Positions 1 to 64,000 of a stretch of 64,000 bases of DNA are shown here, piece after piece (positions within the stretch are counted from its first letter, which is position 1; every line of letters starts with the position of its first letter). The stretch lies in the NCBI GenBank assembly GCA_023627715.1, contig JAMAHW010000078.1, positions 62,001 through 126,000 of the forward strand. Direction: 5' to 3'. The notes beneath the pieces were generated by a model. The model made no database searches, had not been told where the DNA came from, and saw only the letters and a list, made by a program, of their open reading frames with translations. Position numbers and translations under genes: made by a program. The DNA is from Periconia sp. R9002 (lineage: Eukaryota > Ascomycota > Dothideomycetes > Pleosporales > Periconiaceae).

Positions 1-111
1 TCTTGGTGGAACTGTGGTGATGCGCCCAACAACCAGTCCGCTCCGCCATCCGCCCCTCCGTCTACTGCATCGTCTAGAAAACGCAAAGCTCCCGCACACG
101 AGCCCAGATGA
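1..111 (+). CDS. 3' end of an unidentified gene
   Basis: The first frame is open from base 1 to a TGA at 109-111. It gives a 36-residue tail that is rich in Ser, Pro and Ala and ends in a basic SSRKRKA stretch that could be a nuclear localisation signal. The sharp compositional contrast with the following spacer suggests this is the C-terminus of a gene lying to the left. No domain can be named from this piece, and a chance open frame of this length is possible. Confidence 0.35.
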   Translation, partial: SWWNCGDAPNNQSAPPSAPPSTASSRKRKAPAHEPR

Positions 112-2683
112 ACCCCTGATCCAAGGCCTTGTAAGCAGTCTAAACTGAATCTGTTTCCGGTCCTCAGTTTTCGAACAACGGAACAAGTTAAGGGATCGAA
201 GTGGCATTTCTCTAAAGTTTCATCGGTAACATTTCACCTTTAGCGATTAGACACATCAAAGTCCTGCGCTTTGTCTTGGAGGAATTCTCGGATGTCAGAA
301 CCATCTTTCCCGAAATGTCGATCCTTTGGTCTAGGTCAGTTGCTTGACAAACGCATGGTCCAGGTTTATTCGCTCCCTGTTCCCAAATAGTCGGTGGATT
401 AATTTGTCTTACACAACCCTGTCTTGGATTTGCATACAGTGCGGGGATACCGGTATATGATTATATACCGGCTTCGATTGAAGAAGGTTCGGGCACCTTT
501 ATTCAATAGCTACCAGCCAGGCGCTCCGGTACGGCTCAGGTTAGAACAGATTATCCTTGCAGATGCACTTTCACCCAACAGTGTCGTGATCTTTGGGTTT
601 GGAACGTCATTCGTGTCTTCTGAATGCGTAGAATGAGTTACCGAAGCAACGTGACGGTTTAACGGTTGTGTGGACTTTGCTCAGTATAAACGAGGAATCA
701 ATGAGGGAAATATCCTTATGTTTGTTATCAGAGGACAATAGTCAAAGGAAGGTTTAGTGCGGATTTGCACTGCATCATATTGAGTCAGAATTTCATAGTC
801 AAGAGCCATGGAATAATTGTTATAGATCTGAGAAGTGGCAGGCTCGGGGTGCCGCTTTGTCGCTATGAATCATCTCAGTAGAGATCTGCAGACAAGATGC
901 GCATGAAACAAAGGAATAGATCTGCAGAAGACTTTAAGAAAAAACTTCTCATTTTCATCGTGCCGAGGAGGTTATTGAAACAATTTCAGATGTAAAAATA
1001 GCATTCGTAACAGTGTGCTCTAGCACGTCGCCGTATCACGATACCATAGTCACGACTCCTCTTCTAGTAGGTGGTGGAGCAATCAATGCCGTGCATCAGA
1101 TAGACTGCTGTAATCATACATATCTATTGTTACGGGAATGGCCCTCAGGCATCACGCATCACCAAACATGCTACAATGAATAAATTCTGAAATGTAATAT
1201 TCTTTTCGAGGAGAGAAAGACACACAAAACTCTCAAGTCGACGTTATTTAGATCGCAATTTGCACTCCTCTAAGTGCAATTTGAAGGCTGACAAATGAAG
1301 GGAAATATACCGTGATCGTGCAAAACTTACAGATGGAATCGCTCCTCGCATAAGCCCGATCATACGCCTTCCAAGGTTGTGTAATTTTTTCTCAACACCT
1401 CGCTTTGGAGTAACGAAGGCTGTGTAACTAACGTCTAAGAGGGATGGATAAACAATACTGCAGTAATAACCAGACCAGCTATCCCAGACAAAACAAAAAC
1501 CGATTTAACTAATCACAAAAAAGCCGTTCATAATCTTGGAAAGAACACAGGATATTACGTGAAAACTAACGTTTTTGAATGACGTGATCTCCACAGGTAC
1601 AATCACTAATTGCATATAAGTTTAACCAAGTTCCAATGAACACCCTTTAGTAAAGCTGAAGCGTTTTATTCGACAGGAAGACCTGTAAATGCTGTCATTT
1701 GTTTTGGAGCACCATTCAACTCCCCCACACATGAGCGATCGACAACCCCCCGGCTCCTCCAATGTCGTTGGGAACGCATATGTACTCCGCAATCAATTTT
1801 CCAAACTTGTCAATAGCTATCTTCTTTTCGGATGGGGTAGCGAGAAAGGGCTGATGTGACTGAGGAACCTGGAACCATCCAAACTACAAGACGACTGACT
1901 AGAACCCTTTCTAGGAATTCATTAGTGTTTATAGATTCAGGACGCCGGGAAGACAAGATTTCGCTACATATATATAGGTAGATTGTCAAGGCAGAATTGC
2001 CTGCGGGCCATGTCAGTCGCTTGGCCAAGAGACGATCTAAATTTCAATAAGGCTCGGTTTATGGCGCAACGAGAAAAATAACTTCTGAATTAAGAAAACT
2101 CCGTATATAAAGCATGGGTTAAGCATAATTTGAAAACAGCATCTCTGTTCTATCTGTAGCTTGTGAATCCAAATTAACGAAGCAGCGACAGCGGGAATTG
2201 CATTATGCGAGGGGAGAAATCAGTCATCGAGAGACGCAAGGTGATCAAATTGTGCCTACTAAAAATCATGTTGGCATATGCTTCCCTACAATGTGATGTT
2301 GGCTCTGCGATAATTTTTCTTACCCGTTCTCACATTCAACGAACGATGTCATGTGGGTGGTTGTTTACATCATTCTACATACAAAAGCCGCGACAGGGAT
2401 CAGCACATCTGCCGGTAGCCGACAGCTCTATCCAATCTATCTTCAACACCAAAGCTCCTGTCATACTATCTGCTTTCTTACAGCCGTAATAAAGCAGCTA
2501 AGGGCATGTAAGATCTACATGACCTCAATTACCGGGTGGGCCATAGAATTGCCAAGTGTGGGGAAACATGGCCTCGCATGACAAAATTTCCTTCGAGTTC
2601 CTCGCACATTCACAAACCCCTTCACTGAAACCTTCCAAGACGATGCGAAAGGACGAATTTGAGCATTTTTTCGAGCTGCGACG
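112..2683. other. intergenic, 2.6 kb
   Basis: AT-leaning spacer with only short open frames in all six frames, none with recognisable motifs or codon bias. I see no RNA gene or mobile element in it. Confidence 0.5.
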
Positions 2684-4272
2684 ATGAGTAAACTAATGCC
2701 AACAACACGACACGCAGGAACCATCCAACTTTTGACACATATTCTATTCACGATCCAGGCAAATGCTCTTTTCTCCACAGGCATCAGCCCCGCCATCCAG
2801 GATCCTGTTACCAACCCTCCTCCCAAAATATGTCCCATTGCTCAAGACGGTGCAACGTCCAACACTTTCCCATGGACAATAAACCCCACCTGTCTTCAAA
2901 CTGTCATTCCCGATGAAAAACAAGACCACGGCCACATTGGCACACACGAAACGTTTTGCGTCTACACCAACACCGAGTTTCACGCGAAACGTGGAATAAG
3001 TCTCGTTACGACCCCAGAAGTCGCCGCTGAACTCACTTACTCGACCTTCGAGCCGTATGAATCGCTATCTGCTGATCCAGCACCCTTTGTGCAGAAACAC
3101 GTTGAGGGGAAAGGGGAAGGTTTATTTGCGACTCGAGATGTCAGTGAGGGGAAAGGGGAAGGTTTATTTGCGACTCGAGATGTCAGTGAGGGAGAAGCGT
3201 TGATGTTGAAAAGCCCAGTCTTGTTTGTGCATAGGCATGTGTTGGGCACGCCGAGTCGACAGCGCCGGCATATTTTGCTACAAACTGCACTCAATCAATT
3301 GCCAGAGAAGACGAAGGAGTCTTTCATGGGCCTAAGTAGGCAAGGAGGTGATTATGCAGTTGAGGACATCATTAATGTTAATTCTGTAAGGGTGAAGGTG
3401 TGGGACGGAAGTAGTCATCTAGTGGTAATACCGGAAGCTTCAGTGAGTGCTGACATTGCCAACGCGATTCAAAACACATCTCCTCTGCTCCAAGCCAGGG
3501 ACACATGCTTCCAACATGCAATGTTGAAACAAGTACATATGGAAGAACTAACTTGACCACCTCAGAGAATCAACCACGCGTGTCGTCCGAACGCGCATTA
3601 TCGCTTCGACGACAGTACTCTCAATTTGGATGTCTCTGCCCTTACAAACATCAAATCCGGTGAAGAGTTAACCTTTAGTTGTAAGTCCATAACATTCCAT
3701 GAAAACCCTCTTCATGCAATTGATTTACTAAATAAAACCTACTAGATGGATTCTCCCACTTGCCACACGAACCCCGCCTACAAGCCTTACAAGCAACTTG
3801 GGGCTTCACCTGCACATGCCCACTCTGCACCGCCAATAGCACCACAAAAAACGCCTCCGACGCGCACTTGCAACAAATTTCGGAAATCAAGTCCATTTTG
3901 CCCACCTCACCGTCCTCCCTGCCGGAGCTTCTCGGCCTCCTTCCAGATCTCATTTCCCTCCTCGAGGCTGAAAATCTGATCAGAGACCTCCCCATGTACG
4001 AGGAGATTTTGGCGTATACGTGGAGTAGTTTTGGTATTGAAGAACGGGCAAAGATGTGGGCAGCACGCGCGGCGAAGCATTGGAGTGTTGTTGCTGGGAG
4101 AGATAGTTGGGAGGCGAAAAGGATGAGAGAGATGGAGGAGAATGTGAGGGGTCACGGGACGTGGTTGGGGTGGGATGGGGAAGATCCTTGGGAGGGTGTT
4201 GGGAAGGGGCATCCTTGGGAGAGGGATGATCATGACCATGACCACGACCACGACCAAGAGGATGGAGCGTAG
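2684..4272 (+). CDS. SET-domain protein (SMYD/SET5-like), possible lysine methyltransferase
   Basis: Spliced model 2684..3442, 3566..3680, 3746..4272 gives 466 residues. The introns (123 and 65 nt) are GT...AG and keep the frame. The N-terminal third has a hydrophobic start and a CVYT...GISLVTTPEVA stretch seen in fungal 'SET domain-containing protein 5' families. The SET core follows: GEGLFATRDVS, then RINHACRPNA (the NHxCxPN cofactor/knot motif), SGEELTFSYG, and a post-SET TCTCPLC. Known SET proteins transfer methyl groups from SAM to lysine; the substrate here is unknown. Two oddities: a perfect 42-bp in-frame duplication repeats the first SET motif, and the C-terminus ends in an alternating His-Asp tail. 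Position 2684 is an ATG, but a nearby downstream ATG is also possible. Confidence 0.8.
3104..3187 (+). repeat. perfect 42-bp tandem duplication inside the SET gene
   Basis: Two identical 42-bp units lie head to tail (3104-3145 and 3146-3187). Each encodes 14 residues including GEGLFATRDVS. The reading frame is kept, so the protein carries the first conserved SET strand twice. The absence of any mismatch suggests a recent event or an assembly artefact. Confidence 0.95.
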
Positions 4273-4428
4273 CGAGCGTGGCGCCCGTATGCTTGCTCAA
4301 TAGTTATTTTGTTGGTTGGTTCTTACAGCTTGTTTCTGATTCAGGCGTCTTTTGGGTTTTTCAAAACAGCAGCATGTTGTCGCAGAGGGAAACGAATAAA
4401 ATCATCAGAAAATGATAGTTGATGTTCC

Positions 4429-6000
4429 TTATAAAAGTGGTGTCGTACTACGGACTAGGGAACATGGACTATCACAAGCAGTCCACTCACTAGATGTCGT
4501 AAACATATCTTTTCCAGGTTGATCATAAACAAGGTCCACCCACAAGACCTCTTTTAATGAAGCCTTCAGCTGTTCCCAATCACTAATACCACACGCCTCG
4601 AAAGTAGTCTTCAACCACGGGATTACCCATTCACGGTTGTCCCATTCATGCGCCATTGACATAGCACCCACCATCAACAACCACATTATCTCTCTTGGCT
4701 CAATATCATCGACCGTTAAATAAAGCGCTATTAGTGAGTTGCGGTATTTGGAAGTAAAACGACGGTCTGGTAACTCCACTCTGTTCCAGTGCAGAAACAC
4801 TGGGCTGGAAAAGGCTATGAGACCTAGTCTAACAGCTTCATCCAAACTCCCTGGTATGAACTGTAGATAAACCAGGCGATACATAATGGACGTCATGGTT
4901 TGGAGGAACTGCTCTTCGGTAATGTGTGGTTTTATGTTGTGATATGCAGCGTTGATATGGGTGCTAAATTCGCACATTGCGACCCATATTGCGCGTAATT
5001 CCGGATGTATTTTTTCAAAAGCTTTCGGTGGAATATTTTGGCTCGTATGATCAGGAAATGACGGCAGTTCCCATAGAATGTTGTTCGGGGTCATCAAAAT
5101 GGGCATAGAGCCGCTGTCGATGGCGTGATACAAGTCACAACTGTTGAGAGCGAACAAGTTGTCAGCTAGCCACTCGCCAATATAGAGTCTCCAGAACCCA
5201 CCGTATCAATTCAATGCACAACCTCGTATTGTGAAGCAAAGTCTCGATCCCTCTCATGCTGACGAGTTGAAGTAATCCGTTGTTGTGCCGCTCCGATGTC
5301 TCAATATCCCCGCTTGTATATGCATGACCAAGCATAGTCAACACGAGCAGGATGGTGGCTTCGGAAAGCCTTATGTTATCATCTTCACTAGCAATCCTGG
5401 CTTGCAGCGTGCTGACTGCATCCGCGTAGCGTATGTGATCCTTCTGTAGCGCTTCTTTGCTTCTGGTTCTTCCCAGGAGGTTGTCGAAATATGATTGCAC
5501 AACCAGGCTGCTACAGTTTAACAGAGCGGGGTCAGTAAGAGTAGGCATGAGCCACGTGTTCTGCATCCCGACAGTATCAATTCTGATGCATTCGTGCAAT
5601 TGGTAAATGGCTCGAGCTGACATGGAGTGGACTATTCGAATCGCATTATTCAGCATGAAGAAACACTGCAAACGTTGAGGGGCCAATACCTACACGTCAA
5701 AAGATCCATAACAAGAGAAGGGTCAGCCGTATCGGGGAGGACGATGGTCGCTACCTCGGAACAGATAGGCCTTGGAATGTCGGATTTAGGCGCTGCAGTA
5801 GTGGCTATAGCCTTTTCGGATAACAATGTAGAGGACTCTATGTTTGTTTGTTCATCTGCAGGCTGGGACTTTCGAATCGCCTTCAGACCCTTGCCCCTGT
5901 TCTTCCCTCGCATGACATGGCGCCTGATGAACTTGCGCGTTTCTGCGTCTACATCTCGTTTACCTGTGGATACAATGAATGGTAGAGGCATTACTCGCAT
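4429..6000 (-). CDS. fungal-specific transcription factor-like protein without visible zinc finger
   Basis: Spliced model (minus strand) 6000..5694, 5631..5202, 5140..4429 gives 482 residues. The introns are 62 and 61 nt and both contain CTGAY-type branch points. The N-terminus (PFIVSTGKRDVDAETRKFIR then RHVMRGKNRGKGLK) matches the start of a large family of fungal regulators in which a short basic segment replaces the usual Zn2Cys6 cluster. The rest resembles the fungal_trans_2/DUF3468 helical domain, including an LCIELIR then DLYHAIDSGSMPI region that is rejoined exactly by intron 2. An ATG at 5991 is an alternative start. DNA binding is inferred only from family resemblance; the target is unknown. 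Confidence 0.7.
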
Positions 6001-6514
6001 TCTGTGGGAGGTTATTTGAAGAATGGTTGAAAAGTTCACGTTCTCACTCACTGTGTTGAAAGGGTGTCGGTGTTCGGTACTCGCCCCAATCAGCCCTCGT
6101 TTGGATAACTAGTTTCGGCTTCGGCTGTATCGCCCTCAGATGAATAGTTCGACGAGTGTGACAACGCTTTAGGTGCGCTATGTCCGAGATTCCACGGCTC
6201 TGGTCCGGAAGCTGATAGGTTATAGTTTCGATCAAATTGGTCACATAGTTTATCAAAGGGGACGCTGGGGCGTGGGTGAAGTTGTTGTGCACATGTAAGC
6301 AAATGCCAAGCACGATTATTGCCTCCTTATGGTTTAGCGCAGGGTCAGATGAGTGCGCCTTGGTTAGGTTGTTCGAGTTCTGATAAACAAAATATTTTCA
6401 ATCGGACGACTGCACGGAGAACGTGGGGAAGCATATATAAAATGGCTCTCCGTTGCTTGTTGGTTATGTCACCTCAGATACCCTCCACTCAATCCAAGAA
6501 GATACCCAAACAAC
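6001..6514. other. divergent promoter region, 0.5 kb
   Basis: Lies between the minus-strand regulator and the plus-strand SDR gene, so it probably drives both. Contains the TATA-like element noted separately. Short ORFs here look like noise. Confidence 0.5.
6434..6442 (+). promoter_or_regulatory. TATA-like box of the SDR gene
   Basis: TATATAAAA lies about 73 bp before the SDR start codon, a spacing usual for fungal promoters. Confidence 0.5.
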
Positions 6515-7614
6515 ATGCCATCCTCTAAAGAGCTGCCTCCGAACACTTCCCCATTTTTCCCCAACATTTACTTCAAGAACCAACTGTGCAAGAAGCCTGT
6601 ATGGCCTACGAAAGAAATCAGCCTTTCTGGTAAGGTGGCCGTCATCACCGGGGCAAATTCCGGCCTTGGTCTGGAGGCCGGGAGACAACTTCTTTCATTG
6701 GGACTCTCCCGTCTGATCATAAGCGTGCGCTCTACGACCAAAGGAGAAGAGGCCGCCCGCAAACTTCGAACCGAATATCCCAAGGCCATTCTCGATGTCT
6801 ATCAGGTCGACATGGCGTCTTATGACTCCATACAATCATTCACCGAAAAGTTGAAGCAACTGGACCGCTTGGATAACGTCATCTTAAACGCCGGTATCAT
6901 GGTCTCGAAATACTCAGCCGTACAGAGCACTGGCCACGAAGAAACGTTCCAAGTAAATTACCTTTCGACTGTACTGCTCTGCACCCTACTCCTCCCCATC
7001 CTCAAGGACAAAGCGGTGGGAGGACCGGGGAAAATCACACTTGTTTCCTCGGGGCTCGCCTACGCAGCACAATTCAACACCCGCAAGACAAGCCCCATCT
7101 TTCCGACGCTTGACCTCGCCAAGAATTTCAGTATGGACACATACAACGTTACGAAGGTGATGCTCATGATGTACGTCTACAAACTTATCGAATATGTCTC
7201 TGCGGACGATGTCGTGGTCAACCTCGTCGATCCGGGATATGTCAAAGGCACGAATTTGCAATCCGACAAGGGGTTCATTCTATCAGTATTCATGAAGGGA
7301 ATGGATGCAGCCACGGGGAGGACTGTTGATGTCGGAGCTTCCACGTACATCCATGCGGCTGTGATGCACGGCAAAGAATCGCATGGTTGTTATTTTATGA
7401 GTTGGGAAATCAGTCCGTAAGTTGCATTGTCCCACAGCCGTTCCGACCAAATAATTTTGCAATTCAAGAACTGACAAATTCTGAATCTAGGTTCGCCGCC
7501 ATGATGTACACGCCTGATGGCAAGAAAACTATAGAACAGGTCTGGAAGGAGACTGCACAAGAGTTGAGCTTTGCAAACTTTTCGGGGATAATTGAGGGAT
7601 TCAAGAAAGCCTAG
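6515..7614 (+). CDS. short-chain dehydrogenase/reductase
   Basis: Exons 6515..7416 and 7491..7614 give 341 residues; the 74-nt intron splits a Pro codon near the C-terminus. The Rossmann signature TGANSGLG (about residue 47) binds NAD(P)H. NAG follows about 80 residues later, then a catalytic VSSG serine and a YNVTK (YxxxK) pair, in classical SDR order. The sequence resembles the fungal retinol dehydrogenase/WW-domain oxidoreductase-like group, which often acts in secondary or lipid metabolism; the substrate cannot be told. No signal peptide, so probably cytosolic. The start ATG follows a TATA-like box and lies at the first in-frame Met. Confidence 0.9.
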
Positions 7615-8153
7615 AAATGTAGGGTTGGCGAAACCGGCATTGTTTCTTCACTGTTCTTCCCTATGCAACAAGGATTTCAATGGTATCTGCTGCCTATTTT
7701 CAATCACGCTTTCCTTATGTATCAATTATGATGTTAAATCCATTTACACAGATACTCTATAGTAATTTTACCAGAGGTTACAACAGTTCATCCATCGTTC
7801 ACTTGGTTGGAAGATCCCTCCTCTCGACATCATACCGTCGTAGTCCTGTGGTTTTGGTCTCGAAACTCCATGCATAATCAACAAATTCCCGAAACGGTTC
7901 GGAGTATTGTATTCCCGCACATGAACTGATGCACTCACAATGCAGCCCCATGTCATTCAAAATCTTTCCGAGGAACGAGAGAGGGCGTAGAAAGTGGGGA
8001 GATGGGGTCGTGGTTAGCCCCATTCGGTTAGACTAACCTTCCAGATGACAAATGTTTCCCTACAAAAATACCTACATTCGATCCGTACATAACTTTGAAC
8101 CATCTAACAGCATTGAACAAACCAAAAAGCCGAGCAAGCACCTCATTTTTGCC
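7615..8153. other. intergenic, 0.5 kb
   Basis: Terminator/promoter region between the SDR and GST genes. No supported gene. Confidence 0.5.
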
Positions 8154-9000
8154 ATGTCTCCTCAAGTCAGTTTATACGATCTTCCTAGCAAGCAGGGAAC
8201 AGCATGGTCGCTGAACCCTTGGAAAAGTGGGTCAATGACATCAATTGATGCTCTATAAAGCTACACGGGCAATCTTACTGACAAGTCGCAGCTCGAATGA
8301 TTCTCAACTACAAGGGCATTGACTACAAAACGGAATGGATTGAATATCCTGATCTGGCATCAACACTCAAGAGCTTGTACGTTATAATCCCTAATCCCCA
8401 CCCCCTACACTGCTGACTCACAACAGCGGCCTTCCACCAAACGACAAAAACGCGCCAGGATACTTCACAGACTACAGCAGTCCTGCCGTCAAATATGAAG
8501 ATGGAACGTACGAGATGGATTCGTGGCCGATTGCGCACTCCCTAGAACGCAGATACCCTGAACCCTCTCTCCACCTTGACGACCCCATTGTCGTCAAAGT
8601 CCGTGACGCAATTTCCAACTCGTTGATTGGCCCACTTGTACCCCACGTGATCCCAAAGGTGGTTTATTTACTTAACAAACCCTCTGCGGACTACTTCAAT
8701 GAAACCCGCGAGAAGATGTTCGGCAAGCCACTGTCCGCGGTTGAGCAGTCGGCAAATGAGGAACACTGGGAGAAAGCAAAGGCGGGAGCAAAAGAGGTGG
8801 GAGATTTGCTGCGCAAGCAGGAAGGACCCTTCTTCCTTGGTAACACGGTCTCGTACGCCGATTTCATCTTTGTGTCTATGTTGCACTTCCTGAAACGCGT
8901 GGATAAGGATGGTACGATCTTTGAGAGATATCTCGCTCTTGATCCGACGTTCCCTACGATTTACAATGCGTCAAAGCAGTGGCTAGAGAAGGAGGCGTAG
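8154..9000 (+). CDS. glutathione S-transferase-like protein
   Basis: Exons 8154..8226, 8292..8376 and 8427..9000 give 243 residues; the introns are 65 and 50 nt, and the second holds a TGCTGACT branch site. The N-terminal thioredoxin-like half reads LYDLPSKQGTAWSLNPWKTR then MILNYKGIDYKTEWIEYPDL, and Glu-Met-Asp-Ser marks the glutathione gamma-Glu site. The C-terminal helical half contains the GST_C pattern GPFFLGNTVSYADF. Fungal relatives are small cytosolic GSTs annotated as glutathione S-transferase or beta-etherase-like. The SDR lies upstream in the same orientation, but there is no other sign of a pathway link. Confidence 0.88.
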
Positions 9001-10651
9001 TCTCTTAATATCAATCAGTTTGTGTTGGGGGACTACTTAGCGTTCTGCGCGTAGGCTTGGCCACCTCTGTGCATTTGATTTTCGAGATAAAATAATAAGA
9101 ACCTCCTCATTCATGTACTGTCCCGCATACACCTTTGCATCTTTCCAAATAGATATGTCACAACTGTGCTTTAGCTGATATTTTGGTGCATTAAGGCAAA
9201 ATATATTGAGTGATTTTATACGAAATTGAAATTGAGGTATACCTGTTTATTCGGCATTGGGATTCTAAGTTTTTTGCACCAATGGTGACTAATAGATGTA
9301 CACGAGACTTTTTCTTCATGTTTCTTGTCACATACCAACAGCTAGATATGAACAAAATTTGAACTCTGAATGCTGCGTAGGCCCTAATGAGTGACTAAAC
9401 TGAAACATTATACACTAAGAACTACATATTTTCAATCAACTGACTCGCAGCACTGTTAAAACTTCATGCATGTTCGAGTAGGGGCAACGTTTTCGACCAT
9501 AGCATGTAAATCCAAGTAGGTTCCTTCTGGGTAAAAAGTGACGATGTTCGTAACTCCAGGGGAAACTACTTGTAACCATTTCTATTTAAAAAAAACCCGG
9601 GGTTAGGACCGGGAATAGGCTGTCTGAGCAAGGAAGAGTAGTGTGCTCATATGCGAAGTTAATCTAGCCAAGAAACATGTTCCCACTGTAGTGGATTGGA
9701 GATGCGTCTCGCAATGTGGGATGACCATGCAAGGAATTTATGAATCTCAAGGTTTGGTACCCACTCCATAGCGCCAAGTACGCATGCGCACAAACCAGGT
9801 TTGCGGATTAAATCCCAACATAATGTATTCGCATAAGTGAGAATGCTAGTGTGTTGTATGACATCTGTAAATGCCGGAAAGGCGAGCCGGAGCCAAAATG
9901 ATGTCAGCCACTACCAAGCCAAGTGGCTGGGCGCCACAGCCTACGGATCGAATACAACTTGGCATTACCCTACTTCTTCAATACCCAAGCAACTACATAT
10001 GTGGATGTTTCCCACGAAATTGTACTGGCGTCTATCTTAGTTGCTGCTATGAACGATCTTCACGAAAACAATCTGCAATGCTCAGCTTGTAGGCCAAGCA
10101 ACAGTCTATCTATGTTTTCCCTTCAACAAGCTTGGCCTGACACCTATTCTTTCGAGACTCTGACAAGTCCATTGCAAAGCACGCTTGACATGGATCCTGG
10201 CTATCCAAGATGGATTGCTAAGACATCGTTTCGCTCAAAATTTGCCTCGAAAACCAATTTCCCAATAGGAGACCATGACAAGCCGGATTCGCTCTCGTCC
10301 CCAGGCCTTGGACCCTTGATAAGAGCCATGGCTCAGCTTTGGGACGGACGAAAGGACGTTTAGTCTGCCTTCGCGCCATCCACTGGAATGTTCTCCACCC
10401 AGTTACCCCAGATTCGTTGAAGCGTTCTCGACACAACTACCCCAGAAATAACGGCCTCCGTGGCACAGGAGACTCCCAAGACGTAATTTTCCATGGCGCG
10501 TCTTGTCGCGCACGTGTATGGCCCGTATAGACTGTACCTGTCATGAGGTATAAGTTATGGACGCCCTGCCTGTATTGCTGATCATTTGATTTTTTCTATT
10601 CTCGACCATTCGCTATCCACTTTTTTTCAATATCGTATTCTCTCACGCATC
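9001..10651. other. intergenic, 1.65 kb
   Basis: No convincing gene. An open stretch at about 9923-10363 (GTG-initiated, no homologous motif, ordinary spacer composition) was considered and rejected. A T-rich tract precedes the next start codon. Confidence 0.5.
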
Positions 10652-12259
10652 ATGAAGAGCTCATCGGAAGAGGGGCGCATTCACTTCCAGGAGAAAGGCA
10701 CTGACACTCCACCACAAAACATCGAAAATGCTTACGACCCTGTGGTTCCTCGCACAGTTGATGCGGAGACAGAGAAGCGGCTTTTGAGGAAACTAGATCT
10801 GCGTCTAATTCCTATGATTTGCTGGATTTACTTGATGAACTTTATGGACCGAGGTGTGCACTGTTTTGTCTGGAATAGAAGCCCACAATACTGACGGATT
10901 TAGTCAACATTGGAAATGCTCGGTTGTACGATTTGGAGAAAGAACTCGGCATGACTGGCTCTGATTATAACCTTGCTGTTGCCGTTCTTTTCATTACGTA
11001 TTGTGTAAGTTGCTCTTAGTCGAGTAGCTTATGTCACTAATATAGAGAAGTTGTTCGAAACGCCCTCAAATATGATAATCAAGAAACTCAAACCAGCGCG
11101 TTATCTGGCTGGTCTGATGTTTTGTTGGGGATTAGTCGCGACATTCTCCGCATTCGTCAACAACCTCGCCGGTCTCATCGCCTGTCGCCTGCTACTCGGT
11201 GCCTTTGAAGCCGGCTTATTCCCCGGCATTCTCTTGTACCAAACTATCTTCTACAATAAACGCCAAATATCTTTGCGCAATGCATACTTTTATGCCACAT
11301 CTGCCGCCGCCGGTGCCATTGGAGGTCTTGTTGCTTATGGTATTGGCGAAATGGACAATGATGGTGCCGGTACCGCTGGTTGGCGAGCTTGGAGATGGAT
11401 CATCGTAATCAACGGTATACCCACCGTCCTCACTGCATTTGCAATCCCCTTTGTTCTCCCCAACAGCCCCGAAACGGCCTCCTTCCTCAGCGAGGAAGAT
11501 CGGATGAACCTTGTTATCATGCGGGAATCCGAGATTGGAGCTACCAAAAACGCCGCAGAACTACATAAAGAGGATGTCATGGATGGTGTGAAAGACTGGA
11601 AGATCTACGCTTGGTCTATTGCGCAATTCTGTGGTCACAGTGTCCTTTACAGTTTCAGTGTTTTCCTGCCAACAATCGTTAAAGGCATGAACAGTGAATG
11701 GGACAACGCTATGGTCCAAGTACTTACCATACCTATCTATGCTGTCGGCGCTGCAGTATACATCTCATGCGCTCTTATCAGCGACAGGATTCAGCAACGC
11801 GGCATTTTCTGTTTCGGAGGAGGAACCGTCATGATATTTGGTTATTGCTTGCTTATAGCAAACCAAAGCGTAGCAATGAGTTTCGCAGGATGCTTCCTTG
11901 TTGCGATCGGTTTATGGACGTCAACCGGAACGTCAATGGCATGGATCAACGTAAATAATCCTCGGTATGGAAAACGAGCGTATGCTGGTGGAATGTTGAT
12001 TACAATCGGGAACTCGGCCGGTGTGGCATCGCCGTTCCTTTTCTCGCCTGCCGACGCGCCCGCTTATCGTCCTGGATATGGTGCAACAATCGGCATGCTG
12101 GTACTCGCTCTAGGCCTTCACCTACTTATTTGGACTTGGCTGCGCAGAGCCAACGCGCGGAAGCTATCTGGTAAGGAAGATTGGAGGATCGAAGGCAAAA
12201 CTGCTGAGGAGGCTGCTGAGTTGGGCGAGGACAATCCGGCCTATCTGTACACTACTTAA
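10652..12259 (+). CDS. MFS carrier of the anion:cation symporter family (allantoate/nicotinate permease-like)
   Basis: Exons 10652..10853, 10904..11004 and 11051..12259 give 503 residues. The introns (50 and 46 nt) sit at the usual early positions of this family, around MNFMDRVNIGNARL and FITYCLFETPSN. After a hydrophilic N-terminus come about twelve hydrophobic segments. The RLLLGAFEAGLFPGI signature and the central WKIYAW...FCGHSVLYSFSVFLPTIV block are typical of Dal5/Tna1-like transporters. These move allantoate, nicotinate, pantothenate or similar organic anions with protons; the substrate here cannot be assigned. The second intron has a weak acceptor (GAGAAG), chosen because it alone restores the family sequence. 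Confidence 0.88.
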
Positions 12260-13474
12260 TCAATCGGGCGATTAGCGCCATCAGTGTGGTTTGAATAGGT
12301 CTTTTTTTCGCTTTATTGGATTGTAGAACGCCCATTATCTAATGTGCTTGCCCTGGGGCCTGGAAAGAGAAGATAGCTTGGTAACTGAATCTTTGTATCC
12401 ATGCGTTAGGATAGCATACGATGATCTATCCTTCAAAAGGCTTCTCTTCAATTCTTCAATATGCTAGAACTCTATAGTTTACTCAGGCGATGAAACAGAA
12501 TGAGCGGGTGGATTTTTCTCCATAAGTACATAGCACATAATAAGACGTGGGCATTTGAAACATCAGAGAAATACTTAAATTTCTATCGTCGGCGAAAAAA
12601 AGGTAACAATTCTTGTTAAAATTATTCTGAAGGGAAATGTATGAACTTGAAATTTGGATTGATCCTCACAAAGTATTGCTACCTTGGGTAAGGGGAAATG
12701 TATATTTCCTTAGACACCCCATGCGACAAGTGCTCTTCTCATGTGCTGCTCCCTGTAAGATCTACCCAACTGCTATCCCATGCACTAGAGTGGTATTCAG
12801 AATTTCCAGCTTCGGGTAGTGCACGGTCTTTTATGAACATTTTTGATTTTGAAAATGAAATTCTCGGCGTTTTACATTTGTTCGCCCTCACTTTCATAAA
12901 GCCCCCTCAGGGAGGCACCGATAGAATGCGCTTGAAATAAGGACACCAGAAAAGATGATGATTATGCTTGATTTCTAATAGGTAGCATCTCCAAGCGAGC
13001 GGACCCGCGGAAACGGTCCAGCCGCACAGTGCTAATTAGTTGGTCCCAAATCTGTCGCCCCTGACCATCTAAAACTCCACGCAATGACGGAAGCAAATAG
13101 CCGAAGATTTGGGACAAAAATCTGCGCAGGATGAGAAACCATGTAGCTTAGCACCGAGCACAATGCCCCAAACAGAACTCCTGTCCAGGTTTTGACAATC
13201 GAAGCACAAGGGCTTAGGCCAGTAGGTATCGTTCGTGGTGTGTACTCGTGTCTCCCGCTTTTCCTCAAGCCTGTTGAAATATGATTCGTGAATCAACCAA
13301 CCGTCTAAATAAACTACTTGATTGAACATCCATCCAGTGTTTTTCGTATAATGTTGGGATATAGATATTGGAATCATGAAACGTCATATCTGACTGGGAC
13401 CAAGGAGCACCTATAACCCAAATCCGGCAAAACTTTTTTTTTCCATGACCAAACCATTTGTCTTCATTCCAATA
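12260..13474. other. intergenic, 1.2 kb, between convergent genes
   Basis: Downstream of the MFS carrier and of the receptor-like gene on the other strand. AT-rich, with no supported gene. Confidence 0.5.
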
Positions 13475-14838
13475 TTAATCTTTGAGGGGAAATATCTCTC
13501 GTATAGAGGAAGCATCCCCCGCCTCAGAAGTGCCGTGCGTACCTTGATGTTGTAACTCCCAACCTGACTCTCGATGCGTCCTTGTGCGACTGACCTCCGT
13601 GTCACCAATCCAACCAGGTGCTATGGGCCGCAAAAACAAGCGCATAGTTGGGAGTGTACCAACAATTATGAAGAGACTCGCTTCGATCAAGCTAGTGAAA
13701 GAAATCAGTGACTGATCTCAAGCGTATGACAGGGCCTGAGGTAGAGAGGGTACAAGCTTACATCCATAAACTAGGGTACAGGGTATCCCACGAGGAGTCT
13801 TTTGTTACAAGCATGGGAGGAAGTAGTGCCAGACGAACCGCACTCGTAATGCATGTACTAGTTCAGGAGTTAGGCACATAATCTGACCGTTTGGAGTGGA
13901 TACTTACATGGAGCCCAGACTGAAAAGAATAATCAACATGACCTTCCGGGATTTCGCCATCTGCAGACCCAACACCATTGGGATGGGAAGAATCAAGACT
14001 AAAATGTCTGTGATGATGTTGAGAATTGCAGTAGCGATATACAACGCTCCTTTGTTCAAACATTGCCCTCCTTTGACTGTCACATCGAAGTTCTTCTCGA
14101 AGGGTGCGCATGCTGCAAGCAGAGCAACGTCGATACCGATACAGGAGCCAATGGTGATGAACATAGTGATGTAGACGCAGGTGCGGAAGGCTTGCGAGGG
14201 ATTCAAATTGAGATAGAAGCACAGGAATGATAGTTTGGCGAAGGTGGTTGCAGGAGAGTATAGAACCGTTGTGATCATAGTAATCTGCAGAATGGAGCTC
14301 AGCATCTTCATAGAACGTAGTAGCTGGGTGAATTGACTGACTTTGGCAATCTTGTTGAGCTGATGACCAGTAAGCTCCCATGCGTGTATACCTATCAAAC
14401 CAGCGGGCGCTCTATCTGTATTGAGAATGTTAGCACAACGAAGGTTTTCTTCTGTTGGTGTTTCGTGAATGAGAACTCACAAACGATCAAGGATTGCACG
14501 GGTATTGCGAAGAGCTATGGCGTAACAACAGAAGACGTCAGCTAAGAAATGTGAATCGGAGTCTGCTGTGCACTTGCCCATGCCAACAAAAGACACCCTG
14601 GTATGAAGTTAGAGAGTCGTAAATCAGATGAGTCGTCAAAGAACTCACAGTCATCAGAAGTGATCTTCTTTACCAGAAAGGCCTTTGTGTATATCCGAAC
14701 AGCCAGCAGTACCGTCGCAACGATCATCCCAACAATTCCAACCCATGTGATCATCGCCTCCCCACGTCGTTGCGGATTTGCCAGATCTACGACATAGTGG
14801 GCCGGAGCAGGCACAACAGGCTTGTTGAGGTCTATCAT
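13475..14838 (-). CDS. PTH11-like rhodopsin-domain integral membrane protein
   Basis: Tentative six-exon model (minus strand): 14838..14649, 14597..14574, 14514..14481, 14411..13908, 13857..13762, 13691..13475; 354 residues. The N-terminus RRGEAMITWVGIVG then VRIYTKAFLVKKITSDDW is the hallmark of the fungal rhodopsin-domain family. GLIGIHAWELTGHQL and several hydrophobic segments follow, then the late signatures SAVRLALLPPML and IEASLFIIVGTLPTMRLF. Exons 4-6 are well fixed. Exons 2 and 3 (24 and 34 nt) are uncertain, because the second transmembrane segment is short in this model and other splice choices are possible. Relatives act as putative surface receptors, some in host or surface sensing. 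The ligand is unknown. Confidence 0.75.
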
Positions 14839-15838
14839 TGCCGTTCAAAAGAGCAGGTCGGTGTGTAGTTTGCAAAGATGCAAACACTCACAGAAGTAAC
14901 ATTGGGAGAACTGTGAGTTACAAATATCGGTTGTTTCACGGCCCGAGATATTTGAAAAATAAAGTTCCGAAGCGAGCAGGTTTCCGAATCCTCCATGTGC
15001 CGTTCCATTCACTGCCAGTCAGCATGGCGAGTCGAGGAAGTGACCCAGATTGCAGATGGGTTCCGACAGAGTGGTCTGCCTGGATGTTACAAGTTGGACG
15101 AGATTCCATCTCATTGGCTAACAGTGTTGACTCTTGCCATGGCATATGCACGATGCCAGCAAGACCTATGAAAGCAAGATATCCCATTTACACATATTAT
15201 TTCATCGTTGACTTGATATAGAGTAACTTCGCCAGTCTTTTTGTATTTTAATGCTGATTCTCCACTCTACGTAGACATGGAGCAGGCATCGAGCTTCAGA
15301 GCGGTACGGGACGTACCGATAGATGAGCAGGAAAGGGCAATCGCACCGATTGGTAGTGTGAAGCGGGACGTACCGACGGGGAGACGAAAAAGACGTCTTC
15401 CGTCGAAGCCGGGAAAAATACGAGATAGGGGGGGTTTTGGCTTTGAAGGATGCGGGTTAAGCGGGTTGTGGGGCACTGGGGTAAGCAAGGATGAATGCAG
15501 CCGCTCCCCCAACATGGCATTCGCGGTTCAGAGAGGCACGTGGGAGATTATCCCTTTCATGCCCTGGCAATGTCTTGCTGACTTTCCCATCGTCTAGACT
15601 GTAGCCTGTATAGATCCAACAGTTGGGCTGTCGGTGAAAACACCTATGCGGGACTAGTCAAGAAGGACCAAAATTCTAGACACTTTGTATTTGGTAGACG
15701 CAATCTTATCCTCGCTTGAGAACGTTACGGTATGTACCTAGGTAGATAGCAGCCGCGCGGTACGTGGACATTAAAAGACGCCGCCTCTGCATCGTAAACG
15801 ACGTACCGGTCATCTGGATAGCGAACGGTCCTCCCAAC
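14839..15838. other. divergent promoter region, 1.0 kb
   Basis: Separates the receptor-like gene (minus) from the FAD-linked oxidase (plus). Holds a cluster of CGTACC/GGTACG hexamers described separately and a TACCTAGGTA palindrome at 15735-15744. Open frames in it look incidental. Confidence 0.5.
15303..15807. promoter_or_regulatory. cluster of CGTACC/GGTACG motifs upstream of the FAD-linked oxidase
   Basis: The hexamer occurs five times in 505 bp: GGTACG at 15303, CGTACC at 15312, 15369 and 15802, and GGTACG at 15759. The first two form an inverted pair, CGGTACGGGACGTACCG, a layout expected for a dimeric zinc-cluster regulator. Binding is inferred, not known. Confidence 0.4.
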
Positions 15839-17487
15839 ATGCATCGTCTGAGCTTTACCCTGCTTGCTGCAGCCTTCCTCAGTGTCTCACATGCCCAGAA
15901 CGAGACTAACATCGAATCGACAATCCAGTTCTTGTTTCCCAGCTATTGCGTAAGTCATTGAATGCGATGTCGTAATGTCGTACGTTTTGATTGGATTTTC
16001 TAACTTCCTTTTAGTGCACGGTTTTGACGTTCAGTTCCGTCTCTCAGCGAGTCACCTACCCTGGGCAAACTGCTTACAATACCAGCCTTGCTTCGTATTT
16101 CGATGGTAAAAGCAGGTTGACGCCGAATTGCATTGTGCAACCAAAGTCCAGCGAAGAAGTGTCCCAGGTTGTGAAGGTGCTCACAGCTGCGAGTCTTCTC
16201 AAGCCTTGCCAGTTTGCCGTCCGGTCTGGTGGTCACACTCCTATTCCAGGCTCAAACAATGTAGATGATGGAGTCACCATTGATCTCCTCTACATGAACG
16301 GCACCACCTACAACGCCGACACTAAAGTTGCTAGCATCTTGCCAGCTGCGCGATGGGGCACTGTCTACCAAACACTCGAACCATTAGGGCGCATGGTAGC
16401 TGGTGGCCGTGGCTCGACTGTTGGTGTGGGCGGTTTTCTCCTCGGGGGTGGCATCTCACATTACGCGCCCCGGGTGGGACTATCTTGCGACAACGTAGTC
16501 AATTTCCAGGTGGTGCTTGCCGATGGCCGCATTGTCAACGCCAACAAAGCAACAAATAGCGATCTCTTCACCGCTCTCAAGGGGGGCAACAGCAATTTCG
16601 GCATCGTGACCCGATACGATATGGAAACCTTTGAGAACGAGAACCTGTGGGGAGGTATCGTCACTTATCCCGCATCGACAGTAGATCAGCACTTCAAATC
16701 ACTCGTCAACTTTGGACTCAACCCCAATCGGGATCCAAATGCTGCCTTGATTGTCTTCCAAGGATATTCCACGGCCAGCCCTACGAATGTCGTTCGCGCC
16801 GCTTTCGATTATACAAAACCCGTAGTTCGACCAGATGCGTACAAGGAATTCTTTGCCGTGACAACCAACATATCGGATACCACAAAGATCCAACCCATGA
16901 GTGCCGTAGCGGCAGAATTTGGGAGTGACACGACGAAAAGGTAAGCCCATCATTCATAACCCCCAGTACCAATGCTAATCCAAATGACTCCCAGAGTCCA
17001 ATTCCGTACCGTCTCATTCAAGATCGACCTCGAAACGCTGCAAGAAACAGCGCGTCTCTACCAGATCATGCTCACGGAGCTGCAAGCCAAAGCATCGGGT
17101 CAATGGCGCGTCTCCTGCCTGCACCAAGTATGGGCTACGAGCTACACCACGAATAGCACGGCGAGAGGCGGCAATGTCCTCGGCATGGAGCGATACACGG
17201 AGAACTTCATCATGTACCAATCGTACCTCTCTTGGTCCGAGGCCAAAGATGATGACTTGTTTATCAACTTGGGTCTCGCATTGACCGACGGCATACAGAA
17301 GTTCGCTGTTGACAAGGGAACGCATGTGGAATATCTGTACCTCAATTACGCCGACAAAGACCAGTATCCGCTTTCTGCTTATGGAGCGGACAAGGTCAAG
17401 TTCATGAAGGACGTGGCGAAGAAGTATGATCCCTTTGGAGTCTATCAGAAATTACTGCCGGGTGGATTCAAGATTTCGAAGGTATAG
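15839..17487 (+). CDS. secreted FAD-linked oxidase (BBE-like, PCMH-type FAD domain)
   Basis: Exons 15839..15949, 16015..16940 and 16995..17487 give 509 residues; the introns are 65 and 54 nt. The N-terminus MHRLSFTLLAAAFLSVSHAQ is a clear signal peptide. RSGGHTPIPGSNN supplies the His that carries FAD covalently in this family. GGRGSTVGVGGFLLGGGIS and GLSCDNVVNFQVVLADG follow; the Cys in the latter fits bicovalent flavin attachment. The C-terminal YDPFGVYQKLLPGGFK is the berberine-bridge-like end. Such enzymes oxidise sugars, alcohols or alkaloid-type intermediates with O2; the substrate is not readable. A repeated hexamer cluster lies upstream. Confidence 0.9.
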
Positions 17488-17603
17488 GTGCCGCCAATAC
17501 TTTAGAATTTCCAAGTACAATTCATTCATTATCCGTTCCAATAAACCTAAAAGATCTGCTTTATATCGTGTCCCTACGTCTTATATTGAAGTTGCGCGAT
17601 GCA

Positions 17604-18494
17604 TCACATTAGTACCTTAGTCAACGCGTCGCCCAACCCTTTCTCTCCAAGCCATTCTTCCACAGCTTTCATGTCCCCACGGTTGGCCCTTGCCCCCCTC
17701 CTTTCCCCAACCGTATCGGTAATCTCCTGCATATCCGCAAACAACCTCTCCACATTTTCCTTCTCCCGGTACCGCTCAGAGACCTTTTTGTGGTGCGCCG
17801 GGATATCGCCCCAGCTTTCCGTTTTTATGAACTTCATGTACGCATCAATGTCCGAGCTAGTCCCCTCAAGACACAGGAGCCCTGGCTTCCCCGCGAACAG
17901 GAAGCCGGTTAAAGAGTACGAAGGTGCGTGGATGATGAAGTCGTCGCGTTTGGAGCGCGTTGATATAGAAGGGAAGTAGAACCAGACGCGGACCAGGGGA
18001 CCGGTGGGATTTTGTGTTTGCGACCTGGTTGATAGTTCTGATTTGGAGGCCTCCTCGAGAGCTATGCAATCCAAGGCTGTCTGATTGGCGAAATCGATCA
18101 TGCTAAACAAATCTTCATGCTCTTGAATTTGTGAGTTCAGTTGGGTCGTCGCTGCTCGAGTCATCCAGACCGGCTGTCGAATTCGTACTCTTATTTTTGA
18201 TGATTGTTCTTGCGAAACGTCATTTCCATACGAGAACGGCACCTCGATGTCAATTTCAAGTCGATGGGCGCCGGACACGACTAGCTGTAATGATACAAAC
18301 ACGCAAGGCGCATTTTGAAGTTGAGGAGCAGTTTGATTCTCGATGTATTTCTTTAACATTTCAAGGAGATTCTGAGACTGCGTGTCCATTGTGACTTCGT
18401 CATCCGGGTACATAGCCATCAGAAGATCGATCTGTGCGATTTGGTGCTCAATCAATTCCGGTGGTAGGAGCTGCCACGAATCTGTAGTAGCCAT
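17604..18494 (-). CDS. RWD domain protein with DUF1115 (RWDD2-like)
   Basis: Single-exon gene of 296 residues. The start is taken at the ATG at 18494, giving MATTDSWQLLPPELIEHQIA, although the frame is open a little further upstream. The N-terminal half has the RWD fold pattern (QIAQIDLLMAMYPDDE, then beta strands with VFVSLQL and IDIEVPFSYG). The C-terminal half matches the DUF1115 block: VRVWFYFPSISTRSKRDDFI, YSLTGFLFAGKPGLLCLEG, and a WGDIPAHHKKVSER segment. RWD domains usually bind protein partners; the role of RWDD2 proteins is not established. Probably cytosolic and housekeeping. It converges tail to tail on the FAD-linked oxidase with 116 bp between the stop codons. Confidence 0.88.
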   Translation of the reverse strand: MATTDSWQLLPPELIEHQIAQIDLLMAMYPDDEVTMDTQSQNLLEMLKKYIENQTAPQLQNAPCVFVSLQLVVSGAHRLEIDIEVPFSYGNDVSQEQSSKIRVRIRQPVWMTRAATTQLNSQIQEHEDLFSMIDFANQTALDCIALEEASKSELSTRSQTQNPTGPLVRVWFYFPSISTRSKRDDFIIHAPSYSLTGFLFAGKPGLLCLEGTSSDIDAYMKFIKTESWGDIPAHHKKVSERYREKENVERLFADMQEITDTVGERRGARANRGDMKAVEEWLGEKGLGDALTKVLM

Positions 18495-19991
18495 GAAAAA
18501 ACCGATCTTTCCCACAGGTATACCAATGAAAAAGGTCTCTGACTATATCTAAACAAGATGGGAAGTTGCGAATGTTGAGAGGTGTATGAGAGAAACGTAG
18601 TCGCAACGGTGCGATCGAAATTTGGGCGCGCTAGGCCCAGACCGGGTTGGTGTGGGGTGGACAATTCATGACTTGGTAGTTAGAAAATCTGGGAGCACAT
18701 AAATATACATGTGTGTGAGGAGCATTAGATAATTCAGAAAAGCAGCGACCCGATTCATTACGTGTTTACGTTTCATGCTATTCAAAAACAAGGGCGAACC
18801 ATCTCTTCGGCGTACTGTTGGATCGATTATGCAACACTCAAGTGCTCGTTACGTTAATATCTGTCGCGTTGCCGACATCTACAGTATCAATGAATCGCAT
18901 TATGTAATGGGTTGCTAGAAATGTATAGGCTCTACTGGACGTCAGTAATCAAAAGCAGAAGTGCTAAGTGGTACAGGATCTTGGAGAAACTGAATCAAAA
19001 ACGGTAGAAGTACGCTATTGCAATAGGCACTGCACTTCAATTTCAAGCAGGACAACCTTAGACAGCCGAATTAGGAATTCAATCTAGAAATTGGGCTTGT
19101 CGAGGGCCCTTCTAACATCCCGAGGAACAGCTACGCTTGAGCTCACTGATATAAAACCCGCAGGCTTTGGTGATGCGAACATCGACCGCATAACGATGAG
19201 AGCTACGGAACCGACTGGACACAGCTGTATCATTCATCAACCCCGCTTCTATATCCTCTGTATCTTTATTGGTGTGTCAATGGGCATGCGTTGAATTGGG
19301 TGTGGGGTCGCATCGGGGTGGGGCATTATTGCGCGCCGTAGTAAAAATATCATCCACGCTTGCTCCTCATTTGGGTCTGGTAGAGCCTGCCTGTCTGATA
19401 TTCCCGTTGGCGACCGCGATCTCATGGCAAGACGTGGTCTGGCGCATCTATTCGCAGTCTAGCGGAGAATGCATAGCGGCGTATGGTGAGGGATCGGTCC
19501 TTCTATAGGTCACGGCTTCAAGGGGAAAATGGGAGAGTGAGCGTATCGATAGCTTCGAGTGTTCGTGGAAAGGCATGCGACGGACGGTATGGATCATATT
19601 GAGGCTGTTGCCGTGGTATTGTAGTTATTGTGGTGTCGTCGCGATGTGCTGTCGGCGAACGTCAGAGTGTAAACAGCACTTGAGGCACTCATCTCTGATT
19701 ACATAAGCTTCTTGGCCGTACTCCATAAATAGCACCACTTGAGTGCCTGAGGTTGTTACACCACTAAAATGCATGAAAATACTGTTGCCTTCCAGCAGTG
19801 GGGAATTCACTCGCAAGCTTTCCCGAACTTAGTCCAGTTGAATTGATACCTTGAAACGAGGTGAAACTATCAGGCACCAGTGAAAACGCTTCTAGTGCTA
19901 CCTCTCGATTACTTAAATACTCATACTCTGATCTGCGCAAGTGATCTGTGTCTTTGTCGATAAATTTTCTTTCTGGTATTGATATCTCGTT
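18495..19991. other. intergenic, 1.5 kb
   Basis: Divergent spacer between the RWD gene and the first sirtuin. Only short, motif-free open frames. Confidence 0.5.
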
Positions 19992-21062
19992 ATGTCTTCT
20001 GAAAATAAATCATCTTTCACGGCTCCCCAGGGTTTAGACCCGTCTGCGGTTGCATCTTTCCAGGCACATCTCGCGCAATCCAAGCGCATAGTAGCCGTCA
20101 TAGGCGCAGGGCTCTCTGCTTCCTCGGGATTGGCAACATTTCGAGACACCAACGGTCTGTGGGCGAACTATGATGTACAGCTTATTGGCACTCCAGCAGG
20201 CTGGCGCCGTGATCCTGGACTTGTCTGGCAGTTCTACTCAGAGCGTCGTCGTAACGCGCTGAAGGCGGAACCTAACCCTGCACACTACGCTTTGTCTGAA
20301 CTCGCGAAGAAAAAACCGGGGTTTATCGCATTGAGTCAGAATGTAGATGGGCTGCTCGAGCGCGCCGGTTTGGAGAATGGCTACGGGAACAAGAACGATT
20401 CCCAGCTCAAGTTACTGCATGGCAATCTCTTCGGACTAGAGTGCGCCAATCACTGCGGATACACCGAGCAAAACTTCAAGGACCCCTTGTGTTCTGTCTT
20501 GAGCGAGGAGAGTGTGAAAAACAGGGCAAACGTGATGGGTGCTGGAGTGAAGGACGGGGAAAAACCACCAAAAGCCAGCGCACTTCTGTTCGAAGCCATC
20601 GCAGCAAAGAACAAAAAGATCTTGGGCGAAAGTTTCAAGACGAGTGAACTGAGTGCTACCGATGCGGCACCGTTGAGGGAACGAGGTGAAGATGCACTAA
20701 AGATACCCGACTTGGTCCCAGTCTTGCACTCCGGTATACAACCGAGCGACTTGCTGCAGTGTCCTGGATGTAACAACAGTCTCCTACGTCCACGTGTTGT
20801 GTGGTTCGGGGAAGCACTCCCCAAGGATATCGTTGAGCAGGTGGATGATTGGTTCGAGGAAGATAAAGTGGATTTGTGCCTTGTGATAGGGACATCGGGC
20901 TCAGTTTGGCCAGCTGCCGGATATGCTGAACAGGCGCGGAAAAAAGGTGCTCGAATTGCCTACGTGAATATGAAGCAGGAAGATATGAAGCATAGTCAAG
21001 AGCGCGACTGGGCATTTGTTGGGGACGCAGCCGTTATTCTGCCGGAGATATTAAGCTTTTAA
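19992..21062 (+). CDS. SIRT5-like sirtuin, NAD-dependent protein deacylase
   Basis: Intronless, 356 residues. Sirtuin signatures occur in order: VIGAGLSASSGLATFR (NAD site, about residue 37), SQNVDGL, LHGN with the catalytic His, zinc Cys pairs ECANHC and CPGC, then VIGTSGSVWPA. The segment WQFYSERRR holds the Tyr-x-x-Arg pair that in SIRT5 and CobB recognises acidic acyl groups, so desuccinylase/demalonylase-type activity is plausible. About 90 residues separate the two Cys pairs, much longer than in the second sirtuin of this window (residues about 165-255, rich in Lys, Glu and Ala). No clear mitochondrial presequence is visible. Confidence 0.92.
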   Translation: MSSENKSSFTAPQGLDPSAVASFQAHLAQSKRIVAVIGAGLSASSGLATFRDTNGLWANYDVQLIGTPAGWRRDPGLVWQFYSERRRNALKAEPNPAHYALSELAKKKPGFIALSQNVDGLLERAGLENGYGNKNDSQLKLLHGNLFGLECANHCGYTEQNFKDPLCSVLSEESVKNRANVMGAGVKDGEKPPKASALLFEAIAAKNKKILGESFKTSELSATDAAPLRERGEDALKIPDLVPVLHSGIQPSDLLQCPGCNNSLLRPRVVWFGEALPKDIVEQVDDWFEEDKVDLCLVIGTSGSVWPAAGYAEQARKKGARIAYVNMKQEDMKHSQERDWAFVGDAAVILPEILSF

Positions 21063-21390
21063 ATCATGAGACTTATGATTGGTTCCCAATGCTGCATGTC
21101 TAATTAGAACACCCAAATACTTGGTTGCTGACGTTAGAGTAACAACTCGTTGGTTAAGAAAGTGATGCGCTCTCGTATCGATCGCTAGCAGTGAAAAGTA
21201 TCAGTGATTGCCTGGTGGGTAACTCGGTTTTCATCTGATGAACCGGTATTGCCTGATGTTTCCCTGGCTTTGCGGGTCAACGAAAACGTAAATAATCATA
21301 CAACTGTCATCCTCAGCACTGTTTTAGTTGCTAGCTCAATTTCACTGATCTTCATGACCACTTTGATCCCCAGATTGTCGCACTACCAGA
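21063..21390. other. intergenic, 0.33 kb
   Basis: Spacer between the first sirtuin and the HET gene. Nothing else seen. Confidence 0.5.
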
Positions 21391-23471
21391 ATGACAGAGG
21401 ACGTTAATTCACTCTACAATACATTACCTATTCCGTCGAAATCAAAATGCATACGTCTCCTTCATGTTCTCGCATCGGATCCAACGAGACCTTGCGGTGG
21501 CTCAATATGTTGCGACGTCACCGTCACAGATTTGAATTTGAACCCTGCTTATACGGCACTATCTTACGTGTGGGGTCCCGTGGCGCCGCATCCTGATATT
21601 ATTTTCTGTAACAAAACACCTTTCCGCGTTACATCGAATTGCTACGCAGCATTACAGCACTTGCGTGAACAATTCGGTGCATTCGTTATATGGGTTGATG
21701 CGATATGTATCAATCAGAATGATAATAGCGAAAAGGCACAACAGATAGGCCACATGAGCGATATATACTCAAGCGCCATTGCCACGTATGTGTGGTTAGG
21801 TGAAGGAACCCCACAATCAGATCGCACGATAAGGTTTCTCAAATATACTGGTTTCTTGGAGTTTTTCTTCAAAAGTGGTGTTGATTTCGAGCAGCCAGTC
21901 GCACAAATAAAACCACGTTTGACAGCAGCAGGAATTTACCAGATTCTGGCCCAGTTTGGGTTTCGGAGATCTATAGTACCACTTGATACGCGACGTAGGT
22001 GAACTATGTACAGAATTGTTGGAGTATCAACATTTCGAACATTTTTAACACTCCTGTAGGTAAAAGATACTTCATCCCCAGTCTCATGCAACATTGGCGC
22101 AGAGAACCGCTCTGCACTACCGATGACCTGACGCATGTTTTTGATTGCACCTGGATAAATTGAATCTGGACGTTCCAAGAGATAGTCTTGTCAAAAAATC
22201 CCGTTGTCGTATGCGGATGCTCACATATTTCTTGGACCCGACTCCACCTTAGCACTGTGTTTCTGTCCACCATAGAGGGACCCCAAAGTGTGTATGGTCT
22301 CAAGATTCGTCAATGGCTGCATCTCAGTCACGTTCGGGACAAGTACCATTCAAAGCTTCGACCAGGGCCCGTAGCATATGACTCTTACCTGCCAGACTAT
22401 CGTGATTTCTGCCTTCGCATTCCCAGAGGTTTTGGTATTATGAAAGCCATAGTTCTAGGATTTGTTGTTACAGCAGCCATAGTATCTCTGATAGTATTTG
22501 GGACATATCATATACCGGATTCAAAAAGCAGATTGTTATTATGGCTGTTATGGGGGGTGCTGCCTTCACTTGGCCTTGGCATTTTACTCGTATTGTTCTC
22601 AAAACTTTGGCAAAACGGCCTTGCTCCTGGTCCGCCTTTGCGGGACATAATTTGGGACTACTCACCACAACGCCAACTATTTGATAACGACAATAGCTTT
22701 GACGCACAAATCCTGAAAGTCATTAGAACTCGTTGCGCGACGGACCCAAGAGATTTATGTTTCGGCGTTCAAGCTATTCTGCAACAGCCTGGAGAACCCG
22801 AACAGCCACTCATCGTGGATTATACTCTTCCAATGGCTGAGGTTTTCAGAAGATTCTGTTTGTACCTCTTTTTGAAGCAGGTCTCACCGTCCGTTATTGC
22901 TCTGGCGGCCCAGCACAGGTGCCCTGGGGCGCCATCGTGGGTACCCGATTTCTCCGCAGATTTCTCGCTAATGTCCGGAACAAAAAACCCAAGGGCGATA
23001 ATGGGACTTTGCAGTGTTACCAAGGATTCTCGATTCTACTACAGAGTCCACCCTGAAGATCCAAATACCCTGATTGTGAAAGGGCTTATGTGTGGGGAAG
23101 TGAGAGAGGTTCTTACAGGCAGGACATTTGCGGTGAATAGATGGGATGGAGGTGTTGCGAGTTGTGATATCAGTATTGGTGACCATATTGCTCTTATTTC
23201 CGGGCTACCTTTCCCACTAGTGGTCAGAGCTGATGGCATTTCAGTGGAGCTCAAGGGTATAGCTTTAATATATGCGACGCATACGGTAGCACCTACCACC
23301 GATCATGAAATTGGTTCTGATGAGTTAAGGTTTATGAATTCCGATTTTTGGGAGAAATATGTTCAGCGAAAAAAGATGGAATGGAGAAGATTACAGGGAG
23401 AGGGTTCAAATGTTGACTGTTTGCATCAAGCAGATCCCGAGATATACTTAGACGACCTTTTCATATGCTGA
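21391..23471 (+). pseudogene. HET-domain protein interrupted by an in-frame TGA
   Basis: Exon 1 (21391..21994) and exon 2 (22060..23471) join over a 65-nt intron to give 672 codons. One TGA at 22161-22163 (codon 236) interrupts a frame that otherwise stays open. The N-terminus holds the HET core: YTALSYVWGP, then IWVDAICINQNDNSEKAQQI and SDIYSSAIATYVWLGEG. The stop falls just before IWTFQE, the conserved [RV]WTxQE motif, where an Arg is usual; CGA to TGA is a simple transition. Downstream codons are fully open and carry DPRDLCFGV, a common late HET-protein motif. Two hydrophobic helices (about codons 329-350 and 357-380) are inserted in the middle. HET proteins mediate vegetative incompatibility and cell death. 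A hidden intron or read-through could rescue it. Confidence 0.75.
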
Positions 23472-23682
23472 ATTGACTAAAAGCATGTTTTTATTATCGA
23501 TGAGATTGTCTGCAAATTTCGCCATAGCGGTAAGAATGACAAGAACTGGGAAAGATAATTTGTTCCTCATATTATCCATACCAAATGCGGAAATGGGGCC
23601 CTCTGCATCACCAGAGCAACCAGTAGTTGATGCAAGCCTATGTATCTACGGGGCCAATCTTTAACATAGCTAGTGGATATTG

Positions 23683-25102
23683 TCAATCCTTTAGCTTCGT
23701 GACAATGATGCCTGTACCGTCCCCCGGAGGCGGATAGAATCCTTCGATCTCTAGGCCCGCTGTATCCAACAAATGCCTCCACTGCTGTTCGTTTCGCTCC
23801 ATGGACGCGCAGGAGATCATCATCTGTAGGTCCCACACAGCTGGTTTCCATTTGCATCCAGTCATGGGGATGATGAAGTCTTCAATGATGAGGTTCGAGA
23901 ATCCTTTCTTCATGACCGATGTCACGCTTTTGAGTATGATGAGACATTCCTTGTCATGCCAATCGTGGAGGATGAATTTCATATAATAAAGACGGGCATC
24001 TGTAAAATGGTTAAAGTAGTGCGACACATATACTTCGGGTGGGAAATAAGGTACCTGGAAGCACTGGATCTTTGAAGAAATCAAACGCCCTTTTTTCCAC
24101 ATCCTCGCCTAAGTCAAGTGTTTCATCTTGAATGATATGCGGTAGATCGAACAACACGTAGCGGCCGGGATACCTCGAAGAGAATTTGTTTTTGAAGGCA
24201 AGAAGGTCATACCCCCGGTTTCCTGCAACGTCAATCAAAAGGATATCGTCTTTCGTGAAGGGCTTCGAGGCATCATCAAGTAGCTTTTGTTGGACTGGAA
24301 ACCAATCAATCCAGTCCGGGGTACCTGCGCGGTCTGCCTCAAAAAATGTGTTGTAAGAATTTAAGATCTTCGGTCTTTTGGACAGGAACTCGAAGAAACT
24401 CTCCCCCGGTGCGTTGTGGCCGTACTGAAAAGGGCCATTCTGCGGATCTGAAGGGTTCTTGTAACCAGTCTTCTCCAGATACTCGAGCAATCCCGCCATG
24501 GGTCTCGTTTGGCCGTCAAATCTAGAGAGAAGTCAACTGCTAAGGTTTGAGTATGTGGAAGTGAGGGTCGTGTACATTGCCTCAACCATGCCGCTCATTT
24601 TCCGGTCGCTCACTGATCTGGTCTGCGCGTTTGGCGAGTACGTGCACACGCCCGACTCAATAACCACCCCAGCGACGATCATGACTCGAAGCAGTCGTTC
24701 TGAATGGATTATTAGCATGCATTTGGAGGGTCGTGATGAGACAAATGAATACCCAGAAGGATCTTATCAGCGGAAGTGATCTCTGAAAGCTCACTTGAGG
24801 TCACCCTCTCCTTCTCCACGATTTGTTTGAATACTCCTAGACTGTGCAACGTCCGCATGGCCATGAGTTGCATGGGCTTTATTAGAAAGTATCAGAAAAC
24901 GAGTAGTGAAATTTGAGCAAAGTGCAATCCTGCATACCGAGAAAGCTATTCTGTAAATTGCATCTTCCGGTGTTTGAAGTGCGCTGACAAATTTCGTTGC
25001 AGCGGTGAGAAGTAGCACTCGAGAAGTCTCTCGAATGCTCTGAGCCTGAAGGGTGGCAGCTTCGATTGCTTGACGAAGGGTCCCCATTGTGAATGGGCTC
25101 AT
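23683..25102 (-). CDS. SAM-dependent O-methyltransferase (plant/fungal COMT-like)
   Basis: Five exons on the minus strand (25102..24938, 24876..24753, 24699..24576, 24521..24055, 23999..23683) give 398 residues; all four introns are 53-61 nt and frame-exact. The N-terminal winged-helix dimerisation part reads MQLMAMRTLHSLGVF...ADKILLERLLRVMIVAGVV. The SAM site is LLIDVAGNRGYD (about residue 232), a variant of the usual VDVGGGxGH. ARLYYMKFILHDWHDKE holds the catalytic His region (HDW), and DGTGIIVTKLKD closes the fold. Relatives methylate phenolic hydroxyls in polyketide or other secondary metabolite pathways. No polyketide synthase is present in the window, so the pathway is unknown. Confidence 0.9.
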
Positions 25103-27323
25103 TGTGAAGCAAGCGGTGGTCAAGTTCATGCTAAGGCAGAGCGAAGGGAGGGCCCATGACTTGAACGGAGGCGCTGGGCCGGTTCATTTGACTGTCACAC
25201 CGGACAGCACGTGCCACCAGTTGTTGGGGTTCATGAAGATAGAGAAATTATTTATACGAAGAGAAAATGCGGGGAGGAGGCATGTTGATTGGGTTGACAG
25301 TTGTGACAGGGCGGGTCGGCTTCCGTATCCGACGCGAATCGTCAATAATGTGATGGTGATTTCGCTACTGCACAACATTGTGCCCGTCCCCTTGCATCGT
25401 GTTGGTCTATGTCGTGCTGTACCATTTTGTAGTCAAATGATACATTGAACACCTTTCCGCCCGATGCGGCCTGAATAGGATGATGTGATACATTTTTACA
25501 TACGTTATCGATTATTGCAGCAGCTAAGATCATCCGTTGTTAGCTGTATATGCGGTGCGCCGTGCGACATGTTGGCATTTACATTACAAATCACGGTACA
25601 CACTGCCTTTGAACGAATTCTCACCTCATAACTGTCACCATTGAATACCGAACAGCTGGATCGGAGGACAGGATTAAAAAGGGATAGAGATGGAAGCTTC
25701 TCAACTAAACCTTATATCTCTAGTTCTGTTCCCAGATCGCACATACAACTTTACTTCTCAACGTCTTTTCTATCAACTTTTTCACCGACCTCTTTTTGGT
25801 CAATATTCTGAATACTTTGTGCTGCCTCCGCAGGGACAGGCTGGGCAGTACCTTGGTACAATCTACATATCCACATTCATAAATCTGTTATGAGCTTCGA
25901 ACGAATAAATTTACCGAAGAGTTTGCAGGTGCGTCGGTCTTTTTTATCGATTATCGTTCACGCGAGATGCTAGTATCGACAATACGCGATCGATCACTTC
26001 GGATTAAGGTTTCATGTACCTACCATGGTAAGTGTGCAAGACGAACCATTCTCTACAGGGTGATTATGGGACTAACCCACCCCTCGAGAACATAAAATCT
26101 GCATAAATATGAACAGATGCTCCTAATATGTCTTCTAATCAACAAGTTTGAGGCTATTGAAAATTTATTTACTGGTAGACTAAATTTCTATCAAAGTGTC
26201 TTCTTCGTCGCAATTGATTGGTGAAATCAGTCACGGTATCAACACTGGTTCGAAATCTCATGGTAAACTGGGTTGGTAGCAAAGAAACTGGTAGGGTACA
26301 AAATATCACTATGTGATGACGTATTTATCAGTCTATGAATCTTTTCATCCCCAAGTCTCCATCATCGGCATACTTTATGGCCAAATAAATCCCATGCGGA
26401 ACATCTGGAGGCTGAACTTTCCCGGACGAACTTTGTTGGCTCCAATCATAGACTATAGTGGTACGCACCCACTAAGATAACCGCACTACGCAATGCGCAG
26501 GAGAGCTAGCTCATATGCCTTTTTTAGTCAACGGCTTTTCTGTAAATCATTCTTAAGATCTTTTTTTGTGTGTGGGGAATAGCCGGGTTGATACTTGGGA
26601 ACTACTTATTGATGGAAACTATAACAATAATATGGAACAGATTGGCCAGGAAAAGTAAATGACCGTCAATGGCAACAGCCATTTTCTGAACCCTTTACCA
26701 AAAGGATGAAATACTTCTACAACTGACTGACTGCGAAACTTGGAACTGCGATATTGGCTAAATTTTACTATATGCGTGATGAACCTCAGTGGTCGGCGTG
26801 ACCATCGGTTGCGCTTCAACAGACACCTAGTAAATATGCATGTGCGTTCTACCGTGATAGAAGATATTGAAATCATGATAAGAAAGAGAGCGTTGTACTC
26901 GATATACTGGTGCTTATCCGACACTTTGACCGCTCGTATCCCGGATCTGAGGAAATCTGACCAGCGCCGGGAATACCGGCAATTTGCGGAAATGCATTGA
27001 AAAAGGAGTCAGACCCGATCAACTTCACTAACAATATTAGCCTGTGGATGTTCTGCAGATGCGTGATTTGAAATCTCTTAGGCGACTGGGGAACTGTGCG
27101 CCTTGACTTGTCTCTGTTGCGTTCAAGGAGATTGGTAATATGAGAGCACACACGCATGGTGCACGAGTGTAGCTCACAAGTAGTCTCGTAATTGGAAAAA
27201 GTGCTATAAATGCAAAAGAAAAAAGTTCGAGTCTACAATAGTAAAAGGCAGTCAAAGATTGCTCCTATTCCCGTAAATCACAGCGATACCACTCCTTTTT
27301 GTTCTCTCCTTCCTATCGACAAC
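25103..27323. other. intergenic, 2.2 kb
   Basis: AT-rich spacer between two minus-strand genes. Several 60-100 codon open frames exist on both strands but none shows a domain or plausible splice partner. Confidence 0.5.
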
Positions 27324-30300
27324 TCATTCTTGAGGAGATTGAATTGTAGTCGCATACTTGTTGCACTGAAATATATCGTTCATCTCCATCTCAGATGCCT
27401 TCTCCTGATCCCAATCAGCCATAAGCTGATTAAAATCGATGTCAGACGCTAGAACAGTCCAGTCTCCCTGAAGATCAAAAGAGTCGCCAGTATGTATATC
27501 AGATTCGGTCCGGATATTCAAGATTTGATCAAATTGTTTCGCTGCGTGTGTCGATGTAGATTGTTCTGGTGAAGTATTAGGATCTGGATTTAGAGGATCG
27601 GAATTGAGCAGGTCTCGCGTATTCATTGTACTCCAAGGCTGCTCGCCAATCTGGTCTTTAAGTAGCATGGAGCCTTGAGGTCGCTTCCCGAGGGCCTTTG
27701 CGCTCGGTCCTTGAGGCGTTTTAGTGTGTGTGGTTTCATCCGGATAAGTGTTAATCATCTTCCAGCAGATGTCTGGAGTGATTTCAACTTGTGGCTGCAT
27801 TGCTTCCCCCGAGTGTTCTTCAGGCTGATCGTTTCCCGTGTTGCTAACCTCAAGACTGTTTTTACATTGGTAGAGCATCTTTGAAGAGCCTGGTCTTAGA
27901 TCCATGCCACTCTGCACGGATGTGTTGTCTTCGGAATCTCCGTGGTCATAATCATCGTGGGGTATACCAAGTACTCTTGACTTGCATCGTCTAATGATCG
28001 AAGGCAACTTCCCTCTCAGTCTGGATCTTGTTGGGTCAAGAACTGTTTCGAGCTCTTTAATCAACTCTTCTTCGAGCGCATCAGCTAATTGGTCCATTCG
28101 GCTACTAATATCGCGATCATCATACGGAGTGGGAATTTCTTTGTCGCCAGGGAACAATATCTGGTACATCAGCCTCCATTTCACCTCTACTGAGCTCTGC
28201 AAGGAGAATGGTGGCTTTTTAAATTCAAGTTTTGACCAGAGTTGCGCAGTGATGCGGTCATCTACCGTTTCCGGACGTTTCGGACAGATGTCGTCTTGTC
28301 GTAAATGCTCTGCGTATGCGTTCTCCGATGCCATATCTTCCTGACACCGGGTACACCGAAGTGGCTGACTATGTACCCGCTTAAGGTGATCTTTGAGCTT
28401 AGCTAGATCTGCAAAACCCTGGCCTCTGCACGCAGCACGCGTGTATTTTTCTGGTGCCCGCTGGTAGTAAGGGCATTTTAAGCGCCGGAGCTTGTTGCTG
28501 GCAAGTATCCTACCTCTCCTTTTTTTGTTGCCGTCGTCTCTGTTTTCCTCCTCGGAAGCAGAACCGCCTTCTCCGTCTTCATCATTGCTGCGGCGCTGCC
28601 TCTTTTGACCAGCTCTATTCGTGTTTTTGTTGTCGCTCGATGATACCGATGTGCCGCCGCCGGAGGAAGTCTTTGAACAGGATGCGTCGCCATCCATTAA
28701 CTCGGGCAGATTTTCACATTCGGCAAAGGCCAGCTGTAATAGCTCGTCAAGCAATTCTTGCTTCATGTTTACGACCACTTCATCGAGAATTGCCTCAGAG
28801 GTTTCTACCAAGGCGGTCGCCTGTGGTTCTGCTTTTAGAGAGCGTTCATCTGCCCGTGCCGCCTCATTACCAGGCTGTGTTCTTGACAAAATATTGGTCC
28901 AATCAGAATCCAATGAACAAACGGAAGGCACGTCCATCATAGTAGAACGGGTGCTAGATGCACCTGCATTGCTCCCATCTATCGATTCTTCACTGTTCTG
29001 AGGACTGTTAGTTGTCGTCGGACCAGTGACTTTAGTCCCGGCTGGGGTGCTTTTGTTTGGCTCTTCTTTGTGCAATACGATACTTTCTGTCACTGGCGAC
29101 AGAGTGTCAATATCGTTCCTCTTGGCGTCTGGACTGTTGGCGAAGCTTCCTGCGATGATGATGTGTGAGGTTTTTGTCGAAGAATGGTGGTTTGGATGTT
29201 TCAATTTCATATGGTCCCGCAGTAAATCCTTGCGGGCAAACGGGTGGTTGACCCCACGGGGACAAGTCGAAATGGGACAGTAATAGATCTCAGATCTCGG
29301 CCTCCAGTGTTTACTATTGTTGTGGCGCCTAAGCTCCTCTTTAGTGTCAAAACCAGAGGTGTAGTGTTTGCAAATGACAACCTGGCATTTAAAAGGTTTA
29401 TTAGATTGAATCATTTCTGTCCGGGATGGCGACGCTCGGTTAACGTTAGATTGGTATGGATTGCCATCGTTGCATGTATCCTATACCAAATAAAATTAGT
29501 CTCATCCCAGAATTCGTACATTAACTGTGAAAGTATAGAGAGAGAAGTACTAACCTGTTTTCCAGAGGCTACACAACGGCCACAAGGACGCTGGGCATCA
29601 CATTTAGATCGCCTATACTTACAGTTTACACAAGCAGAAGCAGCATGGACATTAGTTCTTCTAGCAGGCTTGGGCTGTCGAAGCATTAACGGCTGCGGGG
29701 CAGGCATTGAATTCGGCTGAACTTGGGGACCCGGCATCAGAGATCCAGAATGAATGTGCATGAGCTCTTCAATATGTAGCGCTTGATTCCTCATATCGGT
29801 AGGTGAAACTGCAAAACTAGGGTCAACGTCTTCGTATGCCTCGTGTAATCTTTTGTTTCCTGTGTTTTTTTTCTTTCCCGTGGTCTCCCATCTGGCCTCT
29901 GTTCCTAATGTTGAAGCTGAACTATGTGCATATATAGGCGGAATAGCTTCACCAAGAGGGGGTAGATAATGATAGGGACGTGGGTACGTAGCATATTCAT
30001 CCTGATGGGGAAGTAACGGCTGCTCTTGTGTCTCGACTAGCAGTTGGCCACCGGGAGACCCACTCGGTGCAACTTGAGTCTTTGGTTTTGTATCCTGGGG
30101 GGCTACAGAAGGAGAAAACCAAATCGGGCGATTTTCTGGTGGACTGCGAACATTTGATCCTGGTGATGTGCTATTCAAAGGATTAAGGTCGAGCGATAAC
30201 GTATCGGGAGATGGTAGAGTTTGTGGAGTTCCACCCATCCCAAAAGCGGCATGGGCAGGCTTCAGTTCGGGTGACGCTGAGCTGCTGGCGGCACGACGCT

Positions 30301-30529
30301 CTAAGTCTTCGAGCCTCTTCTTCAACTTCTTGCCTAGTAGGGGCGTTAGCTATTAGGAACAGATACGATATACAAGAGGGATAAAAATAGGATCAATACG
30401 GTAGTTGCGTTGAGCAATGCGGGTTTGAATTCGACGACGCTCTGCCAGATCTGAGATCTTGGTCCAGTCTTCATTGAGGTTGGTTAAGTGCGTCGTTGAG
30501 TCTGACGGTGGAGGGGTGGTATCAGACAT
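27324..30529 (-). CDS. regulator combining bZIP-like, Zn2Cys6 and C2H2-type DNA-binding motifs
   Basis: Exons (minus) 30529..30400, 30333..29555 and 29480..27324 give 1021 residues; an in-frame ATG at 30613 would add 28. Exon 1 ends in ERRRIQTRIAQRNYR and exon 2 continues KKLKKRLEDLERR, together a fungal bZIP basic region with a short coiled part. Near residues 275-305 is a zinc cluster CVNCKYRRSKC...CGRC...C, whose last Cys lies across the second intron. Then come paired C2H2-like fingers (CKHYTSGFDTKEELRRHNNS and the C..C..H..H ending HMKLKH). After a long acidic, Ser-rich linker with a KKRRGR nuclear signal comes a third finger set (CPYYQRAPEKYTRAACRG, HLKRVH, CTRCQ...H). The C-terminus is acidic and hydrophobic, like an activation region. 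Nuclear; targets unknown. Confidence 0.78.
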
Positions 30530-30613
30530 ATTGGGTCGGTTCATGATCTGAGGTGGCCCGGCACAGTTGGCCAGATGATGGTCCTCGTGATAGACCATTT
30601 TCCCACGTTTCAT

Positions 30614-31247
30614 AAATGTATCATATGAAAAAGAATATTGAAAGTAACAGACTGTAGCGTGGAGGAAAATGCGATGTTCGTTCCTTGATCAACCAGGCTG
30701 AACGCGCATGATGGGGATCGCACAAAGGTGCGAAGTGGCTGATGTTAATCAGATAAGCACATTCAGCCAATTGCGCAGCAGCGGTGCGCCACATCTCATG
30801 GAGTTCGTATTCGTATGGGCCATACAAGACCTGAGGCTCGATTCTCGAAGTACTATCAAGTAAGAAAACACTTGTCCGCACATTACTCACGATATCAAGA
30901 CAGACTGCTTCTCAGTGCTATTAGACTCAAGTGCTAGTCTTGATACTGACAATGTTGGGCATCACTACGTATCCAAATCTGTGATACTTGTGTGCTGGGT
31001 TTCGTTGGTTAGAAAGTTAAAGTACTATTCCCAGTAAATTTCATGTTCTATGGCTTTTCGATATTATAGGTACCGTCTTAACGCAGTTTGTATCTAGCGC
31101 ACGCGTAGGAGCCCTTATGTAAGGTGGAAGAGCTGATGAGGTAACGCTAGCGTGCTGCGCCCCCATACTACCGTATAAGCCGCAGGCTTCCCTCAGATAA
31201 ATTCATTCCCAAGTCTCGTCGTTATTTTCCCAGCAGGACTCGGAACC
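30614..31247. other. divergent promoter region, 0.6 kb
   Basis: Between the multi-finger regulator and the DUF7730 gene. No gene seen. Confidence 0.5.
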
Positions 31248-32416
31248 ATGTCAGCATCAATGACTCCTTACGTTGCAACCACGCGCGAAAAGGCCAAAGA
31301 AGCCGCCAGTTTCGTCGGCTTTGTGCTTCTCAGTCCACTGTTTCTCGCATATATCGGGCATCACAAACTTGATAGACTGTATAAGTTGCACACTAGCGAC
31401 GATCCGCAGTACAAATCTATGCGACAGGAGCGGAACCACAACCGCAGAAAGTCGCTCACCCTGTCTTCGCCCACGGCGGATTCGGAACCGAGAATACCGC
31501 GTTTCAAGTTTCTGTCCAAAGCTGGTGCGCGTAAGCTGGATCCTCAGTTGCAATCAAGACTGTTCACTCTCCCCGCAGAAATTCGACTCCAAATCTACAA
31601 ATACATCATTGGAATTGAACCTTTTGTACATGTTGACCGGGAAACGCGATTAGCGGATTGCGTTCCATCTGCCGAAATTGGCATGCCGTCTTGCAGTCTT
31701 AACAGAGCTAGACCCCATACAAATTACTTCACGGAGCAGGAAATAGATCTAGCGAGAAAGCATCTGGCTTGTTTGGATGCTCTAGATGGAAAAGGCACTG
31801 AGCATGGCCCGGGGATTTATGGCATATTACCATTGTTACAAAGCTGTCGTCGCGCGTACGTTATGATGCTGCATTGCCCAAAACTCTTCGGGTTCACTTA
31901 CAGCTAGTCTACAGGTATACAGAGGCAATCGACATGCTATATGCCGACAACGTTTTCACCGCGACACTCGACTACAATTTTCTCAATTTCGCGAGGTCTA
32001 TTCCCAAACGACATCTCACCACCATCCGCTCGCTTATCTTGCATCTTCCCTATGATCCGGATTATGATCGAGGTTATATGGTTAGTGTGGGCTATAGATG
32101 GTCTCCTTCCCTGCAAGTTCTTCGCAACATGCCTACTCTTCAGCGATGCCTCTTCCAGATCTTCACCGACTTCTATATCGACGAACACTGCCATGGCAGA
32201 AGTGTAATCCAACGTCTGTTCACTGGTCTAAAACAACTACCAACGAAAGATATTTTCATTATCGACTGGATTCATTATGGTCATGCCCGCAAACACCGCT
32301 CCTGGGGTACGACCGCGCTCAAGGAACTGGATGACGAAGACCCGTGGGAGAGCTGGCTATCTATTTTTAATCCCTACGAGAAGAAGAAGGCCTGGCAACG
32401 AATTCCCCGCGTGTAA
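31248..32416 (+). CDS. DUF7730-type (F-box-like) protein
   Basis: Exons 31248..31855 and 31915..32416 give 369 residues; splicing the 59-nt intron restores LLQSCRRAYTEAIDMLYADN, the family's most conserved stretch. FTLPAEIRLQIYKYIIG near residue 110 is the F-box-like start of these fungal proteins. A hydrophobic helix lies near the N-terminus (ASFVGFVLLSPLFLAYI), followed by a basic linker. The second half has scattered hydrophobic strands. The family is abundant in Pezizomycotina and has no known function; an adaptor role is only a guess. Confidence 0.82.
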
Positions 32417-32945
32417 ATAGGTGTATGAACTACTAAGTTAGAGTATAGTTAGAGTTAGGTCATATTATTGTAAAAAGTGAAAGTGAAAAAGCAGTATTGC
32501 ATGATCGAGGTACTTGGGGGTAACACCTGTGCATGTATGAGGTGAATATATTTCCAATGAAGTCATCCACTATCCACCTTCCATTAACCATTGACAGATT
32601 TCCAAAATTTCATCAGGTGGCACTTAAACTATGGAGCTTCTGATGTTCAAGTCTGAACTATATTGTGCGCAGAATCTCTCCTTATGGCAGTAGGAGTAAA
32701 GCTGTCATGTGAAATGCCTTTACTATGGGGTTTCCTACTATCGTTAACAAGTGGAGCAAATATTGAAATAGTCACAAAAAGCGGCGTAGTACTTGTCACC
32801 TCTCTGAGATTCCAAGTATTATGAAATGAAGTGTAAAGGGTTGTGACAAGTAATCTATCCTTCCTTATTCTTGAAAGCAAGCCCGAAGCCAGATGGATAA
32901 GCTCGCCCTATTGCCAGTTTTTAGTCATCCCCCTTGGCGGTTTAC
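32417..32945. other. intergenic, 0.5 kb
   Basis: Convergent spacer between the DUF7730 and NmrA-like genes. Nothing recognised. Confidence 0.5.
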
Positions 32946-34131
32946 CTATGGCTTACCCTCCCAAACCCCACTCAGAAACTCCTCTGCGGTGGTAAACTTC
33001 TTGTCGGGCAGCAATTTATTCCACTCATCCGACACGGCAAAAGCTCCAGCATTGATAGCCTGTAGCATTCCCGATATCATCCCCATACCCAACTCCTTCC
33101 TTGCCTCGACCGGAATGGAAGGATGGTCAATAGCAGGAAGCCAGCTGGTCTTGAAGCTCATTTGCTTGAGATCCTCAATGGGAATCCTTTCCACCAGAAA
33201 CGGGCCGCCTATATGAATCAGCAACTGTAAGTAGCTAAGTCCGCAATGGAACTCGAATACTGGAAACTTACGAATCTTCTCACCAAGAGCGACTAGCTGC
33301 TCGATGGTGAGCACATCAGCCCTGATACCGCCTACTTCTGGCCACTCGCCTTCAAACTCGACTGCCCGAGCTACGACGTCGGTGAAGTCTTTGATAGTGA
33401 TGAGGTTGAGCGGCCCTCCATCCGTACCGTCGATGACGATAGCGCGACGACCGTGGAAGTCCCACTGCATCTCAAAAAGATGAATATGCTCGGATGTTTT
33501 GTGCGGCCGACCAAAGTAGTTCGTGAACAGTCCGGCGTGGAAAAGGCAGTATTCGAGGACCTTGCGTTCCTTGTTGAGTTCGGCGAGGTATTCGCGTATC
33601 TCGGCTTTGCCTTGGTACCAAGGCATGTGATCAAAACGAGATCTAGTGAATCATCAATACAGGGAATAAAAGATCTGTGAGGTCGAAGGGGAAACTTACG
33701 AACCCCACTCGCTGGGTGCATAGCGTTTAACGCCAGCTTTGACGGAGGCGTTGATTAGGACTTTTTGAGAAACGTTCCCGGGATCGGACTGGGATACGAT
33801 GAAGCACAGTACTGTATGAACTCCTTGGAGGGCTTTTGCCAGCTCATCTTCGTTCTTGTAGTCGGTTTGAACGAAAGTGACACCGGACGCAAGCTTCTCC
33901 GCCGGGATGACCTTTAGTCCTTGGTAAGCACCTGAAATCAAGGATATGATGTGGTCATATCTTACATTGCGTGAAAGTAAAATGATTTCATGTTTTTTCC
34001 TTGCGACGAGTACATCTAGCACTTCTTGAGCGACGCCTGTGGTGTTTGTTAGAGGATTTTGTCACTTTGCTCGAGATTTTGAGATGAGTCTTCATACCAC
34101 CTGTCGCACCAGAAATTGCAATCTTGACCAT
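32946..34131 (-). CDS. NmrA-like/isoflavone reductase-like NAD(P)-binding protein
   Basis: Five exons on the minus strand (34131..34101, 34036..33966, 33911..33700, 33642..33272, 33208..32946) give 315 residues. The N-terminus MVKIAISGATG, joined across intron 1 to VAQEVLDVLVA, is the glycine-rich NAD(P) loop. LLSRN, VIPAEKLASGVTFVQTDYKN, VKRYAPSEWGS and the late GEKIRGGPFLVERIPIEDL are usual in fungal NmrA/isoflavone-reductase relatives. The second intron is taken as 54 nt (33965..33912), because the nearer AG gives a stop. Some members reduce secondary metabolites, others sense redox state; the role here is open. Confidence 0.88.
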
Positions 34132-34798
34132 TTTTTCATACGAATTCTTTGTAGAGAAAATATTCAAGTAAGCAAGGGGAATCCAATTGCACAAGGTTGC
34201 TTCGAGATTGATGTAGTAAACTAATGCGTTGCGTCGGAAGAGTGAAGAAGATGGAAGAGCTAGGTAGTGTTTACAGTATCAATTTATATAGATTTGATCG
34301 CTACAGGCAAGCCTGCATCAATGAGGACGTACGGACAAAAGTTTGATGTAATGCCTGGTGTTCGGCGGACGGATGTTACAAGGAGTGGAATTCAAAGGGG
34401 TTAACCGGTCCCAATTTTTCAGATATTTCATAAATTTGACTTTAGTGCACGGTATCGTAAGCTGGATTATTGGATTTGTCATTGTGAAAATGATTGCAGT
34501 CCGGTTTGGCTTGTTGCTCTATGTTGAGCATTGGGCCGTGAATTGCCTAATTCGGCCATCGGCCCGCGATTCAACCGCCGCTCAACGGCGGAGCAAGCTC
34601 TTAGGCCGCCCCCCAAATGCGCTCGTCCCATCTTTCTTCTACATCGTCATTACAAATCTGCCTTCTCGACGAAGCGACTACATCGAACTTGCTATTAGCT
34701 GGAAAACAAATCAGTGAGGCTCAATTAATATACCGGAATCGGTGAAGACACTGCGCCGCCGCGCCCACGGAGGGAGGAAGCGCTTAAGTGTTGGAACC
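34132..34798. other. divergent promoter region, 0.67 kb
   Basis: Between the NmrA-like gene and a Zn2Cys6 regulator. No gene supported. Confidence 0.5.
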
Positions 34799-37120
34799 AT
34801 GGCGGATTCCACAGAAAAGCGCAAGGACACATTAAGCAGCGACGAGCAGAGGAATTCGAAACAGAGAAAAATACGCAAGGGCACGAGAAGTTGCTGGGAG
34901 TGTAAGAGGAGAAAAGCGAGATGCAGCCTCTCTCAGACACGTGACGTCTCTGTCTGTGACGGCTGTAGACGTAGAGGAACTCGTTGCGTCGGGCAGGAAT
35001 ATCCCGACACCCCAAGCAAACGGCATGTCGGTGAACGTCTCGGACATGTCGAGGATCTACTTACAAGTCTTGGCCAGGGACTAGACAAGACAAATGTGAA
35101 CGACTCTGTTCAATTGCAGGACCTACGACGTCTGGAACCACCAGGCAATGGATTCACCTCCCAGTCATTGCAATCCGCACGCAAAGGGCGGGTACCCGAG
35201 ATTGTTCCACCAAATGGTAATCGTGTTGAAACATATTTTCCAATCACTTCCACTGCAAAAGTGCCACCAAGGTCGGGGCAAACCAACACCTCATACTGTC
35301 TCCCGACAAGTGAACTAAGATGTCAAAAGTTGAGTACAATTTCAAAGGCCCTTCTATCCGCTTGGCCGACAGCAGAAGATCTCGAGGTTATCATCGATGC
35401 CCCAACGGGCACAGCAAGCGTATTCCGAGGTCTGATTTTTGTTTCCTATGAGGATTTTCTAAAGCAGCCGCTCCCTTCTCCCCGTGAGCTTTTCGTCCGC
35501 CCCGACCCAAATTCACATCCTGTAATAATTGCGCGAAAACTACTTATGCTAGCGATCTTTCTGCAAAATCTCTCTGCCACTGCGCTGGCGCATGTCTGTA
35601 GTCGCCTTAACGCTGACTCTACGGAGCTCATGGAGGGCGCCTTCGACGCAGCCACTCAACTCGTCACAAACAACGATGAATTGAATGGATCGATGGAAGG
35701 GGTCGAGTGTTTATTGATAGGTTCATTGTATCTCAACAACTCTAGCCGCTTGAGACTTGCGTACCTCGCTGTTCGAAGGGCACTTGTTATCGCTCAGATG
35801 ATTGGCATTGACCAAGGAACCAACTCGCCTCGGATTCGCTTGATTGATTCTGAAACTCGAAATCGCATCAAACCTGAATTTCTGTGGTTCCGACTGGTTC
35901 AAACGGATCGCTATCTTTCATTGCAACAAGGCCTTCCCCAAGGATTCGTAGGGGATGCGTTTGCAATAGAGAATGGGCAAAGTTCTCTCTCACCCGATGA
36001 GCGTATAGAGCTCGTTCTCACAATTGCGGCAGGACAAATCATTCAGCGCAATAGTGCTTCGATGCTTGACATAGAAGCTACTCGGAAGGTCGATCGTATG
36101 TTACTGGAGGGTGCTAATTCCATGTCACCACAGTGGTGGCTCTGCCCTGACCAAATTGATGCTCTCCAAGATGAGCGTGCTATTTTTGGCGAGACGGCCC
36201 GCTTTTTGCTGCAACTTGCATATTTTGAAATATTGCAACGACTCCATTTGCCTTTCCTGTTACAATCATCTAATACCAGTGATTATGACTATAGTAAGAT
36301 GGTCGCAGTCACGGCGAGCCGCGAAGTTTTGACTCGCTACGTCGTCTTTCGGGGTTCATCACCACCGAAAGGAACTTTCTGTCGCGGGATCGATTTTCTT
36401 GCCTTTAGTGCCAGCGTGGTGACCTGTCTCGGCCATATCAATTTGCGCTTGCAGAATAACCGTCAAGAGGCACAACGGACTGAGAGAAGCAATGCGGCTT
36501 TTGACTGCCTTGCTCACCAACGTCTGAGAGACCGAGGCATGATGGAGCGCACATTGGCGTGCGTGGAGAAAGCACTTGAGGATGATCCGTCTGATAAAAC
36601 GGCGAAGAAGATTTGTCGTGGAATGCGCTATCTACTGGCCGTTGAAGGCGATGTCGCGAGCGGAATAGCATACCGGACCGAGTCCATTTATCGAACCGAG
36701 GATGCACGGGACGAAATAGGGTGCGAAAATCAATCGCACAATGATGGAAGGGCCATCCGGATTCACATCCCCCATCTAGGAATGATCAAAATTGAACCTC
36801 ATGGCGCCACCGGTACACTTTACATGTCTACCGCGCCGACATATGTAACTGAAATGAGCATGCCTTTGCAGAACACCAACGAATCCGACAGCTTACTCGC
36901 GTCGGACACATATCCTTCAATTGGCGAGGACCGTGAGCACACGGAAGTCGACATGGGCACTCAGGCGTCGTCGTTGGGGGATTTGGGAAGCCTGTGTTTC
37001 AATTTGGAGGAGCCTAGTCAGTGGCCGGTACCAGACAATGGTCAAGAAGATGAGTGGGCCCTCGAAGGCGTAAATTCCGCTTTCTTCGACACTCTCTTTT
37101 CGGGATCATATCAACTTTGA
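34799..37120 (+). CDS. Zn2Cys6 transcription factor
   Basis: Intronless, 773 residues from the ATG at 34799; the frame is open further upstream but without a Met. The zinc cluster near residues 33-63 is SCWECKRRKARC then CDGCRRRGTRC, spacing C-x2-C-x6-C-x11-C-x2-C-x6-C, preceded by a basic KQRKIRKGTR. A short coiled region (GHVEDLLTSLGQGL) may serve dimerisation. The middle shows the fungal_trans helical domain (RLRLAYLAVRRALVIAQMIGI, LWFRLVQTDRYLSLQQGLPQG). The C-terminal part is acidic with scattered aromatics, like an activation region. It sits head to head with the NmrA-like reductase gene and may regulate it, by position only. Confidence 0.93.
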   Translation: MADSTEKRKDTLSSDEQRNSKQRKIRKGTRSCWECKRRKARCSLSQTRDVSVCDGCRRRGTRCVGQEYPDTPSKRHVGERLGHVEDLLTSLGQGLDKTNVNDSVQLQDLRRLEPPGNGFTSQSLQSARKGRVPEIVPPNGNRVETYFPITSTAKVPPRSGQTNTSYCLPTSELRCQKLSTISKALLSAWPTAEDLEVIIDAPTGTASVFRGLIFVSYEDFLKQPLPSPRELFVRPDPNSHPVIIARKLLMLAIFLQNLSATALAHVCSRLNADSTELMEGAFDAATQLVTNNDELNGSMEGVECLLIGSLYLNNSSRLRLAYLAVRRALVIAQMIGIDQGTNSPRIRLIDSETRNRIKPEFLWFRLVQTDRYLSLQQGLPQGFVGDAFAIENGQSSLSPDERIELVLTIAAGQIIQRNSASMLDIEATRKVDRMLLEGANSMSPQWWLCPDQIDALQDERAIFGETARFLLQLAYFEILQRLHLPFLLQSSNTSDYDYSKMVAVTASREVLTRYVVFRGSSPPKGTFCRGIDFLAFSASVVTCLGHINLRLQNNRQEAQRTERSNAAFDCLAHQRLRDRGMMERTLACVEKALEDDPSDKTAKKICRGMRYLLAVEGDVASGIAYRTESIYRTEDARDEIGCENQSHNDGRAIRIHIPHLGMIKIEPHGATGTLYMSTAPTYVTEMSMPLQNTNESDSLLASDTYPSIGEDREHTEVDMGTQASSLGDLGSLCFNLEEPSQWPVPDNGQEDEWALEGVNSAFFDTLFSGSYQL

Positions 37121-37503
37121 TACTACTCTAATCAAATCTGATCCTGCACAAACTATCGTACACTTGAAGATATGGCGGATAATGTTCGATGCTTTTTTTA
37201 GTTGAGGCTTAGTGTATACACAGAAGATGACAATGAACCAGAATGGAGATGAACAGGAAACTAGGCGACGTGTTGAATCGGAAGCAGCATTGGCAAGTAC
37301 CGGGCACTAACTTTTCGAATAAAGATCTGTCTACATATAGTGTAAGATGCTGAGAGGCAAATATAATGCTAATTGGTCGGTTCTTTTTATGGCATAATAA
37401 CTATCTTATTTGTCCTGCGATTGCGCACCGCTGAAAGTCTGCGACCTGCGACCAGCAGGCAGGGATTGATTGGAGTGTCTATTTGGATATTCTGGAAGAT
37501 TTG
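37121..37503. other. intergenic, 0.38 kb
   Basis: Downstream of the Zn2Cys6 gene. The frame of the small ORF that follows extends up to a possible splice acceptor (CAGGCAG) near 37463, so its real 5' end may lie here. Confidence 0.4.
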
Positions 37504-37767
37504 ATGGAGGACGTTAACGACCGACTAGAAACCATTCCTCGCCGTTCAATACATGACAGTTGCGATCTCCAAATCTGCATCCAGCGCGCACGACAGAATG
37601 GGCCACTCAATTCAGAACAGGTACAGCAGCTGCGGCGAAGTCTTGAGAATCTACGCCGACAAGAAGATCATGCCTTCGCGAGGATGGACGTGGCTCGAAC
37701 CAGGGGTGACCAGGTCTTCGATGTCCACGAAGAGATTTGGCGTGAGGCTGAAGCTGATCTGCGGTAG
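37504..37767 (+). CDS. small hypothetical helical protein or gene remnant
   Basis: An 87-codon ATG-started frame, charged and strongly helical (for example LRRSLENLRRQEDHAFARMD). The open frame extends upstream to a plausible 3' splice site with residues GIDWSVYLDILEDL, which suggests an exon of a larger or truncated gene. No first exon is recognised. It precedes the DUF6594 gene in the same orientation. No family can be named. Confidence 0.35.
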   Translation: MEDVNDRLETIPRRSIHDSCDLQICIQRARQNGPLNSEQVQQLRRSLENLRRQEDHAFARMDVARTRGDQVFDVHEEIWREAEADLR

Positions 37768-37964
37768 TAGAATGGCGCCTTGCTAGATATAGAAGGTGGT
37801 ATGCTAAGACTTTTGCCTACAAGCTAGATCGCGCAGCATAGCCACAAGGACCCTTCTTTACTTGCGTATCTTTTTCTTATACATTTTCATTATTCAGTTA
37901 CATTATGCAGTAAACCTGCTGCTAAGAGTCGTAACCTAAGAATTTCAAGATATATTCCCTCCAC

Positions 37965-39014
37965 ATGGCCGCATCTACCCCACCCCAAAAACATATTGGC
38001 TATGGCCTCATCGCCAACTTGATGTCCTCTGATGCTGACCTAAGCATCTATCGCAGTTTCAATGCCCTTAACGCCCGTAATATTTTGTACTTGCAGTCAG
38101 AACTCGCAGAGCTTGAGAGCGAGTTACAAGACCTTGATAAAGAGAGCAACGATCGTGCGAAGGGAATTGACGTGTGGAAATTGCCCCGCAGCTGGAAGGC
38201 AATCAAAGATGAAGATGGCCAGTATCTGCACTGCGTCGAGAGGGTCCGAGAAGTGTCAGAAAAATATTGTTAGTCGCCTCTATCAATATCTCTTTGAAGG
38301 TGGTTTGGAGGATGAACCAGACAGCTTCGCACGTATTTCCCGCACAAGCTTACTTCGTTGGAGTAGACAGGGCTCTGCAATCGCAAGCCTGGCTCTTGAG
38401 TCAGAAACACCCCGCTGATCGACCTCGCACAAATCTTGTCAATATCGCCCACGAGAACCGGTCTGAGTTATCTCAGAGAGACGCAGCTTTCATAATGGAT
38501 GAGACTCTCCGCGGAGACCTTATTGCCTTATCATGGAACGAGAAAGAGGTCTTGTCAAGGATTTTAGAGAAATACTTTCACCGATTCTTTCTAGTCAAAG
38601 TAAGCACCACCCTATACAATTCTACACGTTCTAACGAAGAGCATCTAGGAACGCAAAGTAGAAGGTGATGGTTGGGAAATCTCCGTCTTCTCAGATGAAA
38701 GAATCCGCAGGGTCGTTCGGTTCCTTGCTATCACAGTCTCGTCCGTCTTGCCAATCCTTTCTATAGTTGTTTTGTACAACATCACCTCGCAGGCCGTTCG
38801 TCTTGGCGTTGTTGTCGCATTTTCTGCGCTCTGTTCCGCTGCGTTGGCTACGCTGACTAATGCAAAGAATGCTGAGATTATGGCTGCCACAGCTACGTAA
38901 GTCTGTCTCCAGTTCAGATATGATGTGATCTAATCAAATAAAATATGATATAGATTCGCGGCGGTTCAGGTAGTTTTCATAAGCGGAGGGAACACATCAA
39001 TAACAACTAGTTGA
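37965..39014 (+). CDS. DUF6594 membrane protein
   Basis: Exons 37965..38268, 38325..38599, 38649..38896 and 38954..39014 give 295 residues; the introns are 56, 49 and 57 nt. The N-terminus GYGLIANLMSSDADLSIYRS then FNALNARNILYLQSELAELE is the defining start of DUF6594 proteins. The C-terminus has the expected run of hydrophobic helices (FLAITVSSVLPILSIVVLY, LGVVVAFSALCSAALATL, FAAVQVVFISG). The middle segment between exons 1 and 2 is shorter than usual, so intron 1 is the least certain. Function unknown; members are common in accessory fungal regions. Confidence 0.82.
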
Positions 39015-39381
39015 CATAAGAATCCACCGGCCAATTTCATTAGTCAAGTTACTTAGGAAAAGTCTGCTGTACAGCATTGTCAAACGTAGACTGCTACTTC
39101 TCGCTCAAATATTGACAAAAAATGGAATATTTCAGAGTAACTAGGCAGTGCTGGGGTTAGAGTGCTGTTTGTCCCACGCCTGCCTTTGTGCATCTTCTAG
39201 TTCACGTTCATTTTTCAACACCTCTAGTTCTTGGGATTGAGAATTGGTGCTCAGCGTGTGCACATTTCTCTCAAACTTCCTGTCCCACTCCTCCCGTCTG
39301 TTCATCTCTTGCCAGAAAGCGCGCTCCCCATGTTGTATTGATTGACCTTCTAAGTATCTGTTAGCTACAGATCGTTGCGTA
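39015..39381. other. intergenic, 0.37 kb
   Basis: Convergent spacer; no gene seen. Confidence 0.5.
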
Positions 39382-41666
39382 TTATACTATTCTTTCAATC
39401 ATTTGGATGATACTACTTGTACCTTTTGGTATAACTTTTGCTTTCTTATGCCTCCGAAAGCTTGTTCCCTTTTCAATTATCCGTAGTGGAACATACCGAA
39501 ATAGTGTCCGATTCAACCTACCACACATGAACCTCTTTTCAGCGTTTGAAACTGCATTGACCCTTAGCAAAGCGACGTTTCCGAGACGTGTGAGTAACAT
39601 ACGACGATGACAATTCATCTTCCCAAGGACGTTCTGGGGAATGAAAAAATGATGTTCCCGGTGGGAACCTTCGGAAACGAAGATTGCGTCAATAACAAAT
39701 ACAGGAAGTCCCTTCCAGGAAAAGGAGAGTTCTTTATCTGTCCAAGTTCCGCTTATGTAGCCAAGGCAAGGAATCGTTTCCCCTTCTATGGATCGCAGCT
39801 GTGGAGTCATGTCGCTTTGGTGTAATGCAAAGTGCTTCCACTCTTTCCATTCAGATGAGACAAGGTTGAAGTTGAGTGAATCCTTTCCCAAGTCCGACAT
39901 TGCGGTATCCGCGGGGATGCCGTTGAATAACCCACCAAGAAGGCGATTAGAGTTAAACTGAACCTGCAAATGTAAAATAGTTAGAGGCTTCAATAGCTAC
40001 GGTTTGAATAGAATTTAAGAAACGAGGTTGATCTAGTCAATATTAGGGAGAGTGAAGTAGTTGAACAACTTTAAGTGCTTCGGATTATGTTTACCTCTGA
40101 CCTCTTTTTGTTGTTCCCATGTGTTGCCGAGGGGAGCAAAACCTGCGGCATTCTTCGGGTGGTCTCGAACTCGTCCGTTGATACACCCAATCGATCATCA
40201 AAATACACCCTATCGGTATCCTTGGTTTCATGCATGTCGAACACAGACCGCGGAATTTTCCGACTCCTACTCCTCTCGAAACCCAATAGATCATCACGGA
40301 CACCATGAAAATACGACCCATCGTTTTTGTATATCTGGGACCGCTTGAACAGTTGATATGATAGATACGGCACGTTCAGGGATATCCGAGCATCATCAAT
40401 TTCTTCGATGCTATAATATATGGCGCTTGAGTGGTCCCCATTCCATCGCTCGGCGGTAGGTTCGAGATGCACCTTTTCGATAGCTCGAAGATACATTCTG
40501 CTATCTTCCCAGTAATGGCTATCACTAGGGGTATTCAAACGCGCTAAACCTCCTTGCAAACTGGGATTGTTCGTAGGAAGCCATCTTTCGAACTCGGAAT
40601 TCGCCGATTCCCAAGATGTGTTCACGACTGATTTTGAATGCAGGAACCCACGAAGTAAATCATCTACTTCGGAATAGCGATGTTGTTCGATATAGATATC
40701 TCGAAGATGCTCAATTGAGGAAGTGGTGTCGACGTGTTCCTGTCCTAGTCCTATCTTTCGTCTCCCGATCACCGTTTTGAAACATTTTTCAGCGTCTTCG
40801 TCTAAGCCTGAGTCTAGATTTCTTTTTCCTAGCAAATAGAGACAGTTCAAAAAATACGGGTCATACGGGCTTTTGCCATTCTCAACATCACTCACCACTC
40901 GGTGAATAATTTCCTCCTGTTTTTCCCGACTATTCAGAAAGTTTGCGTGAGAGTTATCCCGGCGAAAAGGTTCTAGAAATGTCCAAGCGAGGCCATTGCG
41001 CATACGTAGGGTCTTTTTATGCTCAGATCCATACTTTGCTTCCACCTGTATGAAGCACCACTGATATAGTGCTTCCGCTGCTTCGATACTGATTGGAGCA
41101 GCAGAGGAGCGTAGGAAGCCATCAGCCAAGGTAGAACAAAGCGCAAGTAGTTCTGATTTCTTGATTTTTTTGCATTCTCCTAGAGCGTACATTATGAATT
41201 CTCCGGCCTCTGACCTCGCTGCAGGATTGTCAGTTCTAAGAACGTAACTTTGCTCCATTGGTCCTGTGGCTTCGACTTCCCAGTAAAGGATTTTGAGGAT
41301 ATCGGTTAGGCAATAACGCAAAATCGCCTGGTATGCTTTAAGAGGCATAATCATATGTAAATCTTTCTGTAACACACGACAATACAGTCGGAGAGCTTTG
41401 GCGCTCTTTCCTTGTTGCAGAGCTACTCTGGGTTCCGCGCAAAGCCGTTCCAGAAAATGTAGGATATCCAACTGACAGTAAATTGTCTCGAGACCCAGGA
41501 AATCTGGAAATTCTGGTTTTTGACCGGGGACAAGACTCTCCAAAGGAGAAAAACTAGAGAGCTTACGACGTTCACCCAACAGGGAAGAGTGGGTCAAGAG
41601 CGGTATCTTAGGCTCTCGAGAGATTTCGTTTTTACGTATACAGAAGAATGCGAGAGAGCGCTTCAT
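39382..41666 (-). CDS. TPR-like protein with degenerate retropepsin-like C-terminal domain
   Basis: Exons (minus) 41666..40095 and 39963..39382 give 717 residues over a 131-nt phase-0 intron. The frame is open upstream of 41666 without an ATG, so a 5' exon could be missing. The middle has helical repeats of the kinesin-light-chain TPR kind (EDAEKCFKTVIGRRKIGLGQ then EHVDTTSSIEHLRDIYIEQH). After the intron, LLGGLFNGIPADTAMSDLGK and DSLNFNLVSSEW follow the retropepsin pattern 'G-hydrophobic-D-T-G-x-x-x-N-hydrophobic-hydrophobic-S'. Here DLG stands where an active-site DTG is expected, and VFVIDAIFV...NVLGK matches the second half of that fold. Catalysis is doubtful. Similar two-part proteins occur in fungi, role unknown. 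Confidence 0.6.
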
Positions 41667-42453
41667 TCTCGACGTAGAGTAGGAAGGAACCGGAATAGAG
41701 GCAGGCGTGCTTTGTGGTTCGGAGGGGAAAATGATGGAAATCTTCGTTTTGGCGTAATCCCGGAAGTATAAGGCTAGAGCCAAGCACAGAGGATTGAAAT
41801 AGAAGCTACCGACTGGTGGAATGGAGGGCTTTTCGATATGGCAGAATTGTCAAAGGGATCAATAGCTGAACAGTAACGTGCACGTTTGGCTTAACGAATG
41901 TGATCGCTTGCCTGTGCTAGTTTCAACGGGAAAATGGGGGGTAGGAGCTGAAATGAAGGATGAGGACGGTGAAGATATGGGCGGGCTGAGACTAGGTGTG
42001 CCGGGTCCGCCTGACCACTTGCACAGCCGCTCTGTCAAGTTAAGGCAACTTGTATTTGGGTCTTGGCGCAGGACCTTCTCACAAATCAAGTATTCTGCAC
42101 CGATTAGTGAGTGGATCATAATAACGCCACATATTACTATTGAATATAAGAAAGGCAGCGACTTCGTATGCCATTTCGGGCAGCGAGAGGATCTGGGCAC
42201 CGGCGGTGGCAGTTCACCGCATGTTTTCCTTCGTTTTCCTAGAACCCTCGGGAAGCATGCGCTACTTTTTTGCTGCTTACCTTGAACAGCGGGTTTTCAA
42301 AGATGGATGAATATCTTATTGTTAAACTGAGAAATCACTAGTAATATCGACGACTTATGTATGTATGATAATCAGACTACCAGTAGCTTGTGTAATTCAC
42401 ATGATTATATACACATATGTACCACCAACCGTTATTGATCAATAAAAATCCCG
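41667..42453. other. intergenic, 0.8 kb
   Basis: Separates two minus-strand genes. A plus-strand open frame at 41878-42285 has no motif and is not supported. The upstream exon of the TPR-like gene, if any, would lie here. Confidence 0.45.
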
Positions 42454-44058
42454 CTAACGAACTTTGTTCATCGAATCCTCACCCTCCGCATACGCGTTTA
42501 CCTGATATTTATCAAATTCTCTCGTAGGAACACGATTAGCAAACAAAACATCCAACTCCTCAAAGGTTTTACCTTTTGTCTCTGGTAAACGGAAAAAAGT
42601 CCAGAGGAAGAAAACTGCCGCACATCCGCCCCAAAAGAAACCCGTCTTGCCTTTCCAGTTCCCGGCGGTAGGGTTTAACATATATGGATTGATCACGTTG
42701 CAGATGATCTGCGCAATGTAATACACGATACGGCTAATACATACGCTCTTGCTGCGCAGTCGAGTAGAAGACACTTCGCTGATGATGGCGTAGCAAATAG
42801 GCCCGACAGTCATGTAGTATATGAAAAGCCATACTATCATCAAGCTGGCCTGTCCGTAGTTTCCTGCCACTGAGCGATTGTTGCCGACGCTGATAAAACC
42901 GACTGTGAAGAGGACAAGGCTTAGCCCCGCAAGACCCCAGAGGTAAAGAGTGCGACGACCAATATAAGACATGAGAAACCAGGAGATGATGGTACCGACC
43001 GCTGCAATACCGAGACCGCCGATAGACATTCGAAACGAAATATTCGTTGGTAGACCAGCCTGAACGAAAAAGTAGGTCGGCGTGCCAGCCATCGCAGAGC
43101 CGCAGAATGGCTGGGCGGCGAAAGCCATACACGCAATCTCCGTGCGCCGTAGATCGATACCCTTGAAACACTGTAGGTACGACGTATTCTCGTCTAAAGA
43201 TTTCTCGAATTCATTCGTATGAACCATCATAGCAACCTTCTGCTTAGCGAGATGTCGCTGCGACGGGGAGGCCAAACGAGTGACCATTTTTTCCGCCATT
43301 TCGAGGTTTCCGATGCGGATGAAGTGCCATGGCGACTCGGGCGCGAAAAATAAGATGATGAAGAGCGGTATAGGCCATGCCCACTGTACTGCGAAAGGGA
43401 TTCTATAAGACCATTGCGATGATCCATCGGAGAAGGCTGACTGCACACCGGCAGAAATGAGTTGACCGAAAGCCCAACAAAGATTGACGTAGACTGTAAG
43501 ATATCCGCGTAGCGGCAGTGGGCATATTTCACTTGCGTAAGCGGGTGCCATTGTCGCGAATACGCCCCATGGTATGCCGCAAAGGAACTGGCCAACGAGC
43601 AAAACGGGCAAACTTGGCGCAAAAAACGAGATGAAAATGAAGGCGCAAATGGAGACAAGCGATGCAAGTAATACTGGACGGTAACCAGATTTATGGCTGA
43701 ACAAGCCATTTCCGAAGGCGCCAACTATCGTGCCCACACTGACGGCATTTTGCAACCCATTCTGCCATGACGCCGTGACCTGGTATGTGCCACTTCCAGG
43801 TTGATATTCGCCGTATTTGCGCGAGAAGGCCGGCTGGGCAAAGAAGGACGATATCAAGACAATGTCGTATCCCTCCATGATAATGCAACTTGACAAAAGC
43901 ACGGACCATATCACAGCGCTAGGGTGCCGTTGAATGGCCTGAAGCAGTGTCAGTTGGTGTTCATCGTCGGCCGCTTGTTTGGCTTGTGCAAAGTCGTCTT
44001 CATATTTCTCGCAATGGCGTTCCTCCACAGAAGCTTTCTCGCCGATCGCCAACGCCAT
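42454..44058 (-). CDS. MFS sugar transporter, alpha-glucoside:H+ symporter type
   Basis: Intronless, 534 residues, about twelve membrane helices. The start MALAIGEK is followed by a hydrophilic N-terminus and SCIIMEGYDIVLISSFFAQP, a signature of fungal maltose/alpha-glucoside permeases. Others are SGYRPVLLAS, GQFLCGIPWGVFATMAPAYA, FAPESPWHFIRIGN, YIGRRTLYLWG and the terminal RLPETKGKTFEELDVLFANR. The PESP and PETKG motifs are general sugar-porter marks. Probably at the plasma membrane, importing a disaccharide or oligosaccharide. It lies just downstream of a regulator in the same orientation and within 10 kb of two secreted glycosidases. Confidence 0.92.
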   Translation of the reverse strand: MALAIGEKASVEERHCEKYEDDFAQAKQAADDEHQLTLLQAIQRHPSAVIWSVLLSSCIIMEGYDIVLISSFFAQPAFSRKYGEYQPGSGTYQVTASWQNGLQNAVSVGTIVGAFGNGLFSHKSGYRPVLLASLVSICAFIFISFFAPSLPVLLVGQFLCGIPWGVFATMAPAYASEICPLPLRGYLTVYVNLCWAFGQLISAGVQSAFSDGSSQWSYRIPFAVQWAWPIPLFIILFFAPESPWHFIRIGNLEMAEKMVTRLASPSQRHLAKQKVAMMVHTNEFEKSLDENTSYLQCFKGIDLRRTEIACMAFAAQPFCGSAMAGTPTYFFVQAGLPTNISFRMSIGGLGIAAVGTIISWFLMSYIGRRTLYLWGLAGLSLVLFTVGFISVGNNRSVAGNYGQASLMIVWLFIYYMTVGPICYAIISEVSSTRLRSKSVCISRIVYYIAQIICNVINPYMLNPTAGNWKGKTGFFWGGCAAVFFLWTFFRLPETKGKTFEELDVLFANRVPTREFDKYQVNAYAEGEDSMNKVR

Positions 44059-44457
44059 ATTTGTGGTTTGAGGGGGAAGGGATAATCAACGAAAACCCGG
44101 AAGAAATTGATCATTAAAGCGATCTCTGAGCTTGATGAGGGACCTATATTTTCACTTGTATCCTGGGGAGCCGAGACATCGGGATAATCCATGGTCGATC
44201 ATTGGTGTCTTGTTGGTCGACTCTCCACCGGAACATATCTGTTTATGGAACAGGTCAAGGGTTGTTTTGCGGGGTAATGCTTCCTTCCGGTGGAGAAAGT
44301 TTATGGGTAACCTCATAGGCCATTGCCAAGCGAGAACTAGGATATTTCCTGCTAAACAGCTGCCCTTCCGACGGGTAAGAATGCTCTTCATTTGGACATC
44401 GCGGTATATTTCCTCCGAGCTTCCAAGCATCATCAGGCAAGGCACGTTGCAGGCGTG
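44059..44457. other. intergenic, 0.4 kb
   Basis: Promoter of the transporter and 3' flank of the upstream regulator; nothing else recognised. Confidence 0.5.
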
Positions 44458-47367
44458 CTAGGTTAAAGTCGGTGCTACTGTTTTCGCTTGTAGAAGATCG
44501 CGTAGCGACTTGGCAAATGATCCTTCGATACCCCATGTATAGCAGGGTGGCTCTGATGAGGTAGACGGCCTAATTCCTTCTGAAGGTGCGATGTACAAGT
44601 CCCGTGCAAGCAGCGAGATGCCTTCTTGGAGAATCTTATTTGGGGCATCCCTGTTTTGGATGTCGCCCACCCTGGAAATGTGAGCAGACATTTTGTGCCC
44701 CACCCGCACGAATGTCTGAACCAATTCATCGTCAAGCGGCCGGTCTAAGTGCAGAAAAGACGGCTCTGGCTCATCATGATTATCGAGGGCTGCAGCTTCA
44801 ATAACTTCGGGGAGCCTCGTCGACACGCAGAATGCCCAGAGAACCAGAGTCGCCATGTAAATAGCGTATGGCTCCAACATACTGTCACAGCTGTACCGCC
44901 GAACGTGCCAGTACAATGCGCCGCAGTGGACTATGGCCAATCTAGCCTTGAATCGATCTCGAAGAACCCACTGCAAAACGTGCTGACGCGCCATGGCATA
45001 CTTGTTACTACTCTGCAAAATGTTAGAGTGTGCCGAAGTGGACTCCGTCGCGAAAGTCTGAATGTACGTTGTTGGAGTCAGGATTATGAGGCGAGCCAGA
45101 TGCAGGTGTAGAATCGTGTGGTGCTCCGACCCCGACAATTGAGCGGCTTTGCTGTTTGCTGGCCAATGTAGGACGTCTAGGCAGTCACAGGCGCTATTGC
45201 GCCACTTCGACATCGTCGATGTCGTGGGGGGCAACTTCTGCTGCGTGACAATCTGATGTGAGCGGGGCTGGGCAATTGCTGTCGGCGTCCATGAGTTAAG
45301 CTGGATTCGCTCTCTCGCCATGATCTGCATGGTATTGCGGTATATGGCATTGACCAGGAGCCCAATGCTAAATTCGCCAAGGTGGAGCGGCAATTTCTTC
45401 TCCATGTATATAGTTTCCATAGCTCCCAGGAGTGTCACGTCAGCAAAACTTTTCTTGCCTTGATGCACCAGATCCGGACTCTCCCACACATCCTCATGAG
45501 ACGGAAGTGTGGCTTTGATATCATCAAGTTGCATCAAAGGCTTAGCGTCAAACTGGTAGAGAAAAATGGAGTCTAGGAACTGCAGGAGTTAGATGTGATC
45601 AATGAATAGAAAGGGAAGAGCAGAGTACCCAAATCATCATTCCTGTACGAATCTCTGATTCACAAAGAATCCATTTGTTGATGAAATCCTGTCCGTACTG
45701 CTGTGTCGCGTTTCCTCGACTGTTGTCCTCGGAATCCCGAGAGATCAATTTCAGAGAGTGGCAGGCTTCCACAAGATAGTGCCGCTCGACAAAAGCACTC
45801 TCAACAAGAGCTTTTTTGGCAGAATGCATCATGCAAGCTACATTGAGAATACCAGCCTGTAACATCTGAAGACTGGGGGCTAGACGTGGTTCAAGGGACT
45901 GGCCTGGGGAAAAAAAAGTATTATCATTCGCATCGTCAGTGTAGATCCCGTAGCCGTACCTGCGCCGTCGAAGAATGGTGTTCAATAGTCGGAAGAGTGT
46001 TTCATCAGGCTCGCTGCTCTGTAGACGGCGCGAATATCTGGCGCCTACAACGGACACAGCTAGGAGCAAGAGAGGTTCCGATTGTGCATCATCAGCAAAT
46101 GAGGATTGACGTAGGAAAGGGAAGATGGGATGAAAGTTTTTAAAGTATTGGAGCACATAGTGTTGCATCTGCGCATGAGAGGGCAGATTGGCATGCTCAA
46201 TGTCGAGAGCTTGTAGTTGAATTTCAGCCACTAGAGTCTGAACCAAGTTGTTGTATGCCATGGTTGAACATATTGGTCCAGCTTCAGGATATCTAGGACA
46301 CTGTATGGAAACAGTATCACCGGAGACATTATTGTGTAGCGGCTCTATTCTCCCAATAAAATCACGGTTGTGTGATCTTCCTCCGAAAGGAGCTCTTGCA
46401 CCAGCTCCGTCGACGTAATATCTGGCCTCCGTAGAACTGGAAGATATGGTAGAGCTCACAACGCTACGAGGGGGCTCCGATTCCAGTTCCGCTTGGATTT
46501 GCCGCTGCTGTTGGTGGTTCGTGCTAGTATGCTGACTTCCACCTTCTTCAAGCAATCTCCCTCGCTCGTTGCCCGCTCCCTGTGGCATGCCGGTGTTGGC
46601 TGCATAGCCAGACAACAGGGCATCCCAATCGACTGCCAATTCATACTGTGGTGACATCCAGTTAACGTCAGACACGCCCAAGCCTAGCTGGTCGGGCTGA
46701 TTGATGTCGTACAAGTCATCCATACCATTGATAGTACCCATCCATGATAGAGAGTCACCTGGGTCGCTCATTGCATTGGTTGTGGAAGATGGAAAAGACG
46801 TCGATGCGGCGTTGCCCTCGGTATCATTATCAATAGGCGCTGGTCTTGAATCACTGGCTGGCACAAGTTGATGTGCAACCATCTGTTCAAGAATAGTGAC
46901 ATTTTGTTGCAGTGGCGCATTCTGAGTACCATCAATGGGGTTGCCCGTGCGCATTCGTGCCCGGGGAGTAGTTGTGGGATAACGACAGGCGAGCCTTCTA
47001 TTCATACACCTCCTGCATGGCAGACCACGGGAGCATCGGACGCGGTCAATAGCGCACTGTCTGCATGCCCGCGATGAAGCTGTCACATTCGATTTATCGC
47101 CATCTTCCTCATGTGAAGCTACATGACGGTTGAGTACATCACTTTGCCAGATCAGTCAGCGGGCGCATTACGAGAGGAGTGGGAGCAAGTCGAAGAAAAA
47201 AAACGGACAACCTACAGGCGCGAGAAACGTTTCTCGCAGAGGGAGCATTGGTAGGGTTTCTCCCGTGTGTGTATGCGCACGTGGCGTGTGAGATGTTCCT
47301 GTCTTCCAAAGGTCTGGTTGCATATAGGGCAGCAGACTAGCGACGACTGTCTCCGCGAGGGACCCAT
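44458..47367 (-). CDS. C2H2 + Zn2Cys6 transcription factor
   Basis: Exons (minus) 47367..47216, 47141..45629 and 45579..44458 give 928 residues; the introns are 74 and 49 nt, the first with a GCTGACT branch site. Two classical C2H2 fingers open the protein: [21 protein letters not shown], broken here as CPICNQTF and [17 protein letters not shown], then [11 protein letters not shown] joined over intron 1 to [11 protein letters not shown] zinc cluster [11 protein letters not shown]...[11 protein letters not shown] follows about 20 residues later. The long C-terminal half has the fungal_trans pattern ([34 protein letters not shown]). This double finger type is known in fungi, several controlling carbon use. 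Its position upstream of a sugar transporter suggests local control. Confidence 0.9.
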
Positions 47368-48358
47368 AATCGCCTTAGCTTCCGATGCATGCCCTCTCTG
47401 GATTGAATTGTAGGTTTCAAGAGCTTGAGAAGACGCGACAGACGGGATAATGATGGTGCGCGTGACCTCGGCTCATTCAGTTTTGCCGCCGCTTGAATCC
47501 CACGCTTCACCACACGAGTCAACGCAACAGTTAATTATTTTATACTTGTGGCTCGAATAATGAGTGGCGGGGTGGTGAGTTGTTAATTGTTTAGAAGCTG
47601 CGCTATTCTACACTTGGTACTAATAATTCAATGCAGATATGTTTCAAGATGACAGACACTTTTTATAGATTCTAAACTCGTACTATTTTACATCTACGAA
47701 AATTAGAATTCTCTCCAATAGGCAATCACCTATAGTTGTGACTCCTCTGTTTCTTGCTTTCAGATCCAGAATATCATTGGCCAAATAATCCGAATAGCAA
47801 ATAATTGATTAGTATTTGAAAAAATATTTACCATGGAATATCTTTCGCCTGACCCTGTTAGAGATCGCGGGTAGATACGTAGTCACACATAGGCAGCTTG
47901 AGACTTTGGTATGATCTGATGAATGGAATGAATGGAAGGCGACCGAAAATGACGCAAGAAATGATGACAAAGTCCTTAGCTATAATGTTTGCTTGAAAAG
48001 ACACAAATGCTGGGTGTACTGCACCCCACCGGAAGGACATAACGTACCTTGATATTTACCTAGACAGGCATTGGTTATGCGGGGTTGCAGGCACCATCTC
48101 TCCACCGGGGCTCCACCAAATCTGCCTTTCTTACGCGACCCCACAACATTTCCCCGCATCACGTCTGCAGGAACGGTACTGATTGTCACAAACGGTTTAC
48201 CAAAGGTCTTCTGGAATGTATCACTGAAAAGGAATAATTCATGGATTAATTTATAACTGATACTAGCAGTAGCCAGGAATGTTTATACATAAAAAGAGAT
48301 GCACCCGTCTATTCGGGCTGTGTTATCAGTTTTATGATAAGTACACTCCTGAGAAAAA
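47368..48358. other. divergent promoter region, 1.0 kb
   Basis: Shared upstream region of the C2H2+Zn2Cys6 regulator and the clan GH-A glycosidase. No gene seen. Confidence 0.5.
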
Positions 48359-49884
48359 ATGAGGTCGACCAGCATTATTAGTATTCTATTTTCGAGCATC
48401 ACGGTCCTTGAAGCAGCCAGCATTCGAAGAGCAGCTAAGGGCGTTGCAACCATCGACATTTCCAAGACCACGGGCCCCACTGAATTTCTTGCTTCTGGCT
48501 GGATCTATGGATTTCCCGACAATGGCGTAGACGCAGACACATCCATACCCGAAAATTACTCAACGGACATAAAATTCAGGGCCAGCCGAGCTGGTGGTGC
48601 TCAAACGTCGTCTCGTGGCTGGGTCAACGGCTACGACAGCTACCTGCCGCGCTTCAAGTCCACCCTTTCCAACTACCGAACCACTCGCAAATACAACGGC
48701 CAGTTTATCCTCCTTGTGCATGACCTTTGGGGTGCAGACGGTGGCAACATCCCGCGCTTCCCTGGCGACAATGGCAACTGGACCGAAACTGACGCCTTCT
48801 TGACCCAGCTAACTAAAGACATTAAGGCTAACAACATGCTCGATGGCCTTGTTCTGGATCTCTGGAACGAGCCGGATCTTGACATCTTTTGGGCCCGTAC
48901 ATGGCCCCAATTTTTAGATTACTATGTTCACGCGAACAACTTCTTCAGGTGAGTTATCCTGCGCCTCGTCCTTTCGTTCTTCCCACAAAACCTGCTAACC
49001 ATCTGTCTCCGCGAAGAAAAAACCTTCCATCAACCAGGATAAGCGGTCCCTCTATGGCCAACACCCCCAACACCAGCTCCAACACCTGGCAAACCTGGCT
49101 TAGCACTGTAGCAAGCAAAAACGCCACCCCGGACATTTATTCCTGGCACCAAATCGGGGACTGGACCCGCCAGCCTGATGCCACAATTCCTGACTTTAAC
49201 ACTCTCCGCTCATCTCAAAAGCTCCCTGAACGCCCCATCGACATCAACGAGTATGCAGCAAAGGAAGAGCAAACACCCGGCTGCTCCGTGTACTACATCT
49301 CCCAACTCGAGCGTCACAACCTGCGAGGTTTGCGCGCCAATTGGGGATCTGGAACAGGCCTTCACGATTCACTTGCAAATTTGGTATTCAAGAAGAATGG
49401 CGCAGGCTATCGTCCGAACGGTGAATGGCAGCTGTACAAGTACTACGCCGGGATGACGGGAGAGAGGCTTGCCACCAAGGCCGCAGCTGATAGCCGGTTT
49501 GATGTGTTCGCGACCAAATCTGCTGATGGAAAAGTGAAGGTCATTGCGGGGACACGCAGTGTGAAGGGTCAGTATGATATTCAAGTGAATGGATTGAAGG
49601 ACGTATCAGTCAATGTAGCGATGTATCGCTTTGATTGGGCAGGTCCTGGGGGTGAGGTTGGGGCCCCCGTGGCGATAGGATCGAAGACACTGAATGCTAG
49701 CCTTGGCACGGTGAGTTGCATTACTCCTTCTATTTCTCTATTATCTTCCCTTGTATTGTAGGACTGTGTCCGTTGTTGGACTGTAAGGACCGTTGCTGAT
49801 GTTTTGCTTCCGCAGATTACTATCTCAGTCGATCCGGCGAGTAATGCGACCGCATATGCGTACGAAATATCTGGTGCACAGTAA
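48359..49884 (+). CDS. secreted clan GH-A glycoside hydrolase
   Basis: Exons 48359..48948, 49017..49710 and 49816..49884 give 450 residues; the introns are 68 and 105 nt. The N-terminus MRSTSIISILFSSITVLEAA is a signal peptide. The TIM-barrel part contains FILLVHDLWG and VLDLWNEPDLDIFW, where Asn-Glu-Pro marks the acid/base Glu of clan GH-A. PIDINEYAAKEE is the likely strand with the nucleophile Glu. A beta-rich C-terminal domain (FDVFATKSADGKVKVIAGTR) follows, as in GH39/GH30-like enzymes. The exact family and substrate cannot be fixed from motifs. It is divergent from the regulator and near the GH2 enzyme and sugar carrier. Confidence 0.82.
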
Positions 49885-50852
49885 TATTGATTCAAAGGTA
49901 AAAACACTTGAAGAATTCCACTGAGTGCACTCTCGTTAGTTTTCCCGAACCACAATTTAGTATTTAGTAACAAAAATATCAATCTTGAACCTTTTAATTC
50001 ATCGGTCTAATTTTGCACAATTCGATCGTATACGCGCTACCTACAGCGTATATATATGTCTGAACGAATCTGTGTAAAAATTTTGATATATGTAGGTATT
50101 GTTTAAGGACTTTTTACGCAATTAGTTGCCTGTGTGCCTGTCCTGGCCAAGGACGTTACCCAGTGTACCCCCCCTACCTATGTCGATACCCAGGGTAGCA
50201 ATACTCTGTAGGGATCAAATTCAAATTCAATTCCAATTTCAAGTAATTTTTAATAGACAATTAATTGTCTGATATAGGCTTTTGTATTGATGTACATGTT
50301 TTGATAAATGTTATCAACATTGGGTGTACTTGGGAGTTATATAATTGCTCTGTAGTATGTCGGATGACAAACAATGGCTTTTCTTAGAAATCTAGCTTCA
50401 ATTCAACCTTTGAATGCCCACACGCAGGCTGATGGAAACATTTGGAAATATATGGAAGGTCACGTGACCTAACCAATCTACTCAAACATTGAATACATAT
50501 ATGTAGGTTAGTGCTGATGAGTCATAATCAAGTTTTGCAGATGTACTTTACTCTATGCCATCAATTTCATTTACATCACACAACGACAACAAATGACAAA
50601 ATCCTGAGTGACCAGGGTAATAAGATGATTGAGAAGAGAAAGGGATCAGCTGGACATTTAACGAGCTTTCAGACACGCTTTGAACACTATGTTTTCAGGA
50701 GGATCATCTAGGTGTGAACCCCAGGAAGGGACATGAAATCTGGGCCATGTCCACACTGAGTCCGACCCCAACCTGCACCTCAAACACGTGTATCAAGTGA
50801 AACTGTATTCCGAACATGGCCTGGGAATTTCAATATTGTGTATAAGAAAGAC
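49885..50852. other. intergenic, 1.0 kb, between convergent glycosidase genes
   Basis: AT-rich 3' flanks; no gene supported. Confidence 0.5.
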
Positions 50853-53435
50853 TCAGGCCGCATTTATGACGACTTGCCCGTTAGTAAGTCCATCGGCTTT
50901 AGCGGTGACGGTAATCTGCCCCGTCGCGCCCGCATTCGCCTTCACAATGCCTAGGGCGAGCCCAGAGAATGCCTTACGGCTCGCACTCGGAAAAGCCGTC
51001 ATATCTGTCGGGTCACCATTATCGGTCGACACTAGTACTCCTGGGCCGCTGACGGCAAAGGTGATGGTGTTAGTTGCGCTAGGCACAACTGTCCCGCTAG
51101 AGTCTCTGACGGCCACACTGACATAGGCAAGATCTTTCCCGTCGCCAGCGATGCTTGCGCGATCCACCGTTACATTTAATGCTGTCGCAGAGCCGGCCGT
51201 CTTGCGTGTATCCACAGCCCACTGGTTGCCATTCTTATAGGCCACCGCGCGTAGGTCGCCAGCGCTATATTTGACGTTGTCCCAGCGGAAGCGGTAGACG
51301 GACTTACTGGATCGTTTCTGGCGACCAGCAGAGACGCCGTTGACAAAGAGTTCGACCTCGTCGGCAGAGCTGAATACATGCACAGGCGTCACCTGGCCAA
51401 CCCGATCCGGCCAGGTCCAATGCGGAAGGATGTGAGCCATGGGAAGTTCTGGCCGCCAGCGGGCTTGATAAATATAGAAGCGATCCTTTTTAAAGCCAGC
51501 AAGGTCGACAATTCCAAAGTAGGAGCTGCGTGCACCATTGTTACCGCCATATGGCGTTGGCTCACCAATGTAGTCGAAGCCAGTCCACACGAACTCGCCG
51601 GCCACGAAGGCAAAGTTGTCTTGCGACTGAAATACTGTGTCCGGACTGCCTCCCCAGCCAGGGTTTTGGAGTTCGTATGCGCTGACCCACATGTGATTGC
51701 TGTCAGACCCGCCATTGTTGTTATATCCGGCATTATTGCTGCTAGTCACGGGGAAAAGGTATGTGCCGCGGCTGCTGATGCACGACGCCGTCTCCGAACC
51801 CCAAATCATCTTGTTGGGAAACTTATTGTGGAAGCTACCGTATGCGCCGTATTCTCCCTGGTAATTCAATCCTTCGATGTCGATTACGCTGGCCAACGCC
51901 GATGTTTCCGAGGCTGAATTCATGGCCGACGTCGTATACCGCGTGGGATCCTCCGATTTGACTATATTTTGCAGATCCTGGCCCTCTGTGCCGCCCTGGC
52001 TACTGCCCTGCTCCGGAATCTCATTACCAATGCTCCAACCAATAACAGATGGGTGGTTGCGGTCGCGCCGTATGATTGCGCGCACATCTGGCTCATGCCA
52101 GTCAGCGTAGAGGAGGTGGTAGTCGTTCGTCGTTTTACCCTGGGACCAGCAATCGAAAAATTCATCGAGAACCATGAACCCCATGCTGTCAGCGAGATCA
52201 AGGAGCTCTGGTGCAGGCGGGTTGTGCGACGTACGCAGAGCATTTGAACCCATTTCCTGCAGAGTCTGTAGTTGGCGTTGAGTTGCCCGGAAGTTGATGG
52301 CGGTACCGATGGAGCCCTGATCGTGATGATTGCATGTTCCCTGTACGCGTACATTTTGTCCGTTGATCAAAATACCTTTACTCGCGTCGTATGTGAGAGA
52401 ACGGATCCCAAAACGGGTCTCATAGGTGTCTAGAATGGTCCCGTTGGTACCGCTGGTTGTCAAGGTGGTGATGGCTGCATAAAGATTCGGTGTCTGGCTC
52501 GGTGCTGGACCCCATAGGCGGGGGTTAGAGATCTTGACGGATCCGTTTACCGACTGCTTTTTGCCAGCATCTATGGTCAGGGTAGTCGTATCGAACGAGG
52601 CCACTACGGCCGTTCCGACTGTGCCACTCTGATCGATCGCGTATACCTTCGTGTTGACGTCCACCTTTCGAGCTGTATTAGCCAGGTTTTCGATTTGCGC
52701 GGCTAGGTTCACCGTCGCTGAGCTCGAAGACACGGAAGGAGTCGTAATAGTAGTACCCCACTGCGCTACGTGAGTCTTATCCACCTTAACAAGCCACACA
52801 TTCCTGTAGATGCCCGCACCCGGATACCAGCGTGAATTTTCTACTGCGTTATCCAACCGCACGGCAAGGGTGTTATTGTTTCCAGCTGTCAGATACGGCG
52901 TCAGATCCACGCGCCACGAAGCATATCCGTATGGCCAACCACCCAGCAGGTTTCCGTTCAGCCATACCGCCCCATAGGACATGACGCCGTCAAAATCGAG
53001 GAAGATAGATTTGCTTCCGTCTACATCTTCTGCGCGTGCAGTAAGTTTCCGCCGGTACCAACCTACCCCGTTTGAAGGTAGCCGGCCCATACCGCCACTG
53101 ACACCTGGTGCGTTAAAAGGACCTGTGATAGCCCAGTCATGGGGAAGGTCGATGCTCTGCCAGCTAGCGTCATTGAAGGACGCTTGGACGTACTGAACAT
53201 TGCTCCCAGGTGGGGATCCAGAAGGTTTCTGGTGCTTGGCACCGTTGACGGTAAAGTCGTTGGCAAGGGGCAGCATCCATGACTTGAGGGTGTTGTACGA
53301 GAGTGAGTCCGGATTTGATGTAAAGCGCGAAAACTTCCATCCCGAGTTCAGGCTGCTGCGGTCGCGACCGGGGCTCGCTGCTGCTTGCGCCCATCCAACC
53401 GCTGCGAAGAGTAAAAGTGGTGAAGTAATGAGCAT
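50853..53435 (-). CDS. secreted GH2 beta-galactosidase-like enzyme
   Basis: Intronless, 860 residues from the ATG at 53435; the frame is open upstream without an ATG. MLITSPLLLFAAVGWAQAAA is a signal peptide. The GH2 sugar-binding domain (IDLPHDWAITGPF, GVGWYRRKL, VWLNGNLLGGWPYGYASW) is followed by an Ig-like domain and the TIM barrel. The barrel has GTCNHHDQGSIG, LRTSHNPPAPELLDLADSMG, VIGWSIGNEIPEQG (acid/base Glu) and MIWGSETASCISSRG (nucleophile Glu). A C-terminal region includes HVFSSADEVELFVNGVSAG (DUF4982-like) and a final Ig-like domain. Such enzymes release galactose from beta-galactosides. GC content is higher than in the flanking spacer and there is no intron over 2.6 kb, so a transferred origin can be considered but is not shown. 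Confidence 0.92.
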   Translation of the reverse strand: MLITSPLLLFAAVGWAQAAASPGRDRSSLNSGWKFSRFTSNPDSLSYNTLKSWMLPLANDFTVNGAKHQKPSGSPPGSNVQYVQASFNDASWQSIDLPHDWAITGPFNAPGVSGGMGRLPSNGVGWYRRKLTARAEDVDGSKSIFLDFDGVMSYGAVWLNGNLLGGWPYGYASWRVDLTPYLTAGNNNTLAVRLDNAVENSRWYPGAGIYRNVWLVKVDKTHVAQWGTTITTPSVSSSSATVNLAAQIENLANTARKVDVNTKVYAIDQSGTVGTAVVASFDTTTLTIDAGKKQSVNGSVKISNPRLWGPAPSQTPNLYAAITTLTTSGTNGTILDTYETRFGIRSLTYDASKGILINGQNVRVQGTCNHHDQGSIGTAINFRATQRQLQTLQEMGSNALRTSHNPPAPELLDLADSMGFMVLDEFFDCWSQGKTTNDYHLLYADWHEPDVRAIIRRDRNHPSVIGWSIGNEIPEQGSSQGGTEGQDLQNIVKSEDPTRYTTSAMNSASETSALASVIDIEGLNYQGEYGAYGSFHNKFPNKMIWGSETASCISSRGTYLFPVTSSNNAGYNNNGGSDSNHMWVSAYELQNPGWGGSPDTVFQSQDNFAFVAGEFVWTGFDYIGEPTPYGGNNGARSSYFGIVDLAGFKKDRFYIYQARWRPELPMAHILPHWTWPDRVGQVTPVHVFSSADEVELFVNGVSAGRQKRSSKSVYRFRWDNVKYSAGDLRAVAYKNGNQWAVDTRKTAGSATALNVTVDRASIAGDGKDLAYVSVAVRDSSGTVVPSATNTITFAVSGPGVLVSTDNGDPTDMTAFPSASRKAFSGLALGIVKANAGATGQITVTAKADGLTNGQVVINAA

Positions 53436-55420
53436 GATGCTTATGTCCTTAGGATTAGTTAAAGGCACACATACGCGAATTATCAAAATCTCATGATGTT
53501 CATGATGCAGATAATGTTCAACTTATACCGCAATTGCTCGCCATGATACCCAGAACGCCCGGTGGAGGCACTAACTTCTATGGAGCGCGCGGCTCACGCC
53601 ATTACAGCGCTGCGCTATTAGTGGAGGAGATAATAGAGAAAGATCTGTGAAACCAGAAGAAGTTGTTCGATCGCAAATTACCCGGTGATTATAGAAATGA
53701 AAATCCAGGGGTACACGAGGGGCATATACATTTACCCAGGATCAACCATTCGTTGGCGCATAATCTTTTGTTTTCACGACGGATTTGTATTCTCCAGATC
53801 CGTCAGAGTGATTTTAATGCATGCATATAACAGGTATTCGTCAATCACAAATTATTCCGATGCCCTGGGTAAAGTCTCCGAATTCCAAACGCTACGTGAA
53901 GTGGGGTTTGCAATATACAAGAGGTTAATATAGGGTTGCGATTCACCCCAATCTATCTGCATGAGTGGACACCCGACGAATTATATTCGTTTCCAAGGAG
54001 ACGGATCGAGTACTGCAAGACGGGTTGCGGCGAAGTAGTGTGGGAGGCGGGTCGACCAAATTCCAACCAAATATTCAAGATGGGCAGATTACTTATGTGG
54101 GAGGCCATATAAGTAGAGTACTCTTCAGTAAGATTATGACCCACTTTCAGGTCCACGACGGCAGAATCAGTCTACCTAATGTATTCCAGGATCCCCACCG
54201 GAGGATCGCGGTAGATGCAGCAACGCGAACGAGAGTATCTGTGCGTTGGGTCAGTGGGGGAAATAATATGTCCTGGACCGTCATCTAAATGTGTTCGCCC
54301 GGGATAACCCCTTCAGTTGGCCAGTTCGTAGATCGTCTAAATATTCAGTTTAAGTCGCTTGCCTGTCATAAAAAGAGCAAATATAAGCTTCCCAGAGACT
54401 GCGACGCGACACGTATGAAAAGATAAATTTTGGTGCCTGCTTTCACTTGATCTCGCTTAATCACAATCAAAAATTTAGGATGTCGTCACTCCCGCCGTAG
54501 CAGTTTGGTTGCGTGGGCCCGGTAGTAAGTACAATGTGCAATCTTCAACTTAGGCCAAATTATAGAGGTTAAAAACGAAGATTATCCATCTTCGTAATAT
54601 GACTGAGCAAAATATCTGGCCAATCCTTTGTTTACATACGCCCGATGCGATATGAAAGCATGGAAATATTACGCGAAAAATCTCGTCACCCCCTAAAAAT
54701 AGCAATCGTGTCATGGACATCGCTGTGAGGTGTACCTATGTATATGTTCAGTCCGAGGATGTATTTTTGTTTTCTGCTCTCCTCTATCCATACGGCAAGT
54801 AACTTCATTACTAAGCATTGATATGTACCTAGGTATATATATGCCACTGTGCATGTAAGTATGCAGTGACATAGTCCAATCGCGGTGAAAATAGGTGTAC
54901 ATGATGAGTAACACAAAGTAAGAGAAATGATTGAAGGAGAGGTGCTGTCACTTCTGTCAGTCCTTAGCCCGTTTCTTATGCTCACCAGCAAGACCATACC
55001 ACTAGATACCATCACATACACAAATTGAATTAATTACAGAGGTCACATTTTTATATTGTGATTCGATTCCATGACATTGATCTGAGGCTATGAAATTTGA
55101 ATAAACCCCTGTGTATTCTTTCATACATCAGCTCAACGCCATACCCGATTCTTACCAGGAGCAAGCGTTGAAAACCGTATTTTAAATGAGTGACTTCTTT
55201 GGATGGAGTAGAGCATGATAATGGGAAAATATGCTCTCATTTACAGCATACGAAGGACAAGCCATGAAAAACGTGGTGCTGTAATAATGGTGTTTGCAAG
55301 GAACGACAGAGCTTGTCGCTTGTCGGGCCCACTTATTCGTCATCGTTACTGGGAAGGATGTTGGTCGCTACAACGTGTTAGGATAGTTAGAATACTTGAG
55401 TGTTTGAACTAACCTCTATA
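53436..55420. other. intergenic, 2.0 kb
   Basis: Between GH2 and the RiPP precursor gene. No convincing gene; an exact TACCTAGGTA palindrome lies at 54826-54835. The 3' part includes the decayed remainder of the fifth precursor repeat just below 55421. Confidence 0.45.
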
Positions 55421-55955
55421 TCATGGAGCGAAGTCGGCACGCTTATCTTCCACGTCACGCTTCTTCTTGTCATCACTGTTCGGTAGGATGTTGGTTGCTT
55501 TCAGGTTAGCAAAGCCCAGAGAATTTGTCATAAGGCTTACCTCGGTACCAAGGAGCAAATTCTGTGCGTTTCTCTTCAGCATCACGCTTCTTTTTGTCAT
55601 CGCTGTTTGGGAGGATATTCGTGGCTGCGTAGTATGTCAGATAGCGTCGACCAACAGAAACTCCAGACCAACCTCTGTACCACGGAGCAAACTCGGTACG
55701 TTTCTCTTCAGCTTCACGCTTTTTCTTGTCGTCATTGTTAGGGAGAATATTGGTTGCTAGCAAATGTCTCAGTCATTTTCAAATGATCAATTGATCATAA
55801 CCTACCTCGGTACCAAGGAGCAAATTCGGTCCTCTTCTCCTCCACGTCACGTTTCTTGTCGTCACTGTTGGGGAGGATGTTGGTCGCTAGAAATTAAATC
55901 AGACAAGTGAAAATATATGAACAATCGGATAGTACCTCGGTACCAAGGAGCAAAC
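55421..55955 (-). repeat. five tandem core-peptide repeats, one per exon
   Basis: Exon-plus-intron units of about 130 nt repeat through this stretch. Cores 1-4 are identical at the protein level (TEFAPWYR) while codons differ at several places, which points to selection on the peptide rather than very recent copying. Introns of 49, 49, 48 and 43 nt separate the units and differ in sequence. Confidence 0.85.
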
Positions 55956-56050
55956 TCGGTGCGCTTAGCCACGTCTTCGTTGGCGGCAGGAGCAGCAGCT
56001 CCCAAAGTGGAGAGAAGTGCCGTAGCACTAATGAGCTCGACTAAACGCAT
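55421..56050 (-). CDS. dikaritin-type RiPP precursor with Kex2-flanked core repeats
   Basis: Exons (minus) 56050..55936, 55886..55806, 55756..55673, 55624..55541 and 55497..55421 give 146 residues. Exon 1 encodes a signal peptide (MRLVELISATALLSTLGAAA) and the first core after AKR. Exons 2-4 each encode one unit: ATNILPN, an acidic DD, a KKR or KKKR site, D/E-V/A-EE, a second KR, then the core TEFAPWYR. The fifth unit reads ADFAP and stops at a TGA that replaces the Trp codon. Every intron follows the Arg codon in phase 1, so internal exons are symmetric (81 or 84 nt). This is the known layout of UstA-like precursors cut by Kex2 in the Golgi. The Trp-Tyr pair could be the site of oxidative cross-linking. 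A UstYa homologue lies divergently 1.5 kb away. I do not recognise this core. A hormone-like pheromone precursor is an alternative, less likely given the neighbour. Confidence 0.88.
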
Positions 56051-57563
56051 TGTAGGAATATAGAAAAAGGTACAGAAACTTGGTCCGACAAAGAGGAGCT
56101 CAGCTGCTGGACAGCAATGCAAGGAAGCGCTTCTCTTCTTATACAATTTGAAACGGGTTATCAATAGCGATAGCTAAGGAATGTCATTTAGACCTAGATG
56201 ATCAGCAAAAGGGCCCGTACATTGCTTACCGGAGTAACCAAGTCGTGTGACGGGAGATAGATGGTGCATGGGGTCACCCTTGTTGCTTCCATAGGATATC
56301 CGGTTAGCAGACAAGGGCGAACAACTGATCTGCATACGAACGAAGAATAAATGGCTTTGCAGTGTTACGACCCACAATCTTAACTCCGGTTCGGATCTCA
56401 TCCGAATCCGCGGTCTAGTGATCCACATAGACAAACTGCACAAGTTTATTTTTCTAGTAGGAAGCTGTGAGTTTTCTAAATCTTCATCTTCAATTTTCCC
56501 AATCTCTACCAAGCACATATATAAAAGGCTGTGACGTCAAATGAAATGTAGATGACTTGTTGCGTTGTTTTTGGACCAAGAAAAATAAATACGAAGAAAG
56601 TAGGCAAATGCTGGCGGAGTCTGGACATCCAATAACATCATAACAGGATTTCTGAACCCCGAGCTAGCCTGTCTATTGGCCGAAGTCTATACTCATGATA
56701 ACCGATAAGTGGGGTTAGAGCGTTGCAATCCATACTCACATAGAGCGGTGAACTTTTGACTGTTGTGTGATGCATCCAACGATGGCAAAGATTTTAATCG
56801 CCGTTCTCGAAGTGCAAACTTCAACTCTCTAACAACTATGTTTATGCCAACCGTCTGTGCCGCGCGGGACTCGCCAGCCCATCTCACTTAGCCCTTGGAA
56901 AATATTTGCATGCACTGTAATGGTTTCGGGTGACCTGATATCTCAAGCATTGAGTGACAAAGCGACGGGTAGATAGAATGAGGTCATATATCGGGGATAT
57001 GGTGATACGGTGAGCATGACAGATGCCTAGATTAGGCTGGGCACATACAATTCCGAGGGTCGTCGATTTACACAATTGGTTAGTATATACGAGCGGTTAA
57101 CGCCCAGTACTTCACCTTCCAATCTAGACCAGTAGCCTCACCGACTAACATGTTTTCTTGTGCTACTTCCACCACATGGATGTTAGGTTGGTGTTGGTGT
57201 ATGTCAACCATATCAGGCAGTAATATGTTAGCCTAGCAAATCTTTAGGAACGTGGAAGTTGATAATTCGTATCTTCCTGGTTTAGGAAGGTATATTGTGT
57301 TGGGATCTGCTGTTGTTGGTTTTTTGAAGGATCGGTCTACTAGCCGAAGGTGGAGCAAATATGTAGGTAGTCACGGCAAATATAAGTTAAACTAGTGCCT
57401 ATTCAACACGTGAGCTTATTTGCAACATTGAGACTTAAGGTCACGCAATGCATGATTTCGTAAGGGCTAGTTTTGTTCACCGGCCGTGATTTACAAGTTT
57501 GTGAAAGAACGGGTACTTCATTTCGCATCTCCTGTACTCCTCTAGGTAATCTTCGTCTTCATC
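56051..57563. other. divergent promoter region of the RiPP locus, 1.5 kb
   Basis: Head-to-head spacer between precursor and UstYa-type gene, so shared control is likely. It holds a TATA-like element for the precursor and a CACGTG E-box-like hexamer near 57408. Short open frames are not supported as genes. Confidence 0.5.
56138..56143 (-). promoter_or_regulatory. TATA-like element of the RiPP precursor
   Basis: TATAAG on the minus strand, about 88 bp before the precursor ATG. It is the nearest TATA-like match upstream. Confidence 0.35.
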
Positions 57564-58658
57564 ATGAGTTGGTTGCACAAGTTCGAGCGCAGCCGTGTGG
57601 CCTCAAGCACAATGCGCGACTCCTCGGAGTCAGATGAAGACGAAACTAAAGGCTTTGTAAGCGGAGCTACAAGAGCTGAGGACCGGAAATTCTTTATGAG
57701 CCGTCGCGCACTCATTCTTATTACCCTAGCCAACTTCTGCGCACTCATCATCTCCATCAGTCTCTTTGGGGTATGGTTCTTCAATAACTACATGGTGCGA
57801 AACGCGGCACTGCGACGGATATCTGGGTACAGTCCCGTGTACGACAAATATACAGTAGAATTCAAAGATGTTACGATTAACGGCACATTCTTTCCGCCAA
57901 AAGATGGAGGCGGGATCATGCGACACCAGCCTAATCCCGAAGATGACAAGATTTGGGAAGAGTGGGAGCTGACTCGAGTCTACCCCGTGACTCGCGAAGA
58001 GCTCACGAAGATGGGAAAAGACTATACCACAGTGGCGAAGCTTGAAGATAAAGATTGGGGCTTGGGCGATAACGCTTATGCGGCAATTTTTGATGTGTAT
58101 CATCAGATTCACTGCCTGAATTCATTGCGCAAAGTTGTGTATGGTGGATACTGTAAGCTATCTTCCCGTTAAAGAGGAGATAATCAACTGACGAAATTGA
58201 TGTCCAGACAATATGAGTCAAGCCCGAGCAGATAAGGTCATGCAAAGAGAGTTACATATGAACCACTGCTTTGACATCCTGCTCCAAGCCCTGCAGTGCT
58301 CGGGCAATATGGATATGATTCCTCTTGTGTGGATGTACACCCAAGCCTATCCATTTGCAGATATGTATGTCGACTTTCTTGTCCCATAGATACGTGCTGT
58401 TTCGACTTACTGGATATCAGGTCAATCAACAAGAAGTGTCACAACTTCGACAAGTTTACGGATTGGCGAAAAGAAAATAGCATCGACATGGACAAATATG
58501 TCGTGGTAATGAAGAAACCCAAGGGCGATAAGCCAGGTATCAAACAATTGCCGGCTTCGGACAAGTACTACGAGTATTGGGGGTATGATAATCCAAACCA
58601 CGTGCCCGTGTCTGAGGGAGGACTTGGCCTGCCTCTTGACGAAGACTCGAATCTGTAG
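57564..58658 (+). CDS. UstYa-family (DUF3328) oxidase
   Basis: Exons 57564..58152, 58208..58364 and 58421..58658 give 327 residues; the introns are 55 and 56 nt. After a hydrophilic, acidic N-terminus comes one membrane anchor (ALILITLANFCALIISISLF). The luminal part has both HxxHC motifs that define the family: YHQIHCLN in exon 1 and LHMNHCFDILLQALQC in exon 2. Late family residues include SINKKCHNFDKFTDW and an IDMDKY stretch. UstYa proteins catalyse oxidative macrocyclisation or other oxidations of Kex2-derived core peptides in dikaritin pathways, probably with copper. The divergent repeat precursor next to it is the likely substrate. No second UstYa, tyrosinase or dedicated transporter is seen nearby. 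Confidence 0.93.
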
Positions 58659-59952
58659 TCGTTGATAGAGTAACGGTGCGGCAGCAAGAAAACTATTAGG
58701 ATAGTGATAAATGTATACAAGTCAATACAAAAGCAGGTCGTACCTCGCCAAGAGCGCCACACTCCTATCCTAGTGCTTAAATTATTCAAGCTTCAAGTAG
58801 ATCTACCGGATGTTTAATGGCACAGTCCCCAGCGCAGTACCTCATCAAAGATGTATCGTTTAACTATCTCCAAATTGATGATTAGTAAAAGATTCAGTTC
58901 ATTGAATCCTACTGAAAAGAAGTCGTACACATTAACAACGACCTACATTTCCCCTGTCAGTAATCTATCCACGAGGTTTCAGCACGTCTTATTAGTGTGC
59001 TATACCCAATAGCACCCGAGCAATATACTAGCATTGCTTCGTGGTCTTGCATGCCGTCTTCCGTGACGGTGGATGGAATTACAGAGATAATTTGCACACA
59101 ACGTTCGTGATCCAAGACGTTCTTTTAGGTGACTACGATGTCTAGCTTATAATAACGACATATCAATCAGAAAATATTAAGAGAAATGCGAAAACAACTA
59201 AGATGCCCATAATATCAAATTCAAAGCTGCCTGGGGCTCCCTCACCAACGAGAATACCTAGCACTATGTTTCTGGGACATCAAACAACCACTAGTTCATA
59301 CATCTATTTGGTAGGCTTTAGACGTGGTGCTCCGCTGCCCGTGCTTGTAAAGCTCGTCGGGCACTATTTTGTCTGATCTAGCATTCGATCCATCCATCTT
59401 TTTGAGATTCTTGATAATAATCTAGTTCAAAATTTGACATGCGCTTTGGTTTGATTGGCATCAAAAACGGTAAGGATAAAAAAAGTAGACTGGAGTTTCG
59501 TCCATGCTTAACGTGAGTTCGGTTTGTTGGTAAGGTCAGTGCTAGTAACTGTTTCCCTTTCTATTGTGTTGGAAAGAGGATTCTGATCTTATCATCGCAG
59601 CGTTCACACGCGATGCTGGAGAGGTAGGGATGTATCGTTGTTAGGTGTCGTTAGCAAAACTGTTGATGAGGGGGCGCACGACGTAAAGGCCACCGTTTAA
59701 AAAAATAAGTGTGGAAATCAGGGATAAAGCGATATTAGTATAAATTATTTGTGGTTTCAAATCCTTGAAGGAAGCCAGGATGAATGCAGGGTTGATTATT
59801 CTTATCTATGTTCGTAAAAAAGATAAGATAATACAAAAAATCAGAATGCATCCAAACGTTGATGTCATAACATCATAAAACATAACCTCTTATCGTACAT
59901 TCCATCCTATCTTTACCGCCATCCCGTCGCGGATAAGAAAGGGCCATTCGTT
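58659..59952. other. intergenic, 1.3 kb
   Basis: Spacer after the UstYa-type gene; AT-rich, no gene supported. Confidence 0.5.
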
Positions 59953-60369
59953 TCACCACACAAGTTCGATGACCCCGAGGCCAAGAGCAGCAAGTTGTAG
60001 CGTTAGACTGGGACTGAGTATGCCAGCAGCTGAACTGTTGTTACTCCCAGTAGTTTTGCTTCCACTCTTGCTTCCGCTTTTACTCCCGCTTTTACCCCCG
60101 CTGCTGCTGCTGCTTCCCTTTCCACTGCTACTGCTTCCAGAGCTTCCACTGCTCGAACTACCACTGCTTGAGCTCCCGCTGCTCCCAGAGCTGCCACTGC
60201 TTGAGCCCCCGCCCTTTCTGGGCTCGAGTTCTCGAACTAAAACCGGCGCTTCACTTTGTGGAACAATCTTCTCGGGGTTGACTTGAAGACCGGCGGGCTG
60301 TGCAATAGGTGCTGGGCTTGCGAGCGCAACAGTAGCGAACAGCAGAGTAGCCACAGTAAAGGGTTTCAT
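59953..60369 (-). CDS. Ser/Gly-rich GPI-anchored wall-type protein
   Basis: Intronless, 138 residues. MKPFTVATLLFATVALASPA is a signal peptide. A short Pro-rich part ends with LVRELEPRKGGG, where EPRK could be a processing site. A low-complexity tract of Ser-Ser-Gly and Gly-Ser-Lys repeats follows (about residues 53-105). The tail NNSSAAG plus a hydrophobic end (LQLAALGLGVIELVW) fits GPI attachment. Such small proteins are built into the fungal wall or plasma membrane. The repeat composition leaves no recognisable fold, and repeat length probably varies between strains. Confidence 0.82.
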   Translation of the reverse strand: MKPFTVATLLFATVALASPAPIAQPAGLQVNPEKIVPQSEAPVLVRELEPRKGGGSSSGSSGSSGSSSSGSSSSGSSGSSSSGKGSSSSSGGKSGSKSGSKSGSKTTGSNNSSAAGILSPSLTLQLAALGLGVIELVW

Positions 60370-60573
60370 GTTGGAGGTGGGTAGAAGAATGGGGAATTAT
60401 CTTCTTCGAATATGCGATGATGCAAGGATGCGATGATGCAGTCAAGTGACGAAGTAAGATGCTTTGATGAGCGTTGATGTTGCTCGGAAAATCTATTAGA
60501 GGAATATGCTTTCGTATTTGTGGAATTTGTATTAATGATGCTGTGAATGAATTTTGACCACAGCTTGTACGCC

Positions 60574-60582
60574 CCTCTTATA
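60574..60582 (-). promoter_or_regulatory. TATA-like box of the GPI-type protein gene
   Basis: TATAAGAGG on the minus strand, about 205 bp before the start codon, followed by a pyrimidine/purine mixed leader. Confidence 0.35.
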
Positions 60583-60604
60583 TTCCGAAGCATGAGGCTG
60601 AAAA

Positions 60605-60736
60605 TGACATCAGGCGACAACATCCTACCCCCTTATGAGGGAGAACAGCTCGCAGTATACATCCTTCGGAAGAAAGATAAGTGGTTCTGCACAAGGCAAC
60701 AGCAAATACCAGTCAAGTAGTGACATCAGGCGACAA
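60605..60736 (+). repeat. 16-bp direct repeat TGACATCAGGCGACAA
   Basis: Exact copies at 60605-60620 and 60721-60736, 116 bp apart, upstream of both flanking genes. Could be a paired regulator site; no factor can be named. Confidence 0.7.
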
Positions 60737-61620
60737 TCTTTGCCCGAGTGCGGTTTTCCTTAACAGCAAATGACAAGCTTCCGGCAGGACCACAAGTAAA
60801 ATGACCTATGCAGAGAAAGAAGGCAACTGGAAATAAACAAGCTTCGCTGCGCGTTGAGGGGCATTTTTGCGTGCCCGAGGCATTCAAAGGTGGTGAGTTG
60901 GCCGGCGAGATGACATCACATGTTCATCTTTACCTTAGGCGAACGAAATCCCTTGGCGCAAACATCACCCAAGAAACCCCGCTCCTTCAGCCTTACGATG
61001 TTTTCTCTATTCTAGGTTACCGTGAAGAGACCCTGAGTGATACTCTTGCATTATCTATGTATTTAATCTTCGGTTACCCTATCATTTCCCTGCCAGCCCC
61101 TCGTATTCGGTACGCGGCACAACTGCGAAATGACAACGGCGATTCTGATCCCGCATGAATGGCTTCGCGAGGTTTAATCGACATATACAGTTTGCGAAGA
61201 TGCTGAAGTCGTAGATCTGGCGTCATATCAAGGTTAACTTTGCCCAGCAGCGTATTGGGAGCTTCCTCGGCTCTTTGTTCTGATTGATTTTAAGCTTCAA
61301 CTGCACAGTCTCCTTGGTTGACGGGCTCACCTCCCACCAAGGAACCCGCACTAACTGTTAGGCTTTTGAACGAATTTTGACCGGAGATTCTAATATTTAG
61401 ATGAAGCACCACGAGCATGTACGCACTGCCACCAAGCTGGGTCGGGGCGTAGTTGCTTCTCGGGTCAACATCGGCCGGTAATGCAACTCAGCCTCCGTCA
61501 GGCTTCAGCACATCCCGCGAACGGCGACACCTGCGCCACTGTTGGGTTCTGCGTCGATTCCACGAAGAATGTTTAGTGGTATTCCTCCAAATGTCCTCTG
61601 CGCGTTAAATTTGATTCGTC

Positions 61621-62520
61621 ATGACGAGTGAATCAGCCCCAGACTACTCCGATGTGGTTTCCGCGACCGGTTTCCTTCGGCCTCGCGCCTCTCGTTCCAT
61701 GGCCACGTTCCACGAACACCTTGTTACCTCGAAACGCATTCTCGCCCTTCTAGGTGCTGGGCTCTCTGCGTCCTCAGGTCTTCCCACTTATCGCGGGGCG
61801 GGAGGGCTTTGGCGTACTCACGACGCAACGCAGCTTTCCACGCCGGTCGCCTTTGCCGCCGATCCCGCACTAGTCTGGGAGTTCCATCTCGAGCGATTGA
61901 AAGAGCTCCGAAATGCGCATCCGAATGCTGCACACCATGTACTCGCTGAGCTTGCGAAAAGCAATGCGCAATTCTTAGCCTTAACAATGAATGTAGATGA
62001 TTTAAGTGAAAGAGCAGGTCATCCGGAGGAGCGACTGTGGCATTTACATGGACGTCTAGGGGATCTAAAGTGCCATAAATGCGAGTTATTCCTATCCCCA
62101 ACCGATTCGGCGGCCGTTATCGAATCACTTCTCCAACGCGATTCTTCAAATCCCCTCGCTCTCGACGACGTACCACGGTGTAAGCAAAAGGGGTGTAAGG
62201 ATGGCTTGCTTCGACCTGGAGTCGTTTGGTTTACCGAGTCTCTTCCGCGACCATTGCTTGCATCCATAGCAACATGGATAGGAGATGCGAATGACACTTC
62301 GAAGTCCATTGACACTATGCTAGTCATTGGAACGAGCGCTCTTGTTTATCCTGCCACGGCGTATATTGAGGGAGCGCGCAGAAAAGGAGCACGAGTTGCT
62401 GTTGTTGACATTGAAAAAGAAGACCCCTCATTACTCGGACTCGCTGAGCAAGATTGGTATCTCCAAGGCGATGCTGCAATAGTGGTGCCCGAGATGTTGA
62501 AGCCCGTATCTGGACTGTAA
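61621..62520 (+). CDS. divergent SIRT5/CobB-like sirtuin with altered active-site motif
   Basis: Intronless, 299 residues. The order of sirtuin motifs is kept: LLGAGLSASSGLPTYRG (about residue 41), TMNVDDLSERAG, LHGR with the catalytic His, zinc Cys in KCHKC and RCKQKGC, then VIGTSALVYPA and the C-terminal GDAAIVVPEM. Two substitutions stand out. The nearly invariant Gln of (T/S)QNVD is Met, and the acyl-lysine selecting Tyr-x-x-Arg pair is His-x-x-Arg (EFHLER). These may change NAD handling and acyl preference. It is a paralogue of the gene at 20 kb, sharing the GAGLSASSGL block and LLRPxVVWFxExLP, but lacks the insertion between Cys pairs. The 40-residue N-terminal extension is of unknown role. 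Confidence 0.9.
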   Translation: MTSESAPDYSDVVSATGFLRPRASRSMATFHEHLVTSKRILALLGAGLSASSGLPTYRGAGGLWRTHDATQLSTPVAFAADPALVWEFHLERLKELRNAHPNAAHHVLAELAKSNAQFLALTMNVDDLSERAGHPEERLWHLHGRLGDLKCHKCELFLSPTDSAAVIESLLQRDSSNPLALDDVPRCKQKGCKDGLLRPGVVWFTESLPRPLLASIATWIGDANDTSKSIDTMLVIGTSALVYPATAYIEGARRKGARVAVVDIEKEDPSLLGLAEQDWYLQGDAAIVVPEMLKPVSGL

Positions 62521-63492
62521 TGCGCAGACAGGAGACGCGGTTGTTTGTTAATGTCTACGTGGGGGAGCGAAGGCTAGGTATATTGATCATTCTACAACCC
62601 AATGTAAGCCCTTCCCTTCGGCAATCTCAATAGATGCCAAATCGCCCCTAACGACAAACTGGTCAAGGGTTCCCCCCATTCAAGTACTCATTTCGTACGA
62701 CAGAACATTTTGCAGTGGCAAATTTGGCCGAGATCGGCCATTATGCACGGCAATTGTGACACGAGATTGCGTGGATGGCTATTATTCGCAACGGTTGCAA
62801 CGGTTGCTTGTCGTGGTAAAAGGGGCGACACGGGGACGGGATGGCCTTGGGCATGAATCTACCGGTCCCGTGTGTCGGCCAAGGGTTGATCCGCGCCGAG
62901 TCATTCAAGCGAAGTCGAGGTGAAACTAGGAAAGTGCAAGATCTTCAGGGCCCACGTGGGTCCTACCAAACCCAATCTGGCTACCATGCGGCTCATCTGT
63001 CTGGACCCTGACAGCTTGGCAGCACTTTTTTTCAGAGTCCACAAGACGAGCCTCCGAGGACGTCAAAAGTTCAGATAACGGCAATTGGAGAATGTCATCA
63101 CCCCCCATAAGGGAACGGGGTGCATCGTTACCTACCCGTATACCATCAATGGACCTGTGCTTTCGACATGATTTGCATCGCCCGGCTCACCACGCTCATG
63201 TTGCAATGTAGCTCACCGCAACGTTGTCGACCCTGAAAAAAACCAAGCCCGCCTGTGCGCTGATTTTCGAAATCTCGGTTCGAGAACCCCATGGATACGG
63301 CAGAAGAAAGGCGGTGTCTCATGCACGGGGATCCTTCTACCATTGAAACATATCTAGGACCCTCTGAGCTTAGACTATTTTGTAACAAGGGGCAGACTTT
63401 TCGCCATCTGCCCGCGGGGGGCTGGTACAAAAGTTGAGAACGCCCAGCACTACGTTTGAGCCGTCAATTCTTCACTTTTCGCTCCTTTCGCA
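62521..63492. other. intergenic, 1.0 kb, upstream of the desaturase
   Basis: No gene supported; likely holds the desaturase promoter. Confidence 0.5.
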
Positions 63493-64000
63493 ATGATTGT
63501 AACAACTTCTCGAGTTCAGGCACCAACCGTCACGACTAGGCTCACGGCGGTGGCCGATGACAAGTCCACACCACTTCCAGATATCAAAACCCTCAAAGAT
63601 GCGATTCCCGCCCATTGCTTCGAAAGATCAATGATCCGTTCCTTCTCCTACGTTGTTCGCGATCTCATCATCGTTAGCGCCCTCTTCTACTCTGCCGTCT
63701 ATCTCGCTCAGCTCGACGCCCCCACGTACATCACTGTGCCATTATGGGCACTTTACAGCTTCGTCCAAGGCTGCTTCTTTACTGGTCTCTGGATTCTTGC
63801 CCATGACTGCGGCCACGACTCTTTCTCGGCTAATCTTACTGTCAATGCCGTGACTGGCTGGTTCCTGCACAGCATGCTGATGGTCCCATTTTTCAGCTGG
63901 AAGTTCAGCCACGCGCGTCATCACCGTTACCATAATCATATGGAGAAAGACACCGTCTTTGTGCCGTGGCGTAAGTCGGAGGCTAAGACTGTCTACACCA
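63493..64000 (+). CDS. delta-12-type fatty acid desaturase, 5' part only
   Basis: Open from the ATG at 63493 to the window edge, 169 residues, no intron seen so far. The start PLPDIKTLKDAIPAHCFERS is the usual N-terminus of fungal delta-12/omega-3 desaturases. Hydrophobic helices follow, then His box 1 (AHDCGHDSFS; most relatives have HECGH) and His box 2 (FSHARHHRYHNH), with KDTVFVPW after it. These di-iron membrane enzymes introduce double bonds into oleoyl or linoleoyl chains in the ER. The Asp in box 1 is unusual for the plain delta-12 group, so a specialised desaturase, conjugase or acetylenase-like enzyme is possible. The third His box lies outside the window. Confidence 0.9.
   Translation, partial: MIVTTSRVQAPTVTTRLTAVADDKSTPLPDIKTLKDAIPAHCFERSMIRSFSYVVRDLIIVSALFYSAVYLAQLDAPTYITVPLWALYSFVQGCFFTGLWILAHDCGHDSFSANLTVNAVTGWFLHSMLMVPFFSWKFSHARHHRYHNHMEKDTVFVPWRKSEAKTVYT

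Follow-up and report, generated by a model that had tools for sequence, protein, structure and literature searches.

The window analysed here, a 64,000-nucleotide stretch of the Periconia sp. R9002 genome (C78:62001-126000 of 42.9 Mb), carries a predicted precursor gene on the minus strand and, 1.5 kb from it and in divergent orientation, the start of a gene for a UstYa/DUF3328 protein (Table 1). The precursor is modelled with five exons, from an ATG at 56050 to a TGA stop at 55423-55421. An earlier note had placed a repeat RiPP precursor at 55421..56050, and that observation is confirmed because the two coordinates are exactly the first base of the start codon and the last base of the stop codon of our model. 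The signal peptide and the identical octapeptides after Lys-Arg sites that it described are present as well: the protein begins with MRLVELISATALLSTLGAAAPAANEDVAKR and continues into the repeats, the signal peptide being called by eye; exons 1–4 each contain one identical TEFAPWYR after Lys-Arg (KR); and exon 5 reads KR-ADFAP-stop, a degenerate and shortened fifth copy.

Table 1. Predicted features of the precursor gene and its UstYa partner (positions in the window).
Feature	Position	Strand	Description
Precursor exon 1	55936..56050	-	Signal peptide region MRLVELISATALLSTLGAAAPAA (by inspection), NEDVAKR, first TEFAPWYR
Intron 1	55887..55935	-	49 nt, phase 1; separates WYR from ATN in the first core
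Exon 2	55806..55886	-	ATNILPNSDDKKRDVEEKR-TEFAPWYR
Intron 2	55757..55805	-	49 nt
Exon 3	55673..55756	-	ATNILPNNDDKKKREAEEKR-TEFAPWYR
Intron 3	55625..55672	-	48 nt; no in-frame stop, would add 16 residues if retained
Exon 4	55541..55624	-	ATNILPNSDDKKKRDAEEKR-TEFAPWYR
Intron 4	55498..55540	-	43 nt
Exon 5	55414..55497	-	ATNILPNSDDKKKRDVEDKR-ADFAP-stop; stop (55423-55421) in place of the Trp of copies 1–4
Intron 5	55368..55413	-	46 nt; splice signals kept although 3′ of the stop
Exon 6	55333..55367	-	ATNILPSNDDE-stop; probable former C-terminus, beyond the exon 5 stop
UstYa/DUF3328 gene	57564..58658	+	PF11807, E 3e-44; 327 aa
UstYa predicted exons (3)	57564-58152, 58208-58364, 58421-58658	+	

All five introns begin with GT, end with AG and are of phase 1, and in 5 of 5 a branch-like CT[AG]A motif begins 12–16 nt before the 3′ end. 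Each lies directly after WYR and splits an Ala codon. Splicing would thus join each TEFAPWYR to ATNILP, which would give four complete cores, with a predicted spliced repeat of ATNILPNSDDKKKRDVEEKRTEFAPWYR and a predicted peptide after Lys-Arg of TEFAPWYRATNILPNSDDKK(K)R. The proposal that TEFAPWYR is the whole core does not hold: an intron cuts the core, TEFAPWYR is only that part of it which fits into one exon, and the block conserved among the homologues described below is WYRATNI, half of which lies in the next exon. In most relatives, moreover, TEFAP is swapped for VYTA, VYRA, VYQA or similar residues, while the homologues continue into ATNI. The assembly of the core by splicing would be a case of a peptide built across exons.

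A single-sequence search found 9 homologues of the precursor at E values up to 1, and a profile search, its scoring confined to the 7994 candidates with most words in common, found 59. The motif YR[AS]TN is present in 55 of the 59 (once in 46, twice in 3, and three times in 6), so that the maximum among the homologues is three copies, compared with the four complete copies predicted in the window's gene. The 70 copies comprise 59 WYRATNI, 7 IYRATNI, 2 WYRSTNI, 1 TYRATNI, and 1 WYRATNS. The fourth position before the Tyr is occupied by Tyr (55), Phe (13) or Leu (2), and the second position after it by Ala (68) or Ser (2), never by Ile. The dipeptide before the core, in the same register, is KR in 45 copies, AR in 10, and other pairs in 15; since KR is missing in register from 25 of the 70 copies (the 10 with AR included), release by Kex2 is not evident for every relative. 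The Trp-Tyr pair beside an Arg, which the earlier note had proposed as a new cross-linking context, is real and conserved as a sequence context, and any cross-link within it would be a prediction.

Four homologues (P0157, P0167, P0168, and P0170) do not have the motif. P0157, from Ascochyta rabiei, has the look of a wrongly predicted gene; in the other three, WYRG is followed by unrelated residues, which fits gene models that run on into an intron placed as in the window's gene. The named species that carry the precursor are Paraphaeosphaeria minitans, Byssothecium circinans, Lophium mytilinum, Mytilinidion resinicola, Clathrospora elynae, Setomelanomma holmii, Pyrenophora seminiperda, P. tritici-repentis, Alternaria atra, Pleomassaria siparia, A. 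rabiei, Cytospora chrysosperma, and C. mali. They extend from the Dothideomycetes (Paraphaeosphaeria minitans in the Pleosporales, M. resinicola in the Mytilinidiales) to the Sordariomycetes (Cytospora, Diaporthales). Two members bear misleading public names, P0155 that of an RxLR effector protein and P0143 that of a 3-methyladenine DNA glycosylase. A short peptide that is near-identical in many other fungi probably does something important. The family could be missed by repeat-based surveys because most relatives (46 of 59) hold a single core. This also bears on the reading in which the secreted repeat protein serves a structural or surface function and its Lys-Arg sites are incidental: Kex2-processed surface peptides do exist, for example Rep1 of Ustilago maydis (PMC6374014), but a structural repeat protein accords poorly with single-core relatives, 25 of which are only 65–67 residues long, and with the pairing with UstYa, and we give this reading hardly any credence.

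The repeats themselves differ widely at synonymous sites. The six pairwise comparisons of exons 2–5 gave pS values of 0.63–0.91 versus pN values of 0.03–0.09, corresponding to a dN/dS of about 0–0.07, and when the ten intron pairs were compared with shuffles, nine had z values from -1.1 to 0.9 and pair 1/2 a z value of 2.1. By a simpler count, (i) the five copies of ATNILP had no non-synonymous difference in 10 comparisons at a pS of 0.75; (ii) copies 1–4 of TEFAPWYR had none at a pS of 0.36, and all five copies had a pN of 0.053 and a pS of 0.47; and (iii) the linker between the cores had a pN of 0.088 and a pS of 0.78. ATNILP is thus at least as constrained as TEFAPWYR. The synonymous divergence of TEFAPWYR copies 1–4 is below that of the rest. 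Because the synonymous sites are near saturation, the proteins near-identical, and the introns unrelated, the repeats are, by these measures, old and their protein sequence is kept by selection; a recent tandem duplication or an assembly artefact is excluded by the near-saturated synonymous sites and the unrelated introns.

The broken fifth copy might nevertheless mark the gene as a decaying one: a stop replaces the Trp, ADFAP stands instead of TEFAP, and exon 6 is stranded behind. We consider a pseudogene very unlikely, as copies 1–4 are intact, the frame and the splice signals are kept, and the dN/dS between exons 2–5 is low. The number of complete cores encoded is four, whether copy 5 is counted or not. 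The end of exon 6 (ATNILPSNDDE) resembles the ends of the homologues P0002 (ATNIIPYNDDE) and P0003 (ATNIIPSNDDA), and since intron 5 and this exon are still present, the stop in copy 5 looks recent.

The UstYa protein of the window contains two HxxHC motifs, HQIHC at residue 180 and HMNHC at residue 213. A PDB sequence search with it gave no match up to E 1, and an AlphaFold2 model for the P. minitans orthologue plus 36 further rows (mean pLDDT 71.6) gave no PDB match at E <= 0.001. That orthologue is 83 percent identical to the window's protein over its full length, and its gene (PMIN03_007070) and the P. minitans precursor gene (PMIN03_007071) have adjacent locus tags, as do the two genes of the pair in A. 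rabiei (EKO05_0010178 and EKO05_0010179). When the 59 precursor rows were set against 114 UstYa rows, 6 precursors, including both tag-adjacent pairs, shared equal-sized contigs with a UstYa, compared with a chance expectation of about 0.22, which falls to 0.02 when contigs above 4 kb alone are counted. UstYa is thereby tied to the precursor in only 6 of the 59 rows: the UstYa search, many rows of which are nameless, named none for Lophium, Mytilinidion, Byssothecium, Pleomassaria, Setomelanomma or Alternaria, and in Clathrospora elynae the listed precursor and UstYa contigs differ in size.

A tree built from 41 chosen UstYa rows places the window's protein and the six linked ones in one clade of 18 rows with support of 100/99. 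Its named members belong to the Pleosporales and to Cytospora, which also has the precursor. The UstYa of Cytospora schulzeri stands beside those of the Pleosporales, apart from that of Diaporthe, a member of the same order (Diaporthales); this placement hints at a horizontal transfer of the gene pair. Across the genome, PF11807 gave 61 exon-level UstYa matches, and the next UstYa on the same contig lies at C78:152387-153168, about 32 kb beyond that of the window.

The nearby open reading frames that were scanned encode, among others, a GH2 glycoside hydrolase, a Zn2Cys6 regulator, a Sir2 protein, and a fatty acid desaturase; two Sir2-family genes (Pfam SIR2) lie in the window at 61615-62517 and 19983-21059. 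Of the reading frames scanned, neither the O-methyltransferase fragment about 31 kb away, nor the sugar transporter about 11 kb away, nor the cytochrome P450 some 7 kb past UstYa looks like a part of the locus, and no clear tailoring gene and no recognised dedicated transporter were found among the immediate neighbours scanned. None of the 32 tyrosinase matches of the genome is on contig C78 (207 kb).

Under the broad definition of dikaritins, the DUF3328 protein is the class-defining enzyme (PMC12048977). The locus has a signal peptide (by eye), cores after Kex2 sites, and a nearby UstYa with two HxxHC motifs; judged by its genes, it qualifies as a broad-sense dikaritin locus with a predicted UstYa-modified product. 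The original five-gene definition calls for a tyrosinase, a methyltransferase, a transporter or peptidase, and several DUF3328 genes in the cluster. The locus falls outside it because the contig has no tyrosinase match and the locus a single UstYa, and the Tyr-x-Ile of the ustiloxin/phomopsin type is missing from 70 of 70 copies. With its signal peptide, called by eye, and its repeats separated by Kex2 sites, the precursor is also a Kex2-processed repeat protein (KEP). We would therefore describe it as predicted to work like a dikaritin precursor and to belong to the wider UstYa-associated class. The dikaritin-type layout proposed in the earlier note is supported, and it gains strength from the divergent UstYa gene, which that note did not mention, and from the recurrence of the pair in other fungi.

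Alpha-pheromone precursors have the same layout, and a near-invariant core is what a ligand would show. The product could on this account be a linear secreted peptide that Kex2 releases and that acts on a receptor as a sexual pheromone or hormone, with UstYa a mere neighbour. We think this improbable. Pleosporales alpha-pheromones are described as carrying PYG[L/M]P[I/V]G (PMC6339444), a motif absent from the precursor, and an alpha-pheromone was rejected on the mismatch between this published motif and the core. The real pheromone gene of this genome was not located, which leaves some room for the pheromone reading; the pattern had 0 matches in the genome versus 2 for its backward control and found no positive. 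A survey that covered 1461 strains reports that, three exceptions apart, the genes of 227 yeast mating factors and of 216 fungal pheromones lacked a DUF3328 gene in their vicinity (PMC7329392), and the recurrence of the precursor-UstYa pair in other fungi argues against a mere neighbour.

The reading we consider probable is that the gene belongs to a new family of fungal RiPP precursors that are processed by Kex2, have their cores modified by UstYa and are of the dikaritin type in the broad sense. In such pathways, the signal peptide acts first and is followed by Kex2 cleavage, trimming, and oxidation by UstYa. Here, the signal peptide would direct the precursor into the secretory pathway, Kex2 would cleave after Lys-Arg, and a carboxypeptidase would shorten the tail, leaving about TEFAPWYRATNILPNSDD. 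By analogy a membrane-anchored dicopper oxidase, the divergent UstYa would then oxidise WYRATNI, with the invariant Tyr as the likeliest site, to yield a cross-linked or otherwise dehydrogenated peptide. This Tyr would be the obvious UstYa target, and the Ile partner at +2 that it has in ustiloxin is absent in 70 of 70 copies. In UstY enzymes, a dicopper site works with oxygen to cross-link aromatic residues, and the cross-link of asperipin-2a, made by UstY, is an ether from Tyr-O to the Phe β-carbon (PMC12186524); UstYa proteins are also described as catalysing chemistry other than cross-linking (PMC12048977). Against the new-family reading we count this wider chemistry, the few precursor rows tied to a UstYa, the core copies without KR in register, the missing tyrosinase match and tailoring genes, the core without Tyr-x-Ile, the low synonymous divergence of TEFAPWYR, and the broken copy 5, a possible sign that selection has relaxed in this strain.

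The same chemistry could yield a toxin, or an effector aimed at plants, microbes or animals, a role that we regard as a serious contender, if somewhat short of an even chance. Dikaritins are described as predominantly mycotoxins (PMC12048977), and victorin is a host-selective toxin (PMC9632046). The Cytospora UstYa beside those of the Pleosporales, with its hint of horizontal transfer, points the same way. Such transfer is common for secondary-metabolite genes. A toxin role is disfavoured by a WYRATNI that hardly varies among the 70 copies and by a small locus in which no dedicated transporter or tailoring gene was recognised among the reading frames scanned. A signal is, moreover, a real alternative with a precedent: POI2, an ustiloxin-type precursor of Neurospora, is needed for sexual development (PMC7329392), so that a self-directed role of the WYRATNI peptide is possible. 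Because WYRATNI hardly changes from relative to relative and its flanks do drift, a conserved and perhaps self-directed signal seems slightly likelier to us than a fast-evolving toxin, in a comparison that is nearly even. Tentatively, WYRATNI may be a widespread UstYa-modified signal of the Pleosporales and their relatives, encoded mostly by one-core genes and amplified here as exon-intron modules in which each core is assembled only by splicing. The internal exons of the precursor are all symmetric (phase 1-1), and if this rather speculative scheme is true, exon skipping would change the copy number and never break a core.

Other precursor-like loci occur in the same genome. On contig C60 (about 44459-48029), a second Kex2-type precursor with AWYDITYIDK repeats runs from an ATG at 46535 to 46043 on the minus strand, has one 58-nt phase-1 intron just after its first WY, and is flanked by UstYa matches on both sides. 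It shares with the window's gene the layout, a core resembling WYRATNI by eye (WYDITYID), and the phase-1 intron after the first WY; by contrast, the intron is in the first repeat only, the core contains Tyr-Asp-Ile, and the similarity is weak (E 0.03). On contig C11, near 439949 (locus 1363-2615), NWY[AS]DSAAGVAESL repeats between Kex2-like sites appear to continue into a C-terminal part in which HQTHC and HAIHC can be seen by eye. It is possibly a precursor-enzyme fusion; the C-terminal part gave no Pfam match and a probability of 4 percent in hhalign against the UstYa profile. A repetitive open frame at C136:18570-18878 lies near a UstYa match (C136:20135-20311), and on contig C64 (200325-202541), UstYa matches (200325-201421) adjoin a tyrosinase match (201900-202541), possibly a classical dikaritin-type cluster.

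In the 5.39 million open-access papers searched, FAPWYR, WYRATN and YRATNI were absent, in agreement with the earlier statement that no product with a FAPWYR core is described; among the matches listed, YRATN in a fungus paper was an author's name. On introns in the genes of fungal RiPP precursors, the same literature yielded mostly unrelated papers or none. Section 10 of the 2019 KEP survey names the cross-species motifs DADAATXYV[A/V]D, YVW[G/A][G/S], SPPHKT, QKLKVD, and EDYXI (ustiloxins/phomopsins), and WYRATNI is not among them (PMC6339444); single-core members offer such surveys no repeat to detect. In the 2020 survey, Paraphaeosphaeria is among the fungi of type G-8, whose profile, as given there, has a His-His motif that the WYRATNI family lacks (PMC7329392). 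The family may already be listed somewhere. What our profile search adds is a family with a conserved, mostly single core that is tied to a distinct UstYa clade, and the locus offers a defined enzyme-substrate pair, one precursor and one UstYa, for UstYa action on a core without Tyr-x-Ile.

Comparison with the known systems revealed that (i) like the dikaritin precursors UstA and PhomA, the window's precursor has a signal peptide, repeated cores after Kex2 sites, a UstYa/DUF3328 gene close by, and an invariant Tyr; (ii) unlike the ustiloxin and phomopsin systems, it has WYRATNI without Tyr-x-Ile, no tyrosinase match on the contig, relatives with mostly one core, and an intron through every core copy; (iii) like the asperipin-2a locus (aprA and aprY), it is a small locus with an aromatic-rich core and a single UstYa-type oxidase, which is the cyclising enzyme of asperipin, although the asperipin core is FYYTGY, unlike WYRATNI, and that locus is described with a transporter and a reductase (PMC6514808), neither of which was recognised as part of the locus here; and (iv) like the epichloecyclin precursor gigA, which is described with a signal peptide, Kex2-separated repeats, and a clustered UstYa-like cyclase (PMC8982410), a likeness of description and not of sequence, it combines a repeated Kex2-type precursor with a UstYa partner.
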